Assembly (NCBI GenBank): GCA_021324755.1
Contig: JAJPIL010000004.1
Location: 1-64,000, forward strand
Length of the DNA: 64,000 nucleotides
Reading direction: 5' to 3'
Source of the DNA: Pseudomonadota bacterium
GTDB lineage: Bacteria; Desulfobacterota; Binatia; Binatales; Binataceae
Shown here: piece after piece, positions 1 through 64,000 of the stretch
Layout of the letters: each line of letters starts with the position of its first letter
Position numbering within the stretch: the stretch's first letter is position 1
The notes under the pieces: model-generated
Databases searched by the model: none
What the model saw: the letters and a program-made list of their open reading frames with translations, nothing else
Told to the model about the DNA's origin: nothing
Program-made: the position numbers and the translations under genes

Positions 1-271
1 GGTTTCCCCGCGCACGCGGGGATAGGCCTCCTGCCCTCCGCATCTCGGAGGGCGGGACCGGGGTTTCCCCGCGCACGCGGGGATAGGCCGACCCCAAAAG
101 CGGCCTCGACTTCATCTTCCACGGTTTCCCCGCGCACGCGGGGATAGGCCCTGTTTGTATGTTGACCGACCTCGGCAGCAGGCGGTTTCCCCGCGCACGC
201 GGGGATAGGCCTTCATGTATCGTAGGCAATCGCCCCATTATAGTGGTTTCCCCGCGCACGCAAGGATGGCC
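1..271 (+). CRISPR. CRISPR array 1, five repeats, I-E-like
   Basis: The 28-nt repeats begin at 1, 62, 123, 184 and 245, an exact 61-nt period with 33-nt spacers. The repeat has a CCCCGCG/CGCGGGG stem followed by ATAGGCC, in the same orientation as E. coli type I-E repeats. That predicts rightward transcription with the leader left of position 1. The last repeat (245-271) is degenerate and one base short, as usual at the trailer end. A further decayed repeat start (GGTTTCCCGC) is visible at 307. Spacer 1 (29-61) contains a 7-bp inverted repeat (34-40 with 46-52). The array may continue to the left of the window. Confidence 0.97.
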
Positions 272-1117
272 GGCACTACATTGTTTGAAAGTGGCTAAAA
301 TTATTAGGTTTCCCGCTCGGTCTACCGCTTCCGACCCGTGCGCGCGGAATGGCTCAAGATTCGCGCACAAAATGCTCGCAACTGCTCACCCTACGGGCAT
401 GGCACTTAGGTTCACCCCTGAAAAGCCTGCAAGATTGACTTCGTAAAGCAGCAAAAAGCAACAACCAGACCGTCCTCCGAGCCGTCCGCTAGCGCCGGCA
501 CGCTAGTTGCTGCACTAGCCCTGCAGAGAGTCGATTACGGCGACTGAAATTTCTCATCCTGGTGGTTTCGGCATCCTCGAAAAGGTTGGTCGTGGCGCGC
601 CGCCCCTACTAGCCTGTGCGGTGCGATGGGCTCTTGGCGGCGAGGTTATAAAGTTGCGCACCTGCGCATGCCAGATTTGCAGGAGGGCTGCCAGGCGCCA
701 TTTTGTGGCGCATTGGGCAACCGCTTGGAACCTGCGCGAAGAATGGTCGCTTACTTATCTGCCACAAGGCGCGGAAAAAATCACGCGCGCCAGTTGAGCG
801 AGCAAAGGCGGCGCGTGGCAGCGCTACGCAATCTTGGTTCAACTCCGTCGTCGAAGTGGATGCCGCGATAACTTGCGAATTCAGACGTCGCCCGAAACGA
901 TACTTTGCGACCGGGAGCGCGGGACGGACGTGCGAGGTAGGGTTGTGCCTGACCAGGGCGGCCGGGACACATGTCGTGTTCATCCCATTTTTTTGCACCG
1001 ACAACACACTTGCAAGTCTGGCTAGCGACCAAGGCGCTCCATTCGATTTCAAAAATGGTTGAATTCAGTCTTCCAGCGCTGCGCTTCTAGGGAAGTTGCC
1101 GGAGAAGGGTGTGAAGA
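272..1117. other. Intergenic, 846 bp, no supported gene
   Basis: This stretch holds the remains of a sixth CRISPR repeat near 307 and then nothing I can assign. Several overlapping open frames exist on both strands, but none has a recognisable motif or a good ribosome binding site. The nirB promoter should lie in the right half. I see no convincing FNR- or NtrC-type site. Confidence 0.6.
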
Positions 1118-3601
1118 ATGGGACGGCTCGGAGCTCGCAAAAAGAAACTGATTGTAATCGGCAACGGGATGGCAGGGGCGCGTACGGTCGAGGAAATCCT
1201 TGCGCGAGGCGGTCTTGAGCAGTTTGATATCACCGTCTTTGGCGAGGAGCCCTACGGAAACTATAATCGGACTCTCCTTTCCAACGTGCTCAGCGGGACG
1301 CAGAACCCTTCCGAGATTTTTCTCAATCGCCTCGACTGGTACAGGGAGAACGGAATCGAGTTGCGCGCCGGCGTCCGGGTCGATGTTATCGCTCGACCGC
1401 ACAAGGCGGTTCATTGCGACGACGGCAATTGGTACCAATACGATAACCTCATAATTGCTACCGGCAGCCGCCCCTCGATTCCACCGATAGCTGCCCTAAG
1501 GCGAGCAAACGGCGAGTTCAGGCCAGGCATCTTTGTCTTCCGCACCCTAGATGATTGTCGCGCGATTGCCGAGTACTCGGCCAAGTGCCGCCGTGCGGCG
1601 GTGATCGGCGGAGGGCTGCTCGGTCTGGAGGCGGCTCGCGGCCTTCTGAGCCGCGGTCTCGAAGTTCATGTCGTTCATCTTAAAAGCCACCTGATGGAGC
1701 GGCAGCTGGACCCCCAAGCGGCCGCCATCCTCAAACAGATCATCGAGGCGATGGGTATCCGGGTTCATTTGAAGAAGCTCACCAAAGCAGTGCTTGGGGA
1801 TGACGAGGTAACGGGTCTTGCCTTCGAGGATGGCACCACGCTTGACTGCGACATGATTGTGCTTGCGACCGGGATCACTCCAAACGTCGAGATCGGCTCG
1901 CGCTGTGGCCTCGTCACAGAGCGCGGAATCGTGGTGGATGATCACATGCGCACATCCGACCCTGAGATTTACGCCGTGGGCGAATGCGCGCAGCATCGTG
2001 GCCGCGTCTATGGTCTGGTGGCTCCGCTGTGGGAGCAGGCCAAAGTCCTGGCCGACCAAATCACGGAGACCAATCCCGATGCGAGTTATCAGGGGTCCAA
2101 GCTGGTCACCAAGCTTAAGGTAATGGGCGTCGAGCTCGTTTCGATGGGCACAGTCGAGCCGGACAGCGAAGATGAAGACGTCGTCCAGTTCATGGAGCTT
2201 AAGCGTGGAATCTACAAGAAGCTTGTTATCCGGGACGGCTGCTTGGCGGGGGGCATCCTGCTAGGCGATCTCAGCAAGGCCGCCTACCTCATGCAGGCTT
2301 TTGACCGCGGCATGCGCTTGCCAGATAACCGGTTATCGCTGCTCGTTGATACCAGAGCGCCGACCACCAAGGCTACCTTCGACGAGATGCCCGACAGCGC
2401 GCAGATCTGCAACTGCAACGGTGTCAGCAAGGGCGCCATCGTCGGCTGCGTTGCCAGCGGCAAGCGAAGTCTTAAGCGCGTGATGGAGACCACGCGCGCG
2501 GGCACGGGCTGCGGGTCGTGCAAGACACTCGTTGGTGAACTGGTCCAATGGGCGTGCCAAGGGCGGATAGAGGAAGACCCTTCGGTCCATTATTACGTGC
2601 CCGATATCCCGTTGACGAAACCGGAGCTGGTAAAAGCTATCCGCGATCGTAACCTCAAATCAGTATCCGCGGTCTACCGGGAACTGGCCGACGGCAAGGA
2701 TGAACCCACGAGCAAACCAGCCCTGGCATCGCTCCTGAAAATTATCTGGGGTGACGAGTACGAGGATGAGCGCGATGCGCGCTTTATCAACGATCGCGTT
2801 CAGGCGAACATTCAGAAAGACGGTACGTTTTCAGTCGTGCCGCGCATCTACGGCGGAGTGATCTCACCCGCCGAACTCAGACGCATCGCCGACGTCGCCG
2901 AGAAGTACCACGCGCGCATGGTGAAGATTACCGGCGGTCAACGAATCGACATCCTCGGCATCCGAAAGCAGGACCTTCCTGCGGCATGGCGGGATCTGGG
3001 GATACCGAGCGGACACGCTTATAGCAAGGCATTTCGCACCTGCAAGACTTGCGTAGGAACCGACTTTTGTCGTTACGGTCTCGGAGATTCAATCCAACTC
3101 GGAATCAGGATCGAAAAACGCTTTCAAGGCATCGAATCCCCGCACAAGATGAAGCTTGCCGTGAGCGGGTGCCCGCGCAATTGCGCCGAAGCAACCGTTA
3201 AAGACCTTGGCGCAGTGGCGGTCGAGAACGGCTGGCAGATTTACGTGGGCGGCGCGGCTGGGTCGACGGTTCGCGCTGGCGACTTGTTAGCGACCGTAAA
3301 GACGCAGGAAGAGGTTCTGACCCTGATGGGGCGGTTCATTCAGTACTACCGAGAAAATGCCCGCTACGCAGAACGAACTTACAGCTTCGTCCAACGAATC
3401 GGCATCGAACGGCTCAGGAAGATCTTGGTCGAGGATTGCGAAGGCGAAGCAGCGCGGCTCGATCGCGAAGTCGAAGCCGCAGTAGCTGCATACCGCGATC
3501 CATGGCTCGAGGGTAGTAAACCATACGAACCGACTCAGTTTGCGGAAGCTGTCCAGGTCGAAAATTATGCGCAAGAATTCGCCGCAGGTACCCTCCCCTG
3601 A
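1118..3601 (+). CDS. nirB: Nitrite reductase [NAD(P)H] large subunit
   Basis: Cytoplasmic siroheme enzyme that reduces nitrite to ammonium. The 827 residues show the full NirB domain order. An N-terminal FAD/NAD(P)H oxidoreductase has the nucleotide-binding start KLIVIGNGMAGAR and a second GGGLLGLEAA fold. A BFD-like [2Fe-2S] domain follows near residue 430 (ICNCNGVSKG, then GCGSCKTLV). The sulfite/nitrite reductase half carries the siroheme/[4Fe-4S] cysteines near residues 640 (CKTCVGTDFC) and 685 (GCPRNC). Length is typical for the family. The ATG at 1118 follows GGAGAAGGGTG. It overlaps nirD, so the two are translationally coupled, and it is followed by a damaged siroheme-synthase gene that would have supplied its cofactor. 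No nitrate reductase or transporter gene is nearby. Confidence 0.96.
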   Translation: MGRLGARKKKLIVIGNGMAGARTVEEILARGGLEQFDITVFGEEPYGNYNRTLLSNVLSGTQNPSEIFLNRLDWYRENGIELRAGVRVDVIARPHKAVHCDDGNWYQYDNLIIATGSRPSIPPIAALRRANGEFRPGIFVFRTLDDCRAIAEYSAKCRRAAVIGGGLLGLEAARGLLSRGLEVHVVHLKSHLMERQLDPQAAAILKQIIEAMGIRVHLKKLTKAVLGDDEVTGLAFEDGTTLDCDMIVLATGITPNVEIGSRCGLVTERGIVVDDHMRTSDPEIYAVGECAQHRGRVYGLVAPLWEQAKVLADQITETNPDASYQGSKLVTKLKVMGVELVSMGTVEPDSEDEDVVQFMELKRGIYKKLVIRDGCLAGGILLGDLSKAAYLMQAFDRGMRLPDNRLSLLVDTRAPTTKATFDEMPDSAQICNCNGVSKGAIVGCVASGKRSLKRVMETTRAGTGCGSCKTLVGELVQWACQGRIEEDPSVHYYVPDIPLTKPELVKAIRDRNLKSVSAVYRELADGKDEPTSKPALASLLKIIWGDEYEDERDARFINDRVQANIQKDGTFSVVPRIYGGVISPAELRRIADVAEKYHARMVKITGGQRIDILGIRKQDLPAAWRDLGIPSGHAYSKAFRTCKTCVGTDFCRYGLGDSIQLGIRIEKRFQGIESPHKMKLAVSGCPRNCAEATVKDLGAVAVENGWQIYVGGAAGSTVRAGDLLATVKTQEEVLTLMGRFIQYYRENARYAERTYSFVQRIGIERLRKILVEDCEGEAARLDREVEAAVAAYRDPWLEGSKPYEPTQFAEAVQVENYAQEFAAGTLP

Positions 3602-3941
3602 TTTTCGCGGCAAAGAAGAATACGCTTGGATCGCTGTGGGCAGTATCGAGCAAATCGCTCTAGGCCAGGGTCGTTGTTTTTTGATCGGCGCACGGCAGAT
3701 CGCCATCTTCCGCCTACGCAGCGGCGAAGTCTACGCTTTAGACGCGGTTTGCCCCCATCGCGGCGGGCCACTGGCCGAAGGGCTGGTCGGCCGCGACACC
3801 GTGGTCTGCCCGCTTCATGCACTCAAATTCTCTTTAAAAGACGGACGCGGTCTCGACAATGACTTCACTGTCAGGAGCTACCCAGTCGAAATGCGCGACG
3901 GGAATTTATTTGTTGGGCTTCCGCCGAGAGATCAATCCTGA
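3567..3941 (+). CDS. nirD: Nitrite reductase small subunit, Rieske type
   Basis: Small partner of NirB with a Rieske fold. The two metal-ligand boxes are present: CPHRGGPLAEG and CPLHALKF. The frame is open further upstream to a TTG at 3540, but the ATG at 3567 gives a normal NirD length (124 aa) with a 35-nt overlap of nirB. That overlap indicates a nirBD operon. The two Cys-His pairs suggest it could bind a [2Fe-2S] cluster; some NirD proteins have lost these ligands, but this one has not. Confidence 0.93.
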   Translation: MRKNSPQVPSPDFRGKEEYAWIAVGSIEQIALGQGRCFLIGARQIAIFRLRSGEVYALDAVCPHRGGPLAEGLVGRDTVVCPLHALKFSLKDGRGLDNDFTVRSYPVEMRDGNLFVGLPPRDQS

Positions 3942-4287
3942 TGTATGGCACGCGGCAGGGCTTAAAAAGCTACCGTGGCGCAGGCGCTGCGCAAACCGAC
4001 GGCTCTCAAGTTGCGCGCGTTTGCATAGCGGCGCGCGATTTTGTCGCTGTTCCAACAATACTCCGCCGTCGAACGGAACTCCAAAGTTGGTCAGCTAGGG
4101 TGGCGACAACTAAAGGCGCTGTGAAAAAGCTATGTCTGCAGTGGAGCCGGCTTATTCACTGTGTTTCCGCTGCCGTCGTAGGCGCTTCGATAGGACACAA
4201 GCCCGCGCCCGCGACGCGGCTGTCATCGGTTTCCCTCATGCTTGCGGGAGCCCAATCGCACGTGTCGGCCAGACGGACCGTCTCTTT
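3942..4287. other. Gap between nirD and the siroheme gene
   Basis: Open frames in this 346-bp stretch show no family signature. The frame of the downstream siroheme gene is open upstream to 4132, but its sequence before 4288 does not resemble CysG. I treat it as untranslated or as decayed sequence. Confidence 0.5.
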
Positions 4288-5307
4288 GTGAAATACTTTC
4301 CGATTTTTATCGATTTACGGGGAAAACCCGTGCTTCTAGTTGGCGAGGGAGAACGCGCGGCGCGCAAGGCACGACTGCTTGTGCGAGCCGGCGCATCGCT
4401 GACTATAGTTGCTGCGCTACCGCTGAGCGATCAGTTAACCAAGCTTGCCGACAAAGCGCGAATAGAGATTATCGCCCGGAGCTTTTCGCCCGATGATGTA
4501 GCCGGCAAGGTGCTCGTATACAGCGCAACCGGAAACAGCGAAATTGATGAGGCTGTCGCAAACGCTGCGCGAGCGGCCAATGTACCGGTCAATGTCGTCG
4601 ATCGCCCCGACCTCTCCACCTTTGTCACGCCCTCGATCGTGGATCGAGGCCCGCTAACGATAGCGATTTCCACGGGAGGAGCCGCTCCAGTTCTAGCACG
4701 GTTGGTACGTGAGCGCATAGAGGGTCAAATGCCGGCGGGACTGGCGCAAGCAACAGCGTTCGCGGAGAGGCATCGCGCGCTCGTCAAGGAGAGGGTCGGC
4801 ACCGAGAGGTTGCGCCGGCGTATCTGGGAGGGTTTTTTCGAGCAAGTACTGGCTGACACGCTCCACGCAGCTGATGACCGGCGTTTGCAGGAGCTTCTTA
4901 ATGTAACGATCCGAAGCGTCGAACGTGGTGACGGCGCAGCATCCGGGGCTGTTTACTTGGTAGGAGCGGGACCGGGGAGCCCCGACCTGCTGACAGTGCG
5001 TGCGCTTCGTCTTATGCAGCAGGCCGACGTAATCATATACGACCATCTGGTAAGCCCGGAGGTGCTCGACCGCGCCCGGCGAGAAGCCGAATGGATAGCA
5101 GTGGAAGAACCGCAGGGCTGTCATGCCCGGTCGCAAGACGAGCTCAACGCCATTATGGCGCAACGCGCGCATGCCGGACAGATCGTCGTGCGCCTCAAAG
5201 GCGGCGACTGTTTACCATGCCGCTGCGTTTGCGGCGAGCTTACCTATCTCCGCGCTCGAGGCATCCGGGTGGAGGTCGTGCCAGGCGTCACCGCATCTCT
5301 GGCTTGA
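4288..5307 (+). pseudogene. cysG: Siroheme synthase (CysG-like), C-terminally truncated
   Basis: The N-terminal half matches the precorrin-2 dehydrogenase/sirohydrochlorin ferrochelatase part of CysG, starting at the GTG at 4288 (KYFPIFIDLRGKPVLLVG). It keeps the STGGAAPVLARLVRERIE region. The second half starts as a uroporphyrinogen-III C-methyltransferase (VYLVGAGPGSPDLLTVRAL; DVIIYDHLV). The normally conserved GGDP-F-FGRGGEE loop reads GGDCLPCRCVCGEL, which suggests a small compensated frameshift. The frame then ends right after VVPGVTAS, about 110 residues early. The methyltransferase should be dead; the dehydrogenase/chelatase half could still work. The break coincides with a decayed transposase just downstream. 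Confidence 0.8.
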
Positions 5308-5309
5308 TG

Positions 5310-5700
5310 GGCTCACTGCGCTCCTCCCACCAGTCGCCAAAAGACCTAAAGGGTCGGGAATAAGCCCGCGTTTGGTCAGGTCTTTCAACAATGCCAAGCC
5401 GTCCGCCGCGTACTCGATCAGTCCTTGTGCAGTCAGAAAAACTCTTTTCGAGTACGGGAATGCCCAGCACTGCCAGCACCGCGCGCTAGGCAAAACCGAC
5501 TGCGTCGATCAGCACCGCCATTCGCCTCCGTCAGCTTAACCCCTGTCGCATCGTTTCTGCGGTCCGCCGTTGGGTATCGACCGCAAAACGCTCGCTAACC
5601 GCGCTCTTGCTGATACCGCGAACCTTGAGCACCTGGGGCGGCAGTTCAGGGTTTCGCGCGTAGCGCCGAGTTAAGACACACGCAACGCGTGCTTGTCGTG
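5310..5700 (-). mobile_element. Decayed IS256-family transposase remnant
   Basis: Minus-strand translation, read across frameshifts and a stop, gives pieces in the order of an IS256-like transposase. They are GISKSAVSERF (the SKSAVSRRF-type motif), then AVLIDAVGFA followed by AVLAVLGI (the catalytic IDG-type segment), then YAADGLALLKDLTKRGL (the ENA-x-ALL-x-DL-x-RGL segment). No intact frame and no clear terminal repeats remain. The insertion lies directly after the broken siroheme-synthase gene and before CRISPR array 2, and probably caused that truncation. Confidence 0.65.
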
Positions 5701-5958
5701 AGAACCTGTCACCCAGACAAACTCGGCTATAGTGTATCGCCGCTCGCCACGAGCGCTGCCTGCTCGATAACGCTGCCTGGTCGCATCGTTAAGTTTTCGC
5801 CGCGCCGCTATTGTTAGCCGCCTCGTCATTGCCTCCACCGCCCCGCAGCCTGCTCGCTGCCCGGAAGCGGTATACCTGAGGCAACAGCTACCGACTCGGT
5901 AACAAAAGGTAACAAAAATAGTGAGTCATCGCGACCGGCAAAAATAAAACGCGAAAAA

Positions 5959-6169
5959 AGCTCCCTTGCGCACGCGGGGATAGACCTCGTCTCTCTCGAT
6001 GCCCATTGTTCCGTCCTCCAGCTCCCCCGCGCACGCGGGGATAGACCGCTGGCGTACGCGTTCTCGATGTACACGATCACGGTTTCCCCGCGCACGCGGG
6101 GATAGACCGCTCGGCCCAGATCTTCTCCAAGCGTTGTATATGGTTTCCCCGCGCACGCGGGGATAGACC
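5959..6169 (+). CRISPR. CRISPR array 2, four repeats, I-E-like
   Basis: Repeats start at 5959, 6020, 6081 and 6142 with the same 61-nt period and 33-nt spacers as array 1. The repeat ends ATAGACC instead of ATAGGCC, a fixed one-base difference between arrays. The first two repeats begin AGCTCC instead of GGTTTCC, and the first also carries TTG in the stem. So decay is at the left end, which by repeat orientation should be the leader-proximal end. An A-rich tract (5938-5958) precedes the first repeat. No cas genes lie next to it. Confidence 0.95.
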
Positions 6170-6411
6170 CCACCTGCCAAATTGCAGCGCGGAAAGCCGA
6201 TGATGGCGGTGTAACTGTCGCTGTCCAGGAAAATTTCCCAGGAAAATCGGGAATAGTTGCCAAATTAAAGCGATCGCCCGCCGGTCGTACTCTGATAACT
6301 TACAAGTACAAAAAGCCGTAGCGCGCGTCGTTGAGCGATGGAGAAGCGCTCGTTCGGAAGTTCATTGTCGGATGTCGGCGGGAAAGTGCGAGCTGCGGCC
6401 TAAAGCGATTT

Positions 6412-8823
6412 ATGAGGACGTCGCGTCCTGTTGTTTGGCTCCTCACAGCGCTAAGTCTAGTTCTCTCCGCCGCCCCCGCCATAGCGCGCGCGGACAGCGC
6501 AAGTTCCGAGCGGGTAACGATACGGGGTGTCGTCGTTGACGCCTTGCGCCGTCCGATAAGCGATGCCAGGGTCTTACTCAAGGGGCGCGATCCGCGCGCG
6601 AGGACTCGCCTTGCGCATAGTGGACCCGACGGTTCTTTTTCCTTTACAGGTGTTGCGCCTGGCACATACGCCGTCGTCGCGGAAAAACATGGCTTCAAGG
6701 CCGCTACGATAATTCTTACGGTTGCACCTGGCTCGTCTCCCGAGCCCGTTACGTTCTCGCTCGAATCCGAAGAGGCTTTAAGCGTGGGAGTTCAAGCTAG
6801 TCGACTGAGCTCAGCGCCGAACCGGCTATCACCTACGGGTAACAGCGCCTATACTTTTACCAAACAAGATATCGACAATTTGCCCCAGGGCCAGGACACC
6901 ACGCTCTCCTCGCTCCTTACACAGATGCCTGGTGTGAGCCAGAGCGTGGACGGACGAGTCCATATCCGGGGTGCACAGGCCGGATTTCAGTACGTGATAA
7001 ATGGGATCATTCTGCCATTCGACACGAACTCCGGCTTTGGCCAATTTATCCAGCCGCGGTTTTTCGACAGCGTAAGCCTCCAAACAGGCATTCTTGCGCC
7101 CGAGTATGGTTTTCGCACTACGGGCGTGATCGACATCAAGACTAAAGATGGTTGCGCGGACGAAGGAGGCAACGCAGAAATGTATGGGGGCCAGCGCGAA
7201 ACAGCGATGCCCAACTTCGAGCTGGGCGGATGCCACGGTAATTTCAGTTACTACCTTACCGGTTTCTACTTGCACAACGATCTCGCCTTCAGCCAAGCAA
7301 CGCCGGGCCCGACTCCGATTCATGACCTGCAAAACGAAGGGCAGGGCTTTGGCTATCTTTCGTACACGCTAAGTCCAGCGGTTCATCTAAGCTTGATTGG
7401 TGGCATGTGGGTAAGCAACGCCCAGTTTCCCAATTGGCCGGGCCAGACTCCTGCCTACGATTTACAAGGCGTGAACCCTGCTGATCACCCCTCTGTCGGT
7501 CTCAACAACAGTTCGTTCCAGCAAGAATATTTCGGCGCATTCGCCGTTCAGGGGGCGCTGTCGTCAGACCTTAGCTACGATCTTGCCTACGCAACCCACT
7601 ACGTTACTCTCGCGTTCAGCCCCGACGAAGCCGGCGACTTACTTTACCAGGGAGTCGCGTCCAACGAGTTTCACAGCGATTTCGCCAACACGCTGCAGGG
7701 TGATGTGACATATCGTCCGAACGAGGCGCACACGGTCAAGACCGGCTTTTATATCGGCGAGTACGGGGTCGAACTTGACGACACTTCGCTGGTATTCCCA
7801 GCGAACGCCCAAGGACAACAAACAAGCGACATCCCCATCACGGTGGTTGACGACCTGAACAAGATCAACTGGCTTTTTGGGGTGTATGCGCAGGACCTGT
7901 GGCAAATCAACAAGCAATTCACTCTAAGTTACGGTTTGCGATGGGACGCGATGGAGTCGTTCGCCGATGAGAGCCAGCTCAGCCCAAGAATCAACCTCGC
8001 CTATACGCCCCAAGAAGGACTAGTGTTTCACGCGGGCTATGCTCGTTATTTTCAAACGCCCACTTTCGAAGCGATAACCACGCGCAGCGCCAAAGCTTTT
8101 GCGGGCACGACACAAGCGGTCACAGTCCCGACTAATTTCAACGTTTACGCCGAGCGCGACAATTACTTCGATGCTGGCGTGGTGAGCCAACCCATGAAAA
8201 ACTTGACGATCTCCGAAGACGCGTATTACATTCTCGCTAGCGACGCGATCGGGGCGGGTCAGTTCGGAGCGGTACCGATAATTTCGCCTTACAACTACCA
8301 GCTCGGGCGCACCTGGGGCGCGGAGACCAGTATCAACTATCGCTTTCACGGCATTTTTCTCAACGCAAACTTCACGTACCTGATCGCGCAGGCGACTAAT
8401 CTCATAACTCAACAGTACAATTTTCCTCCAGACCAGCTTGCCTACGTCGCCAGCCATTACATTCCCCGCAGCCAAGCGCAGGTTTACACCTCCTCCGGGC
8501 AGGTAGGCTACCGATGGCGCGACTGGCTTTTCACCGCCGACAGTTTTTACGGCAGCGGCCTTTGGGGAGGCTTTGCCAACACGTTCGAGTTTCCCGCGAC
8601 GTGGCAGGTAGACGCTGCCGTGGCACACAGTTTGACTCTTCCCGAGGTAGGGCAGTCAGTGGCGCGTCTTATGGTTATCAACGTTTTTAATCGTACCAAT
8701 CTTTTGCAAAACGGAACTGGGCTTGGAGTGTTCGCGCCAGCCTATCTGCCGCGCTTGGCTGTTTACGCGGCGCTCAGGGTCCCTTTGCCTTTCGGTTCCC
8801 GCAGCACGCCGCTTGCGCCCTAA
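6412..8823 (+). CDS. TonB-dependent outer-membrane receptor
   Basis: The 803-residue protein is predicted to be an outer-membrane gated channel. The ATG at 6412 is followed by a clear signal peptide (hydrophobic WLLTALSLVLSAAPAIA). Next comes a carboxypeptidase-regulatory-like domain (about residues 40-115, VTIRGVVVDALRRPI...GTYAVVAEKHGFKAA), then a plug domain (LSSLLTQMPGVSQSVDGRVHIRGAQ) and a long aromatic-rich beta-barrel ending with NVFNRTNL and a terminal strand. The open frame extends upstream to 6331, but the signal peptide favours 6412. The substrate cannot be told; no TonB/ExbBD or ligand-specific genes are adjacent. It stands alone between CRISPR array 2 and the defence island. Confidence 0.88.
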   Translation: MRTSRPVVWLLTALSLVLSAAPAIARADSASSERVTIRGVVVDALRRPISDARVLLKGRDPRARTRLAHSGPDGSFSFTGVAPGTYAVVAEKHGFKAATIILTVAPGSSPEPVTFSLESEEALSVGVQASRLSSAPNRLSPTGNSAYTFTKQDIDNLPQGQDTTLSSLLTQMPGVSQSVDGRVHIRGAQAGFQYVINGIILPFDTNSGFGQFIQPRFFDSVSLQTGILAPEYGFRTTGVIDIKTKDGCADEGGNAEMYGGQRETAMPNFELGGCHGNFSYYLTGFYLHNDLAFSQATPGPTPIHDLQNEGQGFGYLSYTLSPAVHLSLIGGMWVSNAQFPNWPGQTPAYDLQGVNPADHPSVGLNNSSFQQEYFGAFAVQGALSSDLSYDLAYATHYVTLAFSPDEAGDLLYQGVASNEFHSDFANTLQGDVTYRPNEAHTVKTGFYIGEYGVELDDTSLVFPANAQGQQTSDIPITVVDDLNKINWLFGVYAQDLWQINKQFTLSYGLRWDAMESFADESQLSPRINLAYTPQEGLVFHAGYARYFQTPTFEAITTRSAKAFAGTTQAVTVPTNFNVYAERDNYFDAGVVSQPMKNLTISEDAYYILASDAIGAGQFGAVPIISPYNYQLGRTWGAETSINYRFHGIFLNANFTYLIAQATNLITQQYNFPPDQLAYVASHYIPRSQAQVYTSSGQVGYRWRDWLFTADSFYGSGLWGGFANTFEFPATWQVDAAVAHSLTLPEVGQSVARLMVINVFNRTNLLQNGTGLGVFAPAYLPRLAVYAALRVPLPFGSRSTPLAP

Positions 8824-9747
8824 ACCGGCAGCGCTTCACCCACTAACCCAATTAGCGAAGCCTAGCAAGATGGTCGAAAAACAGCACGCGCAAAATCAGC
8901 TGACCACTGCGAATTAGACTCACAGGCAAACCCACCGTCGAACTTCATTGACTGCTCACACAACAACGCTTGCTGTGGTGTTCAGGCCTTGGACGCGGCC
9001 TTAATATCACCGTTCGCAAGCAGCCGTTGCTCTGTTTAATTCGTGCCATCAGCTATATTAACGTCGCGTCCAAGGTTGAACTGCGTTTGGCGCGATAGGA
9101 GCCGGAAAAATTTCTCACGTCATTTTCGCAGAGCTGTTTCGCTAAGCGGACACGGGTTACTGAAATCTTCAACTTTAGGCGGAAAAATCCAAGTTAATTG
9201 GTGAATTGTTCGCATGCGTACTCGAGGTTAAATTGCGTGCGATTTGCACATTTAGCATTCGCTGGCCGTTAACTGATCGGAAGAACACCGGCCGGGCAAT
9301 TGGCTTGGTAACGTCATCGTGAAGAGTTGTGCGCCGACGGCGTCGAGGGTAACTGATGAGGCTGCTGTTGCCCTCCTTGGCTTGTAGGGGCGCTGAGTTT
9401 ATCCGTATCACGGCTCAACCTCGCGCAGTTCAGCAGCACCCACATCATTCGCTCTATTGCAGTACGCGCATGAAAGTTTTTCGGACGCCGGTTTTAGCCT
9501 GGTAAAGAACGTTCAGAACTTTTTCACCCGAGTTCAATTTTTCCCATGCAATAAGCACAGGCTTAGAACATCATCGCTGGTCAGTTTTTAACCGACGACC
9601 CGCAGGAGGTTTCCCGTATGGCCAATCACTGGCTTCACCTGGGTGACTCTCAAAAGTTTATCGCGAACTACTAATTCTTCCTCATAGACCACCAGGCTGC
9701 ATGAACCGCTATGCCCTCATGCTCGGTGCACCGGAACGCGAAGAAGA
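8824..9747. other. Intergenic, 924 bp, with an inverted repeat and a short open frame
   Basis: No full gene is supported. Two things stand out. A 13-nt near-perfect inverted repeat (CCTTGGACGCGGC at 8987-8999 with GTCGCGTCCAAGG at 9063-9075) could be a stem or an element end. On the minus strand, about 9588-9717 is an open frame of about 43 codons without a good start. It reads through LVVYEEELVVRDKLLRVTQV to a TAA at 9588, just downstream of the HerA gene, and looks like a protein fragment of unknown family. Confidence 0.45.
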
Positions 9748-11442
9748 TCACGTGATACCTTCCTGGAGGTAAGCAGGCCTTGGGAATCGTAGCTTTACAG
9801 GTTGGCGGAAGGTAGCATGGCTAATCACAAGCTCCCCCTTCTGTAAACGCGAGACGTTTGCCTTAACCGCCTGGTCCAAAAAACGATAGGCAGGAGAAGA
9901 CAGCTCAGCTGAGCCACTGCGACCGATGATAACTGTTGAACAGTTGCCAACGACGCGCTCATGCACCGCGCTCATGAACTGTTCCGCCCCCAATAGCACC
10001 ACACCCAAGGAGCGGCCACGCTCGGCGATGTCCAGCACTTGCTGGATGATGGGCGACTCCCCTCCGCGTGCCGGCGCGTATTTGTTAAGTTCATCCACAA
10101 AGATGATGACTTTCTCCGGCAGGTCTTGGGCTTCGCTCCCTTCCTCCGCGTAAAGAGCGTAAATGGTGCGCAGGATATCGCCAAAGACTAGGGTCTGCTC
10201 ATCGTCGGCAAGACGCGCAATGTCCACTACGATCGTCTCCCCAGCGCGTATCCGGGCGATCTCCTCAGCGAGCTTTTTGGCTTTGTTCGGGCGCTGGGAG
10301 ACGAAAATCCCTGTCTGGCGGGTCTGCACAATGCGCCGGAGCAGACGGCGAAAGCGGCCAACAGATACAGCGCGCACGTCACCCAACGGCTGGGCTTGAC
10401 CGTCTTTGACCAGCGGCTCGCGGTCCAGTAAACTGCTCCAATCAGTTACGTTACCCCATTTTTTAGAAGGGCCCCATTTTCCGGTTTTTGGGTCAGAAAG
10501 CCCCTGGTGGATCTCCCCAATCAGTGCCCCGACAGTATCCCATGGATCGGGAATGTTGGACAGAAGCAGGTCCAGCTTGTCGTACGTGTCGGCGAGTGAG
10601 TAAGCGTAAAGGAACCAGTTGCGCTCCGGGGTGCGGAAACTGTTCGGTCGCCCGGTGGTGTCGGTATCTTTGCCATATGGTAGCAGATAGCGCACGTTGC
10701 CGAAGGGCTGAGGCGTGAGACCGAGCCTCTGCCACAGTTGGTGCTCTTCGGGAGTTAACCCGCCACGCGGCGACTGGTCGATCGATAGCAAGTCGCCATG
10801 CTTGACGTTCAGAATAATAACGCCGATACGGTCTCGCTTTTCTGCTTTTTGCAGAATGGATTGGATCAGGAAGATGGCGTACGAGGTTTTGGTCGCAAGT
10901 CCGGAAATGCCGGTGATGTTCACGTGGGCACCCTCGGGGCCCAAGATATAGCGGCCGTCTAGGTAGACAACGGCCCACGTGCCATTGGACATTTCGATCA
11001 GACCCGCCGGTATCCGGTAGCGCTCGGCCACCTGGTCAATGCCCAAAGCGGTGTGAATACCCGCTTCATCCGCAAAGCGTACGGGCCGGTCGTTCATTAC
11101 TGGCACGTAGATGTTTCGGTCATTGGACAGAACCGCTACCCGGGCAACCGTGGTGCCTTGCCTTACCGTGTTGGGTTCGCTAGAGACCTGACCGAAGTTG
11201 TTGGAGATAAAGTTAGAAAGATGCGTCGGCGAGTCGGTACTATGTTCCAAGGTGGTGACGATACCGAAGGTCCGGCTCTTCCCATCCGGGGCAACCTGCT
11301 CGGCCTCCACAATGTCAAATGGGTTCACGATTAAGTTAGGGGCAAGCCAGAAGAAAAATTCGTCAGACGAGTTGGGTTGGCTGGCCGTCGCAGATGAGAG
11401 ACCAATAACAGAACGATCGTTAGAGTCCACGATAGAGTCCAC
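9748..11442 (-). CDS. HerA-type hexameric ATPase / DNA translocase
   Basis: The 564 residues carry a HerA/FtsK-fold (DUF87-like) ATPase. The N-terminal about 120 residues look like a HAS-barrel region. The Walker A is at about 178-186 (GISGLATKT) and the Walker B near 445 (VIIFVDELNKY), with an RSG-type region (ERGRSLGVVLLGAEQF) after it. HerA family proteins partner NurA nucleases for DNA end processing, or act in anti-phage systems. The GTG start at 11442 follows GGAGGTG, which sits inside the last codons of the nurA-like gene, so they form one operon. It is the last gene of a three-gene cassette with a methyltransferase fusion, which argues for defence rather than housekeeping repair. Confidence 0.88.
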   Translation of the reverse strand: MDSIVDSNDRSVIGLSSATASQPNSSDEFFFWLAPNLIVNPFDIVEAEQVAPDGKSRTFGIVTTLEHSTDSPTHLSNFISNNFGQVSSEPNTVRQGTTVARVAVLSNDRNIYVPVMNDRPVRFADEAGIHTALGIDQVAERYRIPAGLIEMSNGTWAVVYLDGRYILGPEGAHVNITGISGLATKTSYAIFLIQSILQKAEKRDRIGVIILNVKHGDLLSIDQSPRGGLTPEEHQLWQRLGLTPQPFGNVRYLLPYGKDTDTTGRPNSFRTPERNWFLYAYSLADTYDKLDLLLSNIPDPWDTVGALIGEIHQGLSDPKTGKWGPSKKWGNVTDWSSLLDREPLVKDGQAQPLGDVRAVSVGRFRRLLRRIVQTRQTGIFVSQRPNKAKKLAEEIARIRAGETIVVDIARLADDEQTLVFGDILRTIYALYAEEGSEAQDLPEKVIIFVDELNKYAPARGGESPIIQQVLDIAERGRSLGVVLLGAEQFMSAVHERVVGNCSTVIIGRSGSAELSSPAYRFLDQAVKANVSRLQKGELVISHATFRQPVKLRFPRPAYLQEGIT

Positions 11443-11448
11443 GATTGT

Positions 11449-12576
11449 TCACCTCCACTTCAGGAATTGCTGCACGACGTCACGCGAGAGGAGGCTTTCC
11501 TTCACGGCGCTCTCGGCGAGGAAGATGGGATAGAGATGCGCATGCCAGCGACGATCCTGACCGTGCGGCGTGACACTACGCTCGGCCACCAGCGCACGCG
11601 AAATCTGGTCGATCAGGTCAGACCGCACTGGTTGCTGGGATGGGTTCGCCAGCTCAACCTTTACCACCCCCATAAGCGGGTAGTCTAGCTGTTTTTGTTC
11701 ACGGAGACGGACGTACCAGAATACAACCTTGCCCTCGCGCGCACTGAAGGCAGGCGTTCTATGTTCCGCTTGCAGGTCGGCGAGCAGTTTGTATATAGAG
11801 CGACGCTCAGCGCGTGGCCCTTTGCCGAAAACAAACTGTGGGTCTTTACGGAAATTCTTGGCAACTCCTACAACTTGGGACTGCTGCCTAGCCGCCAGTA
11901 TTCCCAAAATGGGATCAAATTGAAGAGACCCATCGGCGATGAGCCAGGTGTTTTCTGAGAGTTTAGGCAGGATTTTCTCGATCAACTCGGCTTCCAAACT
12001 ATGCATCTGAAAGCGGACCTTTCCCCCTGCTTTATTGCGCAAGTCATAATCCGAAAGCAAGTCGCTCACGATGTCTCGCTCCGTCAGGTCCACCAGTCTC
12101 AAGTTGCTCTGCGAAGCCATATCTTCCAGCTTTTTCCAAACGGCTTCGGAGAGGCGCCCTTTCCCGGCAAGTAAAATGTATTTCACCTGCAATTCCTCGC
12201 GCCGTACGGAGCCGTCGTCCTCGCGCCGCACAACGCAGGCCCCGACTTGAGCGAAGTGCACGGGAGATTCCCGCTCATTTTCCAGCACCGTGCCCAAAAA
12301 GTAGGAGCGGAAAGAGCCGTCTAGGAAGTAACGGAAGGGATGCTGCTCGGCACGCCCCAGAGGCGGCACGGGCCTATACAGGCGCGGGGTAGTTGCCGAA
12401 AGGTCGGGCTCAAAGACAGTTTCAAAGACCTTTTCGCCCTCGTTGAAGGCCTGGTCCTCCCGCTCCTCAAAGTCGGGGCGCTCCAGGTCTTCGACGGCAC
12501 CACCAACAGCCGGAAGCACTTCCACCTCCTGAGAAATAGTCTTGAGGATTTCCCGCAGCTCTTGCAAAACTCTCAT
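11449..12576 (-). CDS. NurA-domain nuclease
   Basis: A 375-residue NurA-like 5'-3' nuclease. The metal-binding DGS motif is at residues 86-88 (FLDGSFRS) and a second DGS at 215-217 (WLIADGSLQF). The C-terminal LYPIFLAESAVKESLLSRD segment matches the conserved end of NurA domains. NurA works with HerA, whose gene follows after 6 bp. The start codon overlaps the end of the upstream methyltransferase gene by 4 bp (ATGA), so expression is coupled. I did not see a fused extra domain. Its exact substrate here is inference: phage or unmodified DNA if the cassette is a restriction system. Confidence 0.85.
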   Translation of the reverse strand: MRVLQELREILKTISQEVEVLPAVGGAVEDLERPDFEEREDQAFNEGEKVFETVFEPDLSATTPRLYRPVPPLGRAEQHPFRYFLDGSFRSYFLGTVLENERESPVHFAQVGACVVRREDDGSVRREELQVKYILLAGKGRLSEAVWKKLEDMASQSNLRLVDLTERDIVSDLLSDYDLRNKAGGKVRFQMHSLEAELIEKILPKLSENTWLIADGSLQFDPILGILAARQQSQVVGVAKNFRKDPQFVFGKGPRAERRSIYKLLADLQAEHRTPAFSAREGKVVFWYVRLREQKQLDYPLMGVVKVELANPSQQPVRSDLIDQISRALVAERSVTPHGQDRRWHAHLYPIFLAESAVKESLLSRDVVQQFLKWR

Positions 12577-15500
12577 GCTTCTGCCTCCGTCGTCTCTTCA
12601 GATTTCCCCTCCAGCTCACGCAGGCTCTGCTGGATCTCATGCAGTTCACTATCAGTGAGGCCCCATAACTGCGCCGCCTGGCGGTCAATCTCGGCCTCGA
12701 TCTGCCGCAGCCGCTTTTCGTCCTGCGCCCTTGCCGCCTCATGCGCGCCTTGCGATAGCTCTGCCAGCCGCTGGTGCACCGGGTCGGACGGATCGTAGCG
12801 CGGGATGCGGATGTGTTGGAGGATGTGCGGATCGGGATGAAGGACAATGTAGGCTTGAACCACGAGTCGGGCAGGTGAAGAGTTCAATACAGCACAGAGG
12901 TAATGCGCCTCCTTCCTGGTGGTGCAATCAACGAGGATAAGCGTGTGGTCTGCAACTGTTGGTTTATCATCAAAAGGTGGTGCGACAGCAGCATTGAGGG
13001 TGCACGCCACCTCGCGCCACACCACTTTCCACGGGGCGAAAGTATACTCGCCAACATCGAACATTGAGTAGAATGGGCCCGTTTCCACTACTTTTCCGCC
13101 GCGCTCGGGGCGCGTAAAGTAGCGCTTGAACGCCGCCCGTTTCCGCAGTGCGTGTTCGAACCGCTTGAGATAGCCGTAGGTCCGAGGGTAGCGACCTTGC
13201 AGTTCTTGCTCATCTATACCGCGCCGTTTGACCGGGTTCTGTACCATTAGGATCAGCGCCGAAGGTTCCGCCCGCCAGCGTCTCACATCTCGTCCGCGAA
13301 GGAGGGGATAGAGCAAGTCAGGTTCAATGGGTTCGGTGATCTCGTCCACCCTGACTTTAGCTCCTTCGGTAAGGTTGCGTACCACCACAAGCCCGTCGGG
13401 GCGCTTCATGACTGGCTCGACCCAGTAGACGGCGTTGGTACCGCCGGTATACGCACCAGCGTGGGCCTCGTAATCCGATCGACCGAGCAGCTTGTGCACG
13501 GCTCTTAGCGCTCTAGGACGTGCGGTAAGCCACGGGGAAGTGGGGTCATTCGAATCAACGGGTTCGGCAAAGAACCGCAGGCGTTTGGTGGCTTTGGCCA
13601 CATCTTGTAGCGTGCTCTCGTAGGTGAAGCGGCTGCCCTTCACCTTGCGCCACACAGTGTAAGGCACGGGGTACCTCGTCGGCTTCCCCTTCTCCAGCAC
13701 CATCACCGCCGTGCGGTTGGAAGCGCCCTCAAAGGGCTTGAGGTCAACGATGTCGTCTACGTGCACAACGGCGAGTGGGATTGGCTTCCGGCTACCTTGA
13801 GGAATCTGAAATCGCCGAAAGCCCTGGCCGGCTCCTGAGGTCTTGAACAGGGACTGCGTAATGACGAAGCCGAGTTTCCCCCTTTCTTTAAGCAGCTCGT
13901 CCGTCACGGTTAAGGTCATCAGCATCGAGATATCCTTCTTTCCCTTGCCCAGGATCGTGTCCATCCCGCCGTGGGGAAAAAGACCATAGTGTTCCCAAAT
14001 GGGCTTGATCGCCCGACGGTAGCCGTCCGGCAAATGCTCCCAATTCACCCAGGGTGGATTACCGACGACGTAGTCAAATTGTCCCACAGTAAGTGGGGCA
14101 AAGTTGTTTTTTAGCAGTCGTGCCCACAGGCCATTCAACCCCTGCCGATGCAGATCGAGCAGTTGTTCATATAGGGTGCGTACAAGGGAGTTGGTGCGGC
14201 CATCCCAGCCGTTGTCTTCTAGTGGAATGGCGCTCTGGCAGTGCTGGAGGAAGACATCTGCCTTTAAACCATTGCGTACGCTTTCTTCCGCAAGGTTACA
14301 GAACCGGTCGAAACGCTCCCGCGCGCACAAGGCGGCGGGCACGCTGAAAGTCCCAACGGCGGTGGGGAACTCGTAAGTGCCGTGGCTGAAAAGCTCTTTG
14401 CTCATCGCGGGCATCCGCACCGAGTCGGCCAGGTACACAGGGATCGTGATATCGCGCCGGCGATGTTCCAGCAGATTGGCAATTGCCAGCAGGTAGTTGA
14501 CCCGCGCGGTAAGCACGGCGAGCGGGTTCAGGTCAAAGCCCACGACGTTGTTCAAGATGGCGTGCAGTAGGTCGCTCTCCTGCAGCATGAGCGCCCGGCC
14601 GAGCTCGATCATGCGCGCGATGATGAGGACGAGAAACGTGCCGGATCCGCATGCCGGATCAAGAAAGCGCGTTTGCAAAAGTTTCCGGCGCAGGCGGCCC
14701 TCATCGCGTCGGGGGTGTCCGGCGAAAAATTCATTGTCCACCTGGACCAGCAGCCGTTGGGCGAGCCAGTCGGGCGTGTAATACTCGCCCAGGTTGTGGC
14801 GGATTTCGGGAGGCAAGAGGTAATGGTAGAGCTTCTTGAATAGGTCGCGCGTCTCCTCTGGCACGAAAGTCAACGTAGTTGGGTCGTATTCATCCAGGCG
14901 GCCGACAATCTGACGGATCGCTCTCTCTATTATGTCGTTCCAGGCGTGCAGATACCACTCAAAGAAGTCACCCTCCAGTAGGTTAAGGAGGCCATAGGCG
15001 CGGAAGATACCGCCCGACTCCAGCTCTTGGAGCCGACGGCGCAAAGTTTCGCCGTCGGCGGTTACCAGTTCGCCAAACGCCGGCGTGCCCAGCTTGACGC
15101 CGAGGTGCCGTGAAAGGGCGAGCCAGGCGAGCAATTTGACGAGTAAAGCAAAGTAGGTGTGCAGGACAAAAAAGAAGCGCTCGGCCTCCTCGGCGCTGCG
15201 GATCTCAAAGCCGGCCCTGCGCACCCACCTTTTCAGCGGTTCGAGCTTGCGACCGCCGAAAGCCTCCGAGTAATCGATCGCCTCGCTGAAAAAGAGCCGC
15301 CACTGTTCAAAAAGCCTAGCAACAAGACCATCTGGCGCCCTGAGGGCTGCGCCGAGCGCCTGGAATAGGCCGTGCAGGACGTTCTGCGCGCGCAGCTGCT
15401 CTATGGCGAAATCCCGGTTGAGGTTTTCGGAGGTGAGCGCAATGCCGGAGGAAAGACCGGCCAGCCAACTCAGAAAGCGCTCAAGCGAGCATTGGTTGAC

Positions 15501-15944
15501 CTCAACCGGAGCTTCTTCCCTCCATTGGCCGTTGATATAACGGACGAAGATGAAGAAGTGACCATCGAAGACGACGCCGGCTAGGCGGTCCATCTGGCGG
15601 CGCTCTTTTTTTGCCAGGCCGCTCATATAATTTTTAACTTGCTGGACCGCACGCTTCGTGGCTTTGCCTGAGGCTTTCTTGAGCACGCCGGGGCGCTCAT
15701 ACTCGATAATCAGACGGTTGAAAACGGCATCGGCGCGGCCGGTGGCGAGGGTGTATTCGGCGTGGGCTAGCGGATTCAAGCTGATCTCGCCACAGAATTT
15801 GTCAAGCAGCGGGTCAATCACGCGGCGAAAATCGGCCTCCGTTGGCGCGGAGGGCAAGATGCGCTTCAACTCATGAAGAATTCCCTCCGCCGTTTTGGAA
15901 ATTATCTTTTCACGCTCTTGTAGGGTCGGCATGACGTCCACCAA
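12573..15944 (-). CDS. Type IIG-like nuclease / adenine DNA methyltransferase
   Basis: An 1123-residue fusion. The N-terminal region (about 60-90) has a PD-(D/E)XK-like nuclease pattern: GRADAVFNRLIIEYERPG, with D72, E81 and E83. An Eco57I/N6-adenine methyltransferase core follows, with the SAM motif LDPACGSGTF near residue 428 and the catalytic NPPW motif near 628. The C-terminal half has the TaqI-type specificity character (LLYPLLRGRDVRRW; YTFAPWKVVWREV; ILQHIRIPRY). One polypeptide could therefore both modify and cut. It heads an operon with NurA and HerA proteins, overlapping the NurA gene by 4 bp. That arrangement is neither classical type I, BREX nor DISARM as I know them. Confidence 0.85.
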   Translation of the reverse strand: MVDVMPTLQEREKIISKTAEGILHELKRILPSAPTEADFRRVIDPLLDKFCGEISLNPLAHAEYTLATGRADAVFNRLIIEYERPGVLKKASGKATKRAVQQVKNYMSGLAKKERRQMDRLAGVVFDGHFFIFVRYINGQWREEAPVEVNQCSLERFLSWLAGLSSGIALTSENLNRDFAIEQLRAQNVLHGLFQALGAALRAPDGLVARLFEQWRLFFSEAIDYSEAFGGRKLEPLKRWVRRAGFEIRSAEEAERFFFVLHTYFALLVKLLAWLALSRHLGVKLGTPAFGELVTADGETLRRRLQELESGGIFRAYGLLNLLEGDFFEWYLHAWNDIIERAIRQIVGRLDEYDPTTLTFVPEETRDLFKKLYHYLLPPEIRHNLGEYYTPDWLAQRLLVQVDNEFFAGHPRRDEGRLRRKLLQTRFLDPACGSGTFLVLIIARMIELGRALMLQESDLLHAILNNVVGFDLNPLAVLTARVNYLLAIANLLEHRRRDITIPVYLADSVRMPAMSKELFSHGTYEFPTAVGTFSVPAALCARERFDRFCNLAEESVRNGLKADVFLQHCQSAIPLEDNGWDGRTNSLVRTLYEQLLDLHRQGLNGLWARLLKNNFAPLTVGQFDYVVGNPPWVNWEHLPDGYRRAIKPIWEHYGLFPHGGMDTILGKGKKDISMLMTLTVTDELLKERGKLGFVITQSLFKTSGAGQGFRRFQIPQGSRKPIPLAVVHVDDIVDLKPFEGASNRTAVMVLEKGKPTRYPVPYTVWRKVKGSRFTYESTLQDVAKATKRLRFFAEPVDSNDPTSPWLTARPRALRAVHKLLGRSDYEAHAGAYTGGTNAVYWVEPVMKRPDGLVVVRNLTEGAKVRVDEITEPIEPDLLYPLLRGRDVRRWRAEPSALILMVQNPVKRRGIDEQELQGRYPRTYGYLKRFEHALRKRAAFKRYFTRPERGGKVVETGPFYSMFDVGEYTFAPWKVVWREVACTLNAAVAPPFDDKPTVADHTLILVDCTTRKEAHYLCAVLNSSPARLVVQAYIVLHPDPHILQHIRIPRYDPSDPVHQRLAELSQGAHEAARAQDEKRLRQIEAEIDRQAAQLWGLTDSELHEIQQSLRELEGKSEETTEAEA

Positions 15945-15946
15945 TG

Positions 15947-16204
15947 CTAACTGAACTGCGTCCGGTATGCCCGGGTGGAGATGCGCTCGTGGATGTGGAG
16001 GGAAACGACATCCACCTCAAAGGAGGTGTGCTCGGCTTTGCCTGCCCAGACTAGTTGCGGGTCGAGGTGAGGATCGTAGGTGTACGATCTTGTCACTTGC
16101 TGGCGAACTTCGAAGGTAGGCGCAATTCCAGCCGGTGGATTGTTCTTGCGCCTAGCTTCTGTGTGCCGAAAGTCGCGCACGCCCTTGGGATCTCTGATCC
16201 TCAT
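15947..16204 (-). pseudogene. N-terminal fragment of a DNA methyltransferase (probable)
   Basis: 85 codons upstream of and co-directional with the methyltransferase fusion, after an AGGGGGTAG ribosome binding site. The text RRKNNPPAGIAP...YDPHLDPQLVWAGKAEHTSFEVD...VSLHIHERISTRA resembles, from memory, the N-terminus of site-specific (type III/Mod-like) adenine methyltransferases that pair with a helicase. Similarity stops after ISTRA and the frame ends ten nucleotides later. The parsimonious reading is a deletion remnant of an older restriction system. The alternative is a small standalone protein read as the first gene of the operon, since only 2 bp separate it from the next start. Confidence 0.5.
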
Positions 16205-16560
16205 GTTGCTACCCCCTAAGAATGTTCACTTCGACAACCCATGGGTGTTTGGCTGACGTATCTGCCGTTTCTGAGAAATTCGTGGGTGAGCATGCGCGGT
16301 CGTCGCCCGTCTTCTCGAGCTTTGCACCACACGGACGGTTACCAGCTCTCGATGGCGCTGGTTCATCTCGGCCTCGGCGAAAAGCTCTGATTGGCCGGGT
16401 CGCATCGTCGACGACCGAGAAGCACGGACGGCGCACCTATACGCAGATTACGTTTCTGCCATTCCTGGTTCTGACACCCTTTTCAATGATTTGCCTCATC
16501 GCGTAACTTTCGCGCCACGCCTCGAGGCTCAAGCCCCCCTTTAGTCAAAAGCTGCGCTCA
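16205..16560. other. Intergenic between methyltransferase fragment and DsbA-like gene
   Basis: A perfect 10-bp palindrome, ACCCATGGGT (16237-16246), lies 33 bp upstream of the 85-codon fragment. It could be an operator for the minus-strand restriction operon. The open frames here have no recognisable content. Confidence 0.35.
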
Positions 16561-17178
16561 TCAAGTTTCGTCGCGCAGACATCGCGCGACGAAATCGAGG
16601 CGGTCTTTGCCCCAGAAAAGCTCCTCTCCCACAATGAACGTCGGAGCGCCGAACACGCCTCGGGCTTCAGCCTCGGCCGTAAGACGGGCAAGCTCCGAGC
16701 GAGCGGCTTCCTCGTCGGCAAGTCTGAGCAAAGCGTCCGAATCGAGACCCACCTGGTCGGCGCATCGTCGGAGCACGCGCTCTTCCCTTACGTCCTCGTC
16801 TCGCTCCCAGTAAGCTCGGAAAACCGATTGAGCAAAGGAGCCTACCTGAGCAAGAGCATAATCCCCAGGTTTACCGAGGTACGCCGGTATTGCCACGGTA
16901 GCGCGAAGCGCAAGCGAGGTCTTGATCGGAAAACGGCTCGGACGCTTGAAGGGAAGGCCTGTAAAGCGCGCGTAGCGCTGATGGTCCTGCCATAGATAGC
17001 GAGCTTTGCTCGGATGCATCTGCGTGACGTCGAAACCGGTATGGCGAAAAAGAGCTGCCAGATGGATGGGGAGCCATCGAATCGATGCCCCTGCTTGCTC
17101 GCAAATGGGCGGTAACATGAATGCGGCAAAGTAACTGTTGGTGCTGGAGTAATCGAAATAAAAGTCGACGACTTTCAT
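16561..17178 (-). CDS. DsbA-family / 2-hydroxychromene-2-carboxylate isomerase-like protein
   Basis: A 205-residue thioredoxin-fold protein of the kappa-GST/HCCA isomerase group. It begins VVDFYFDYSSTNSYFAAF, where the catalytic serine replaces the DsbA CxxC. The C-terminal GVFGAPTFIVGEELFWGKDRLDF signature is typical of the family. It is probably cytoplasmic, with no signal peptide. The ATG at 17178 is preferred over the TTG three codons earlier. It is divergent from the CRISPR operon and has no obvious role in it; it may be involved in aromatic degradation or glutathione chemistry. Confidence 0.88.
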   Translation of the reverse strand: MKVVDFYFDYSSTNSYFAAFMLPPICEQAGASIRWLPIHLAALFRHTGFDVTQMHPSKARYLWQDHQRYARFTGLPFKRPSRFPIKTSLALRATVAIPAYLGKPGDYALAQVGSFAQSVFRAYWERDEDVREERVLRRCADQVGLDSDALLRLADEEAARSELARLTAEAEARGVFGAPTFIVGEELFWGKDRLDFVARCLRDET

Positions 17179-17304
17179 GACGAGCAACCTGCCTTTGTAC
17201 GTGTTTGAACTCTCGCGTGTCCGATACCAAAACCGAGGACCCGGTACAACCGCGCACGAGTTTTGTTTTATTCCGCTAAAAAGCCTGTTACAGCGTTTCT
17301 ACGC

Positions 17305-17333
17305 TTGACAAAGCTTAAATTACACGGTAAAAT
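17305..17333 (+). promoter_or_regulatory. Near-consensus sigma-70 promoter of the type III-B operon
   Basis: TTGACA (17305-17310), a 17-nt spacer and TAAAAT (17328-17333) make a nearly perfect housekeeping promoter. Transcription should start near 17340, directly before AAGGAG (17345-17350) and the GTG at 17359. This excludes the ATG at 17263 as the start of the first gene and suggests strong constitutive expression. Confidence 0.8.
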
Positions 17334-17358
17334 GAATCTTCGACAAGGAGAGCACGAG

Positions 17359-19188
17359 GTGAGTTCGGGGGGCAAACGACTCCTTGTAACAATTCTTGGC
17401 GTAGATCCCAGGCCCTGTAGGTACAGCCTTCAAGATAGGCACAGCTCTGAATGGCGACTGGCTCCAGTTGCCCTGCTCGAGTTATTGCCACAGGATACGT
17501 GGCCCGACAGCGTGCTCGCGTTCTGTACGCCCCAGGCTTCTCAAAAGAGCCTTCCAGTTCTTAAAGACGAAATCGAAAAGCTTCGAAAGAGCAGAAACCA
17601 TGTTTCCTCGCCGCTCGAGGTCAACGAACAAAAAGTTGATACCGCCGCGTCAGAGAATTTTGCTCGCTTCTTCTGTGAGGAAGTCCTTAAGACGGGCGCT
17701 GAAGAGATTATTTTCGACCTGACGCATGGGCCTCGCCATTTGGTTCTGTACGGCCTGCTTGGCGCTCAATACCTCGCAGCGCTTTACGACGATTCTGGGT
17801 CTCCGCTGGTGAAAACTCGCGGCGTCTACTACGGGCGGCTAGGGGAGCAAAGGGACTCGGGTTCTGGCCCTTCGCGGGCCGACTCGAGCAGCTCTGCGCT
17901 CTCCCAAGCTCAAACCGGTCATCTCCATGACCTGCAACCGCTTTTAAGCCTTTTCGAATGGATCTACGCGCTTCGAACTTTCACCACAAGCGGCGATGCA
18001 AACCCTCTGGCAAGATTAATCGAGCAGGCTTCGGACCAAAACTCAACTAAAATCGCCAGAGAACTAAGGGACATTTCTCTAGCGCGGATGGCCGGCTTGC
18101 CGCTCGAACTAGGTATACTTAGCAGCCGCTTTATAAGAGAAGAACGCGTCGGCAACTTCAAGAAGGTTCTTTCTAAACAAAAAGCTCTACTCGAAGACGA
18201 ACTTTCGCGCGTACTCGAGAGTTTTTTGAGAAAATTCGCGCTTGACAAAGAAAATGTTAGCTCGAAGCGCGACATGTTCCTGAACCACGAAGAACTCAGT
18301 CGGGAAGCCAAACTTATTGACGATCTTCTAGAACATGAGCGAATTCCGCAGGCCCTGGGCCTGATGAACGAATGGACCGTATCATGGGTGCTGCTGCAAG
18401 ATGGTCGCACTGACTGCTGGCTCGACTACCGTAAAACACGGAGTTATGGAGCTGCCAAGTTGAACGCGCTCCAGGCCCTGCGTGAGCATCCCGAGTTTCA
18501 GCAAAATCTTTCCGGCGACCAACGTAAGCTCGGCGAGTTTTGGAGACAGCTGAGCAACCTTCGCAACGCCTATCACCATCACGGTATGCGCAAGGGGGCT
18601 CTGCTCGGCGTAAAAGACGACGCTGAGCGAACGAGATACGACCTCGAGAAAGTTCGCGAGTATTGGAGCACGCTGAAAGAATTTCCACAAATCTCCCCAC
18701 AGGCCGAAGGCGACGGCATCGTTTTGGTAAGCCCTCAGGGCACCGCGCGTGGAGTTTTGTTCAGCGCCGTCATGGCCGCGAAAAAGAAGATCGAGCGGAT
18801 GCCGGACAAGTTGCTTGTTATCTGCTCCAAAGAAAGCGCCCAGACGGTCGAAGAGGCGCTGAACCGAGCTGGTTTTGACAAGTCGTTCGAAAAGTTCGAG
18901 CTTAGCGACCCGCTCAAAGGAATCGACCAGATTGATAAGCTCAGCAAGCAAGCGGAGCCGCATCTGGCAAGAGCCCGTGAGGTACTAGTGAATCTCACGG
19001 GCGGAACTACGCTGATGGGCCTCGTGGCGGCAGCTGTGGCCGAGAGAGCTCGGAAGTTCGGCCTCATAGTGCGGCGCTTCGGGCTTATCGACCCACGCCC
19101 ATACGAAGAGCAACGAAACGACCCATATCGCGAGGGAGACGCGTTCTGGCTCGAAGACAAGGATACGAGGGATGGTGCAGAAGATTGA
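17359..19188 (+). CDS. csx1: CARF-HEPN-CARF-like type III CRISPR ancillary RNase (Csx1/TM1812 family)
   Basis: 609 residues from the GTG at 17359 (AAGGAG 8 nt upstream, promoter just before). The N-terminal half is a TM1812/Csx1-type CARF domain: RLLVTILGVDPRPCRYSL, then FDLTHGPRHLVLYGLLGAQYL, then LLSLFEWIYALRTF. A helical region follows with the HEPN RNase motif R-x4-H at R402-H407 (LRNAYHHHGMR). The last about 155 residues look like a second CARF domain, with GIVLVSPQGTARGVLFSA and the ligand-loop motif NLTGGTTLMGL (about 545-555). Such proteins sense cyclic oligoadenylate made by Cas10 and cut RNA. Having two CARF-like modules around one HEPN is unusual. It overlaps cmr1 by 17 bp. Confidence 0.85.
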   Translation: MSSGGKRLLVTILGVDPRPCRYSLQDRHSSEWRLAPVALLELLPQDTWPDSVLAFCTPQASQKSLPVLKDEIEKLRKSRNHVSSPLEVNEQKVDTAASENFARFFCEEVLKTGAEEIIFDLTHGPRHLVLYGLLGAQYLAALYDDSGSPLVKTRGVYYGRLGEQRDSGSGPSRADSSSSALSQAQTGHLHDLQPLLSLFEWIYALRTFTTSGDANPLARLIEQASDQNSTKIARELRDISLARMAGLPLELGILSSRFIREERVGNFKKVLSKQKALLEDELSRVLESFLRKFALDKENVSSKRDMFLNHEELSREAKLIDDLLEHERIPQALGLMNEWTVSWVLLQDGRTDCWLDYRKTRSYGAAKLNALQALREHPEFQQNLSGDQRKLGEFWRQLSNLRNAYHHHGMRKGALLGVKDDAERTRYDLEKVREYWSTLKEFPQISPQAEGDGIVLVSPQGTARGVLFSAVMAAKKKIERMPDKLLVICSKESAQTVEEALNRAGFDKSFEKFELSDPLKGIDQIDKLSKQAEPHLARAREVLVNLTGGTTLMGLVAAAVAERARKFGLIVRRFGLIDPRPYEEQRNDPYREGDAFWLEDKDTRDGAED

Positions 19189-20401
19189 GGCCCGCTACCG
19201 AGCGATCACACCGATGTTCTCAGGTGGAGCTGAGCCAGAGCGCCCTGAGCTAAGGCTTTCCGCCTTCAAGGGATTGCTCAGATGGTGGTGGCGAGCGCTA
19301 GCGTGGCAAAAGTTTCAGGGAAACTTAGCGGAGATACTAGGGGCCGAAGAACGAATTTTTGGTAGCGCCAACACAGGTCAAAGCCGTGTCATACTGCGTC
19401 TTCTAAATGCAATTAATTTGCAGTGCATCGAGGCCCAGGAGAACCTGTCAGCGACTGGGTTCATAAGTGGCCGCTCAAATCGCCCCCATGCCGGAGCAGG
19501 TGCTTGCTACCTGGGCTACGGTCTGATGGCAGCAGGTAAGCAGGCTGGCAAACTTACTCGAGGATGCCTTAAGGCTCCGTTCGATTTTACGGTTGAGCTT
19601 CGGTGTCGCGACCTTAATCGCGACGAGCTTAGTATGTTGACCGATGCCCTGAAGGCGTTCGGGCTACTGGGTGGTATGGGCTCGAGAAGCAGGCGTGGAT
19701 GGGGCAGTCTTGCACTGGTCAAGCTCGAAGGCGCTGACAGCTGGGAAGAACCCAAGACGCTCAACGAACTCAAGGAAAAAGTCAAAGCTGTGCTAGGTCA
19801 GGGCGCCGGGAAATCGAGCTTTCGTTACGGCGCGGACCGTAACCTCCCACCTTACACGGCGTTTTCCAGCGCAACGCGCTGTGTACTTGTCGAGGCCCCG
19901 GATTCCGACAAAGAACCGCTTGAACTCCTCGACCGAATCGGGCGCGAGATGATGCGCTACCGCTGCTGGGGTTACAAGGGCAAGGTGTTAGACGGGCCTT
20001 CGGAGGAGAATTTCAAGGACGATCATGACCTGATGAAGCTACCTCCCGAAAAACGCAACACACATCCCAGGCGTGTCGTATTTGGCCTGCCTCACAACTA
20101 CGGCAAGGAAAAGGCACAGCAAGTGACGCCCCAAGGTGGACTCGACCGACGCGCAAGCCCGTTGCTCATCCACATCCATCAATGCGGCTCGAAACCGGTC
20201 GGTGTGCTTACCTTTATCCCAGCAACCTTTCTCCCCACGCCACCGAAGGAGCGCCGCCCAAAAATTGCGGTTGGTGGTAAAGAAGTTGAACTGGACGAGG
20301 GCAAGTTGTGGGAGCCGGTCAACGACTTCTTGGATAGGTTACTGGACCCGCAAAAGCGGAAAGAACCGTTCGGCCAGGTACTAGAGGTAACCAAGCCGTG
20401 A
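19172..20401 (+). CDS. cmr1: Type III-B RAMP protein Cmr1
   Basis: 409-residue RAMP subunit that caps the target-3' end of the Cmr backbone. It begins in the classical way: IEARYRAITPMFSGGAE...RLSAFKGLLRWWWRALAW. It keeps the RAMP glycine loop (GLLGGMGSRSRRGWGSL, about residues 163-180). The start overlaps the csx gene and the end overlaps cmr2 through GTGA, so the operon is translationally coupled. Length is normal for Cmr1. Confidence 0.93.
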   Translation: MVQKIEARYRAITPMFSGGAEPERPELRLSAFKGLLRWWWRALAWQKFQGNLAEILGAEERIFGSANTGQSRVILRLLNAINLQCIEAQENLSATGFISGRSNRPHAGAGACYLGYGLMAAGKQAGKLTRGCLKAPFDFTVELRCRDLNRDELSMLTDALKAFGLLGGMGSRSRRGWGSLALVKLEGADSWEEPKTLNELKEKVKAVLGQGAGKSSFRYGADRNLPPYTAFSSATRCVLVEAPDSDKEPLELLDRIGREMMRYRCWGYKGKVLDGPSEENFKDDHDLMKLPPEKRNTHPRRVVFGLPHNYGKEKAQQVTPQGGLDRRASPLLIHIHQCGSKPVGVLTFIPATFLPTPPKERRPKIAVGGKEVELDEGKLWEPVNDFLDRLLDPQKRKEPFGQVLEVTKP

Positions 20402-22293
20402 GCTGGCATATTCAATTTTCGATCGGCCCGGTCCAAAGCTTTGTAGCTCAGGCGCGGCGAACGCGCGATCTGTGGGCCGGGTCGTACCTGCTTTCGTTCC
20501 TCACGGCGCACGCGATGGCGGGAGCAAGGCGCGCTGGAGCAAATGTGGTCGCTCCAAGGGTGGAAGACGATCCTTTGCTGGCGTGGGTCGAAAATCGGGG
20601 ACAAGGAAAGCCACCGCGCTTTGGCTCGCTTCCAAACCAGTTCACGGTCGAAGTGCCCGAAGGACAAGAGCCGCGCCGCGTCGCCGAAGAAGCTCGCAAA
20701 GAGTTCTACGAAGCTTGGCAAAAGGTGTGCAAAGCCGTATGGGAGTACCTTCGTAAACGCGTTCATAGCCTTAACGGTCAGGCAGAACAGATTTGGCGTC
20801 GGCAGATCGATGGGTTTTGGGAATTTTTGTGGGTTGCCGGGCAACGTAACGAAAGCGGTCTGCTTGCCCGGCGCAAGCTTTGGCGTACCCATTGGCCTCC
20901 CGATGAGCCTGGCGACAAGTGCGTCTTGATGCCGGACTTTCAGGAACTCTCCGGCTACGTCCGAGCCATTGATAGGGAGGGACAAAACGCATTCTGGGAA
21001 CAAGTTCGCAGCTCTTTGCCCGTTGCGGAGCTAGACGAAGAGGATAGGCTTTGCGCAATAGCATTGGTAAAGCGGCTTTTTCCGCTTGTCTCGCAAGAAG
21101 CGCTAGGATGGGACGTCGGCGTCAGACACTGGCCGTCGACGGCGGACGTAGCAGCGCTACCCTGGGTGGAAAAAGTGCTCGAGCAAGCTTCTGAGCTTGC
21201 GAATGAATACGCGGCAGAGGTCAAGAGCGCAGCGCAAGATAACCCGCAAACGGGTGGCGCAAGCCGGCTGTTGCTCAGAGGCAAAGGCTCAGAGCATGAA
21301 TTCGCCAAAATCGACGCCTACTGGTTCCACCAGGCTTATCTCGCTAATCCAAAGCTTATCAAACTCAAGGACGAATCCCGTCGTAGGTCGTTGCAAGAGC
21401 AGCTGGCGAAGATCGTCGATCGTGTGGGAGAAAGCCCCTCAATTTATTTTGCGGTGCTTCTAGCCGACGGCGATCGGCTTGGCGAGGTTATAAGACGATA
21501 CGGTGGGGAGAAAGTTTCTGCTGCGCTGGCTTATTTTACCTCGAAGGTCTCCGAAATCGTGGAAAACTTCAATGGAGCTACCGTCTACGCCGGAGGCGAC
21601 GATTTACTTGCTCTCTTGCCGCTGGCTAAAGCCCTGGAATGCGCAAAACGACTTCGCAATGCGTACGACGAAGCGTTTCGCTATACCCGCTGCGATTTTC
21701 AGGAACTGGGGTTGCCGACCCTCTCAGCGGCCGTTGTCCTAGCGCATGCTCGTTCGCCTCTGAAGCTTATACTAGCTGAGGCCCATCGCCTGCTCGACGA
21801 GGTTGCCAAAGAAGAAAACGGCCGCGACTCGCTCGCCGTGGGGATTTTTCGCGAGCATACGCCAGCCGCGCAATGGGTATCGACCTGGCAGCGCACAGGT
21901 GCCGACAATCAACTTTATTGCGCAGTGGACACTGTAGAAAAGCTGGCGAGCCAGATCAAAACAGGAGAGTTTAAAGCGTTTATTTATAGCCTTGCGGAAA
22001 CCTTGGGACGGCTCTGTGGCCTTCCGAATAATCGGATAGGGCGTTTCGCAAAATTGCCAAACGGGTTTAGACTCGAGGAGTTCGTGCGTGGCCAACTTGA
22101 ACGGGCCGCAATCCATCGCATGCCAGGCAGCGTATCCGAGAGTGTCGAGGCTCTGGCATCGCTCATTGACCGGATTTTGCGCCGCTCCCGACAGGACGAG
22201 CTCAATCGGCGCTCTTCATTTATCGGGCTCGATGGCTTAACTGTTGCTAGCTTTATCGCTACCGGCGGTCTGGAGGGCGAGCATTGGCGCTAA
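20398..22293 (+). CDS. cmr2: Cas10 / Cmr2, HD-less, cyclase motif intact
   Basis: Large subunit of the III-B complex, 631 residues. It starts directly with the Cmr2 palm region (FSIGPVQSFVAQARRTRDLWAGS). The N-terminal HD nuclease domain found in longer Cas10 proteins is absent, so target-DNA cleavage by this subunit is unlikely. The cyclase palm is intact: LLADGDRLGEVI (D357 and D359) and the metal-binding GGDD at 399-402 (VYAGGDDLLALLP). The protein should make cyclic oligoadenylate when target RNA binds. That fits the CARF-HEPN gene upstream. GTG start, overlapping cmr1 by 4 bp. Confidence 0.94.
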   Translation: MSWHIQFSIGPVQSFVAQARRTRDLWAGSYLLSFLTAHAMAGARRAGANVVAPRVEDDPLLAWVENRGQGKPPRFGSLPNQFTVEVPEGQEPRRVAEEARKEFYEAWQKVCKAVWEYLRKRVHSLNGQAEQIWRRQIDGFWEFLWVAGQRNESGLLARRKLWRTHWPPDEPGDKCVLMPDFQELSGYVRAIDREGQNAFWEQVRSSLPVAELDEEDRLCAIALVKRLFPLVSQEALGWDVGVRHWPSTADVAALPWVEKVLEQASELANEYAAEVKSAAQDNPQTGGASRLLLRGKGSEHEFAKIDAYWFHQAYLANPKLIKLKDESRRRSLQEQLAKIVDRVGESPSIYFAVLLADGDRLGEVIRRYGGEKVSAALAYFTSKVSEIVENFNGATVYAGGDDLLALLPLAKALECAKRLRNAYDEAFRYTRCDFQELGLPTLSAAVVLAHARSPLKLILAEAHRLLDEVAKEENGRDSLAVGIFREHTPAAQWVSTWQRTGADNQLYCAVDTVEKLASQIKTGEFKAFIYSLAETLGRLCGLPNNRIGRFAKLPNGFRLEEFVRGQLERAAIHRMPGSVSESVEALASLIDRILRRSRQDELNRRSSFIGLDGLTVASFIATGGLEGEHWR

Positions 22294-23411
22294 CTTTGCG
22301 TATTAGCGCGGTCGACACATGGTTCTTTCGCGGCGGCGTCCCCTACTATAACGACGGCGCCACGTGGCCCGGCATGCGCAGCGTTTTCCCGCCCTATCCG
22401 TGGGCTGCCGCCGGGGCGGTGCGCGCGATGCTGGCGCGATGTCGCGGCTGGAGCGATGGCGAAGCGTGGACAGATGAGTTCAAAGCGGTACTGGGAGACG
22501 GCCCTGAAAACTGCGGCAAGCTTAAGTTTACCGGGCCTTTCGTTCTTTACCAGGGACAACTTGTGTTTCCGATGCCGCGTCACGTGGTCGGAGGTCCGCC
22601 CGAGACAGCGACCGGGAGTGACTGCAAAAGGTGGCAGCCAAAAGAAATACTCCTTCCGTCTTGCGACCGCACACTCTGCGATCTCGGCGAAGTCTGCTTA
22701 CCAAAGTTATCCGAATCAGGTAGCTCACCGACCCAACGCTACTGGGTAAAACTAGATGGTCTTAGGAATATACTCAATGGAAATCTCCCAGGAGATGGCC
22801 AGATTGTCGACGAGCGGCGCCTTTGGCGGTTGGAGCCGCGAATTGGTATTAGGCGCGATCCGAACACTCGCGCTGCAGAGGAAGGAGCGTTGTTCGCTGC
22901 CGTGCATGTGCGACCTACGAAAGAGACCGAAATCGCCTTAGAGGTCGACGGCGTGCCGCAGGATTGGAAACCTCCTAACGAGGTGCTAATTCCTTTCGGC
23001 GCTGAGGGCAGGCTTGCGCTCTGCAGAACCGAAAACGCGCCCATCGACCATCTGGCGTTCAGCGATGGCTCGTCGGCTGGATCAGAGCACGCTGGCAAGT
23101 TCGTTCTAATCGCCCTTACGCCGGCGCTTATTAGCGTCAAAGCATTGGCTGGAGCGGAGGAATTAGAGCCCGAGAGTGGCTTGAAGGTAGTCTGCGCGTG
23201 CGCAGACAGGCCGATTCGAGTCGGAGGATGGTTTTCGCTCGAGCGCAAACCGCTTCCGCTTCGTAATACTCTTGCGGCCGGAAGTGTACTTTTTTGCCGC
23301 GCGCAGGATCCGCAAGCGCTCATGAATCGAGTCGACCGCGGGATGCTTCGCCTTGGCGAGATGACGGCTCTTGGATTCGGTCTTTTCGCAATCGGAAAAG
23401 TGGCGTTTTAG
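22284..23411 (+). CDS. cmr3: Type III-B RAMP protein Cmr3
   Basis: 375-residue Cmr3, which binds the crRNA 5' tag with Cas10. It starts at a TTG (22284) preceded by GGAGGG and overlaps the end of cmr2 by 10 bp. Characteristic text is LRISAVDTWFFRGGVPY near the N-terminus, FPPYPWAAAGAVRAML, and the C-terminal glycine-rich MTALGFGLFAIG loop. The neighbours on both sides are Cmr subunits, which makes the call secure. Confidence 0.92.
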   Translation: MALTLRISAVDTWFFRGGVPYYNDGATWPGMRSVFPPYPWAAAGAVRAMLARCRGWSDGEAWTDEFKAVLGDGPENCGKLKFTGPFVLYQGQLVFPMPRHVVGGPPETATGSDCKRWQPKEILLPSCDRTLCDLGEVCLPKLSESGSSPTQRYWVKLDGLRNILNGNLPGDGQIVDERRLWRLEPRIGIRRDPNTRAAEEGALFAAVHVRPTKETEIALEVDGVPQDWKPPNEVLIPFGAEGRLALCRTENAPIDHLAFSDGSSAGSEHAGKFVLIALTPALISVKALAGAEELEPESGLKVVCACADRPIRVGGWFSLERKPLPLRNTLAAGSVLFCRAQDPQALMNRVDRGMLRLGEMTALGFGLFAIGKVAF

Positions 23412-23413
23412 CG

Positions 23414-24304
23414 ATGGAAAGGAAAAATTTTGCGATAAGAAGCTTTATTCTCGGTCTTCTTGCCGAAACTTCTATCCATAGCGGGACGGGCCGCAGCGCC
23501 GGCGTAATCGACCTTCCCGTCGCTCGCGAAACGGCAACCGACTACCCGTTTATCCCAGGCTCCGGACTTAAAGGTTCGCTACGCGACAGAGCAACACAAC
23601 TCAACATGAACGAAATTGAAGAGGTTTTTGGAAACGCTGGAGTTGGCGGCACGCTGCTCGTCTCCGACGCACGTATTCTGCTTCTACCCGTGCGAAGCCT
23701 CACTGGTACCTACCAGTGGGTCACCTGTCCGCTGGTGCTCGAACGATACTGGCGGGATCGAAAACGATGCGGTTTTGACGTTGGGGATTTCGAGCTGCCT
23801 CGAGTCGAAGACGGTCACTGCCTGTGGAGCGCGAGAGGGTCGAACGGGACCTCGACGGCCAATACGCTTATCCTGGAAGAGCGAGAGCTTACGATCGAGG
23901 GGCCTTGTCCACAAATAATCTCGGACGCTATTAAACCGCTAATCAAACATGAGAAGACGGCCGAGCGCTTGGCGCGCCAGCTCACCGTGGTCGACGACAA
24001 TACTTTCGCCTACTTCTGCCGCTTCGCCTTGCCAGTGCAGGCTCGAAACGTTCTGGATGACGAAACCAAAACCAGCAAGAACCTTTGGTATGAGGAGAGC
24101 CTTGCGCCCGATACCTTGATGTACGCGATCATTTTAGCGCGTGGCGATAAAGCTCATAATTTCGTGCGCAGGCTTTTCTTGGACTCCAACCCGTATCTTC
24201 AGGTAGGCGGCAACGAGACCGTGGGTCATGGATGGATGGCAGTAAAGGTATACGAGGCGGAAACTAAGGATGAGCGTAATGAACGAACGTCGACCGAGTC
24301 CTGA
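23414..24304 (+). CDS. cmr4: Type III-B backbone RNase Cmr4 (Cas7)
   Basis: 296-residue backbone subunit that slices target RNA at 6-nt intervals. The ATG at 23414 lies 2 bp after the cmr3 stop; the frame is open further upstream, but only inside cmr3. The N-terminus has the Cas7 signature ETSIHSGTGRSAGVIDLPVARE, where D33 is the expected catalytic aspartate. The segment FIPGSGLKGSLRDRA is the RAMP G-loop. The C-terminal VGGNETVGHGWMAV matches Cmr4. It overlaps cmr5 by 35 bp. Confidence 0.94.
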   Translation: MERKNFAIRSFILGLLAETSIHSGTGRSAGVIDLPVARETATDYPFIPGSGLKGSLRDRATQLNMNEIEEVFGNAGVGGTLLVSDARILLLPVRSLTGTYQWVTCPLVLERYWRDRKRCGFDVGDFELPRVEDGHCLWSARGSNGTSTANTLILEERELTIEGPCPQIISDAIKPLIKHEKTAERLARQLTVVDDNTFAYFCRFALPVQARNVLDDETKTSKNLWYEESLAPDTLMYAIILARGDKAHNFVRRLFLDSNPYLQVGGNETVGHGWMAVKVYEAETKDERNERTSTES

Positions 24305-24689
24305 GCAGCGCCGCGCAGCAGACGCGCTCGAGGCGCTTGATGAAATTCAAAAGAAGTCCGAGAACGTACGCAAGCGCTACCGAAGCTACGTCGAACGGCT
24401 AGGACCAGCTATTCTGACCAACGGACTGGGGCAAGCTCTGGCAACGGAACGAGCGGCCGCAGGCAACGGTAAAAACGACGACGAGTTAGCCCACAAGTTA
24501 CTTTATGACAACGTGAGCCGCTGGCTCTGTAGATCGGAAGGCGTTTACGCAAACGCTCGCGATCTGCTGGAAGCCATAATCAACGGCACACAGGAACAGT
24601 ACCTCAGAGCCCAAGTCGAAGCGCTTCGCTGGATCGACTGGCACAAGAAGTTTTGTCAGGCATATCTGCCGAGACCTGATGAAAGCTGA
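24270..24689 (+). CDS. cmr5: Type III-B small subunit Cmr5 (Cas11)
   Basis: 139-residue all-helical small subunit that fills the belly of the complex. The sequence RRPSPEQRRAADALEALDEI near the start, then RYRSYVERLGPAILTNGLGQAL, matches Cmr5. Two ATG codons (24270 and 24279) are possible; both lie inside cmr4. The stop overlaps the cmr6 start (ATGA-type). Confidence 0.93.
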   Translation: MSVMNERRPSPEQRRAADALEALDEIQKKSENVRKRYRSYVERLGPAILTNGLGQALATERAAAGNGKNDDELAHKLLYDNVSRWLCRSEGVYANARDLLEAIINGTQEQYLRAQVEALRWIDWHKKFCQAYLPRPDES

Positions 24690-25764
24690 GGACCGAGCAA
24701 TGCGACCGCTGTACAAAACTCTGGCAGAAAAGCCACTTTCCCTTTCTGACGGGCACGCCGGACTTTGGTACGAAAAATTCTGTGACAAGTGGAACGGGGA
24801 CTGGCGCTTTGAACCGGAAAACGGCAATCCCAAGCTTGAATGGATAAAAACGGTCTGCGAAGAAAAGATAGGCAAACCGGAATTACTCGGAGAATTCGTC
24901 GAACGGACCAAACAGCTCGTCAAAGCGAAAAGAGGCAAGTGCGGAATTTTTCGCGCGACGAGCCGGTTCGTCACCGGCCTTGGGCGGAGCCATCCGGTCG
25001 AAAATGGCTTCGCGTGGCATCCCACACTCGGAGTACCGTACCTACCAGGAAGCTCCATTAAAGGGATCGTCAGAGCCTGGGCTGAAAGCTTCGCACAGGA
25101 CAAAGTGGATGCGCTATTCGGAACGCCAGGCAAAGTTGGTTGCGTGGTTGCGCTAGACGCTATCCCAATTAAGCCGGTACAGCTTGTGCCAGACGTGATG
25201 ACGCCGCATTACCATGGATGGAGCGAGAATGACCCGCCTGGCGACTGGCGCTCGCCCGTTCCTGTACCATTTCTCGTAGTCGAAAAGGACAGTCTCTTTT
25301 TGTTCGCACTGATGCCGAGGCGTTTGGCTGACGCGGCACTAGTCGGTGAGGCTTGGAACTTTCTCTGCCAGGCGCTACTCGATTTAGGAGCAGGCGCCAA
25401 AACGGCAGTAGGATATGGCCGATTCGAACCCGAGGACAGCGAATGCGAAGAGTCGCATCAAAAAGTCAAGGCGACAACCGAGGCCCACGTAATCAACGAA
25501 AGTGAACTTAGGCCTGTTGACCGTTGGCAGCGCGAGCTCGAAGGTAAATCGGAAGAAGAAATTCTCAATCTCGTAAGGATTAATCTCGAGCGAAACGAGC
25601 TCAAAGATTCAGAGGAGCGTGTTGCGTTTGCCAAGGCGGTCGTGGCTACGGGTCTGGTCGAACGCTGGCGCAAAGGCCAGAAGAATGAAGCCAGCACCAA
25701 AACCGGCAAAGACAAACTCAAGCAAAGGGCCAAGCTCGTGATTGAGCTCGCAAACAAGGGCTAA
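24679..25764 (+). CDS. cmr6: Type III-B RAMP protein Cmr6
   Basis: 361-residue last RAMP subunit. The core RATSRFVTGLGRSHPVENGFAWHP followed by YLPGSSIKGIVRAWAE is the Cmr6 signature. GAGAKTAVGYGRF is the second glycine loop. The last about 100 residues are charged and Lys/Glu-rich, with no clear domain. The ATG at 24679 overlaps cmr5; an in-frame ATG at 24700 is the alternative. A T7 run at 25787-25793 shortly after the stop may help termination. No cas6, cas1 or cas2 follows. Confidence 0.92.
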   Translation: MKAEDRAMRPLYKTLAEKPLSLSDGHAGLWYEKFCDKWNGDWRFEPENGNPKLEWIKTVCEEKIGKPELLGEFVERTKQLVKAKRGKCGIFRATSRFVTGLGRSHPVENGFAWHPTLGVPYLPGSSIKGIVRAWAESFAQDKVDALFGTPGKVGCVVALDAIPIKPVQLVPDVMTPHYHGWSENDPPGDWRSPVPVPFLVVEKDSLFLFALMPRRLADAALVGEAWNFLCQALLDLGAGAKTAVGYGRFEPEDSECEESHQKVKATTEAHVINESELRPVDRWQRELEGKSEEEILNLVRINLERNELKDSEERVAFAKAVVATGLVERWRKGQKNEASTKTGKDKLKQRAKLVIELANKG

Positions 25765-25876
25765 CTTTGACCGAGCCGCCCAGCCGTTTTTTTCTCCCAT
25801 ATTGCCGCGTGCTGATATCTGGCGCGTCGCGCTCGAAGTTTTTGTAGCGGTTGTCAGTGACGAGACGCCAAAACGC

Positions 25877-26740
25877 TTAACATTTGCTCGTCGACGCTTT
25901 GTGTAAATACATTTCCTCTGCTCGACGGGCCGGCGGCACGACGCGAAGAAAATCCGGGAGCAAAGGCAAAGCAGCGCGAATTAGCCTCGTCGAAGCGTCG
26001 AGCAATAGCTGCCGGCCGAGTCCCCAGGTAAAGCCGAATTCCTTGCGCAGCTTTTCGGGCAGCAGCCCCACGGTTACGATGTTGAGCATCTCGAGCGCAC
26101 CACGATAGGGAAACGGAACCTTCGGATGCAGAACACTTTGCGCGAGTTTTCGCGCCAAAGCACCCACTTTAATCGGTCCACGGTGGATCATGTGATCGAC
26201 GTATCGCTCGAACGACTTCAGGTCGGCGGGGAACATCGACTTAGGTATTCCAAAGGGAGCGGCGCTACGTACGCTTTCCTGGTAGTATTGTTCGCGCTCC
26301 GTGGGCGTAAGTTCCTGGACATACCGCTGATATACCAGTAGCGCCGTATCCACCAGTGTGGCATACACCCACAAAAGCAGTTGCGGGTCGCGCGCGTCAT
26401 AGGGAGTACCTGCGGGATAAATCCCGCACGCTCGTGTAAGTTTGCCTTTTACGTGCGCGTGTACTCGGTTGATTCTGTCGTACGCGCCTGCGGCTTCTAA
26501 GCGCGGACCGAAGGCGATCGCGAACATCGCCTCCAAAGTACGCGAAAGCCGCCCGAACGGGTCGTCTTTGAAGCGGCTATGTTCTGCCACTCCAGCCGCC
26601 ACCAATGGGTGAGCAATCTGCATTAACAGTGCGCGACCTCCTCCTAGCAAAATCACTCTTTCGCGGTTGACCCGCCAGGCCACACTTTTAACGGGGCTTC
26701 TATACCATCGTTTCCTTTGGTCGCGCACTCGGGGCACCAT
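25877..26740 (-). CDS. MpaB-like oxygenase (DUF2236)
   Basis: 287-residue member of the MpaB/latex-clearing-protein superfamily, probably a heme-dependent oxygenase or peroxygenase. Family text: REVILLGGGRALLMQIAHP-like segment (RVILLGGGRALLMQIAHPLV), VAEHSRFKDDPFGRLSRTLE with the conserved histidine, and YPAGTPYDARDPQLLLWVYATLVDTAL. The C-terminal half has several helices and ends with a basic tail. It is convergent with the cmr operon and has no partner gene. The substrate is unknown. Confidence 0.85.
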   Translation of the reverse strand: MVPRVRDQRKRWYRSPVKSVAWRVNRERVILLGGGRALLMQIAHPLVAAGVAEHSRFKDDPFGRLSRTLEAMFAIAFGPRLEAAGAYDRINRVHAHVKGKLTRACGIYPAGTPYDARDPQLLLWVYATLVDTALLVYQRYVQELTPTEREQYYQESVRSAAPFGIPKSMFPADLKSFERYVDHMIHRGPIKVGALARKLAQSVLHPKVPFPYRGALEMLNIVTVGLLPEKLRKEFGFTWGLGRQLLLDASTRLIRAALPLLPDFLRVVPPARRAEEMYLHKASTSKC

Positions 26741-27127
26741 CCGCTGCTAACAACCCATATGACTCATAAACGGCCAATCTATCCAGCGCAAACCCAATCA
26801 GTTTCGACCCAGCTACCTCTCAGAGGACTACCCGCCGGCGAAACATCGATAGCGACCACCCAAAAAACGCCTCCGGCTGGTCGTACCAACTATGAGCCGC
26901 GCAACCTTCGTGATTCCGAGCTTCGTCCGCGCCGCCCGCCTTTAAGGTAATAGGTAATCATTTGTCGACGACCGGATCGGTGTCTTAGTGTCGGAGACGT
27001 TATCGACCTACGATAAAGCCTCTGCCGCAAGGCGCTAACACAAAGCATAGCACGGGCTTGAAATAACGCACATCGTGATTACTTGTTTTGGTGGAAGGAA
27101 ATCCATCGGAAAGGAGGTGAAGGGCCT
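26741..27127. other. Intergenic before a small SD-led reading frame
   Basis: No gene found in this 387-bp stretch. The right end carries AAGGAGGTGA (27111-27120), an extended ribosome binding site seven nucleotides before the ATG at 27128. Confidence 0.5.
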
Positions 27128-27250
27128 ATGAGGAACGCGCTGGTAGCACGGATCGGTCACCGGCTGGCTGCCGTGATGCAGTTCCTCAGTGAGTCGCTGG
27201 CTCGCCTCCTGCACCGTCTGGCTTTCCTTCAAAAGGCTGGCTCTCCCTGA
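27128..27250 (+). CDS. Putative 40-residue small protein
   Basis: An ATG placed 7 nt after a full AAGGAGGTGA ribosome binding site opens a 40-codon frame (MRNALVARIGHRLAAVMQFL, then SESLARLLHRLAFLQKAGSP). The product would be a basic, Leu/Ala/Arg-rich amphipathic helix. In the +1 frame coding potential continues (EERILSEPAGSAPAREAARA... to 27416), so a frameshift between a longer original gene's two halves is possible. No family is recognised. The ribosome binding site is the main evidence. Confidence 0.4.
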   Translation: MRNALVARIGHRLAAVMQFLSESLARLLHRLAFLQKAGSP

Positions 27251-27461
27251 GGAGCGCATCCTGTCGGAGCCGGCCGGAAGCGCGCCTGCCCGCGAGGCCG
27301 CACGAGCTGACCGAGCTAGCAAAGCAAGAGCGTATCTTGAACGCCTTGCCGAGCGGTTTGGGGCAGCTCTGAGGCGGGCGGCCTGCGGCTGGAGGTTGAG
27401 GCCCGGTAAAGGCTAAACCTTCAGCTCTGGCCGACCTCGCGTCGGGTGCCGCTTTCCCCAT

Positions 27462-27590
27462 GACGCTCCCAGGCAGGGGGTTGCGCCAGCAGTCGATGAT
27501 GTTGCTGCGGGGAGCGTCTCTCTGTAGCAGCTTGCCATTGCCTGCTGGCGGGTTACCTCGGTAACCTGTCCCCCTGCCTTGTCGTTTTTT
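27462..27590 (+). ncRNA. Nested-hairpin structure with alternative pairing and T-run
   Basis: A 10-bp stem (AGGCAGGGGG 27471-27480 with CCCCCTGCCT 27570-27579) encloses three parts. They are a 9-bp stem (27484-27492 with 27542-27550), a 5-bp hairpin (27504-27508 with 27527-27531) and a 6-bp hairpin with CTCG loop (27551-27556 with 27561-27566). TTTTTT follows at 27585-27590. A competing 9-bp pairing (GACGCTCCC 27462-27470 with GGGAGCGTC 27510-27518) would exclude the outer stem. It could be a structured RNA with terminator or attenuator, or a palindromic insertion element. No known RNA family was recognised. Confidence 0.4.
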
Positions 27591-27986
27591 AATCTTATCG
27601 AGTCGAGCTGAACCCAATACGGACCTTCCAAGCGGTTAGGCCGCAGGCGAATTTTTTCGCTCCACAAGACAACATTTTCCGATCAATCGCATTCTAGTTC
27701 CTCTGCCTGCACTCGGTCTTCGGCACATCCTGAAGTTGCTTCACTTAACCCGTCGAAAAAGCTTCTGCACGAACTTGCGCAATTTTGGGACTGACGCCCT
27801 TGGCGTACGCTCGATTCGTGCTTAAGAGAAGCTCAAGACATGGATAATCACCGTTGCGTGGCAGAAGCCGCCCACTTCGAAAGTTACGCTGCGCAACATT
27901 TGCGTATCGCTCACAAGCATTCGTAAATAACTATCCCCGTGAGCGACCGAGCCTTCGGGTCTCACGTGGGGAAGGAGGTAAAAATC

Positions 27987-28445
27987 ATGGCTCAATGGGA
28001 TCCTTTCAGGGAAATCGAGGCGTTGCGTCGAGAGATCGACCGCGCCTTTGCCGAGTTCGGTTTGGAGAGCGAACCGTTCTTTCGCTCAGCGTTTCTGCCA
28101 GGCCGCCTAGGGCGTGGATATCCGCTCGTAAACATCTATGAAGACAAGGAGAACTTCTACGTCGAGGCGATGGCACCGGGTATAAAGCCCGAGTCGCTTA
28201 ATCTTACTGTCGTGCATAACACGCTCACAATCTCGGGCGAGAAAGCTGGCCTGGCCAACGGAGTCAAACGGGAGGACTTCCATCGCGAGGAGCGAGCGGC
28301 GGGCAAGTTTGTGCGAACCGTAACTCTGCCCGCTGAGATCGACGACGCCAAGGTGCGCGCCGAGTACAAGAACGGAATCCTCTTGGTGACTCTGCCCAAG
28401 GCCGAAAAGGCGAAACCCAAGCAGATCGAGGTTAAGGTTTCTTAG
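27987..28445 (+). CDS. Hsp20 small heat-shock protein
   Basis: 152-residue cytoplasmic holdase of the alpha-crystallin/IbpA family. The ATG at 27987 follows GAAGGAGG. The alpha-crystallin domain spans about residues 43-150 (VNIYEDKENFYVEAMAPGIK...GILLVTLPKAEKAKP). The conserved G-x-L motif is KNGILLVTL, and the C-terminal I-x-V-type tail reads IEVKV. A second Hsp20 gene follows after 50 bp, probably in the same operon. I saw no CIRCE element; a sigma-32 promoter is not obvious. Confidence 0.94.
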   Translation: MAQWDPFREIEALRREIDRAFAEFGLESEPFFRSAFLPGRLGRGYPLVNIYEDKENFYVEAMAPGIKPESLNLTVVHNTLTISGEKAGLANGVKREDFHREERAAGKFVRTVTLPAEIDDAKVRAEYKNGILLVTLPKAEKAKPKQIEVKVS

Positions 28446-28495
28446 TCCCTGCCGAGGAAAGAGGAGAAATTTTGAAACGAGCGAGGAGAAGAACC

Positions 28496-28894
28496 ATGGC
28501 TGAAAGAACAGTGCCAACTCCAACTGATGCTCATCGCGAACACACGCGCGAAAGTACAAGGTCAAGAGGACAGTACCTGAGGCCTGCAGTGGACATTTAC
28601 GAGACACATGATGCACTGGTTATGGTCGCCGACCTGCCAGGCGTGAACAAGGAAGACTTGGACATCAGAGTAGCCGACAACGTTTTGACGTTGCAGGCCA
28701 AAGCTTCACACACTTCGTTAGGAGACGTGGTGCACCGCGAGTTCGTGATCCCCGGTTTCTATCGACAGTTCGAGCTAGGCGAGGAGATCGACCAAGAAAA
28801 GATCACCGCGGAGCTAAAGCACGGTGTGTTGACCGTGAGGCTACCGAAGGTCGAACAGGCAAAGCCACGCCGCGTACAAGTCGAAGTCAAGTAA
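28496..28894 (+). CDS. Hsp20 small heat-shock protein
   Basis: 132 residues. A 30-residue charged N-terminus precedes the alpha-crystallin domain: YLRPAVDIYETHDALVMVAD, LPGVNKEDLDI, and the G-x-L motif KHGVLTVRLPK. The ATG at 28496 has GAGGAG 7 nt upstream; a TTG at 28472 is a weaker alternative that would add eight basic residues. It is similar in domain core to, but clearly diverged from, the preceding Hsp20, as in paired systems that form hetero-oligomers. Confidence 0.93.
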   Translation: MAERTVPTPTDAHREHTRESTRSRGQYLRPAVDIYETHDALVMVADLPGVNKEDLDIRVADNVLTLQAKASHTSLGDVVHREFVIPGFYRQFELGEEIDQEKITAELKHGVLTVRLPKVEQAKPRRVQVEVK

Positions 28895-28905
28895 TCGACT
28901 CAAGG

Positions 28906-29098
28906 AATAAGGACAATCGATAGGGCTGATGACTTCGCAAGGTGAATACGGGGACAGCCGCCAAAACGCAAAAATTCACCTCCCGGTGCCCGCACCTGTT
29001 TTCACGTGCAGCCTCCTAGACGAACGGTTTGGATGGCGAGCTTGTAGCTAAATTCATTCTAAGGGCGGCGGCTGTCCCGCAACGACCTAATCCTTATT
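28906..29098. repeat. Palindromic MITE/REP-like element
   Basis: Outer arms AATAAGGA (28906-28913) and TCCTTATT (29091-29098), and a perfect 12-bp inverted repeat GGGACAGCCGCC (28951-28962) with GGCGGCTGTCCC (29067-29078). A local hairpin AGGTGAAT (28940-28947) with ATTCACCT (28974-28981) competes with the 12-bp stem. GGGGACAG-type palindromes resemble the REP/MITE sequences mobilised by RAYT transposases. It sits between hsp20 and the dnaJ-like gene, so an RNA regulatory role is the alternative. Confidence 0.5.
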
Positions 29099-29197
29099 GC
29101 CACGACAAGCCGGTGATCTCCTTTGCTGCATCGCGGGCTTGCCTCCTCCCTAACGCAAAGCGTAAGGCTTTGTACTAGGTGAGGACGGTCAGTCGAA

Positions 29198-29845
29198 ATG
29201 GCAGGGCGTGACCTTTATGAGGTGCTCGGCGTCTCCAAGGACGCTGATATTTCCGAAATCAAGCAAGCCTATCGCAAGTTAGCCTTTGAACTCCACCCCG
29301 ATACCGGTGAGAATCCAGATCCCGACCGCTTTCGTGAAGTCCACGAGGCGTACGAAATCTTAAGCAACCCTGAGCGCCGCCGGCAGTACGACGCCGAGCG
29401 ATCGAGCACTGCTCGCGCGCGACTTAGCAGAGCACCCCACCCAGGTGCGCGGAGAAGCTGGCTGATTCGAGATGTCTCGGAGCTCGAACCTTCGATCTAC
29501 GACCTTTCTTATTGGTCAGCGACCGGCTTTTTTCGTGCAGCGAGATTAGGCAGGCGCTCACCGCGCAGAGCTAACGTAAGCGTCATCTTAGACCCGTTCG
29601 AAGCGCGCTTCGGATGCAAAGTACCGATTGACGTTCCCGTCGAAACGATTTGTCCGAGATGCGACGGCTCGGGAGGATGGTGGACGATTTGCCCCTCGTG
29701 CCACGGATGGGGACTGGTTCACAGAATCGAGCGGGTCGTGATCAGCATACCGGCAGGAGCGGTACATGGGGAGAGGTACGTTTTGGATCTTACCCAGGCG
29801 GGTCTTCAAGGCGTGAGGATCGATATAACCGTCTTGGTACAATAG
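29198..29845 (+). CDS. Short DnaJ-like co-chaperone
   Basis: 215 residues. The J domain (about 1-65) has the HPD motif ([14 protein letters not shown]) that stimulates DnaK ATPase. A short zinc-finger-like region has two CxxCxGxG-type repeats (CPRCDGSGG and CPSCHGWG) instead of the four of DnaJ. One C-terminal beta domain piece follows ([19 protein letters not shown]). It is therefore a shortened DnaJ, about half the usual length, not an obvious frameshift product. It lies among three hsp20 genes, which suggests a heat/protein-damage cluster. No dnaK or grpE is in the window. Confidence 0.88.
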
Positions 29846-30088
29846 CGTTAGCCGTCGCTGACCTCTCTGACCCGCTTGTTGCTCGAAGCCTACCGAATGA
29901 CGAACTGCTTTGAGGAGGCGAGCTCGCTCATAGCGCAGACAGAGACTCCGCGAGAGACACAGGAGAACTATCGCTTCAGGCAGGAAAGTTTTAACGCCGA
30001 GATGAGAACGGCCGAGCGACCTGAATTCGGTAGGGAAGTCGGAGCCATAAAGCCGTCATCAGGCCGCTCGGCCGGCGCCCTGACCAGC

Positions 30089-30538
30089 TCATTTGACCTC
30101 GATTGGCACCTTGTGGGCTACCATCGAGGAGGGCAGAGGTATAGCGAGCTCGAGCACCCCGTGGTTGTACGTGGCTTTGATATCCTCTGCCTTTACGCCT
30201 TCAGGCAGGGGAAGCGACCGTTCGAAAGCGCCGTAACGGATCTCGCGATGGATCATGTCGCCGCTTGCGTGCTCACGGCGCTGCTCGCGTTTTCCGCGAA
30301 TGATGAGATTACCGCCACTTACGGTAATCTCAACATCCTTCGGGTCGACGCCGGGCAAGTCGGCGCGGACAACCAGCTTGTCGCCCTCGACGAAGGATTC
30401 AATGGCTGGAACGAGCGTGCTGGTTGTCGCAGGGAACCCCCATCGCCCGTCAAACCAGCGCTCGAACAGCTCGTCGAAGTCGCGACGGAAGCGCTCAAGC
30501 TCGCGGATCGGAGACCACACCGTCAACGCCGTCGCCAT
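30089..30538 (-). CDS. Hsp20 small heat-shock protein
   Basis: 149-residue Hsp20. The N-terminus (WSPIRELERFRRDFDELFERWF) and alpha-crystallin core (PAIESFVEGDKLVVRADLPG; HGVLELAIPLP) are standard. The ATG follows AAAGGAGGTGA. It faces the dnaJ-like gene convergently and is the third Hsp20 within 2.6 kb, of a different subtype from the first two. Confidence 0.94.
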   Translation of the reverse strand: MATALTVWSPIRELERFRRDFDELFERWFDGRWGFPATTSTLVPAIESFVEGDKLVVRADLPGVDPKDVEITVSGGNLIIRGKREQRREHASGDMIHREIRYGAFERSLPLPEGVKAEDIKATYNHGVLELAIPLPSSMVAHKVPIEVK

Positions 30539-30715
30539 CGGGTGTCACCTCCTTTCCACTAGCGTTATCGCTTCCAATCATTAATTTAGCCACGGATCAG
30601 CGCCTTACAAGTGGCTGCGAATGACCCAAAGACAGCGCACGCTTTTCCGTCCTGACGTCCCCATTTAAAGACAAAACACAAGAGTCACTGCGAGCAATCA
30701 CTCTGCTTTCTCTCT

Positions 30716-30982
30716 TTAGAAATCCTCCTCGTCGAGTGGGTTGGCTAGCGTCGGCCGTTCCTTGAACACCAGTCTGGCGGTGAAGGATCTTGGGCCGCAA
30801 CGCTCGCCTCGTTCTAAAACTCCTCCGCGTCGCCCACAATGGGGACAGGCGAGCGTGCTAGCCAATACGTTCACGTTACTGGGAGTTACCCGGATCTCGA
30901 ACGTATAACCGCATCCGCGGTTTTGACACGTAACGACGTAGCTAACGCCCAAATCTTGAGTCTCAGCTTTTACCGTTGCCAT
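30716..30982 (-). CDS. Small zinc-ribbon protein, unknown function
   Basis: 88 residues from the ATG at 30982 (the frame extends upstream but into low-quality sequence). Two cysteine pairs, CQNRGCGYTFEI and CPHCGRRG, form a probable zinc ribbon. The rest is short and ends in an acidic DEEDF tail. No enzyme signature was found. It might bind nucleic acid or a protein partner. Confidence 0.55.
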   Translation of the reverse strand: MATVKAETQDLGVSYVVTCQNRGCGYTFEIRVTPSNVNVLASTLACPHCGRRGGVLERGERCGPRSFTARLVFKERPTLANPLDEEDF

Positions 30983-31611
30983 ACGTGTAACCTTGCGTGG
31001 AAAACTTGGCGGTGTGCGGGATTGGTACGAGAAGAGAGGATGAGCTAGAGAAGGCTTTGAGCAAGACGGCCCACTAATCCAGATTAAGACGCGCTTGCAA
31101 AAATTCAAGATGCTTCGCTTTCAGCTACTTGGCCGTATAAACGGACCGGGCTTGAGCGAGCCTTGAGAAGATTCCGCAGAAAGCCTGATGCTATCTTGAT
31201 TTGCCCTGTGCGGGGCACCGAGTTAGCCGAAAAAATGGCTGTAATACACTAAGACGCTAAATTTATCCTTACGCGGCAAGCCGATTGCGCTGCTTCGGCC
31301 ACTATTGGGGCGGTAAAGCCTCAAAAAGTAGTCGAACGTTCCGCTTCCGCCTTCGGATTTTTATAGACTATTGACCCGGCCCTTAAGGTTCTAACCAATA
31401 GGAGGTTTAACGCAGCATCTTGTGCACAGTTAACTCTCACGACTGAAGCGAACGCCGCTGCACACTGGCAGTTCGCCGCATCGTTTTAGCAATGGGCCCA
31501 ACCACCAGAGGCTTCCGAAACGACCCGTACCGCTTCTTGACGGCCTGTTGGCTATGAACTGCGGCCACGCCAGGCCGATCAACCGAAGGAGTCCACTAGA
31601 ACCCTACTACT
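30983..31611. other. Intergenic, 629 bp, nothing recognised
   Basis: There is no coding signature on either strand and no strong inverted repeat. GC content is lower than in the flanking genes. Confidence 0.5.
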
Positions 31612-32022
31612 CTACTGTTTTTCGGTCGGGTTATATTCCACCGGGCCACCGGCTTCTTTCCAGGCCCGGAAGCCTCCTTTGATGTGACAAACCGGACTCA
31701 GCCCCATCCGCTGAACAGTCTGGGTAGCAAGAGCTGAGCGAAGGCCACCGGCGCAAAAAAAGATAAATCGCTTGCCCGACGAGAATATCTCCTTGTGGTA
31801 AGGGCTTTCGGGATCTACCCAGAACTCGAGCATACCGCGCGGCGCGTGAAACGCACCCGGTATACGCCCGTCGCGTTCGAGCTCCCTAATATCACGCAAG
31901 TCGACCAGAACCACGTCAGGGTCAGCCGCAAGGGCTATCGCTTGTTCGGCAGTAACCGCCTCGATTTCGGCCTCCGCTTCGGCAACTAACTCCTTTACTC
32001 CCTTCTTCAATTTCGGCTTCAT
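31612..32022 (-). CDS. Rhodanese-domain sulfurtransferase
   Basis: 136-residue single-domain rhodanese. The active-site loop is CAGGLRS, with the catalytic cysteine in FIFFCAGG. The CH2A-like segment is VVLVDLRDIRELERDGRIPG. It is cytoplasmic, without a signal peptide. The ATG is preceded by GGAGGGGG. Rhodaneses transfer sulfane sulfur to thiols or cyanide. The gene is monocistronic here, so the partner is unknown. Confidence 0.92.
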   Translation of the reverse strand: MKPKLKKGVKELVAEAEAEIEAVTAEQAIALAADPDVVLVDLRDIRELERDGRIPGAFHAPRGMLEFWVDPESPYHKEIFSSGKRFIFFCAGGLRSALATQTVQRMGLSPVCHIKGGFRAWKEAGGPVEYNPTEKQ

Positions 32023-32174
32023 CGTTACCCCCTCCCGGTATTAGTTCACCGTTCGACAGTCGACAACCATTCTATTTGAACGCCTACTTGCAGTGCCGGC
32101 TCTGCCTTCTCAATCACAAAACCAACCTTCTTGCCCGTTTGAGAGAACGCCTACCAGGCACCCTCGTTCGCTTT

Positions 32175-33386
32175 CTATCGTTGATTTAAATGGTCCGCAA
32201 CCTTCTGCGCGAGCTCGATCAGCTGTAGGTCAGCGCCTGCAGGTCCGACCAAGGCTCCGCCGACTGGAAGTTCATCCTCTTTTGCTGTGGGAATAACTAC
32301 TACGGGCAACCCACAGAGGCTTGCAAGATTCGTCAGGCGGAGAATTCTTTCGCGGGCTTTAACGCTCGCCTCCGGCGTGTCGAAAAGGCTAAGCTTAGGC
32401 GCAACTCCCGGAGCCACAGGCATAATCAGAACCGAGCGGTCTTCGAGCATCGCCTCGACCTTGCGCATAAGGGCGCTACGAGCTCCCGAAGCGCGTCCGA
32501 TCTCGCCTGCTTCAAGTTGCGCTGCCCGTTGGAATAGCTGTGCTACGTCCGCCCCCAGGCGCGGCCTGTGCCGCGTTATCCAATCCTGGTGCGTGCCCCA
32601 CGCTTCGGCTGCCTGCACGACGCGCTGCGAGCCGTAACACGCATCCAGAACACCCACTTCCACGTCTTCAGTCGGCATACCAAGCTCGCGCAACGCGTCT
32701 CGGACGCGCGCCACCGCGACGCGGCCCTCCAAGTCTGCATAATCCAATGCGTCGCGCACAACTAAAGCCCGGTCGAGCTTTTTAACTGGCCTCTCCACCG
32801 GAGGCCTCAACAACAGCTGCGCAACGATTTTCAAGAGTTCTCCCGAGCGCGCAAAGATACCAACGGTATCGAACGACGGCGCAAGAGGCACAACACCGTC
32901 GCTCGGGATATAGCCGTGGGTTGGCCGAAACCCCCAAATGCCGCAAAACGAAGCGGGAACGCGAACGGAGCCTCCTGTGTCGGTTCCGAGCGCGAACGGC
33001 ACTAGGCCGGCTCCGACCGCAACTGCGGATCCTGAACTCGAGCCGCCAGGGATTCGCGCTGGATCGCGCGGATTTTTGGGAGTGCCAAAATGGGGATTGA
33101 TGCCGGTTATACCGTAAGCCAACTCATGAAGATTGGTTTTGCCAATAAGTTCAGCCCCAGCTTCGTCAAGCGTACTTACTGCCCACGCGTCTATCGACGG
33201 AATACCGCGATAGCGAGCAAAATCGGGATTTCCCGCTGTGGTTGGGACCCCAGCTACGTCGAACAGGTCTTTGACCACGTACTTCACGCCTCGAAGAGGA
33301 CCGTGACCCGAGCCCGTGCGATCACGGATGTGCGCAATCAAACAATTTGAAAGATCTACCGGCTTTTCACTGACCACAGACAGCAC
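32175..33386 (-). CDS. Amidase-signature family hydrolase
   Basis: 403-residue amidase. The catalytic Ser-cisSer-Lys triad is visible: lysine in GVKYVVKDLFDVAG and the serines in IPGGSSSGSAVAVGAG, followed by the GTDTGGSVRVPA oxyanion region. It is shorter than GatA (about 480 aa), lacks GatB/GatC neighbours, and so is probably a general amidase rather than the tRNA amidotransferase. It belongs to the short AtzE/6-aminohexanoate-type group, but the substrate cannot be predicted. Confidence 0.92.
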   Translation of the reverse strand: MLSVVSEKPVDLSNCLIAHIRDRTGSGHGPLRGVKYVVKDLFDVAGVPTTAGNPDFARYRGIPSIDAWAVSTLDEAGAELIGKTNLHELAYGITGINPHFGTPKNPRDPARIPGGSSSGSAVAVGAGLVPFALGTDTGGSVRVPASFCGIWGFRPTHGYIPSDGVVPLAPSFDTVGIFARSGELLKIVAQLLLRPPVERPVKKLDRALVVRDALDYADLEGRVAVARVRDALRELGMPTEDVEVGVLDACYGSQRVVQAAEAWGTHQDWITRHRPRLGADVAQLFQRAAQLEAGEIGRASGARSALMRKVEAMLEDRSVLIMPVAPGVAPKLSLFDTPEASVKARERILRLTNLASLCGLPVVVIPTAKEDELPVGGALVGPAGADLQLIELAQKVADHLNQR

Positions 33387-33676
33387 CTAATCCGAAAAAC
33401 GACTTGCAGCCAATTCTACCCTAGACTAAACCCGTGACCCCAAGCTTAAGGCAACTCCGCTTCCTGGGCCTTCGAGTTCATCGGCCGGATTCTCACTGCC
33501 GAGAGGACACTTTTCAGCAGAGCGCACCAAAACAGCGGCCGACTTAAGGCTCAGACCGGCTCGATCTCCTGACAACTTCGCTCACCCGCGCTGAAACTTA
33601 CCAGTGCGACAACCTGCTAAGACCCTGGACAACGGGCGGAAAATTCTAGCCTGTCAGACTCCCGGACGCTACGTCG

Positions 33677-33892
33677 TCAGTCCTTTCCCTCGTACTTAAA
33701 AGATACGTTCAGGCGCACGCGGTAAAGGGCAACCTTGCCGTTGTCGATAGTTACGTCTTGCTTTACGACTTCAGCGATCCGCAGGTCTCGAAGGGTCTTC
33801 GACGCCGTCTCGATCGCGACGGACGCTGCCTTCTCCCATGATTCAGAGCTCGTACCGACAAGCTCGATAACCTTGTAAACGCTACCTTCCAT
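33677..33892 (-). CDS. Dodecin, flavin-binding
   Basis: 71-residue dodecin (start at ATG 33892; AGGAGG lies 7-8 nt upstream, and the GTG at 33901 lies inside that site). The sequence VYKVIELVGTSSESWEKAA and RIAEVVKQDVTIDNGKVALYRV is typical of the family. Dodecins form hollow dodecamers that store FMN/FAD or CoA in the cytosol. It is a single-gene unit. Confidence 0.94.
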   Translation of the reverse strand: MEGSVYKVIELVGTSSESWEKAASVAIETASKTLRDLRIAEVVKQDVTIDNGKVALYRVRLNVSFKYEGKD

Positions 33893-34335
33893 GATACGCA
33901 CCTCCTGGGTTTCGCCTCTTGCTTTTTTGCCACCCGGTCACCTATACGACACAGAGGAAACGAACCGGCAATCTGGAAACGTCACTCGGCCCTCTAGCGA
34001 GTAACAAGGAGTTGGGCAGTCCGTCGCGGTCTCTGCACAGGCTTTGAACGGCAGCCGACTGAACGAGGGTTCGATATTTCAGCAGATTATAGCGTTTGAA
34101 CAATCGTAAAACAGCTTGCGGGTAAACTTACGCGACATTCGTAGCGTGTAGAGGCCTGCTGAGCTTGCCCGGGTAGGCCAGGACGGACATCCGCTAAACC
34201 TTATCGAGACAGCAGACTCTGAGACGGCAGACTTTGCTCTTGTCGCCGCGACCGGTAAATGCCCCAGCAGAAACTTTTAGCTAAGGCTAGAAACACGCTG
34301 AAGTATTTTTCTACCACCTTTATAACTTCTGCCCC
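33893..34335. other. Intergenic, 443 bp, nothing recognised
   Basis: There is no open frame with recognisable content and no strong stem. It should hold the dodecin promoter near its left edge. Confidence 0.5.
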
Positions 34336-34908
34336 CTATAACTTTTGCGCCAACGCCTCGAGCGCCTGCCGATGGTCACGCGCCAGCTCCACATAGCGTT
34401 GCACATTTTGAGCCATCGTTTGTCGGTCTTGCTGGGTCAGTTCGCGCACCGCCTTCGCCGGGCGTCCGGCCCAAAGCTGCGAAGATAAAACGAGCTTTCC
34501 TGGAGTAACCAAAGCACCCGCCGCAACCATAGCACCTGTGCGAACGATGACGCCGTCAAGCAAAACAGCACCTATGCCGATAAACGCGCCGTTCTCCACC
34601 GTGCACGCGTGAAGAATCGCCCCATGACCGACGGTCACGTCCGCACCGACAATCACGGGTCTTCCCTGACTGCTTCCATGTAGCACGCTGCCGTCCTGAA
34701 TGTTGGTGCGGGCACCAATCCGAATCGCGTTGACGTCGCCACGAAGCCTACATCCGTACCAAATACTGGAGTACTCGCCCACTTCGACATCGCCAATTAT
34801 TACGGCCGTAGGAGCAATGAATGCGCTCGGATGAATTTTGGGCATCACTCCCCTGTAAGGAACAATGAGGGGAAGCGAAAAACGTGAAATGCCAAACGAC
34901 TCGCTCAT
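34336..34908 (-). CDS. Gamma-carbonic-anhydrase-like hexapeptide protein
   Basis: 190 residues with left-handed beta-helix hexapeptide repeats (VIIGDVEVGEYSSIWYGCRL; ADVTVGHGAILHACTVENGA; IGIGAVLLDG). The metal-ligand histidines of the family appear as HG in DGSVLHGSSQG and GHGAILHAC. It is similar to YrdA/PaaY. It may be a zinc-dependent carbonic anhydrase or a thioesterase-related protein. It stands alone on the minus strand. Confidence 0.9.
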   Translation of the reverse strand: MSESFGISRFSLPLIVPYRGVMPKIHPSAFIAPTAVIIGDVEVGEYSSIWYGCRLRGDVNAIRIGARTNIQDGSVLHGSSQGRPVIVGADVTVGHGAILHACTVENGAFIGIGAVLLDGVIVRTGAMVAAGALVTPGKLVLSSQLWAGRPAKAVRELTQQDRQTMAQNVQRYVELARDHRQALEALAQKL

Positions 34909-35255
34909 GTCTGCTCGGTCTCACACTGTTTTGGGCTTAGTCTTTTCCAGCATCAAAAAGCGATCAAGTGCAAGGCCAGTCAAAAATCGGCGCAAACTCA
35001 ATCAAGCAGGCGACAAAGTCAGCCAATCGCCTGACCGAGCACCTTTTTAAACCAACTACCAGGCACAGAAGACGGCAAATTAGGCCGGGACCATACTGCC
35101 AATTTGTAGAAAGTTGCTCTTTGGGCGGGACGGCAATTCGCATCCCGAAGTCGAAGCTGATTTAGCTCGTTACGGCCCGACACATCGGCATATACAATCC
35201 TTACGTAGGCGCAGATTTTCCGGGCACAAGCGGTCAGGGCAAAGACGACGGGGCG
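34909..35255. other. Intergenic, 347 bp, divergent promoter region
   Basis: This separates the minus-strand gamma-CA gene and the plus-strand DUF72 gene. No clear promoter boxes or repeats were seen. Confidence 0.45.
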
Positions 35256-36008
35256 ATGGCTCGAGCTCTAATAGGAACCTCAGGATGGGCTTATAGCGGG
35301 TGGCGTGGCAGTTTTTATCCCCAGGACCTGCCGGCGAGTAAATTTCTCGAATTCTATTCGCGCAATTTTAAAACTGCGGAAGTCAACTACTCGTTTTACC
35401 ATCTCCCACGCGTATCGACCTACGAAAAATGGTACGGCGAGACGCCCGAGGACTTTGTGTTTGCGCTTAAAGCGTCGCGTTTGATTACGCACGTAAAGCG
35501 CCTGCGTGATGCCCGAGAGAACTGGCACGAGTTTTTGAGCCGAGCGCGGGCGCTCAAGCATAAGCTAGGACCGATACTGCTTCAGTTTCCGTCAAGCTTT
35601 CGCGCCACCGGCGAAAACGTAGACGCTCTGGCTCGATTTCTTGACGACACGAGCCGGTTCGACTCGGCGCTGCGCCTGGCGCTGGAGTTTCGCGATACCT
35701 CGTGGTTTGCGAGCTCGACGCTTGCCCTGCTAGAAGAGCAGAACGCGGCGCTCGTAATCGCCCATTCGAGCCGCTACCCAGTTCCGGAGCCGATGGCAAC
35801 TGCCTCGTTCGTTTACTTCCGTTTCCATGGGCCAAAGGAACTTTTCGCCTCAGGCTACTCGAAGCGCGAGCTTGCGCAATGGGCCAAACAGATAGAGCGG
35901 TTTCTGAGGGAAGGCCGCGACGCTTACGCGTACTTCAATAATGATGCGCGTGGCGACGCGGTCCCCAACGCACAGACCTTGTGCGACCTTCTTGCCCATT
36001 CGTCGTAG
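35256..36008 (+). CDS. DUF72 family protein (YecE-like)
   Basis: 250-residue TIM-barrel-like protein of the DUF72 family. It starts LIGTSGWAYSGWRGSFYP and contains FVFALKASRLITHVKRL, LGPILLQFPSSF and the C-terminal YFNNDARGDAVPNAQTL segment, all conserved. The function is unknown; DUF72 genes often sit near DNA repair or Fe-S genes, but not here. Confidence 0.92.
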   Translation: MARALIGTSGWAYSGWRGSFYPQDLPASKFLEFYSRNFKTAEVNYSFYHLPRVSTYEKWYGETPEDFVFALKASRLITHVKRLRDARENWHEFLSRARALKHKLGPILLQFPSSFRATGENVDALARFLDDTSRFDSALRLALEFRDTSWFASSTLALLEEQNAALVIAHSSRYPVPEPMATASFVYFRFHGPKELFASGYSKRELAQWAKQIERFLREGRDAYAYFNNDARGDAVPNAQTLCDLLAHSS

Positions 36009-36306
36009 TGGCTGCACCCGAAGCCATAAGACGACCCCTAGCTCTCTGCGTTGACTCGCAGCCAGAACTGGTTTCAATCGTCATGTGCCAGGTGCGAGGG
36101 TTCGGATACCGCTGCGAAACCTGCTTCACATCAGATTCATCTGAAGCGCCAAGTGAACGGGTGGGGACATGCCCAGCACGGGGATGCCACCGAGCAGGGT
36201 TTTGCTGTCGCACACCGGGCAAGACTCATGACGAATCTGGTGCTCTGCATCTTCGAAAGCGTTACTATGCTCGTGAATCGTGCGCACCGTTACCGAATCG
36301 TTGAAA

Positions 36307-36552
36307 TCAGAGTTTAAGGTTATCGGTTTGCTCACGTACTACGCTGCCATCAACTCGACCGCGGCGGTGATAGAACCACACGCCCAGAATAACAACGCCC
36401 GCAGCGAGCAGGCTTAGAATGCCATTCGTCCCCAGAGATGAAGCGGCATACCCGGCAAGCGAGCAGATCGCGTCGCTACATGGATCGGCAAATGCGTCCG
36501 ACGGCAGCAACACTGGAACAGAAGCTAGCACCGTTGGAATCACGTATTTCAT
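36307..36552 (-). CDS. Small exported membrane-anchored protein, unknown
   Basis: 81 residues from the ATG at 36552, which has GGAG at a better distance than the ATG two codons earlier. A signal peptide (ending near DAFA) is followed by two cysteines (DPCSDAICS) and one C-terminal membrane segment (ILSLLAAGVVILGVWFY). It lies 33 bp after the anti-sigma gene and is probably co-transcribed. No family was recognised. Confidence 0.55.
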   Translation of the reverse strand: MKYVIPTVLASVPVLLPSDAFADPCSDAICSLAGYAASSLGTNGILSLLAAGVVILGVWFYHRRGRVDGSVVREQTDNLKL

Positions 36553-36585
36553 GGACATCGCTCCACGATTTCATGGTTCATTACG

Positions 36586-37488
36586 TTATGTCGCAGCACC
36601 TGCGCCGGTATGAACCGGACGCAACTGTCGATAGAGCGCAGCCCCGGCCAGCGAGCCGACTGGACCGCCGACGAGGGAGCCCACCACCGAGCCAAAAATC
36701 CAACTCAGGCTTACGCCGACCGAGAATGCTCCGCACTGGAGTAAAATCGCCGGCAACGTGAGAGCCACGAACACCCCGCCCGCCATCAGGCCGAGCACGA
36801 CGGGACGCCTCGGCGCTTTGATACCGACGATCGCGGAGGCGATCAGAAGCGGAAGTAGCGAATAAAGGCTCCCAAGCAAAAAGTACTGGGTCTGGCTTTG
36901 CACGCCCGCGAAAAGGTGGCGCATGGCTGGGCTCATCTTGCAGTAATCGAGCGCCTGGCCGATCGAGCAAGACCCGGTCAACGCGAGCGAAAGCCCCATC
37001 GCCGCGAGTCCCGCGATACCAACCCAGCGCGCGGCGATGCCGTAGCGGGCCTCACTATCGCCGCGCATCACCAAAAGCACCGCGACGGCATACAACGCTG
37101 CCCACGCCGCGCCCATGCTCAACAATACCTGCGGCGAGAAGGCCGAGAGGTCGCTTTTCTGTCCGAGCACCCAGACCGAGGCGACCGAAAACACCACGCC
37201 CAGCGTCACGCTCACCAGGGCCGACTTGCCCACTCGGGCGCTTTCGGCATTCGCCTGCTCACGTTCGAGTTCTCGCAGAACTCGCGCACGAGTCGTTTGC
37301 CAAAGTTTGGCGGGCACTTCCTCTTCGGTAAGCGCACCCAAGGCGCGCCAGGTGAGCCTCATCTCCTGCCACGCCTGCCGGCAAGTCGCGCAGCCGCGCA
37401 GATGAGCTTGGAGTTCGGCCGGCGTGTGCAGGTTGCCTTCGGCCAAAGCATTGGTGAGTTCGAACTGAGTCTGTTCGCACCTATTCAT
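36586..37488 (-). CDS. Membrane anti-sigma factor, zinc-finger type
   Basis: 300 residues from the ATG at 37488. The N-terminal anti-sigma zinc finger has the H-x3-C-x2-C core (HLRGCATC) that binds the ECF sigma factor in the cytoplasm. About seven hydrophobic segments follow (for example LVSVTLGVVFSVASVWVL; YFLLGSLYSLLPLLIASAIV), so sensing is probably at the membrane. The start overlaps the sigma gene, the usual sigma/anti-sigma coupling. It contains extra cysteines in the membrane part (SCSIGQALDYC), which could react with thiophilic metals. That is an inference from the adjacent mercury genes. Confidence 0.85.
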   Translation of the reverse strand: MNRCEQTQFELTNALAEGNLHTPAELQAHLRGCATCRQAWQEMRLTWRALGALTEEEVPAKLWQTTRARVLRELEREQANAESARVGKSALVSVTLGVVFSVASVWVLGQKSDLSAFSPQVLLSMGAAWAALYAVAVLLVMRGDSEARYGIAARWVGIAGLAAMGLSLALTGSCSIGQALDYCKMSPAMRHLFAGVQSQTQYFLLGSLYSLLPLLIASAIVGIKAPRRPVVLGLMAGGVFVALTLPAILLQCGAFSVGVSLSWIFGSVVGSLVGGPVGSLAGAALYRQLRPVHTGAGAAT

Positions 37489-38077
37489 TGCCCGATTCAC
37501 CTACAGCTCTGTCCCGTGCGCGCAGAGCAGCGCGCAGTTGCGCCAGCGCGCGGAATAGCCGCACCTTAACCGCGCCTTCGGAAATCCCAAGCGCCGAGGC
37601 GATCTCACGCGCAGTGAGTCCTTGATATCGGCTGAGCAGTAGCACGTCGCGCAGTCCTTGCGGCAACTGCGCAATCGCCGCTTCGATCGCCTTGCTCGTC
37701 TCGCGCGCCTCGCTTAAGGATTCCGGATCGCCGCTTGCGGTTCGACTGGTCGCCGGGATAGCTTCGATGGTTTCCTCGTCCATAGGCGTTCGTCGCCTGT
37801 GTTCGGCTCGGTTACGTTCGTCCCTGAGCAGGTTGGCAGCGATGGTGAACAGGAAAGCTTTGAACGTGCCAACCCTGTAGTTTTTTCGCGCCTGATGAAG
37901 ATGGAGGAGGGTGGCCTGAAAAAGGTCTTCTGCCGTCGCACGATCGCCACACGCGCGGAGCAGGAAGTTGAAGAGCCTTGCGCCATACCGCTTGTATAAT
38001 TCATCGAAAGCGCCGGCGTCCCCGTCCGCATAAGCGAGCATCAAATCCTCATCGCTCCGCGTGCTCCCTCCGCTCAT
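37481..38077 (-). CDS. ECF RNA polymerase sigma factor
   Basis: 198 residues from the ATG at 38077 (AAGGG just upstream; the frame extends further, but without sigma similarity). Region 2 reads LMLAYADGDAGAFDELYKRYGARLFN and YRVGTFKAFLFTIAANLLRDE. Region 4 contains the helix-turn-helix GLTAREIASALGISEGAVKVRLFRAL. It is a group 4 sigma factor. It diverges from the mercury genes, with an inverted GTAAC pair between them. It is the only regulator visible at the mercury locus, so it probably controls that locus or itself. Confidence 0.93.
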   Translation of the reverse strand: MSGGSTRSDEDLMLAYADGDAGAFDELYKRYGARLFNFLLRACGDRATAEDLFQATLLHLHQARKNYRVGTFKAFLFTIAANLLRDERNRAEHRRRTPMDEETIEAIPATSRTASGDPESLSEARETSKAIEAAIAQLPQGLRDVLLLSRYQGLTAREIASALGISEGAVKVRLFRALAQLRAALRARDRAVGESGNE

Positions 38078-38104
38078 GCATCCCTTATAACGGACATCGG
38101 CCGA

Positions 38105-38137
38105 AAAAGTTACTTCGATTGGCGGCTCGTAACTTTT
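38105..38137. promoter_or_regulatory. Inverted GTAACTTTT pair, candidate divergent ECF promoter
   Basis: AAAAGTTAC (38105-38113) and GTAACTTTT (38129-38137) form a perfect 9-bp inverted repeat between the sigma gene and the plus-strand genes. On the minus strand GTAAC is followed 16 nt later by CGTT, the spacing of ECF -35/-10 boxes. That -10 lies only about 14 nt before the sigma start codon, so the transcript would be almost leaderless. Confidence 0.4.
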
Positions 38138-38155
38138 CCGTCGAACTCCAGTTCC

Positions 38156-38473
38156 ATGAAGCGAATGCGGACAAGAAACGTGATAGCTGCGCGCTCCGAG
38201 AGTGCCAAAGTAGCCCAGAATGAGCACGGGCGGACCGGCCGACGTAGCACAACAACTTTACCCGCACAAGACACATTTGCGCCGCCCAGGCGATTTCCTT
38301 TGGCCGCCACGAGGCCAGCGCTTCCGCCCAAGATTCGAGACGAAATTATCGAATACTATGCGTGGCTTTTCTGCCAGGGCGGATTTCGCAACCTCAGCAT
38401 GACCTTCGAACAGTTCCTCACGACGATCGCGGTCACCCAACCGGCGGCACTCTGTTCGGACCACGACGGCTGA
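38156..38473 (+). CDS. Putative 105-residue protein upstream of merT
   Basis: The C-terminal part (PPKIRDEIIEYYAWLFCQGG, FRNLSMTFEQFLTTIAV) reads like real protein, and the gene lies between the ECF promoter region and merT on the same strand. The N-terminal 50 residues are basic and low in complexity, so the true start may be later. No family was recognised. It could be a small regulator or metal-linked protein. Confidence 0.4.
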   Translation: MKRMRTRNVIAARSESAKVAQNEHGRTGRRSTTTLPAQDTFAPPRRFPLAATRPALPPKIRDEIIEYYAWLFCQGGFRNLSMTFEQFLTTIAVTQPAALCSDHDG

Positions 38474-38592
38474 GCACCAGCCGAGCAACGGCGCACCTGT
38501 AACCTTTGGTTTCCTGTTCCGTTCTAAGGGATGGATTCACACTTCGACAGTCGAAATACAGAAGTCGCAAGCACAGGCGAGGAGAACTCAAC

Positions 38593-39201
38593 ATGAAGTC
38601 CGAAAAGCTTGAATGGTTGTCGGTCATACTTGCGTCGGCGTGCTGCGTGCTGCCGCTGGCAGCCGCGCTCCTGGGTTTGGGTAGCATCGGCCTTGGTTCA
38701 ATCATGGGCGGATTGGGAATCTACTTCGACCTGGGCGGGCTTGTCATGTTGGCGGTGGCCTGGTTCTACTTCTTGCGCGAAAGGCGCAGAGCCTACGCCC
38801 TTGACTCGAGTATCCGCGGTGAGCGCCGGACGATGGCTGCGCTTTGGATTGCAACCGTGCTGGTGGTGATCTTCGCCGGCTCAGGGCTGGCGCCGGCGAT
38901 CATGAGGATTTTCACATCTCATACCATGATCGCCCAAAGCTCACAGGCCGGCGCGAGGCTGGATGGATCGAGCAATCCGGCCGGATATCTACGCAAAGTG
39001 CTGGCGGTCAAGGGCATGGACTGCGCCGCGTGCATTCCCGAAATCAAGAACAGACTGGCTAAGGTACAAGGTGTCCGTTCCGTCGACGTGAGCCTTCGCG
39101 ACCAGACCGTCATCGTCGAATACAACCCGTCCCAAGCGTCTGCGGAGCAACTGGTCAAGGCGGTTAAAGCGGTGGGATACGACGCTCGCGTCGCAAACTG
39201 A
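38593..39201 (+). CDS. merT: Mercuric ion transporter MerT fused to an HMA domain
   Basis: 202 residues. The N-terminal membrane part starts with the MerT cysteine pair in the first helix (LASACCVLPLAAALLGLG), then two further membrane segments. The last about 70 residues form a heavy-metal-associated domain with CxxC (VKGMDCAACIPEIKNRL). This is the MerTP-type fusion that passes Hg(II) from the membrane to a cytoplasmic HMA domain and on to MerA. The ATG at 38593 follows GGCGAGGAG. It is the first clear gene of the merTAPB order. Confidence 0.9.
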   Translation: MKSEKLEWLSVILASACCVLPLAAALLGLGSIGLGSIMGGLGIYFDLGGLVMLAVAWFYFLRERRRAYALDSSIRGERRTMAALWIATVLVVIFAGSGLAPAIMRIFTSHTMIAQSSQAGARLDGSSNPAGYLRKVLAVKGMDCAACIPEIKNRLAKVQGVRSVDVSLRDQTVIVEYNPSQASAEQLVKAVKAVGYDARVAN

Positions 39202-39220
39202 TTCGAATCGGGGCGCTATT

Positions 39221-40642
39221 ATGTTGTTCAACAAAACCACCAAAACCGACTTCGATCTATTCGTGTTGGGCGGTGGCTCGGCGGCATTTGCCGCGGCGAT
39301 ACGCGCGGCCGAGCTTGGCGCACGTGTTGGCGTCGCCGAGGAAGGTGTCATCGGCGGCACCTGCGTCAATCGCGGATGCGTGCCGAGCAAAAACCTGCTC
39401 CACGCCGCCGAGCGTTATCACGACTATCTCAGGAACGGATTTCCCGGCCTGCCGCGTGGCACCGAAGAGGCGAACTTCGCCGAAGTGATCGCTCAGAAGG
39501 ACGACCTCGTCCAGGGTTTGCGCAAGGCCAAGTACTGGGACATCCTGGAAGCCTTTCCGCAGATCAAATTCCTGCCCCACCGCGCGGCTTTCATCTCTCC
39601 CCACGAAGTCACCGTGGGCGATCAGAAAGTCACCGCCGAGCATTTCATTGTCGCGACCGGCGCAACACCTGCACGACTCTCCGTTCCGGGAATCGAAAGG
39701 ACGCCTTACCTCACGTATAAGGAAGCGCTCGACCTCAATCAGCTTCCCAAGTCGCTGATTGTCATCGGCGGCGGACCGATCGGTCTGGAACTTGGTCAGG
39801 TCTATGCGCGCTTCGGCAGCAAAGTCACAATCCTAGAAGCCTTGCCGCGCATCGCACCCCTCGAGGACGAAGACGTTTCTCAGGCGCTCGAGGCCTACCT
39901 GACAGAAGAAGGGATTCAAATCCTCACTGCGGTCAAGGTCACGCAGGTTCAGCCAGTCGAGGGCGGTGTGCGGGTCGAAGCTCTAATTGACGGCAGGTCT
40001 GCGGACTTCTTCGGCGAGCGGCTGCTCGTGGCCACAGGCCTCAAGCCAAACACTGGCGAGCTCGGGCTGGAGAAGGCCGGCGTCGAGCGCGACAGACGCG
40101 GCGCGATCGTCGTGGACGACTACCTTCGGACGAGCGCCAAAAATATCTGGGCCGCGGGTGATGTCACCGGCCAGATCATGCTGGTTACGGTGTCGGCAAT
40201 GGAGGGCGGAATCGCGGCGGAGAACGCACTCGCCAACGCGCGCAAACGTGTCGACCTGTCGCACGTGCCGCACGCGATCTTTACCTCACCGCAGGTCGCC
40301 TCGGTGGGCCTTCGCGAGCGCGACGCAGGTGCGAACGGGCGCAAAATTCTGACGGCGAAGCTTCCCTTCGAGCATGTTCCCAAGGCCGCTGCGATTCGTG
40401 ACACTCGCGGCCTACTAAAGCTCGTGGTTGACGCGCGCAGCTACCGTGTCCTGGGTGCGCACCTGGTCTCCGACGAGGCCGCCGATTTGATCCATATCGG
40501 CGTGCTCGCGGTCCAGCAGGGTCTCACGGTGGGCGACCTCCTGCGCACCACTTTCGTCTATCCAACGCTGGCGGAGGCGTTTAAGATCGCGGCGCTCTCC
40601 TTCAAGAAAGACGTTACCAAACTTAGCTGCTGCGCTACGTAA
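39221..40642 (+). CDS. merA: Mercuric reductase
   Basis: 473-residue FAD-dependent reductase that reduces Hg(II) to Hg(0) with NADPH. The redox disulfide is GGTCVNRGCVPSK (C48 and C53). The FAD site starts LFVLGGGSAAFAAAIRA and the NADPH site is VIGGGPIGLELGQVYARFG. The C-terminus keeps the MerA-specific mercury-binding vicinal cysteines (KLSCCAT, C470-C471), which separates it from dihydrolipoamide dehydrogenase. The N-terminal HMA domain of many MerA proteins is missing, but HMA domains occur on the adjacent merT and merP products. Confidence 0.95.
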   Translation: MLFNKTTKTDFDLFVLGGGSAAFAAAIRAAELGARVGVAEEGVIGGTCVNRGCVPSKNLLHAAERYHDYLRNGFPGLPRGTEEANFAEVIAQKDDLVQGLRKAKYWDILEAFPQIKFLPHRAAFISPHEVTVGDQKVTAEHFIVATGATPARLSVPGIERTPYLTYKEALDLNQLPKSLIVIGGGPIGLELGQVYARFGSKVTILEALPRIAPLEDEDVSQALEAYLTEEGIQILTAVKVTQVQPVEGGVRVEALIDGRSADFFGERLLVATGLKPNTGELGLEKAGVERDRRGAIVVDDYLRTSAKNIWAAGDVTGQIMLVTVSAMEGGIAAENALANARKRVDLSHVPHAIFTSPQVASVGLRERDAGANGRKILTAKLPFEHVPKAAAIRDTRGLLKLVVDARSYRVLGAHLVSDEAADLIHIGVLAVQQGLTVGDLLRTTFVYPTLAEAFKIAALSFKKDVTKLSCCAT

Positions 40643-40784
40643 ACCAATGTTTTTCTTGACCGGCAATGACGCAGGCGAGGCCTTGCGCACCACTGTCACG
40701 AGCACGGTGCTCGCCGTGCTGTATCGCCGGTCCCGTCTTATGCGCACGACTGACAGGCGGATTCGAACGAAAAAGGAGGACCTT

Positions 40785-41111
40785 ATGAAGAAACGGCTGA
40801 TAAACAGATCGTTGGCGATACTAGGAGTGGGCGTGCTTGCGCTCACGGGAGTTCAAAGCGCGGCTTTCGCGGGCGAGAAGACCTGCCCACTGCGAATCAA
40901 AGGGATGCACTGCGAAATGTGTCCCGGCAAGGTTGAAGCAGCGCTCAAGTCGGTGCCGGGCGTCAAGAGCGCCAAGGTTGATTACAAATCCGCAACTGCG
41001 AACGTAGTCGTCGACGACTCGGTCAAACCCGCCCAACTGATAAGTGCGGTCGAGAAAGCCGGGTTCCACGCCGAGCCGCTTAAGCCAGGGGCGACTTCAA
41101 AATCGCAGTAG
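40785..41111 (+). CDS. merP: Periplasmic mercury-binding protein MerP-like
   Basis: 108 residues from the ATG at 40785, preceded by AAGGAGG. A signal peptide (SLAILGVGVLALTGVQSAAFA) precedes a single HMA domain with the metal motif GMHCEMC (CxxC). It should bind Hg(II) in the periplasm and hand it to MerT. The 142-bp gap after merA contains no other gene; the frame is open upstream, but the signal peptide fixes the start. Confidence 0.9.
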   Translation: MKKRLINRSLAILGVGVLALTGVQSAAFAGEKTCPLRIKGMHCEMCPGKVEAALKSVPGVKSAKVDYKSATANVVVDDSVKPAQLISAVEKAGFHAEPLKPGATSKSQ

Positions 41112-41144
41112 CGCCGTAAGTGGGCCAAAGCGCGCAGTCTTGCA

Positions 41145-42056
41145 ATGAAACCACGCAGTCATCGCTTGACCGTCCAGGAAAGACGCGTCGTCGAGATTCT
41201 TTACGACGATTGGCGCGACCTCTTGCGCTGCACTACTATCGACCAAGCGATGGAGCGCGCGGGAGTGCCTTTCTCTCAAGAAAGCCGGTTGCGCATCGGC
41301 GATTTTCTGCGGCACGATCCAGCAGCTGCGAAACTGATGCGCTGGCACCTTGCGGCCTATGGGCTCACCAACGATGAGAAGCGCTTCGCGCGCTTAATCC
41401 TGCGCGCCGCGCCGTTTCCTGGATTAATCGCGGATCCACACAACCTTGCTCCGCCCAGTGCAGGCTGGTCTTCTGCCGCTATTTCGCAGGCGCTCGAGAC
41501 TCTCGAATGGATGGGATTTCTTAGGCGAAGCTTGGGAGGCTACGAGCTCGCACCCGATTATGCCCGCTTTCTTGATGGAATCGGGTTTTACTTTCACGAA
41601 GTTGTCCTTCCAGACCGTAGCGAACGTTTCAACAGGAATTGCGCAACCGATTTCTTCATCATGGCTCACCGTCCAACTCGGGAACGCGCACTGGCTCAAA
41701 TCAAGGCTGGGAGCCTTCCGGAAACTGCCGGGGCGGGTATGAGCCAGAAGATGACCGATGCAATTCGTGCGGTGTCCCGCCCTGTGAATTCAGCACTTGC
41801 CAAGATCGCCGATTACACGGGCGAGCGCGCGATCCTAAATGACGCTTGCGCATGGACGCACGAGCTCGTCCGCATCGTGATGGACAGCGGCAAAATCGCC
41901 GAGGTCACGCCGGACAGCGCTTGGTATCTGCGTGGTGGCGGCTGAGGTGTAAACCTTCTCTTCCGGTCGGAAGAGGCGGCGCAATCGTGGCTGATGCGGT
42001 ATCCAGGTGTTCGCGTAGTTGAGAGCGGTACGGTCAAACAGGTTTTTGCGAGCTGA
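41145..42056 (+). CDS. merB: MerB-like organomercurial lyase, probable selenoprotein (in-frame TGA at 41943-41945)
   Basis: The conventional frame stops at TGA 41943 after 266 codons, but it continues in phase for 36 codons (GVNLLFRSEEAAQSWLMRYP...) to the TGA at 42054. The full product would be 303 residues with selenocysteine at 267. The N-terminal half contains a winged-helix-like segment. NCATDFFIMA (C166, D169) matches the MerB C96-A-L-D99 motif. DACAWTHELVRI (C235) corresponds to MerB C117, and U267-GVNLLFRS lines up with the C159/C160-HVHFFAS segment, so U replaces the third active-site cysteine. A SECIS-like hairpin follows the TGA at the right distance. MerB cleaves carbon-mercury bonds, which fits the merT-A-P context. 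The alternative is a nonsense mutation in an old merB. Confidence 0.72.
41958..41975 (+). promoter_or_regulatory. Candidate bacterial SECIS hairpin
   Basis: CTCTTCC (41958-41964) pairs perfectly with GGAAGAG (41969-41975) around a GGTC loop. The loop begins 19 nt after the TGA at 41943-41945. Bacterial SECIS elements lie just downstream of UGA with a short stem and a G among the first loop bases, and the E. coli fdhF element also has GGUC in its loop. The stem lies inside the coding frame. Confidence 0.62.
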
Positions 42057-42158
42057 ATGCTCGATTTTCGAGTTGACGAACATCGGCAAGTTCGAAGGAC
42101 CCCCCAAGGAACAGAAAGATGAAAAAGCGGGAACCAACTGAATGATGCTCGCCACGGC

Positions 42159-42372
42159 GGTCGTGGCAGGCGGCCAGTTCGCCTACTCGAGCAAGTGCGC
42201 GCTAATTACACAATCGTGATGCACGAGGTTTCACTCTCGATCGGATCCGCCGATACCCTCAACGCACCTATCTCGCGGCTTTTGCGGCACTGCGCGAAAT
42301 AGCGCGGCGATTGACGAGGCGCTAGGCGCGCTCAAAACGCGGTACGGCAACGTGCTCGCCCGCGACTTGTGA
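42159..42372 (+). pseudogene. Fragment of a DUF692 (MNIO) iron oxidase gene, frameshifted
   Basis: One frame reads RPVRLLEQVRANYTIVMHEV followed by SLSIGSADTLN. This closely resembles the N-terminal 'VLE-x-VR-x-YP-x-x-LHGVSLSIGS' region of DUF692/multinuclear iron oxidases (MbnB-like). It then hits TAG at 42300-42302. Shifted frames continue as RYPQRTYLAAFAAL and AAIDEALGALKTRYGNVLARDL, ending at TGA 42370. So this is a decayed gene or two joined fragments. MNIO enzymes make metal-related peptide products, so decay next to mer genes may record a lost metal-handling cluster. Confidence 0.5.
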
Positions 42373-42734
42373 AAGCCACCACTACAACCAAGGAACACCG
42401 GGAATCTTTTCATCCGAAATCAACATTCCTCTAGCACCCCACAAAAATCGCTAAAAGATCTCGGCAACCGAAAGCGCGAGGCTGGTTTTACTATAGCTTG
42501 CGAAGGCCCACGACGGCGTCGTGCAATACGCGCCTGAGGAATCCTCCAAGCAGGCTTAACGACGTGTGACTCTCACCTGCGCTCGCGGTGCAACGTCGCC
42601 TCTGCCGACCGACCGCGTTCGAAACCCCTTGCGCATGTACAGCCACTAATACAGCCCTACACGGCCGGTTTTGTGCCTAGACGCCGCTTCGCGAGCATGG
42701 CGAAAAAGGCTTGATTTTGCGTTGTTTTTCGCGG

Positions 42735-42807
42735 AGCCACCCGTCGGATTCGAACCGACGACCTGCTGATTACGAATCAGCTGCTCTTCCGGCTGAGCTA
42801 GGGTGGC
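42735..42807 (-). tRNA. tRNA-Thr (CGT)
   Basis: 73-nt cloverleaf on the minus strand. Acceptor GCCACCC/GGGTGGC, anticodon stem GCTGA/TCAGC with loop TTCGTAA (anticodon CGT, codon ACG), T arm GTCGG-TTCGAAT-CCGAC. CCA is not encoded. It marks the right edge of the mercury locus. Confidence 0.97.
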
Positions 42808-43132
42808 CCACCAGAACCACATTATTCCGAAAAAGCTGAACTGCGCGCTCTGCCAGAGATAAACTCTGGCGCCATCACGTTTTAATCGAGCGACGCCGCG
42901 AACGAATTAATCCGCGCTGGCTTCTTGCACATGCAAATATAGCTCGATGGCTCTGAAAAACGAAGCGCCCTTAGCGCACCTTTTCAGGATCTAAAACACA
43001 GGGCTCAGCTTCGCCACCTTACAGCTTTAGCCGCTTAAGCGCCGTGGCGGGCGCGCGCAAGTACACTCTACCAGACTTCGCACTAGAAATAGCGGCCAAA
43101 AATTCGGTTTCTTGGCTTAGCCGAGGCGTTGT
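42808..43132. other. Intergenic, 325 bp, nothing recognised
   Basis: No gene or strong repeat is visible. It should contain the promoter of the minus-strand tRNA close to 42808. Confidence 0.5.
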
Positions 43133-44287
43133 TCAGCGGTCAGAGGCTCTGCTTTCAAAAATTCTTGCCACTGCTTCGCGATGAAACGACGGATTGCCGA
43201 AGGCTGCCCCACCAGCTATCGCTCGCCGGAAGAAGAGGTGCATATCGTGCTCCCAGGTAAATCCGATTCCACCGTGCACTTGAATCGCCTCGCTGGTAAC
43301 GTACTGGGCCATATCGGAAACCGTCGCCTTAGCCATCGCCACAGCCCTCGGCGTCTCAGGCGCCCGGCTGTCCACCGCCCAACAGGCGTAGTACGCCAGC
43401 GAACGCGCATTCTCCAAAGCCACCATCATATCGACGCACTTGTGCTTGACACCCTGAAACGAGCCGATCGGCCGTCCGAACTGGACCCTGGTCTTCGCAT
43501 ACTCCACTGCCATATCGAGCGCCCTTTGAGCTGTACCCACAAGTTCTATACATATTCCTGCGGTCGCAACTTCAAGGGCGCGTCTCGCCAGAGGCCATCC
43601 GTGATGCTCTTCTCCCAGAATCGAGTCCTTGCCGACAACGACATTATCAAAACGCACGTGACACACTCGGCGCGTCTGATCGACCGTCTTTAGTTGCGTA
43701 ACGGCGACCCCCTCTGCATTCGTGTCGACCCAGAAGACGGTAAGCCCCTTTTCGGGGTCGGGACCATCGGCGGTTCTTGCGACAACTGCCAAGGCGTTCG
43801 CAACATGCGCGTCGGGAACGAAAAATTTGTCCCCAGAAAGCACGTATTTGTCGCCCTGCACCCGGGTCCGCATCTTTATTCCTTCCGCGTCGTAACGCCC
43901 AGCAACCTCTGCCAGCGCCAACGTTCCGATGAACTTGCCCGAGGCCATCTTTTGCAGTGTCTCGCGTTTACGCTCGCCGCGCGCCCCTTCGAGCATCAAC
44001 ACCGTTCCAAGCGTTGCCGACGTAAGAAAAGGCCCAGGCATCAGAAACCGCCCCGCCTCTTCCGACACCACCGCAAGATCAAGAAACGTGCCACCCTGGC
44101 CACCGAATTCTTCGGGCACCAGCAGCGCAGGCCATCCAAGGTCGCATATTTTTTGCCAAAAATCCGCGTCGTGAGCGCTCTCGTGCGCCATCATCCGCCG
44201 TACAAACTGACTCTGACAATGATCAGTTAGAAATCGGCGCACTGCCTCCCGCAACATCTCCTGCTCTTCAGAGAATGCAAAGTCCAA
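43133..44287 (-). CDS. Acyl-CoA dehydrogenase
   Basis: 384-residue flavoprotein of fatty-acid or aromatic-acid beta-oxidation. It has the N-terminal helical domain (FAFSEEQEMLREAVRRFL), the ACAD middle region (YVLSGDKFFVPDAHVANALAVVARTADG) and the C-terminal signature IQVHGGIGFTWEHDMHLFFRRA. It lacks an obvious specificity hint. It is not adjacent to thiolase or hydratase genes, but the window also holds a CoA transferase and a hydroxyacyl-CoA-dehydrogenase-like SDR. Confidence 0.93.
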   Translation of the reverse strand: MDFAFSEEQEMLREAVRRFLTDHCQSQFVRRMMAHESAHDADFWQKICDLGWPALLVPEEFGGQGGTFLDLAVVSEEAGRFLMPGPFLTSATLGTVLMLEGARGERKRETLQKMASGKFIGTLALAEVAGRYDAEGIKMRTRVQGDKYVLSGDKFFVPDAHVANALAVVARTADGPDPEKGLTVFWVDTNAEGVAVTQLKTVDQTRRVCHVRFDNVVVGKDSILGEEHHGWPLARRALEVATAGICIELVGTAQRALDMAVEYAKTRVQFGRPIGSFQGVKHKCVDMMVALENARSLAYYACWAVDSRAPETPRAVAMAKATVSDMAQYVTSEAIQVHGGIGFTWEHDMHLFFRRAIAGGAAFGNPSFHREAVARIFESRASDR

Positions 44288-44380
44288 CTTTCTTAAACCC
44301 CCGCAGTCTAAAGTGTTCCTAAGAAAGAATACAATTCTGTAGCCCTTGAATTAAACGGTGCCTGTCCGAAGATACGCAGC

Positions 44381-45559
44381 TCAATCGCAATCGGAAACGA
44401 GCACCAGAACGCCAGCGTACTGAAGCGCTTGTGTCGCCCCGGCGACCGGACCGACCTCGAACCCGGTGAAGAATCCTGCCAGGGCCAACGGACCGAGGGC
44501 GGCTTGGATGTAGGACACATCGTGGTCGCGTATACCGTAGAACGCCGAACCGCGCGCGACACAGTCGAAGTACAAGCCGAATGTGGGCGAGCGCGTACGC
44601 CGAAGCGAGAGCTCGTTCAGCATAGCCTGGAGGTCAGCGCGAGCATAGCCAGGTTCGCGCAACGCAAAGCCGACCAGGTCGCCCTCGCGCAACTCGTGTC
44701 CCACCCACAAAAACCCCTTTGCGGGATCCAGGCCTAAGATGTTGCGCATAACAAAGGCGCCCCGCTCAAGACGGCGCGCTCCCAACCTGACGTTGACACA
44801 CAGGCTCACAACGTTCAACGCGCGTCTTAGGTCTGACGCCAACGCACCAACATCTTGTCTGAACACCTCCAGAGCGGGCCTGCCATCCAGTTCAAGAAGA
44901 AGGTTGTCTTGAGCAGCGGTTACAAGATGACCGCCGCTCAAAAGCTGTGCGGCCGAACAAATTCCGATATCTAGTTCGAAATTCCCGCTAAGCAGCAAAG
45001 CGCAGACCGAATCGTTGCTCACCACGTTGCCGCAAAACTGAAAGGTCACGCCAGTGCTGCCGTCTTCGGTGGCGCCTGCGCCGATTATATCGACGCCTGC
45101 CAGCTTCCAACGTAGCTCTTCGACCAACAGCTCGGGATCGCAGTTGTAGCTGTCCGCGAACACAAGCAACAGGTTTCGACAATCAGCCAAAGGGGTCAAA
45201 ATTTTGACCAGTTCGCGCGCGGCCTCTACCTCGCGGTTTCGCACTCCCGGCACGAACGCTCTTTGGACGCGCAGCCCATCACCGCCAAACACTGCAACAG
45301 CCACGGCGGGGACATTCTCGAACTCGTGATTGTGCGCGATTACACCCGCCGCACCGCATCCCACTACGTTTTTTGTGCTCGCCCGCTCGCCTACCGTTCG
45401 GACGAGCAACGGGAACGCGCCGGCATGAGCCCCGGTTGCAAAGCACAGCGCCGCTCGAGCGCGACTCAGTTGCGCGTTTCGCAAAGCGTCGCTCGTCGCC
45501 GCAACAGCCGCCTGACCCGTATCTTCAATCACCGAATATCCCACGCCAGCCCGAATCAC
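44381..45559 (-). CDS. FIST domain sensory protein
   Basis: 392 residues with FIST_N (about 1-210; NVVGCGAAGVIAHNHEFENVPAVAV) and FIST_C (about 215-375; GFLWVGHELREGDLVGFALREP; CVARGSAFYG). FIST proteins are thought to bind small ligands such as amino acids in signal transduction. There is no kinase or GGDEF partner next to it. It is predicted cytoplasmic. Confidence 0.88.
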   Translation of the reverse strand: MIRAGVGYSVIEDTGQAAVAATSDALRNAQLSRARAALCFATGAHAGAFPLLVRTVGERASTKNVVGCGAAGVIAHNHEFENVPAVAVAVFGGDGLRVQRAFVPGVRNREVEAARELVKILTPLADCRNLLLVFADSYNCDPELLVEELRWKLAGVDIIGAGATEDGSTGVTFQFCGNVVSNDSVCALLLSGNFELDIGICSAAQLLSGGHLVTAAQDNLLLELDGRPALEVFRQDVGALASDLRRALNVVSLCVNVRLGARRLERGAFVMRNILGLDPAKGFLWVGHELREGDLVGFALREPGYARADLQAMLNELSLRRTRSPTFGLYFDCVARGSAFYGIRDHDVSYIQAALGPLALAGFFTGFEVGPVAGATQALQYAGVLVLVSDCD

Positions 45560-45623
45560 TTCACCTCACTCCCGACGCCCCACGGCGCGCTCTGAAAGTG
45601 TTTTTGAAAAAAGGCTGTTTAGG

Positions 45624-47159
45624 TCAATCTCCCAAAACTTCAAGCAACATCACCATCCGCTGGATACCCCGCACAAGGTTGTCGATTCCGATTCGCTCGT
45701 TGACGCCGTGGATCGTTTGTTGAAGCTCTGGGGTAATCTCAATTGGGTTGAAGCCGTACACAATAAGCTTATGCTGGCGCAAGTACCGGCTGTCGGTAAA
45801 CCCCGTGCTCATAACCGGGATGACCGGCACGCCCTGATCCTGTCGCTCGGCCACTTGCTCGAGCGCCTTCATAAAATTTGTCGAGGTAGGCGATGCTGGC
45901 GACACGGAGTTCAACAGCACCTGCACTTTGACCTGATCGTCGGCGATCGTGCTCTGCAACGACTTTAAAAACTCGGTGGGGTTGTCTCCGGGAAGCAACC
46001 GGCAGTCGAGTTCGGCGTAAGCATTAGCCGGAATAACGTTTGTTTTGTCGCTACCTACCAGCACGGTAGGTGTAACCGTGTCGCGCACCATCGCGTTATT
46101 TACCGGGTTTGAAAGGAACTTTTCGCGAAATTCGTTTTGCTGAAGGGCGGAGCGCACGTCGGCCCATTGTGAAGGTCCTCCCTGAAGCTCGGCCACTCGC
46201 CGAAAATAGTCTTCCACTAAAGGCGAGACGTTAATCTGAGGCTGCATTTGCGTGACTCGGTACAGGGCCTGAATCAGGCGGGTAACTGCAGTTTCGGCTT
46301 CCGGCGTTGCCGCGTGCCCGGGATTCCCCGAGGCTACCAGCCTAACCCATAAAGGATTCTTCTCGGCGACCGACACCGCGTAATATTTGCGGCCGTTGGG
46401 CAACACGCGGATGGCGCCGCCTTCATTCAAAACGTAGCGCACGTCCGCAAAAAGATCCGGGCGATGCCCAACTACCCACTCCGCGCCTTGTCTTCCTCCC
46501 TGCTCTTCATCAGCTGTAGCCAAAAACAACACGTCGCGCTTAAGTAGAATTCCGGCGCGCTTGAGCGCCACCATCGCCATCAGCTCGATCACGCCGGGCC
46601 CCTTGTCATCGAGCGCGCCCCGCCCCCAAACTTCGCCGTCCTTAACCGCGCCAGAAAAGGGCTTGAGCTTCCATCCACGCTCATCGGCCGGCACGACGTC
46701 TATGTGACTCATCAACACGATCGTTCCATCATTGTGCCCCACTCCATGCAGCCGCGCTGCGACGATACCGCGATTAGGCGCTGTTTCTATCACGGCCGCC
46801 GGGATACCGTTGCTCAAAAACTTTTCGCGCAACATCTTTGCAGCGCTAAGCTCGTTGCCGGGAGGATTCGTCGTATTAATTTGTATGTATCGCGAGAGCA
46901 GACCGACGGCTTCGTTTTTTATCGACTCCCAGTTAATTCGGTCGCTGCTAAGCGGTGACGGCGCGCTTTGCGGCGGATTAGACGACGTTCGCGACGCGAA
47001 CGACGAGGGCAAGGCTAATGCGCATATCAATGCCAACCCGGAACATAGAGCGGCGCTGACCAACCTGATCCGAGCAAAGCTATCGTTTCGTCGCAAATCT
47101 ACGTAATCGGGCTTCGCCTGTCGAAGATGGAGCCTGAGAGATGAAGCCATGCTATTCAC
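45624..47159 (-). CDS. M20-family metallopeptidase, membrane-anchored or exported
   Basis: 511 residues. A hydrophobic N-terminal segment (LVSAALCSGLALICALALP) suggests export or anchoring. The zinc-binding M20 core shows VLMSHIDVVPAD, WGRGALDDKGPGV and ATADEEQGGRQGAEW with the catalytic Glu. The dimerisation domain follows (ASGNPGHAATPEAETAV). It resembles carboxypeptidase PM20D1-like enzymes. Minus strand, single gene. Confidence 0.92.
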   Translation of the reverse strand: MNSMASSLRLHLRQAKPDYVDLRRNDSFARIRLVSAALCSGLALICALALPSSFASRTSSNPPQSAPSPLSSDRINWESIKNEAVGLLSRYIQINTTNPPGNELSAAKMLREKFLSNGIPAAVIETAPNRGIVAARLHGVGHNDGTIVLMSHIDVVPADERGWKLKPFSGAVKDGEVWGRGALDDKGPGVIELMAMVALKRAGILLKRDVLFLATADEEQGGRQGAEWVVGHRPDLFADVRYVLNEGGAIRVLPNGRKYYAVSVAEKNPLWVRLVASGNPGHAATPEAETAVTRLIQALYRVTQMQPQINVSPLVEDYFRRVAELQGGPSQWADVRSALQQNEFREKFLSNPVNNAMVRDTVTPTVLVGSDKTNVIPANAYAELDCRLLPGDNPTEFLKSLQSTIADDQVKVQVLLNSVSPASPTSTNFMKALEQVAERQDQGVPVIPVMSTGFTDSRYLRQHKLIVYGFNPIEITPELQQTIHGVNERIGIDNLVRGIQRMVMLLEVLGD

Positions 47160-47671
47160 CCACCTTATTAACCGCTCATCGTAGGCTTTATTGCAAGTTC
47201 TTCCAAAGGCAACCGCTCATTGTCTTTTGCCAGCCGGCCTCTAGGAAGTCCAATCGAGCCATGCTTGTCGCACGACGACCAAAGAGCGATCAAAAAAGCC
47301 GCAATGGCAGGTGCCTGCAATGCGCGCTTTCGTATTGTCGCTGCTCCTACTACGTTTCTCGGGCAATGTAACTAAGATTCGGTTAGAAAGCGTGCGCTCA
47401 TCACCGTGGTTTTGAGTGTCGCAAGGGCGAGCTCTTGGGCCATTCGGCGCACGAATGTAAACCCATTGAAAAAGAGGCTTGAGTTTTCCGTAAAACAGGA
47501 CAGTTCCATGATTCGACTATCCCGTGTGATCGCAACTTGTGAAGTCATGTCGTCGTAGTAAGGCGGGAACTCACAGCACACGCACATAGTGAAAGTTTCG
47601 TTTTGGGCTACCTTCGATAGCGCAAGTCGCAGCGAAAAAATAACCTTGCACGCAAGGCAGTGGTGAGCCCG

Positions 47672-48406
47672 ATGCGAACAGAGGCGAATCACCGAAAAGA
47701 CAACGTGTCCAAAAGGCTGGACTCAAGGCAACCAGATGAGGCGCGGGCGCAAAAGCGAGCATTTGTGGTTAAAGTGCTAGCGGTTTTACGCCGGCATTCG
47801 TCCAGCTGGAACGCTCCGGTCGTAAGTTTGATGGCAGCTCAGGAAAAAGATCCCTTCTTAGTGCTCATTGGGTGTATCTTGAGTCTTCGCACCAAGGACG
47901 AAATTACGGCTCAAGCCTCAAGGCGCCTGTTTGCGCGCGCTCGAAATCCTCGACAGATGCTGGCGCTCGATGTGGCTGAAATCGAGCAGCTGATATATCC
48001 CGTAGGATTTTATCGCACCAAAGCCCGCACGATCAGGCAAATCTGCGAAGAGCTAGTCGAGCGCTTCGCAGGGCGAGTGCCGCAGACACTAGACGAACTA
48101 ATGAGCCTTCCCGGAGTTGGCCGCAAGACGGCAAACCTCGTTTTGTCGGAGGCGTTTGACAAGGCGGCCATTTGCGTCGACGTTCACGTTCACCGCATTT
48201 CTAATCGATGGGGACTGGTCGCTACTCGCACTCCAGAACAGACCGAGGCGGCTTTACGAAACGTTCTTCCTCGCTCCTACTGGGCAGAGTACAACGGCCT
48301 GCTCGTGGCCTTTGGACAAACGATTTGTCGACCAATTTCGCCGTGGTGTTCGTGTTGCCCGATCGAAAGCCTGTGTCCGAAGTACGGAGTCGGTTCTCAT
48401 CGCTAG
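47672..48406 (+). CDS. nth: Endonuclease III
   Basis: 244-residue base-excision DNA glycosylase/AP lyase. Helix-hairpin-helix LPGVGRKTANLVL carries the catalytic Lys, and VDVHVHRISNRWG the catalytic Asp. The [4Fe-4S] ligands C-x6-C-x2-C-x5-C are present (CRPISPWCSCCPIESLC). The ATG at 47672 is chosen; upstream GTG codons lack a better ribosome binding site. The N-terminal about 35 residues are extra compared with E. coli Nth. Confidence 0.94.
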   Translation: MRTEANHRKDNVSKRLDSRQPDEARAQKRAFVVKVLAVLRRHSSSWNAPVVSLMAAQEKDPFLVLIGCILSLRTKDEITAQASRRLFARARNPRQMLALDVAEIEQLIYPVGFYRTKARTIRQICEELVERFAGRVPQTLDELMSLPGVGRKTANLVLSEAFDKAAICVDVHVHRISNRWGLVATRTPEQTEAALRNVLPRSYWAEYNGLLVAFGQTICRPISPWCSCCPIESLCPKYGVGSHR

Positions 48407-48477
48407 GTCTTTTCCACCGCTGGGTTGCGCTTTGGTTTTGGCTGGACTAGCTTGTTGTGGTGGGTAGAAGATTTGCG

Positions 48478-49923
48478 ATGCAGGGGCTTAGGGAAAGCTC
48501 TTCGGGCGATCGCGATCCGAGAATTCACTCGATTTTTTCCCAGTTAGCCTTATTGCGAGCCCGTTTAAATCGCCAGCTTTTGCTGAACGTGACGCTGGCC
48601 TGTGCGGCGACAGTCATTGGCAGTGCTGGCCTTTTTATGTTGGCGGCAATTTATCTTCCGGTTCGGGCTTTCGCGATCGCCGCGCTGGTTCTCACGCTTG
48701 GCGCGCTTGGCGGCGTGGCTTGGGGCGTAGTGTCAGGCGTCAGGCGCTGGACGACGATTATAAGAGCGGCGCGCTTGGCGGACCGGCGAGCAGAGCTCAA
48801 AGGCCGGCTGGCAACGCTTGTCGCGATGGCGCCTCAGGCGGCGCGTCTACCGCTGTGGTCTTTTCTTGTGGAAGACGTTTTGGAGCTACGGGAGCGCTTC
48901 GTGCCGTCGAAAATCGCTCCTTGGACAATACCCCGCTCGCTTCTCGCTTTGCTCCTTGCCTGTTTGCTCGCGGCGCTAGCAGAGCTGGCGCTCAAGCACA
49001 AGCGTGCCCAGGTTTTAGCCGACCTTGCCGTGCAAAAGCCCCCTACGCTTGCGCAGATTGCGCCGGCCTTGCCCAACATGCCTGGAAACTCGACCAGCGA
49101 GAATAAACAGTTTGCTGGTAGCGAAAGTCTCGACCAAGAAAGCATTACAGTTGAGCCGGGCGAGGGTGCCTCCGTTGCGGTGCCCGAAAATGGCAAAAGC
49201 CTCTGGAGTAGACTTGGCGCGCGCGCCGACCAATTCGCCCAGTCGCTCCAAAACGGACTTACCGGCCATCTACAACAACACGCTTTTCGAGACTCAGACG
49301 AGTTAGCCAAAGCCGACCCAGATCGACAGGACTTAGGGCAAGGTCGCGACGGACAGACTGCAACCGACGAATCGTCTGGCAACTCGAGCTCGGACACTCA
49401 GGCGAACTCTCCATCGCAGGAAGAGACAAGTTCAGGTGGCCATCAAAGTAGCGGCCAGCTACAAGCTTCTGGCAAATCCGATACCCAGCAAAAAAACCAA
49501 TACGGCGAAAGCGCAAAGGGCTCGAACTTCAAGTCCGCCAAAACGCTCGAAGATGAAGGCGAACGGACCGGCCAGATGTCTTCAAGGGAAAACGAGATGA
49601 CGTACGGTCAAGTCGGCCGCACCCAGAGCGGCCCACACGGTAAAAGTTCGCGGCCGGGAGCGGGCGCCAGCCATGGCTTTGGCTCCGACCCTGAACATCT
49701 CTATAGCAAGACGGCCGAGGTGCCGAAAACCGCCTCCCATACCTTCAAGATTACGCTTCAAGGCAGCATGTCTGGCGGTCCTGTGGCGGGTTCGGGTAAG
49801 CCTTACCGGCCGCCGAGAGCGGACATCCCGCTTAATTCCAAGCAGGCCCCCGATGAGCCGATATATCGCGCGGAGATCCCTGCAGACGAGCGAGAACTCA
49901 TTAAAAGAGCGTTTGAGCCGTGA
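48478..49923 (+). CDS. Membrane protein of a MoxR-DUF58 operon, Ser/Gln-rich, unknown
   Basis: 481 residues from the ATG at 48478 (a GTG at 48457 is possible). Three membrane helices lie in the N-terminal 170 residues (LLLNVTLACAATVIGSAGLF; FAIAALVLTLGALGGVAWGV; LLALLLACLLAALAEL). A long, low-complexity Ser/Gln/Asp-rich linker follows, then a folded C-terminus ending EIPADERELIKRAF. The stop overlaps moxR through GTGA. A position upstream of MoxR and a long hydrophilic tail suggest a DUF4175-like role in envelope assembly, but this is not certain. Confidence 0.7.
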   Translation: MQGLRESSSGDRDPRIHSIFSQLALLRARLNRQLLLNVTLACAATVIGSAGLFMLAAIYLPVRAFAIAALVLTLGALGGVAWGVVSGVRRWTTIIRAARLADRRAELKGRLATLVAMAPQAARLPLWSFLVEDVLELRERFVPSKIAPWTIPRSLLALLLACLLAALAELALKHKRAQVLADLAVQKPPTLAQIAPALPNMPGNSTSENKQFAGSESLDQESITVEPGEGASVAVPENGKSLWSRLGARADQFAQSLQNGLTGHLQQHAFRDSDELAKADPDRQDLGQGRDGQTATDESSGNSSSDTQANSPSQEETSSGGHQSSGQLQASGKSDTQQKNQYGESAKGSNFKSAKTLEDEGERTGQMSSRENEMTYGQVGRTQSGPHGKSSRPGAGASHGFGSDPEHLYSKTAEVPKTASHTFKITLQGSMSGGPVAGSGKPYRPPRADIPLNSKQAPDEPIYRAEIPADERELIKRAFEP

Positions 49924-50960
49924 AGTCCGAGATTGTTGATACTCCGAGCGTGGCAGATTTTGCCCGGATTTTCCGGCGCGTCCAAAACGAGATTCACAAA
50001 GTAATTGTTGGACACGAACGAGCGGTCGAAGATCTCTTGATCGCGCTTTTTGCCGGCGGCCACGTGCTGATCGAGGGCGTGCCTGGCACGGGCAAAACGA
50101 TGCTGGTCAAGACCCTGGGTCAGGCGCTGAATCTGAGTTTCAATCGCATCCAGTTCACGGTCGACCTGATGCCGGCGGATATTACCGGAACGCGAATTGT
50201 AGAGTCATTTGACGGCGGGCGACGCGAGTTCACCTTTTCTCCAGGCCCCATTTTCACCCACATTTTACTGGCCGACGAAATCAACCGTGCAACCCCTAAA
50301 ACCCAGTCGGCCCTGTTGGAGGCGATGGCCGAGCTGCAGGTGACCGTGGCGGGAACGACCCATAGACTCAAGCCGCCGTTTTTCGTGATGGCGACGCTTA
50401 ATCCGGTCGAGATGGAGGGAACATACCCGCTGCCAGAGGCCCAGCTCGACAGGTTCTTTTTCAAGATTCACCTTCAGTATCCCGACGAGAACGAGCTTGC
50501 GACGATTATTTCGACGACAACTGGCGCAAGCGAGCCGAAAGTCGAACCCGTCTTCAACGCCGAGGAAGCGCCCGCGCGCCTGGAGGCGCTGAAGCGTCTG
50601 GTGCGCCAGGTGATCGTGTCGCCAGATGCGCAACGTTACGCCGCACGTTTGGTGAGCGCGACCCAGCCGAGCACTTCTAAGTTCACCAGATGGCGGCCGG
50701 GCAGCTTTCGCGACGAGTTGATCGATCGCTACGTCGCTTTCGGCTCAAGCCCGCGGGGCGGACAAACGTTGATCCTAGGCGCGAAGGTGGTAGCTTTGCT
50801 CGACGGCCGTGTCAACGTAGCCCACGAAGACATCGAACGGGTCGCTTTTTCCGCCCTAAACCACCGCATGATGCTCAATTATGCAGCGCAAGCGGACGCG
50901 GTCGAAACTCGACAGCTGATCGAGCGAGTACTCAAAGGGCTCGCCTCTCAGCGCGAGTGA
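49920..50960 (+). CDS. MoxR-family AAA+ ATPase
   Basis: 346 residues. Walker A GVPGTGKT, Walker B LLADEINRA, sensor region FVMATLNPVEMEGTYPLPEAQLDRF. MoxR ATPases act as chaperones for maturation of complexes with VWA-domain partners; the DUF58 and two VWA membrane genes follow in the same operon. GTG start, overlapping the preceding gene by 4 bp. Confidence 0.94.
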   Translation: MKSEIVDTPSVADFARIFRRVQNEIHKVIVGHERAVEDLLIALFAGGHVLIEGVPGTGKTMLVKTLGQALNLSFNRIQFTVDLMPADITGTRIVESFDGGRREFTFSPGPIFTHILLADEINRATPKTQSALLEAMAELQVTVAGTTHRLKPPFFVMATLNPVEMEGTYPLPEAQLDRFFFKIHLQYPDENELATIISTTTGASEPKVEPVFNAEEAPARLEALKRLVRQVIVSPDAQRYAARLVSATQPSTSKFTRWRPGSFRDELIDRYVAFGSSPRGGQTLILGAKVVALLDGRVNVAHEDIERVAFSALNHRMMLNYAAQADAVETRQLIERVLKGLASQRE

Positions 50961-50982
50961 TTATGAGGTTTACGACCGAGCG

Positions 50983-51888
50983 ATGGTCGAAGAAAAAGCT
51001 TTCGACCCAGAATTTTTAACCCGCCTGGACCGACTGATTCTGGCGATTAAGCACGCTCGCGCGCAGCGCCCCGGGCAAAGAAGCTTGGGTCGCGTTCAAG
51101 GCGCTGGTCTCGAGATCGAAAACTTCAGACCGTACGTTCAGGGCGACGATTTGAGGTTTCTCGATTGGAACGCCCTGGGGCGTCTAGACGAGCTCATCAT
51201 CCGTACCCATCGCAGCGAACGCAAAGTGGAGATATCGATCCTGGTCGACTTGAGCGCCTCGATGAGGTTCCCGGTCGAGGATGACAAAGCGGGTTTGGCG
51301 CTGGCGGTGGCTTCGAGCGTGGCCTATATCGCGATGAGCGAAAATGACGCTGTGCGAATCGTCGGGATCGGGCGTCGGGGTAATCGAGTCATGCTCGACG
51401 CAACCCCGTTCTTCCATCGCCGCGACTCATACTATGAGTTGAGGCCTTTTCTTAAAAAGATGCGCTTTCGTGGCGAGACGGCTTTAGATGCAGGAGTTGC
51501 GGAAATTTTGAACCAACGCAAAGAGCGTGGCGTAGCCGTTATCGTCTCGGACTTTCTGACCCCCTTCGAACAGTGGCAATCCGCTCTCAAGCGCTTGCTT
51601 GCTGCTGGCTACGAAGTCGCGGTGCTGCACGTTCTTGGCCAGCACGAGTCGCAGGGGACTTATGCACCAGGAATCTACCGCGTTTATGACAGCGAGACCG
51701 GACAGATGCGCGAGCTTCGATTCGAACGTAAAGTCGCCTCGCTATATCTCGCGCGACTTCACCGTTTGGTCGACGAGCTGCGTACCTTTTGCCATCGCAA
51801 CAATATTCCTTACGTTCGCGCATTCGGGGCGGAAAATTTCGAAACGATCGTGACCCAGGAGTTTCCTCGCTTGGGGTTGGTGCATTAG
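50983..51888 (+). CDS. DUF58 / VWA-like protein
   Basis: 301 residues. The DUF58 motif GRVQGAGLEIENFRPYVQGD precedes DLRFLDWNALGRLDELIIR. A VWA-like segment with MIDAS DxSxS follows (ILVDLSASMRF). It is a typical MoxR partner. The next gene starts 2 bp after its stop. Confidence 0.92.
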   Translation: MVEEKAFDPEFLTRLDRLILAIKHARAQRPGQRSLGRVQGAGLEIENFRPYVQGDDLRFLDWNALGRLDELIIRTHRSERKVEISILVDLSASMRFPVEDDKAGLALAVASSVAYIAMSENDAVRIVGIGRRGNRVMLDATPFFHRRDSYYELRPFLKKMRFRGETALDAGVAEILNQRKERGVAVIVSDFLTPFEQWQSALKRLLAAGYEVAVLHVLGQHESQGTYAPGIYRVYDSETGQMRELRFERKVASLYLARLHRLVDELRTFCHRNNIPYVRAFGAENFETIVTQEFPRLGLVH

Positions 51889-51890
51889 GG

Positions 51891-53753
51891 ATGGGATTGC
51901 TGAGTCCACTGAGTTTGCTTTATGCTGCAAGCCTCGCTGTTCTCATCGCGATCTATCTGCTGGCGAGTCGTTATCCCAGACTGATCGTTTCAAGCTTGTT
52001 GCTGTTCGAGGAGTTACCCTCCCCAGTTGCGAAACGCCGCTTTCAACCAGACGTCTTCTTTTGGCTCGAAGCGCTAGCATTGGGCACACTTTCGCTGGCC
52101 GCGGCAGGCCTGTACCTCAAACTTCGCGCGCCGTTGCGCGGCCCAAGCCACCGAGTGTTGATTTTTGACATAGGAGCCGCGATGGGCGCCAGCGAAGGTT
52201 CACTTACGCGGCTCGAGCTTGCCAAGCGCCAGGCGCTCAAAATCATTTCCAAATCGGGCGCAGGCTCCCAGTTTTCGGTCGTGACTTATGCCTTAGAAGC
52301 CAAAACCGTGCTGAGTCCCACCTCTGACGTATCAGCCGTAAGACACGCCTTGAGATCGCTATCTGCCGTGGCGGTGAGAAGCCGCGCCGCCGCATTCTCG
52401 GCCGCTTTGGCGATGGCGCGCCAGGCTGATTACGTCGACCTGTTTTCCGACCGGATGCCACAGTACAGCGATACGGCTCTGCGCTCGCTACGCGGTTCGT
52501 TCGATTTTCACCAAGTTGGAACGGCTCAACCTAATTTGGCAATAGCCAGTCTTGAACCAGGCGTCCCATCGCTGGAATCGGGCTTCTGCGTGGTTCGCAA
52601 TTTTTCGTTTAGAGAAGCAAGATGCGAGCTACGGATCGAGCTCAATAATCGGTTGACGTACCGGCGGTCGATGACACTTGCGCCGCGAAGCCAACTGGTG
52701 GTGCCGTTCGGACCCCTGACCGAAGCTGGCCTTTTGCGAGCGGAGGGTTTCGGCGATGATGCTCTTTCTTTCGACAACGTTCGGTACGCTTATGTTCCTG
52801 CGCTCCAGGGGAAACGCGTTCTGATAGTAAGTAGCGATACGGGCGTGGGCGAGGATTTGGCAAGACTCGTCAAGGCTATAGCACCACAGGCCACGCTTCA
52901 CACGCTCGAGGCGCGCTCTTCGGCGCTATCGGCCAATCTGCACTCAGCGGAAGATGCCCAGCGCTACGACCTCGTCGTGGTCTACGACCAAGTCGTCGAC
53001 GAATTTAAGGGCCGCTCGCTCGTTGCGTTTTTCCCGAGGTCAAGCGGGCAACCGAACGCTGGCCTCACGGCCGGCCGAGCCGAACTTGACCGAATCGTCG
53101 GCGAGCAACGCCTTTTCGTGCCGATTCCGCTTCACCGCACGCGTATCTTGTCGCTGCCCGACTGGATGCGCGTGCTAGCCGTAGGAGCCGCTTGGCAACC
53201 TGCGCGCCGTATCCCCCTGGTCGCGATAGGTCGCAGAAGCAATTTTCGCATGGGCGTAGTCGCGTTCGATATCCGAGACCATCTCTTGTTCGATCCCGAT
53301 CGGCTCGAGGTCCTTGAGCTTGCGCTCAAGCTTGTGAGCGAGCTGCTTGCCCCCTCCGACGTAAAGGTCGTAGCCACCGGCAACACGTTCACCATTGACT
53401 CAGAAACAAGTGCTCGAGTTACGTTACCCGACGGCGCTACCGTCAAGCTCGGTCCCGACAAGGACAAGCAGATTCGCTTCACGCCGACGATGGTCGGACG
53501 CTACGTGATCGAGACCGGAGATTTCACCCAGTCCGTCTTCGCCAACTACTTCGACGCTTCCGAGTCGGACTTAAGGATCGAACGCCGAGTTCTTCACCTT
53601 CCCCCTTCCAGAGCGTCAGGACGCAAAAGAAATGAACAATCTCGGACGAAGCCGCTGACGGTGGCGTTGGCGAGCTTAGCACTCGCCGCGCTTGTGGCGG
53701 AAAGCGCGCTTATCGTCCTACGAAGTTCGAAAAACAGGCAGGCAAGTGTTTGA
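51891..53753 (+). CDS. BatA-like VWA membrane protein, degenerate MIDAS
   Basis: 620 residues from the ATG at 51891. The N-terminal membrane segment (MGLLSPLSLLYAASLAVLIA) and aerotolerance-regulator-type start match BatA. A VWA region follows, with the MIDAS changed to DIGAAMGAS (no DxSxS), so metal binding is probably lost. A C-terminal membrane helix (LTVALASLALAALVAESALI) anchors it. It overlaps the next gene by 8 bp. Confidence 0.85.
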   Translation: MGLLSPLSLLYAASLAVLIAIYLLASRYPRLIVSSLLLFEELPSPVAKRRFQPDVFFWLEALALGTLSLAAAGLYLKLRAPLRGPSHRVLIFDIGAAMGASEGSLTRLELAKRQALKIISKSGAGSQFSVVTYALEAKTVLSPTSDVSAVRHALRSLSAVAVRSRAAAFSAALAMARQADYVDLFSDRMPQYSDTALRSLRGSFDFHQVGTAQPNLAIASLEPGVPSLESGFCVVRNFSFREARCELRIELNNRLTYRRSMTLAPRSQLVVPFGPLTEAGLLRAEGFGDDALSFDNVRYAYVPALQGKRVLIVSSDTGVGEDLARLVKAIAPQATLHTLEARSSALSANLHSAEDAQRYDLVVVYDQVVDEFKGRSLVAFFPRSSGQPNAGLTAGRAELDRIVGEQRLFVPIPLHRTRILSLPDWMRVLAVGAAWQPARRIPLVAIGRRSNFRMGVVAFDIRDHLLFDPDRLEVLELALKLVSELLAPSDVKVVATGNTFTIDSETSARVTLPDGATVKLGPDKDKQIRFTPTMVGRYVIETGDFTQSVFANYFDASESDLRIERRVLHLPPSRASGRKRNEQSRTKPLTVALASLALAALVAESALIVLRSSKNRQASV

Positions 53754-56340
53754 ACGACCCGAGCTGCTTTGGCTTATTTCGTTAGTACCACTGGTATGGT
53801 GGTCAGGATGGCGCGCCACAAACGCCCACAGCCGTGGTTTACAATTCGCATTGGCGGGGCTGCGAACTGGCGTCCTGGTAGCCTTGGTGGCCTTACTTGC
53901 GGGGCTCCAGGTCAAAACGCGCGTGCGTACCGGCAGACTTGAAGTAGTGGCGATGCTCGACGAATCGCGTTCGATCGACCCATCGCAGTTGGACGCGATG
54001 CGTCGCCAGGTGCTTCGATTGGCGCGCAGCATGGACCGGCGTGACTCGTTGTCGGTGCTCGCGTTTGGTGCAGATATACGCGTTTTGGCGGAGCCGGCGA
54101 GCGTTCGAGATGTGGGCTCGCTCGAGGGAAGCGTCAACGGCGACGCAACCGACATAGCCTCGGCGCTGACTGTGGCGGTCGGGATGTTCGCGCCAGATGC
54201 CGAGAAAAAATTGTGGCTACTTAGTGACGGGAACGAGACCCAGGGCGACGCTCTACAAGAAATTCCGATGCTGGTCGCAAGCGGCGTCCAAGTGTTTGCT
54301 TCACTGCCGCCGCCTGTGACGTCTGCGCGGGTCGCCTTGGTGGGGATTTATGCCCCAGAGGTCGTGCGGGCTGGTTTCACGTTCCCGCTCCGGTTAGACA
54401 TCGAGAGCGAGGCCGAACGTGACGTCGAGGCTAGGCTATCGGTGCAGGACTCCTTTGGGCGTCCCGTCGAGCGCCTTATTCGGCTCCATCAAGGACTCAA
54501 CCGCTACGCGCTGCCATTTCTAATCCCCAAGCCTGGAGCTAGCTTAATAACTTCGAAACTCGAAGTGGAACCCCACGTACGCGTGGTGAATTCGAGCTTG
54601 ACCACCTCTGTCGCAGTTTCGCCCGCGCCGCGTGTACTGGTGGTGTCGAACGACAGCCCAACCAGCATTCTTAAAGTTCTGGGCATGCGCGGCTACGAAG
54701 CCGCCAGTGCAAAACCTTCCGACTTGCAGCCCGACGCGACGAGCTTTTTGTTAGGTTATCAGGCGGTCGTACTGGACGACGTTTCGAGCGACGCTCTGAG
54801 ACCGGAACTTCAAGAGACGCTGAAGACGTATGTCAGCGAATACGGAGGAGGCGTTATCGTAACCGGGAACACGCTTCGCGACAGCCGTTTTATGGGAAGC
54901 GTGCTCGAGAGCTTTTTGCCAGTACGGTTCAGACCACAACCTCCGCCACCGCAACGGGAGCCCGTAGCGATCTACCTGCTTATCGACCGGTCAAACTCAA
55001 TGGGCTACAACTCGCGCTACCCGACGATCCGCGACGAGGAGCGAATACGCTATGCAAAACAGGCCGCCTTGGCGCTGTTGCGGCAACTCGACGACGCCGA
55101 CTTCGTCGGCGTGATAGCCTTCGATTCGGACCCTTACGTGCTGATGCCGTTGCAACCGCTCGGCGGACATCGCCGCGCCTTGGAGGCGCGCATCGCGGCG
55201 CTCGAGCCAGGAGGTGGGACCGACTTCAAGCAAGCGTTGGAAATAGCGGAGCGGCAAATTCTAGCGACCGACGTACGCACACGCCAAGTGATCTTGTTGA
55301 CCGACGGAGACACGAATCGCGAATACCATGACCACGACCAGCTGATGGCCGACTTTGCGCGGCAAAACATCCCCGTTTCCACCATTCGAATCGGACCTGA
55401 CACGGAAAACTTGAAGCTGCTTCAGGACTTCGCCGAGCTCACCCACGGCGTTTTTTATCGGGTCGACGATATTACCACGTTGCCGGAGCTGTTGGTGCGT
55501 TTGAGCCACAAAAGCACCGACGCCCATTCGATTCGCCATCTGCGGGTAACCGTTGCAAAGCGCAATGCGATCTTGGCCGGAATCGAGTCAGACAAGCTCC
55601 CACCAGTGGAGTTTTACTCTCTCAGCGAACCCAAAGAGCGCGCCACCGTGTCGCTGGCGGTTGAACACCAGGGCGGTCAAGCGCCTCTGGTCGCATCGTG
55701 GCAATTCGGCTTAGGTCGCGTGGCAACCTTCGCCGCAGACCCCGAGTCAGTAGGAAGCGTGCGATGGCTCCAGTGGGACCGCTACGCCCAGTTCTGGTCT
55801 CAGCTGATCACGTGGACGATGAGACCGCGGCTGTGGCAGCCCTTCGACTTGAGCGTACGTGTCGAGCGCGATGGGGCGATCCAAATAATCGCGCAAAACA
55901 ATGACCGCGTGCCTGCCGAAAGCCTTTTTTGCCGCGTGGTAAGCTCCAAGGGCGCCTCCGAAATCCCGATGACCCCCGTATCGCCGAACGAATACCGGGC
56001 GGATATGGGAACGATGGCGCCAGGCGAGTACACGTTTTACCTGGTGCAGAAAAAAAATGATCAGGAAAAGACCTTGGCGTCGCTTCCCTACATCGCCACC
56101 GGCACCGTGCCATCCTTGATGGAAGAACTGCGCCTGCGACCGCCAAATCGCCAGTTACTCGAGCGCCTGACCCAGGCTACAGGAGGAAGCCTCAACCCCT
56201 CGCTGCAGCAATTATTGCAGCACAACGGTCGTAGGGTTGTTCGCTACAGACCGGCCACAGGCTACCTGGTACCGATTGCAATTTCCTTGATGCTCATAGA
56301 AATCTATTTGCGACGCCGTCTGGTCGGTAATATCACTTAG
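53746..56340 (+). CDS. Large VWA-domain membrane protein
   Basis: 864 residues from a GTG at 53746 inside the previous gene's end. Two N-terminal membrane helices, a first VWA domain (AMLDESRSIDPSQLDAM) and a glutamine-amidotransferase-like middle segment (YQAVVLDDVSSDAL) are visible. A second VWA follows with intact MIDAS (YLLIDRSNSMGYNSRY; VILLTDGDTNRE) and a C-terminal helix (YLVPIAISLMLIEIYL). Such proteins end MoxR-DUF58-BatA operons and may build envelope complexes or respond to stress. Confidence 0.88.
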   Translation: MFERPELLWLISLVPLVWWSGWRATNAHSRGLQFALAGLRTGVLVALVALLAGLQVKTRVRTGRLEVVAMLDESRSIDPSQLDAMRRQVLRLARSMDRRDSLSVLAFGADIRVLAEPASVRDVGSLEGSVNGDATDIASALTVAVGMFAPDAEKKLWLLSDGNETQGDALQEIPMLVASGVQVFASLPPPVTSARVALVGIYAPEVVRAGFTFPLRLDIESEAERDVEARLSVQDSFGRPVERLIRLHQGLNRYALPFLIPKPGASLITSKLEVEPHVRVVNSSLTTSVAVSPAPRVLVVSNDSPTSILKVLGMRGYEAASAKPSDLQPDATSFLLGYQAVVLDDVSSDALRPELQETLKTYVSEYGGGVIVTGNTLRDSRFMGSVLESFLPVRFRPQPPPPQREPVAIYLLIDRSNSMGYNSRYPTIRDEERIRYAKQAALALLRQLDDADFVGVIAFDSDPYVLMPLQPLGGHRRALEARIAALEPGGGTDFKQALEIAERQILATDVRTRQVILLTDGDTNREYHDHDQLMADFARQNIPVSTIRIGPDTENLKLLQDFAELTHGVFYRVDDITTLPELLVRLSHKSTDAHSIRHLRVTVAKRNAILAGIESDKLPPVEFYSLSEPKERATVSLAVEHQGGQAPLVASWQFGLGRVATFAADPESVGSVRWLQWDRYAQFWSQLITWTMRPRLWQPFDLSVRVERDGAIQIIAQNNDRVPAESLFCRVVSSKGASEIPMTPVSPNEYRADMGTMAPGEYTFYLVQKKNDQEKTLASLPYIATGTVPSLMEELRLRPPNRQLLERLTQATGGSLNPSLQQLLQHNGRRVVRYRPATGYLVPIAISLMLIEIYLRRRLVGNIT

Positions 56341-56508
56341 CAAAAGGCACAGCGGCTAAACGCTTGCGCTTGGGCAACGCCGCCACAAGTCAGCTTCGAT
56401 GATAAAAAGGGGAGCTCAGCAAATACTGTCCGCTAAGGTCTCGGCCCGTAAGCGACAAGCTCTTAAGCAGGCAAGCAAAATGAATCCACAAGCACAAGGA
56501 GTGAAGCG

Positions 56509-57699
56509 ATGCCGAAGACGCTCGAGGGGATAACCGTAGTTGACCTCACACAAAACATCGCGGGCCCTTTTTGCACCCAGCTTCTCGGCGATTTTGGCGC
56601 AACCGTTTTCAAGATCGAACGTCCTGGATTGGGCGATGATTCGCGCCGTTGGGCGCCCCCGTACTGGGGCGAAGAGTCGGCCTCCTTTCTTGCGTACAAC
56701 CGAAACAAAAAGAGCGTTTGTATCGAGCTCAACCATCCGCGCGGTCTTGAAGTCGTGCTCTCGATGGTTGAAAAGGCTGATGTTTTTGTGCATTCGCTTA
56801 AGCCACAGAGCGCCCGAGCCCGCGGGCTAAGCTACGAAAACTTGCGTGCTAGAAACCCGCGATTGATCTTTTGCGCTATCAGCGGATTCGGCAGCCACGG
56901 CCCGTTCAGCGAGCTTCCCGGATATGACCCAATTCTCCAGGCCTATACCGGACACATGAGCATAACCGGCAACCCCGACGAACCGCCCGTGCGGATGGGG
57001 GCGCCGGTAATCGATATGGGCACCGGAATGTGGGCTTTTATCGGAATATTGATCGCGCTTATGGAGCGCCAGAAAACGGGCAAAGGATCCGAGATCAATA
57101 CGAGCTTGCTCGAAACCGGCGTGGTTTGGACGACACTGTTGATGGCCGGTTATCTGGCCAGTGGGGAGGTTCCAGAAAAGGTTGGCTCGCGTTCGCCGTT
57201 GGTTGCCCCGTACGAAGCTTTCGAAGCGCGCGACGGCTGGATAATGATTGCCGCGGGCAACGACAATCTATTCCGCGCACTTTGCAGGGTTCTCGAGATG
57301 CCCGAGCTTTCGCGCGACCCTCGTTTCAGTACTAACGCGGACCGCGTAAGAAATCGCGACGAGCTGCATAGACTTATTCAGGCTCGAATCGAAACTCGAC
57401 GTTGCCATGAGTGGGCGAATGCTTTGCGAGCGGCAGGAGTACCCTGCAGTCCGATAAACTCGCTTGCCCAAGTGTGCGCCGACGAGCAGGTAAAGGCGAT
57501 GGAGCTGATCAAAGAGATTAAAACTTTGCGAGTGCCAGGTTTCAAAATAATCGACCTCCCAGTGGCTATCAACGGCGAACGGGCAACAGTCGGCGCGCTA
57601 CCTCCTCGGTTAGGCGAACATACCGACGAGGTGCTGCGGTGGGCTGGTTTCGACGCTAACGAAATCACCGAGCTTCGCCGCCAAAACGTCATCGCATGA
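56509..57699 (+). CDS. CaiB/BaiF family III CoA-transferase
   Basis: 396 residues. It begins LEGITVVDLTQNIAGPFCTQ and has YNRNKKSVCIEL and the catalytic aspartate in GYDPILQAYTGHMSITG, then GAPVIDMGTGMWA. Family III transferases move CoA between acids such as formyl-CoA/oxalate or carnitine/aromatic acids; the specificity is not predictable. The ATG is preceded by AAGGAG. It is followed by a 479-bp gap, then an SDR of related metabolism. Confidence 0.92.
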   Translation: MPKTLEGITVVDLTQNIAGPFCTQLLGDFGATVFKIERPGLGDDSRRWAPPYWGEESASFLAYNRNKKSVCIELNHPRGLEVVLSMVEKADVFVHSLKPQSARARGLSYENLRARNPRLIFCAISGFGSHGPFSELPGYDPILQAYTGHMSITGNPDEPPVRMGAPVIDMGTGMWAFIGILIALMERQKTGKGSEINTSLLETGVVWTTLLMAGYLASGEVPEKVGSRSPLVAPYEAFEARDGWIMIAAGNDNLFRALCRVLEMPELSRDPRFSTNADRVRNRDELHRLIQARIETRRCHEWANALRAAGVPCSPINSLAQVCADEQVKAMELIKEIKTLRVPGFKIIDLPVAINGERATVGALPPRLGEHTDEVLRWAGFDANEITELRRQNVIA

Positions 57700-58178
57700 A
57701 ACCGAGTACGTTTCAGCCGGCACGCCCGGATTGGCTCGCGCTGAATCGAACGGCCAGTTAAACCCGTCGGCAAACGCTTCAAACTGTCGGCACAACATGA
57801 CCAGGGTTCACGTCTGCAGGACAGGTCAGCTGTGGCCAGCGCTTAAGAAACACTTCGGACTGCGAATGTGTAAGACTCGACAACGCCAGAGCGGTTCCAT
57901 ACATGACATGCTTCGACTTTGACTGAAATTACCACGCTAGCTTTAAAGGTAGAACTCAGCGTGGCGAACTGCGATAAAAGTTATCCGAATGATGGCCTCC
58001 ACCTGGCGAACTTTCTGTTATACTAACGCTACTGTCAAACGACCAATGAGCTAGGCATCTAGGTCGAGACAACGAGACGGTCCGCAAGCGCGGGTTCGTG
58101 CTTGTTTAGCCTATGGTTTTTGTGTCGGAATAATTTGCGTAACTTGGCAGGAAAGCAATTGTAAGGGGACTTTGGGTT
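57700..58178. other. Intergenic, 479 bp, nothing recognised
   Basis: No gene is supported. The SDR promoter is expected near the right end. Confidence 0.5.
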
Positions 58179-59129
58179 ATGCCGAGACTATTAGAAGGTA
58201 AGGTAGCAATCGTCACCGGTGCCGGGCGCGGTATCGGTCGGGAAGAAGCGCTGCTGCTCGCAAAGCACGGAGCAAAGGTTGTCGTGAACGACGTCGGTGC
58301 CCATTTTGACGGCAGCGGACAGTCGTCCACTCCTGCCGAAGAAGTCTGCAAGGAGATACGAAAGAACGGCGGGGAAGCGGTGGCAAATTACGACAACGTT
58401 GCTGACTTCAAGGCAGCTAAGCGGATCGTCCAGTGCGCGCTCGATAACTTCGGCAAGTTGAATATCGTGGTCAACAACGCCGGAATACTGCGCGACCGGA
58501 TGATATTCAACATGACCGAAGAGGATTTCGACGCTGTAATTAACGTGCATCTCAAGGGCTCGTTCAACATGGCGCGTCATGCCACGGAGTATTGGCGCGA
58601 GCAGTTCAAAGCTGGCAACGTCCTTAATGGGCGCTTGATCAACACGTCGTCGGACTCGGGCCTGCTCGGCAACGCGGGCCAGGTCAACTACGGTTCGGCG
58701 AAGGCAGCGTTGGCCGCCATGGCAATTATCGTCGACATGGAGATGCAGCGCTACGGCGTTACCGCCAACGCGATCGCTCCGATTGCCCGCACGCGAATGA
58801 CAGTTGACGCAACGCCCCAAACGGCGGCCACGATGCCCGAGGTGGCGCCGGGCGAGTTCGACCCTTACAGTCCGGCCCATATCGCCCCGCTTGTGGTCTG
58901 GCTGGCCAGCGACGACGCTAAAGACGTTCACGGCGAGGTTTTTCGAGTAGGGCTCGGCTCGGTCTGGCTGATGAAGGGGTGGCACTCGGTGGCCAGAATT
59001 ACGAAAAAAGGATTCTGGGACCCCGAAGAGCTCGGCCCCAGGCTTAAAGAAGAACTGGCTAAAGGCTTGACCAAAAAAGAGTCACTGGGACACGTTCTGG
59101 GCGAGGTGCGCCAGCTCTTCAGTAGCTGA
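58179..59129 (+). CDS. Short-chain dehydrogenase, MFE-type 3-hydroxyacyl-CoA dehydrogenase-like
   Basis: 316 residues. The cofactor motif TGAGRGIG, the NNAG motif (VVNNAGILRDRM) and the catalytic Y-x3-K (VNYGSAKAAL) are intact. VNDVGAHFDGSGQS is typical of the long SDRs related to the (3R)-hydroxyacyl-CoA dehydrogenase part of multifunctional enzyme 2. It would oxidise a 3-hydroxyacyl-CoA or related alcohol with NAD+. A low-molecular-weight phosphatase gene follows after 28 bp. Confidence 0.92.
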   Translation: MPRLLEGKVAIVTGAGRGIGREEALLLAKHGAKVVVNDVGAHFDGSGQSSTPAEEVCKEIRKNGGEAVANYDNVADFKAAKRIVQCALDNFGKLNIVVNNAGILRDRMIFNMTEEDFDAVINVHLKGSFNMARHATEYWREQFKAGNVLNGRLINTSSDSGLLGNAGQVNYGSAKAALAAMAIIVDMEMQRYGVTANAIAPIARTRMTVDATPQTAATMPEVAPGEFDPYSPAHIAPLVVWLASDDAKDVHGEVFRVGLGSVWLMKGWHSVARITKKGFWDPEELGPRLKEELAKGLTKKESLGHVLGEVRQLFSS

Positions 59130-59157
59130 GCTTGAGCCTCAAGCCCGTATAACCGCC

Positions 59158-59664
59158 GTGGCTGAAACTGGTCCCCGGTACCGCTCGGTGCTTTTTATCT
59201 GCGCTGCCAATACCGCGCGAAGCGTGATGGCAGAGTATTTAACGCGGCGCGAGCTTGCGCAGCGCAACCTGGAGCAGCAAATAACCGTCTTGTCTGCCGG
59301 GATCGCTCCGTACGCGCGCGACGGCGCGTTAGTCTCCCTTGAAACGCGGTTGGCGCTGCGCGAAATCGGCATCGAGCTGCCCGAAGGAGCTAGCTCGACC
59401 GACCTAAAGCGCCATCCCGAGCTCCTGTACGGGTCAGATTTGGTGCTCGCGATGACCGAACAACAGCTGAAGGAGCTGTGCGAGAAATTTCCGCTAGAGT
59501 ATGGCGGACCGGAAGCTTACACGTTGCGCTCGTTTGTGGGAGAAGTGGGCGATATCGAGGATCCCAGTGGCCAAGGCTTCGAAGGCTTTACGCGATGTAG
59601 GGATGAGATCGGCAGGTTAACGCGGCGGCTCGTGGAGCGGCTTGCAAGCCAACGGCGCACCTAA
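59158..59664 (+). CDS. Low-molecular-weight phosphotyrosine phosphatase-like protein
   Basis: 168 residues from a GTG. The P-loop is CAANTARS (C-x5-R) near residue 15, and the late acid loop is DIEDPSG. These are the two catalytic pieces of LMW-PTP and thioredoxin-type arsenate reductases. No extra cysteine pair typical of ArsC is clear, so a phosphatase is favoured. It probably shares a transcript with the SDR gene. Confidence 0.88.
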   Translation: MAETGPRYRSVLFICAANTARSVMAEYLTRRELAQRNLEQQITVLSAGIAPYARDGALVSLETRLALREIGIELPEGASSTDLKRHPELLYGSDLVLAMTEQQLKELCEKFPLEYGGPEAYTLRSFVGEVGDIEDPSGQGFEGFTRCRDEIGRLTRRLVERLASQRRT

Positions 59665-59952
59665 CTCCACTCGGAAGGCTTAAAACGAAAGCGTAACTAC
59701 CGACCGTTAACTTACAAAACATTCCAGTTGGTGGATCGAGCTGCCGATAGCTGAAATTCCCCAGAATCGAAGCGTAGAGTGGAGTCGAAAGCAGACCTCA
59801 CATTGTAGGTTTGCGCCAAAACAAGTTGCGCTTGCATTCGGGCAATAGGTGGCACGTTCATTTAGGTGCCCTAGCAGGTGCATACGTGCTCTTTTTTAAA
59901 TTGCAGCCCATATGGTCTGACGAGCCTTTAGCCTGAAGAGAGGTGCGAAGAA

Positions 59953-60549
59953 TTGCATAAATGGCTCACCGTCAGAAGCGAATCTCTTTGTAAAACACCA
60001 GTCTTCGAACTCTATCGTCAATCGAGCCGCCACCCGACCCACGGTAACCGCGACTTTTTCGTCCTCAAGGTGCCGGCCTGGGTGAACATCATCCCGGTCA
60101 CCGACGACGGGTGCGTGGTGATGGTGCGCCAGTACCGGCATGGGGTTAGGAGTTTTACGCTCGAGATTCCCGGTGGGATGGTCGATCCAGCGGATAGAAG
60201 CCCAGCTGAGGCCGCGCGACGAGAGATGGTGGAAGAAACAGGCTACGACGCAGAGGAAATTATCCCTCTCGGTCGGGTGCACCCGAATCCTGCGATTCAA
60301 GACAATCTCTGCTTTTCCTTTTTGGCGTGCTCCGCGCGCCGGGTGACGCGCAAGAAGCTAGACGACGGAGAGGCAACGCGAGTCGTAAGGTTTCGGCTGG
60401 AACGTGTCCGTCAACTCATCGCAGAAGGCAAGATAACTCACGCTCTCGTCATCGCAGCCTTCTGTCTGCTCGAAGTCAAGTACCCAGGATTTCTTGCCGG
60501 CAGAGCTCCAAGCCTTTCTAACGAGCTGGCCGCTCGCTTACCTGGTTGA
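59953..60549 (+). CDS. Nudix hydrolase, ADP-ribose pyrophosphatase-like
   Basis: 198 residues. The complete Nudix box GGMVDPADRSPAEAARREMV plus EETGY is present. It begins with a TTG at 59953 (AGAGGTG upstream). The ALVIAAFCLLE end and VPAWVNIIPVTDDG core resemble ADP-ribose pyrophosphatases. Its 3' end overlaps the opposite-strand ferredoxin gene by 32 bp. Confidence 0.9.
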   Translation: MHKWLTVRSESLCKTPVFELYRQSSRHPTHGNRDFFVLKVPAWVNIIPVTDDGCVVMVRQYRHGVRSFTLEIPGGMVDPADRSPAEAARREMVEETGYDAEEIIPLGRVHPNPAIQDNLCFSFLACSARRVTRKKLDDGEATRVVRFRLERVRQLIAEGKITHALVIAAFCLLEVKYPGFLAGRAPSLSNELAARLPG

Positions 60550-60892
60550 TCGTGTAGCGTGGTATAACCACGACAATCTCAGCGTCCGGGTCCTCGATCA
60601 CGGCCTGACAGCCCAGCCGCGAGGTCGGCGTAAGACCCGGTGCCTTGTCCAACAAATCCTCCTCTTGCTCCGAAGCTTCGGAAAGCAGTTCAAAGCCGCG
60701 CTTGACGATCACATGGCACGTCGTACAGGCGCAATTCCCTCCACACGCGTGCTCCAGCCAAACGTCATGACCGAGCAACACGTCTAGGATCGAACCAGGT
60801 TGCCCGTCGTGCTGAAACGGGGCATCGCTCGGGTCGAATTCGATTACTCTTTCAGGTTCGCCACTCTCGTAAATAACTCGGATCCGGGCCAT
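60518..60892 (-). CDS. fdx: [2Fe-2S] ferredoxin, ISC type
   Basis: 124-residue adrenodoxin-type ferredoxin. Cluster ligands are in EHACGGNCACTTCHV, with the fourth in TSRLGCQA. It ends in a family-typical IPRYTINQ. Such proteins donate electrons in Fe-S cluster assembly or to P450-like enzymes. No isc genes are in the window, so it works alone here. Confidence 0.93.
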   Translation of the reverse strand: MARIRVIYESGEPERVIEFDPSDAPFQHDGQPGSILDVLLGHDVWLEHACGGNCACTTCHVIVKRGFELLSEASEQEEDLLDKAPGLTPTSRLGCQAVIEDPDAEIVVVIPRYTINQVSERPAR

Positions 60893-61131
60893 CGGTATGA
60901 TGCTGCGCTGTCAAAGCGTTAACCGCGTCGGCACAAGCAGAAGCTTGGCGAGACAGAGCTTAAAATCGCTCTGGCTAATACGCCGATATTTTTCGCCTTG
61001 CACCGACTCATGTCGAAAAGCCTAAAGCGCGGTCGTAAACCAATGTCGCCTACGCAAAATCAAGAATAACAGACTTCTCGTGGACACAAAAACCATCTTT
61101 AAGAATACGCGCGCCACGTAAATAGCAACAA
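60893..61131. other. Intergenic left of the hemerythrin promoter
   Basis: No gene is visible. Divergent promoter region between the ferredoxin and hemerythrin genes. Confidence 0.5.
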
Positions 61132-61170
61132 TTGACCGCGCAAGAGCAGACATGTAAGTATTATACATGT
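61132..61170 (+). promoter_or_regulatory. Hemerythrin promoter with a 21-bp dyad operator
   Basis: TTGACC (61132-61137), a 17-nt spacer and TAAGTA (61155-61160) form a plausible promoter. A perfect 7-bp inverted repeat ACATGTA (61150-61156) with TACATGT (61164-61170) overlaps the -10, as expected for a repressor site. ATGTA...TACAT dyads resemble Rrf2-type (NsrR-like) operators that control hemerythrin genes, but the link is inference. Confidence 0.5.
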
Positions 61171-61209
61171 TACCGCTTTACTTGCAACTGACCTCACAGA
61201 GAGAGACAC

Positions 61210-61713
61210 ATGATGCTTTCGCGCGTTAGCACGCTTCTCCAAGACGACCATCGTCGGCTACTGGAACTTTGGGACGAATGTCAAAAGGCGGCCCAAACGC
61301 TCGACGCGCTAAAGTTGGCACATTTGCGCAACTGCTTCGGGAAATTCGCCGCGGGGCTAAGGCGTCACATTCAAGCTGAGGAAAAAATACTTTTTCCACG
61401 CTTAGAGAAAAGGCGAATCGATACCGCTCTTACGGCCGACCCGCTAGCGATCGTCCGCTCGGAGCATCGCGAGATCGAGCAAATTCTCGACAACCTCGAA
61501 GAACTCACTCGTGCGCGCGAATATTCCACCGTGGTACATACGCTGGAAGGCCAGCCGTACGATTTCGCGCAATTGCTTGCCAGCCACATCTCGAAAGAAC
61601 AAGAGGTGCTTTATCCCCTTATCGACCGCTTACTGGGTGAGGAAGAGACACAGAAGCTAGCCGAGGCAGTGCGCACCGAGCTTGGGTCGTCTGAGCAAAC
61701 AGTAACTGCTTGA
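61210..61713 (+). CDS. Hemerythrin-like di-iron protein
   Basis: 167-residue four-helix bundle with the HHE ligand set: QDDHRRLLELWDEC, LRRHIQAEEKILFP, SEHREIEQIL and LASHISKEQEVLYPL. It could bind oxygen or nitric oxide, or repair Fe-S clusters. A single gene with its own promoter and dyad. Confidence 0.9.
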   Translation: MMLSRVSTLLQDDHRRLLELWDECQKAAQTLDALKLAHLRNCFGKFAAGLRRHIQAEEKILFPRLEKRRIDTALTADPLAIVRSEHREIEQILDNLEELTRAREYSTVVHTLEGQPYDFAQLLASHISKEQEVLYPLIDRLLGEEETQKLAEAVRTELGSSEQTVTA

Positions 61714-61951
61714 GAATGGCATCGACATCTTCACGTAAAGACCAGCAAGCAGTGTTCGCAAACAGAGGTTATTGTGTCCAGCGAATTCGGATCTGATCTA
61801 CCAAGAGGTGTCGTTTGCTCGGCGTGAATTCTGATCGCTTTTTCGGCTGATTTCTTCTAACGGGCACTTCTAACTATTGCGCGAGGCTTTCTTATGTACG
61901 CAGGCCGTGGCAAAAGCTTCTCCTGCTAACCAGGTATACGAGGCTTTGAAG

Positions 61952-62314
61952 ATGAGGATTCGGCTCAAGCGGGTCTACGAACCTCCAAGCAAGGAAGACG
62001 GCGTGCGGGTACTGGTCGACCGGCTGTGGCCGCGCGGCGTCAGCAAGCGCGACGCTCAAATCTCATACTGGTTCAAAGAAATAGCGCCAAGCGACGAATT
62101 GAGGAAATTTTTTGGCCACGCGCCGGAACGATGGGAAGAGTTCCGCAAGCGCTACCTTGAAGAACTGGAGCGACCAGAGGCCCGCGAGCAGCTCGAAGAG
62201 CTACGCCAGCTGGCTTCACGCGGTACGCTCACGCTAGTTTTCGGTGCTCGGGACGAACAGCACAACCAAGCCGTAGTTCTAAAACAAGTGCTCGAACAAA
62301 ATAAACGATCATAG
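61952..62314 (+). CDS. DUF488 family protein (YeaO-like)
   Basis: 120 residues from the ATG at 61952 (the frame is open upstream to 61877). Signature text: IRLKRVYEPPSKEDGVRVLV, DRLWPRGVSK and TLVFGARDEQHNQAVVL. The conserved Arg/Asp/Trp pattern suggests an enzyme, but no activity is established. Confidence 0.88.
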   Translation: MRIRLKRVYEPPSKEDGVRVLVDRLWPRGVSKRDAQISYWFKEIAPSDELRKFFGHAPERWEEFRKRYLEELERPEAREQLEELRQLASRGTLTLVFGARDEQHNQAVVLKQVLEQNKRS

Positions 62315-62423
62315 ACACCGCGACCTTTGGTTCAACCGGTTGATTTAACGTAGGCACAAAGCGTAAAGCGACGGGCTGCTTAAGCGAAGCAACAAAACTC
62401 GAGCTAAGGGAGGTAAAACAGAG

Positions 62424-62756
62424 GTGGCCGATTATCACGTCAAAGACAACGTTAAGCATCGTGCGCGACTGCGCCAACTTAGGCCCGAGCTTGCAAAGGC
62501 CTTTAGCAACTTTAGCGAAGCCGTGTTCAAGGACGGAGCGCTGTCGAGCAAGGTCAAGAATCTAATCGCGATAGGAGTTGCCCATACTACCCAATGTCCT
62601 TGGTGCATCGAGGGGCACGTTAAACGAGCTAAAGAACTTGGAGCAACGGACGAGGAGATCGCCGAGGCGATTTTTGTGGCAATGGAGATGCGCGCCGGGG
62701 CAGCCTTTACTCATGGGACGATCGCGATGGCTGCGCTGGAGGAAGCAAAAAGTTAG
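62424..62756 (+). CDS. Carboxymuconolactone decarboxylase / AhpD-like protein
   Basis: 110 residues from a GTG with GGGAGG upstream. The AhpD-type redox motif CPWC is followed by EGHVKRAKELGATDEEI. It is probably a peroxidase-type thiol protein. It is placed in a row of redox genes (hemerythrin, DUF488). Confidence 0.92.
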   Translation: MADYHVKDNVKHRARLRQLRPELAKAFSNFSEAVFKDGALSSKVKNLIAIGVAHTTQCPWCIEGHVKRAKELGATDEEIAEAIFVAMEMRAGAAFTHGTIAMAALEEAKS

Positions 62757-62884
62757 TTTTTAGCCAAAGCGGCTATTTGCTGGGGTTTGCCGCAGGCAAG
62801 CGCCGGCTTGACTCCGTATAATGTCTTCGTAACTTAGGCTTCGGCCGCTTTACCTAGCCGGGGGTCCGGGCAACAGGGAAAAGC

Positions 62885-62931
62885 GGGCAGCGGTTTATGA
62901 TCGCTGTCCGGGAGCAGTTTTAATCGCTCCC
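62885..62931 (+). other. Tandem hairpins upstream of tRNA-His
   Basis: GGGCAGCG (62885-62892) pairs with CGCTGTCC (62902-62909, one G-U), and immediately GGGAGC (62910-62915) pairs with GCTCCC (62926-62931). Function unknown; this could be processing structure or part of an unrecognised RNA. No consecutive T-run follows. Confidence 0.4.
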
Positions 62932-63007
62932 TGCACAGGTGCGCGCGCTTGCGGTCGCGGTCTTGGTCTTTATTTGCGACGCGTATATTGTCAAATTAAT
63001 CAGGGGT

Positions 63008-63084
63008 GGTGAGTGTAGCTCAGTTGGCAGAGCACCGGGTTGTGGCCCCGGTGGTCGAGGGTTCGAGTCCCTTCACTCACCCCA
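63008..63084 (+). tRNA. tRNA-His (GTG)
   Basis: Acceptor GTGAGTG (63009-63015) with CACTCAC (63074-63080), an encoded G-1 (63008) opposite C73 (63081), and anticodon GTG in loop TTGTGGC. CCA is encoded at 63082-63084. The G-1:C73 pair is diagnostic of tRNA-His. Confidence 0.97.
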
Positions 63085-63212
63085 CCCGGTTTACGCCTGC
63101 AAGCCGAGTGAACGCGCCTTTTAAGGTCGGCTTTCTCGCCTGCTTCTGAGGTGCTTTAATGAATCGCGGCTCGAGCTCTAGCGAGGGCTTGTAGGTGGGT
63201 TAAGTTCTGGGT

Positions 63213-63285
<73 letters not shown>

Positions 63286-63683
63286 CTCCTAAAAACTTCG
63301 CAACGTAAAATCGTGCGAGCTGGGCTCGCGTGCCGCACTGCCCGGTCTCCTCACAATAAACGCTCGCTCCTTGCCTCACGGCATTTTTGAACCGCCGCTA
63401 TCTCTTCTCTAGACATTTCGCAAAAACTTAGGGCGGAATCATTGTTGAGCAGCCCGCGCTCTCAAGTATTTTTCGCCTATCAAACGTAACGTAACAGTCC
63501 GCTGCAAGAGCTGAACCGTAAATCTTCTCGGCGTGAGCAAGCGCTAGCGCCAAACGAAACTCTCTTCGCCGATTTCAAGCGACGCAATTAGGAGCTCCCG
63601 ATTATCTACGCTACCTTCAGCTTCAAGCGAAAACCTTTTTCACATAGAAGGCTCCACGGGGTTACAAGTTCACGGGAGGAGAT
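63286..63683. other. Intergenic, 398 bp, nothing recognised
   Basis: No coding or repeat signal, except the GGGAGGA ribosome binding site at the right end for the next gene. Confidence 0.5.
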
Positions 63684-64000
63684 ATGTCACCGGAAGAATA
63701 CGCTCGAAGGTTCAATGAATCTTTTTCGCGCCACACTCTCAACGAAAGCATCGGAATCGTTTTACTTTCGGCTGGCGAGGGAAAAGCGCGAGCCCAACTT
63801 GAGTTCTCTCACGCGGTCGCACAGCCAACGGGACTTTTTCACGCCGGCGCGATCATCGCTCTCGCCGACGTCGCAGCTACCTCGGCCTGCTTGGCCGAAA
63901 TCAATCCAGCTGGCGAACCACGCCCCGAGCTTTTTCCATTAGCCTTCCAGATCTCGGCCAACCTACTTCGTAATACTCGAGGCGGCAAAATTTTTGCCGA
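63684..64000 (+). CDS. PaaI-like hotdog-fold thioesterase, partial
   Basis: The ATG at 63684 follows GGGAGGA. The 105 visible residues are cut by the window edge. AVAQPTGLFHAGAIIALADVAA is the hotdog segment with the catalytic histidine/aspartate region of PaaI-type thioesterases. It probably hydrolyses acyl-CoA esters. The C-terminal strand lies outside the window. Confidence 0.85.
   Translation, partial: MSPEEYARRFNESFSRHTLNESIGIVLLSAGEGKARAQLEFSHAVAQPTGLFHAGAIIALADVAATSACLAEINPAGEPRPELFPLAFQISANLLRNTRGGKIFA

Follow-up and report, generated by a model that had tools for sequence, protein, structure and literature searches.

A MerB-fold gene with a predicted selenocysteine at the Cys159 position, beside merT, merA and merP: a putative organomercurial lyase

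The stretch of DNA analysed here (the window: 64,000 nucleotides, positions 1 to 64,000 of contig JAJPIL010000004.1, from a bacterium of the Binatia) contains, at the end of a run of mercury-resistance genes, a gene that we read as encoding a 303-residue selenoprotein of the MerB fold, a putative organomercurial lyase. We put the probability of this reading at about 0.78. Sequence comparison makes it very likely that the UGA at codon 267 is decoded as selenocysteine (Sec), an insertion that is itself predicted, and given a selenoprotein the function is probably that of an organomercurial lyase, with both activity and substrate predicted. The features of the gene and its neighbours are collected in Table 1.

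Table 1. Positions in the window of the Sec-containing gene, its key codons and hairpin, and the adjoining mer genes
Feature	Position	Strand	Details and basis
MerT-HMA fusion, probable mercuric transport	38593..39201	+	HMA 55 bits, over cut-off
merA, mercury(II) reductase	39221..40642	+	TIGR02053 520 bits, over cut-off 454
merP-like HMA protein	40785..41111	+	Pfam HMA 66 bits, over cut-off; TIGR02052 50 bits, below 92.6
MerB-domain gene, predicted to contain Sec	41145..42056	+	303 residues, Sec at 267, stop TGA 42054-42056
Cys166 codon, at MerB Cys96	41640..41642	+	alignment columns
Asp169 codon, at MerB Asp99	41649..41651	+	alignment columns
Cys235 codon, at MerB Cys117	41847..41849	+	5c17 profile alignment; alignment columns
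In-frame TGA, predicted Sec267, MerB Cys159 position	41943..41945	+	same codon in L020; 5c17 profile alignment; alignment columns
SECIS-like hairpin CTCTTCC-GGTC-GGAAGAG	41958..41975	+	stem begins 12 nt after TGA; identical in L020

An in-frame TGA within a constrained reading frame

The open reading frame at 41145-41945, which starts 33 nt 3' of the merP stop, comprises 266 codons and a TGA, and the same frame stays open for a further 36 codons, as a preliminary description of the window, made from the letters alone, had claimed. A full-length orthologue, L020 (JAJPKA010000017.1, deposited as 'Proteobacteria bacterium isolate Centralia_MAG_59'), is present in a genome of another genus (G004) and is 76% identical to the window gene, 204 of 266 residues being identical before the TGA and 27 of 36 after it. 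Homologues that end naturally at residue 266 had been named as a point against selenocysteine; L020 also has TGA at codon 267, continues past it and terminates by TAA at codon 304. Between the two genes dN is 0.136 and dS 0.754 after the TGA, a ratio of about 0.18 that indicates purifying selection, and constraint is similar before it (dN 0.122, dS 0.529), with a single difference in the 44 nt around the TGA and the hairpin. The in-frame UGA is thus kept in a homologue and the frame downstream of it is constrained, the pattern of a selenoprotein gene.

The search for orthologues covered 57 relatives, 148 genomes of the class and 395 of the phylum, the window's own genome being counted each time, and across these sets the complete gene is found in two genomes only, its own and G004. 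Any match at all was obtained in three of the 148 class genomes, own genome included, and one of these, G015, retains just a fragment of some 46 residues (L019/L021) 3' of the apparent end of merA, so the gene seems to have been lost there; a search of plasmids and viral contigs found no relative. The G015 remnant beside merA, and the decay in the window of a gene that lies downstream in G004, could be taken to favour an origin of the in-frame TGA in pseudogene decay or faulty assembly. However, the same TGA is present in the other genus's assembly, in a frame otherwise intact and constrained, and as it is common to different genera and assemblies both an assembly error and a fresh pseudogene are unlikely; we give this explanation hardly any weight.

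MerB fold and catalytic residues

The Pfam MerB family matches the read-through protein at residues 221-289 (E 1.7e-4, 22 bits, under the cut-off of 27). Without the extension, the 266-aa frame draws no Pfam match at E up to 1, and the 36 residues by themselves match only an unrelated family (E 0.13). The NCBIfam models NF009710 and NF033555 give the window protein 16.4 and 14.8 bits against cut-offs of 193 and 200. Scoring below the curated Pfam and NCBIfam cut-offs, the protein falls outside the NCBIfam MerB equivalogs. Searching the window's own genome with Pfam MerB gave no match at E 0.001 and missed the window gene too, which marks the domain as divergent and means that a second divergent MerB may exist in this genome.

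A two-sequence profile nevertheless finds MerB2 (5c17, E 0.0047), with U267 aligned to the GGTC-motif Cys, and alignment to a canonical MerB (L057) equates C166, D169, C235 and U267 with positions 96, 99, 117 and 159. The alignments therefore bear out the first three assignments of the preliminary description. It had put the TGA at Cys159/Cys160; the site is confirmed and the register is now fixed at Cys159, not 160, as in the profile of the two-Sec relatives described below the second Sec column falls on Cys159 of the C160S mutant. The catalytic set of the window protein is accordingly C166, D169 and a Sec replacing Cys159. In MerB Cys96, Asp99 and Cys159 are given as essential (passages of PMC8261052), and the two cysteines are treated as ligands of Hg, with Asp99 relaying a proton in mercury removal (passages of PMC4525700). 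The Cys96 and Cys117 equivalents are 69 residues apart here and 21 apart in MerB numbering, an insert of about 48 residues.

The AlphaFold2 model of the window protein has a mean pLDDT of 64.7, with 89 residues under 50, and is weak outside the core, but 10-residue blocks of 221-300 reach pLDDT 72-96. Residues 148-303 of the model superpose on MerB 80-195 (3f0o_B) with Z 12.3 over 106 residues at 2.2 Å, and the best eleven Foldseek matches are all MerB; NosL is the next fold, at Z 6.4 versus 12.3. The 36-residue extension, whose similarity to homologues had been proposed as a check, is conserved and forms part of this MerB fold. The N-terminal region 64-150 resembles winged helices only weakly (Z about 5, low confidence).

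MerB relatives with two selenocysteines

Pfam MerB gave 33 matches in 32 of the 148 class genomes, 15 of them with TGA, and 59 matches in 49 genomes, 42 with TGA, across the 395 phylum genomes, a sample out of a larger group. All 57 TGA-bearing matches were read, and TGA-free ones where a locus was returned. In these 57 further genes every one of the 105 TGAs in the Pfam-matched stretch, to which the claim is limited since reading ended at any TGA or other stop outside it, lies at the Cys96 or the Cys159 position. A first set of 29 genes, taken with the window gene and L020, has 54 TGAs, all in these two columns, and in the remaining 28 genes the figure is 53 of 53; confinement to two catalytic positions excludes chance placing.

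A Sec-type TGA occurs at both positions in 48 of the 57 genes (L049, L084 and L050 among them), and these two-Sec genes divide by position 99 into 36 with Glu and 12 with Asp. Written as residues 96/99/159, with counts for the first set plus the remaining genes, the patterns are UEU 22+14, UDU 1+11, CDU 6 (including the window gene and L020) and CEU 2+1; L144 and L146 have the first TGA only, the frame being apparently lost before the Cys159 site. Cys and Sec interchange: in an alignment of 59 genes, from which L072 was dropped for an internal TAA, there are 23 two-Sec, eight one-Sec and 28 Cys-only genes, and all 28 of these TGA-free genes have Cys at both sites, providing the Cys-bearing homologues that the preliminary description had suggested looking for.

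The two-Sec protein L049 gives a model of pLDDT 93.9, of which 191 residues can be superposed on MerB2 (Z 18.0, 3.4 Å), and a profile of 32 relatives of the two-Sec, one-Sec and Cys types recovers MerB2 with E 1.3e-29 and MerB with E 2.6e-23. All nine relatives compared with NCBIfam (six two-Sec, one one-Sec, two Cys-only) score below its cut-offs, the six two-Sec proteins reaching at most 60 bits against cut-offs of 140-200. A tree of the 59 MerB domains (103 columns, a quick method, many open forks) groups 22 of the 23 two-Sec genes with two one-Sec genes, leaves L050 apart and places the window gene and L020 on a long branch without a fixed position. Residues 3-92 of L049 form a winged helix that matches LexA DNA-binding domains (Z 8.6), a likeness that may reflect a common fold only. 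L127 (G490) belongs to a MerB-like group of about 300 aa with an ECPVE motif and carries Sec where MerB has Cys159, and Ala at 117; the other members of that group, L067, L071, L074 and L076, all have Cys.

The downstream hairpin and the selenocysteine machinery

Bacterial SECIS elements lie directly 3' of the UGA (passages of PMC4513850). The hairpin claimed for the window gene is exact: 41958-41964 pair with 41969-41975 in a perfect 7-bp stem, and the GGUC loop occupies 41965-41968, after 19 nt. A SECIS-like element is thus present and conserved at the window gene, but its folding energy is unremarkable on shuffling (z only about -1, at -1.29 and -1.05), so that of the suggested RNA fold the hairpin stands and an unusual stability does not. 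Compared with other positions in the same gene, the 42 nt 3' of a TGA tend to have a low folding energy (the fraction of codons with a value as low averages 0.25 over 54 TGAs and is under 0.1 for 15 of them; L020 0.18), and the rank is not low in four one-Sec genes (L061 0.35, L064 0.97, L065 0.69, L066 0.87). Since folding energy fails to single out the hairpin, we rely instead on codon invariance and covariation.

The hairpin of the second TGA, CTCTTCCGGTCGGAAGAG, is letter-identical in the window gene, L020 and 15 of the 23 two-Sec genes, and the protein identity between window/L020 and the two-Sec genes that share these 18 nt is about 20%. In the second SECIS of the two-Sec group (25 genes) the codons are TTC in 25/25, CGG in 24/24 Arg, TCG in 25/25 and GAA in 24/25, and mean codon diversity is 0.21 at seven hairpin or adjacent sites and 0.58 at 44 conserved sites elsewhere (p 0.0009; L061, L064, L065, L066, the window gene and L020 excluded). 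Among 30 distinct sequences 96.7% of the cells of the second stem are paired, falling to 48-62% if the stem is slid, and its outer pair is C-G in 19, U-A in six, U-G in four and other in one. Covariation is seen in seven cells changed on both sides, a count that none of 500 shuffles reaches, and these changes fall in only two pairs, a number reached by 101 of the 500. The first-TGA stem is nearly invariant (99.3% of cells paired), with no covariation and no significant reduction in codon diversity (p 0.13).

These data bear on the reading of TGA 267 as a true stop, with a functional 266-residue product and the extension a relic. UGA terminates 18 of the 31 window ORFs of at least 200 aa, the window gene included, and is therefore an ordinary stop here, and standard gene callers end the gene at codon 267. 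But the extension is constrained and MerB is recognised only when it is included, the hairpin codons are nearly invariant in distant relatives and 57 other genes have UGA at the position of a catalytic Cys, all of which makes a true stop highly improbable.

The machinery for decoding UGA as Sec, which the preliminary description had left to be sought elsewhere in the genome, is present, with selA at 601 bits, selB at 400 bits, selD at 381 bits and a tRNA-Sec with a UCA anticodon. SelD of this genome (L053) itself has an in-frame TGA and is probably a selenoprotein. Decoding of UGA as some other amino acid, through a code change or a suppressor, has next to nothing to recommend it, given that the 17 other long window ORFs ending in UGA, the absence of an in-frame stop from SelA and SelB of the same genome, and the presence of a SECIS and the full Sec machinery all argue against it. 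Over 80 genomes (G000 scored separately, G015 left out) SelB exceeds its cut-off in 46 of 49 with TGA-type MerB genes and in 25 of 31 without, a weak contrast, SelB being widespread in the phylum; the three TGA-type genomes with no SelB over the cut-off, G134, G156 and G257, are 94, 85 and 76% complete.

Gene neighbourhood and proposed function

The order merT-merA-merP followed by the Sec-type merB is the same in the window and in G004, linking the gene to merA in both. The MerT-HMA fusion, for which the family scan spanned 38506-39201 and the ORF is taken from the ATG at 38593, scores 71 bits with MerTP_fusion (below 180) and 16 bits with Pfam MerT (below 33). Divergent from merT, the minus strand at 36586-38227 has probable ECF sigma and anti-sigma genes, assigned by eye, and the pair, kept in G004 at 79% and 89% identity, may regulate the operon. 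On the other side, window positions 42165-42299 hold a decayed 45-residue remnant (67% identity, DUF692-like by eye) whose intact counterpart is at L020 7219-8220, downstream of the same gene run.

As the gene ends the merT-merA-merP run, a one-selenolate organomercurial lyase is the best reading. In the mechanism we propose, the mer run would be co-transcribed, and SelB with tRNA-Sec would decode UGA 267 as Sec under the direction of the hairpin that begins 12 nt 3' of it. The C166 thiolate and the U267 selenolate would then clamp R-Hg+, D169 would relay a proton to the leaving carbon, and MerA, encoded in the same run, would take over the Hg2+. Mercury binds selenium tighter than sulfur, and this tighter binding could favour capture and hinder release.

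A Sec-containing protein of the MerB fold might instead bind or pass on Hg2+, another soft metal or an organometal without being a lyase. Metal binding is possible for SaoL, the known one-Sec relative discussed below, and NosL, of similar fold and next after MerB in the structural comparison (Z 6.4), is a copper chaperone; the window protein has a large insert and an extension and scores below the MerB cut-offs; and its relatives are found outside mer operons. The window MerA, MerT and MerP gave no tblastn match at E 1e-5 in any of 19 other neighbourhoods (14 two-Sec, three one-Sec and two Cys-only; reaching at most 6 kb to either side, less where a contig ended), nor was any non-MerB family common to more than two loci among 20 neighbourhoods, G004 included. 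Yet every catalytic position is kept in the window protein, the Asp included, the gene lies 3' of merT-merA-merP in both genomes, and MerB stands well above NosL structurally (Z 12.3 vs 6.4), so that a non-lyase is unlikely, though less so than the other alternatives, and a lyase remains our reading.

Relation to known MerB proteins and selenoproteins

The window protein resembles MerB (PF03243; 3f0o, 3f2f; MerB2 5c17) in its C-terminal 155-residue fold, in the Cys96, Asp99 and Cys117 positions and in its linkage to merA. It differs in having Sec at Cys159 and Gly at 160, the insert of about 48 residues, a long N-terminal extension and a Pfam score under the family cut-off.

The preliminary description knew of no selenoprotein MerB, a view that has to be given up, as SaoL (NF040728) is listed as a MerB-like organometallic lyase selenoprotein with one Sec and the motif CU in a table of a 2026 review (PMC13188914). 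There it is credited to refs 61 and 63 (Haft and Gwadz 2023), the word 'MerB' being absent from the main text of ref 61, and an 'alkylmercury lyase MerB-like protein' appears among the selenoproteins in passages of a 2022 review (PMC9312934). In our phylum set the SaoL cut-off is passed in two of 395 genomes (L061/L105 and L066/L106, reading CAID...CU), and the model match stops at the codon before the TGA, which puts the Sec of SaoL also at Cys159. SaoL thus shares with the window protein one Sec at the Cys159 position and Cys and Asp at 96 and 99; the window protein, in contrast, has the motif GU (G266-U267) rather than CU and adjoins merT, merA and merP. It has no match to NF040728 (cut-off 140 bits) at E up to 1, and there is none in its own genome. 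The one-Sec MerB-like kind is therefore already known, and the window gene is a different subfamily.

The two-Sec relatives share with the window protein the MerB fold, Sec at Cys159 and, in 15 of 23, the same 18-nt hairpin, but have a second Sec at Cys96 and no mer genes in 14 neighbourhoods. Mercury transport selenoproteins of the MerT/MerP type are tabulated (parts of PMC13188914, PMC9312934 and PMC2398784) and, like the window gene product, would have Sec in a mercury-resistance protein, but they are transporters and not MerB; the window MerT and MerP have Cys, not Sec. Titles, abstracts and passages of the literature yielded no Sec-containing MerB within a mer operon, and a term search of PMC5029168 gave no match. 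Nor was a two-Sec MerB described in the partial texts covered, the Haft papers being represented by the table of the 2026 review, and within that scope the two-Sec MerB family looks undescribed.

Implications

As selenium binds mercury more tightly than sulfur does, a natural selenolate at the mercury site offers a ready test. A Sec-containing lyase would test why MerB uses Cys, and whether selenium speeds cleavage or slows release, and the CC, CU and UU variants provide a clean swap series for enzymology. We advance tentatively, at somewhat less than even odds, the wider proposal that in a large MerB family a selenolate pair, Sec at both the Cys96 and the Cys159 position, grips organomercury or another organometal, that selenium-based carbon-metal cleavage is widespread and unrecognised in the phylum, and that the one-Sec enzyme of the window is the mer-operon version. 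Ordinary gene calling would cut the two-Sec relatives at the first catalytic residue, and surveys of methylmercury breakdown based on annotated proteins could miss them. With the two-Sec relatives counted in, chemistry of the MerB type would be shared by many bacteria of the phylum.
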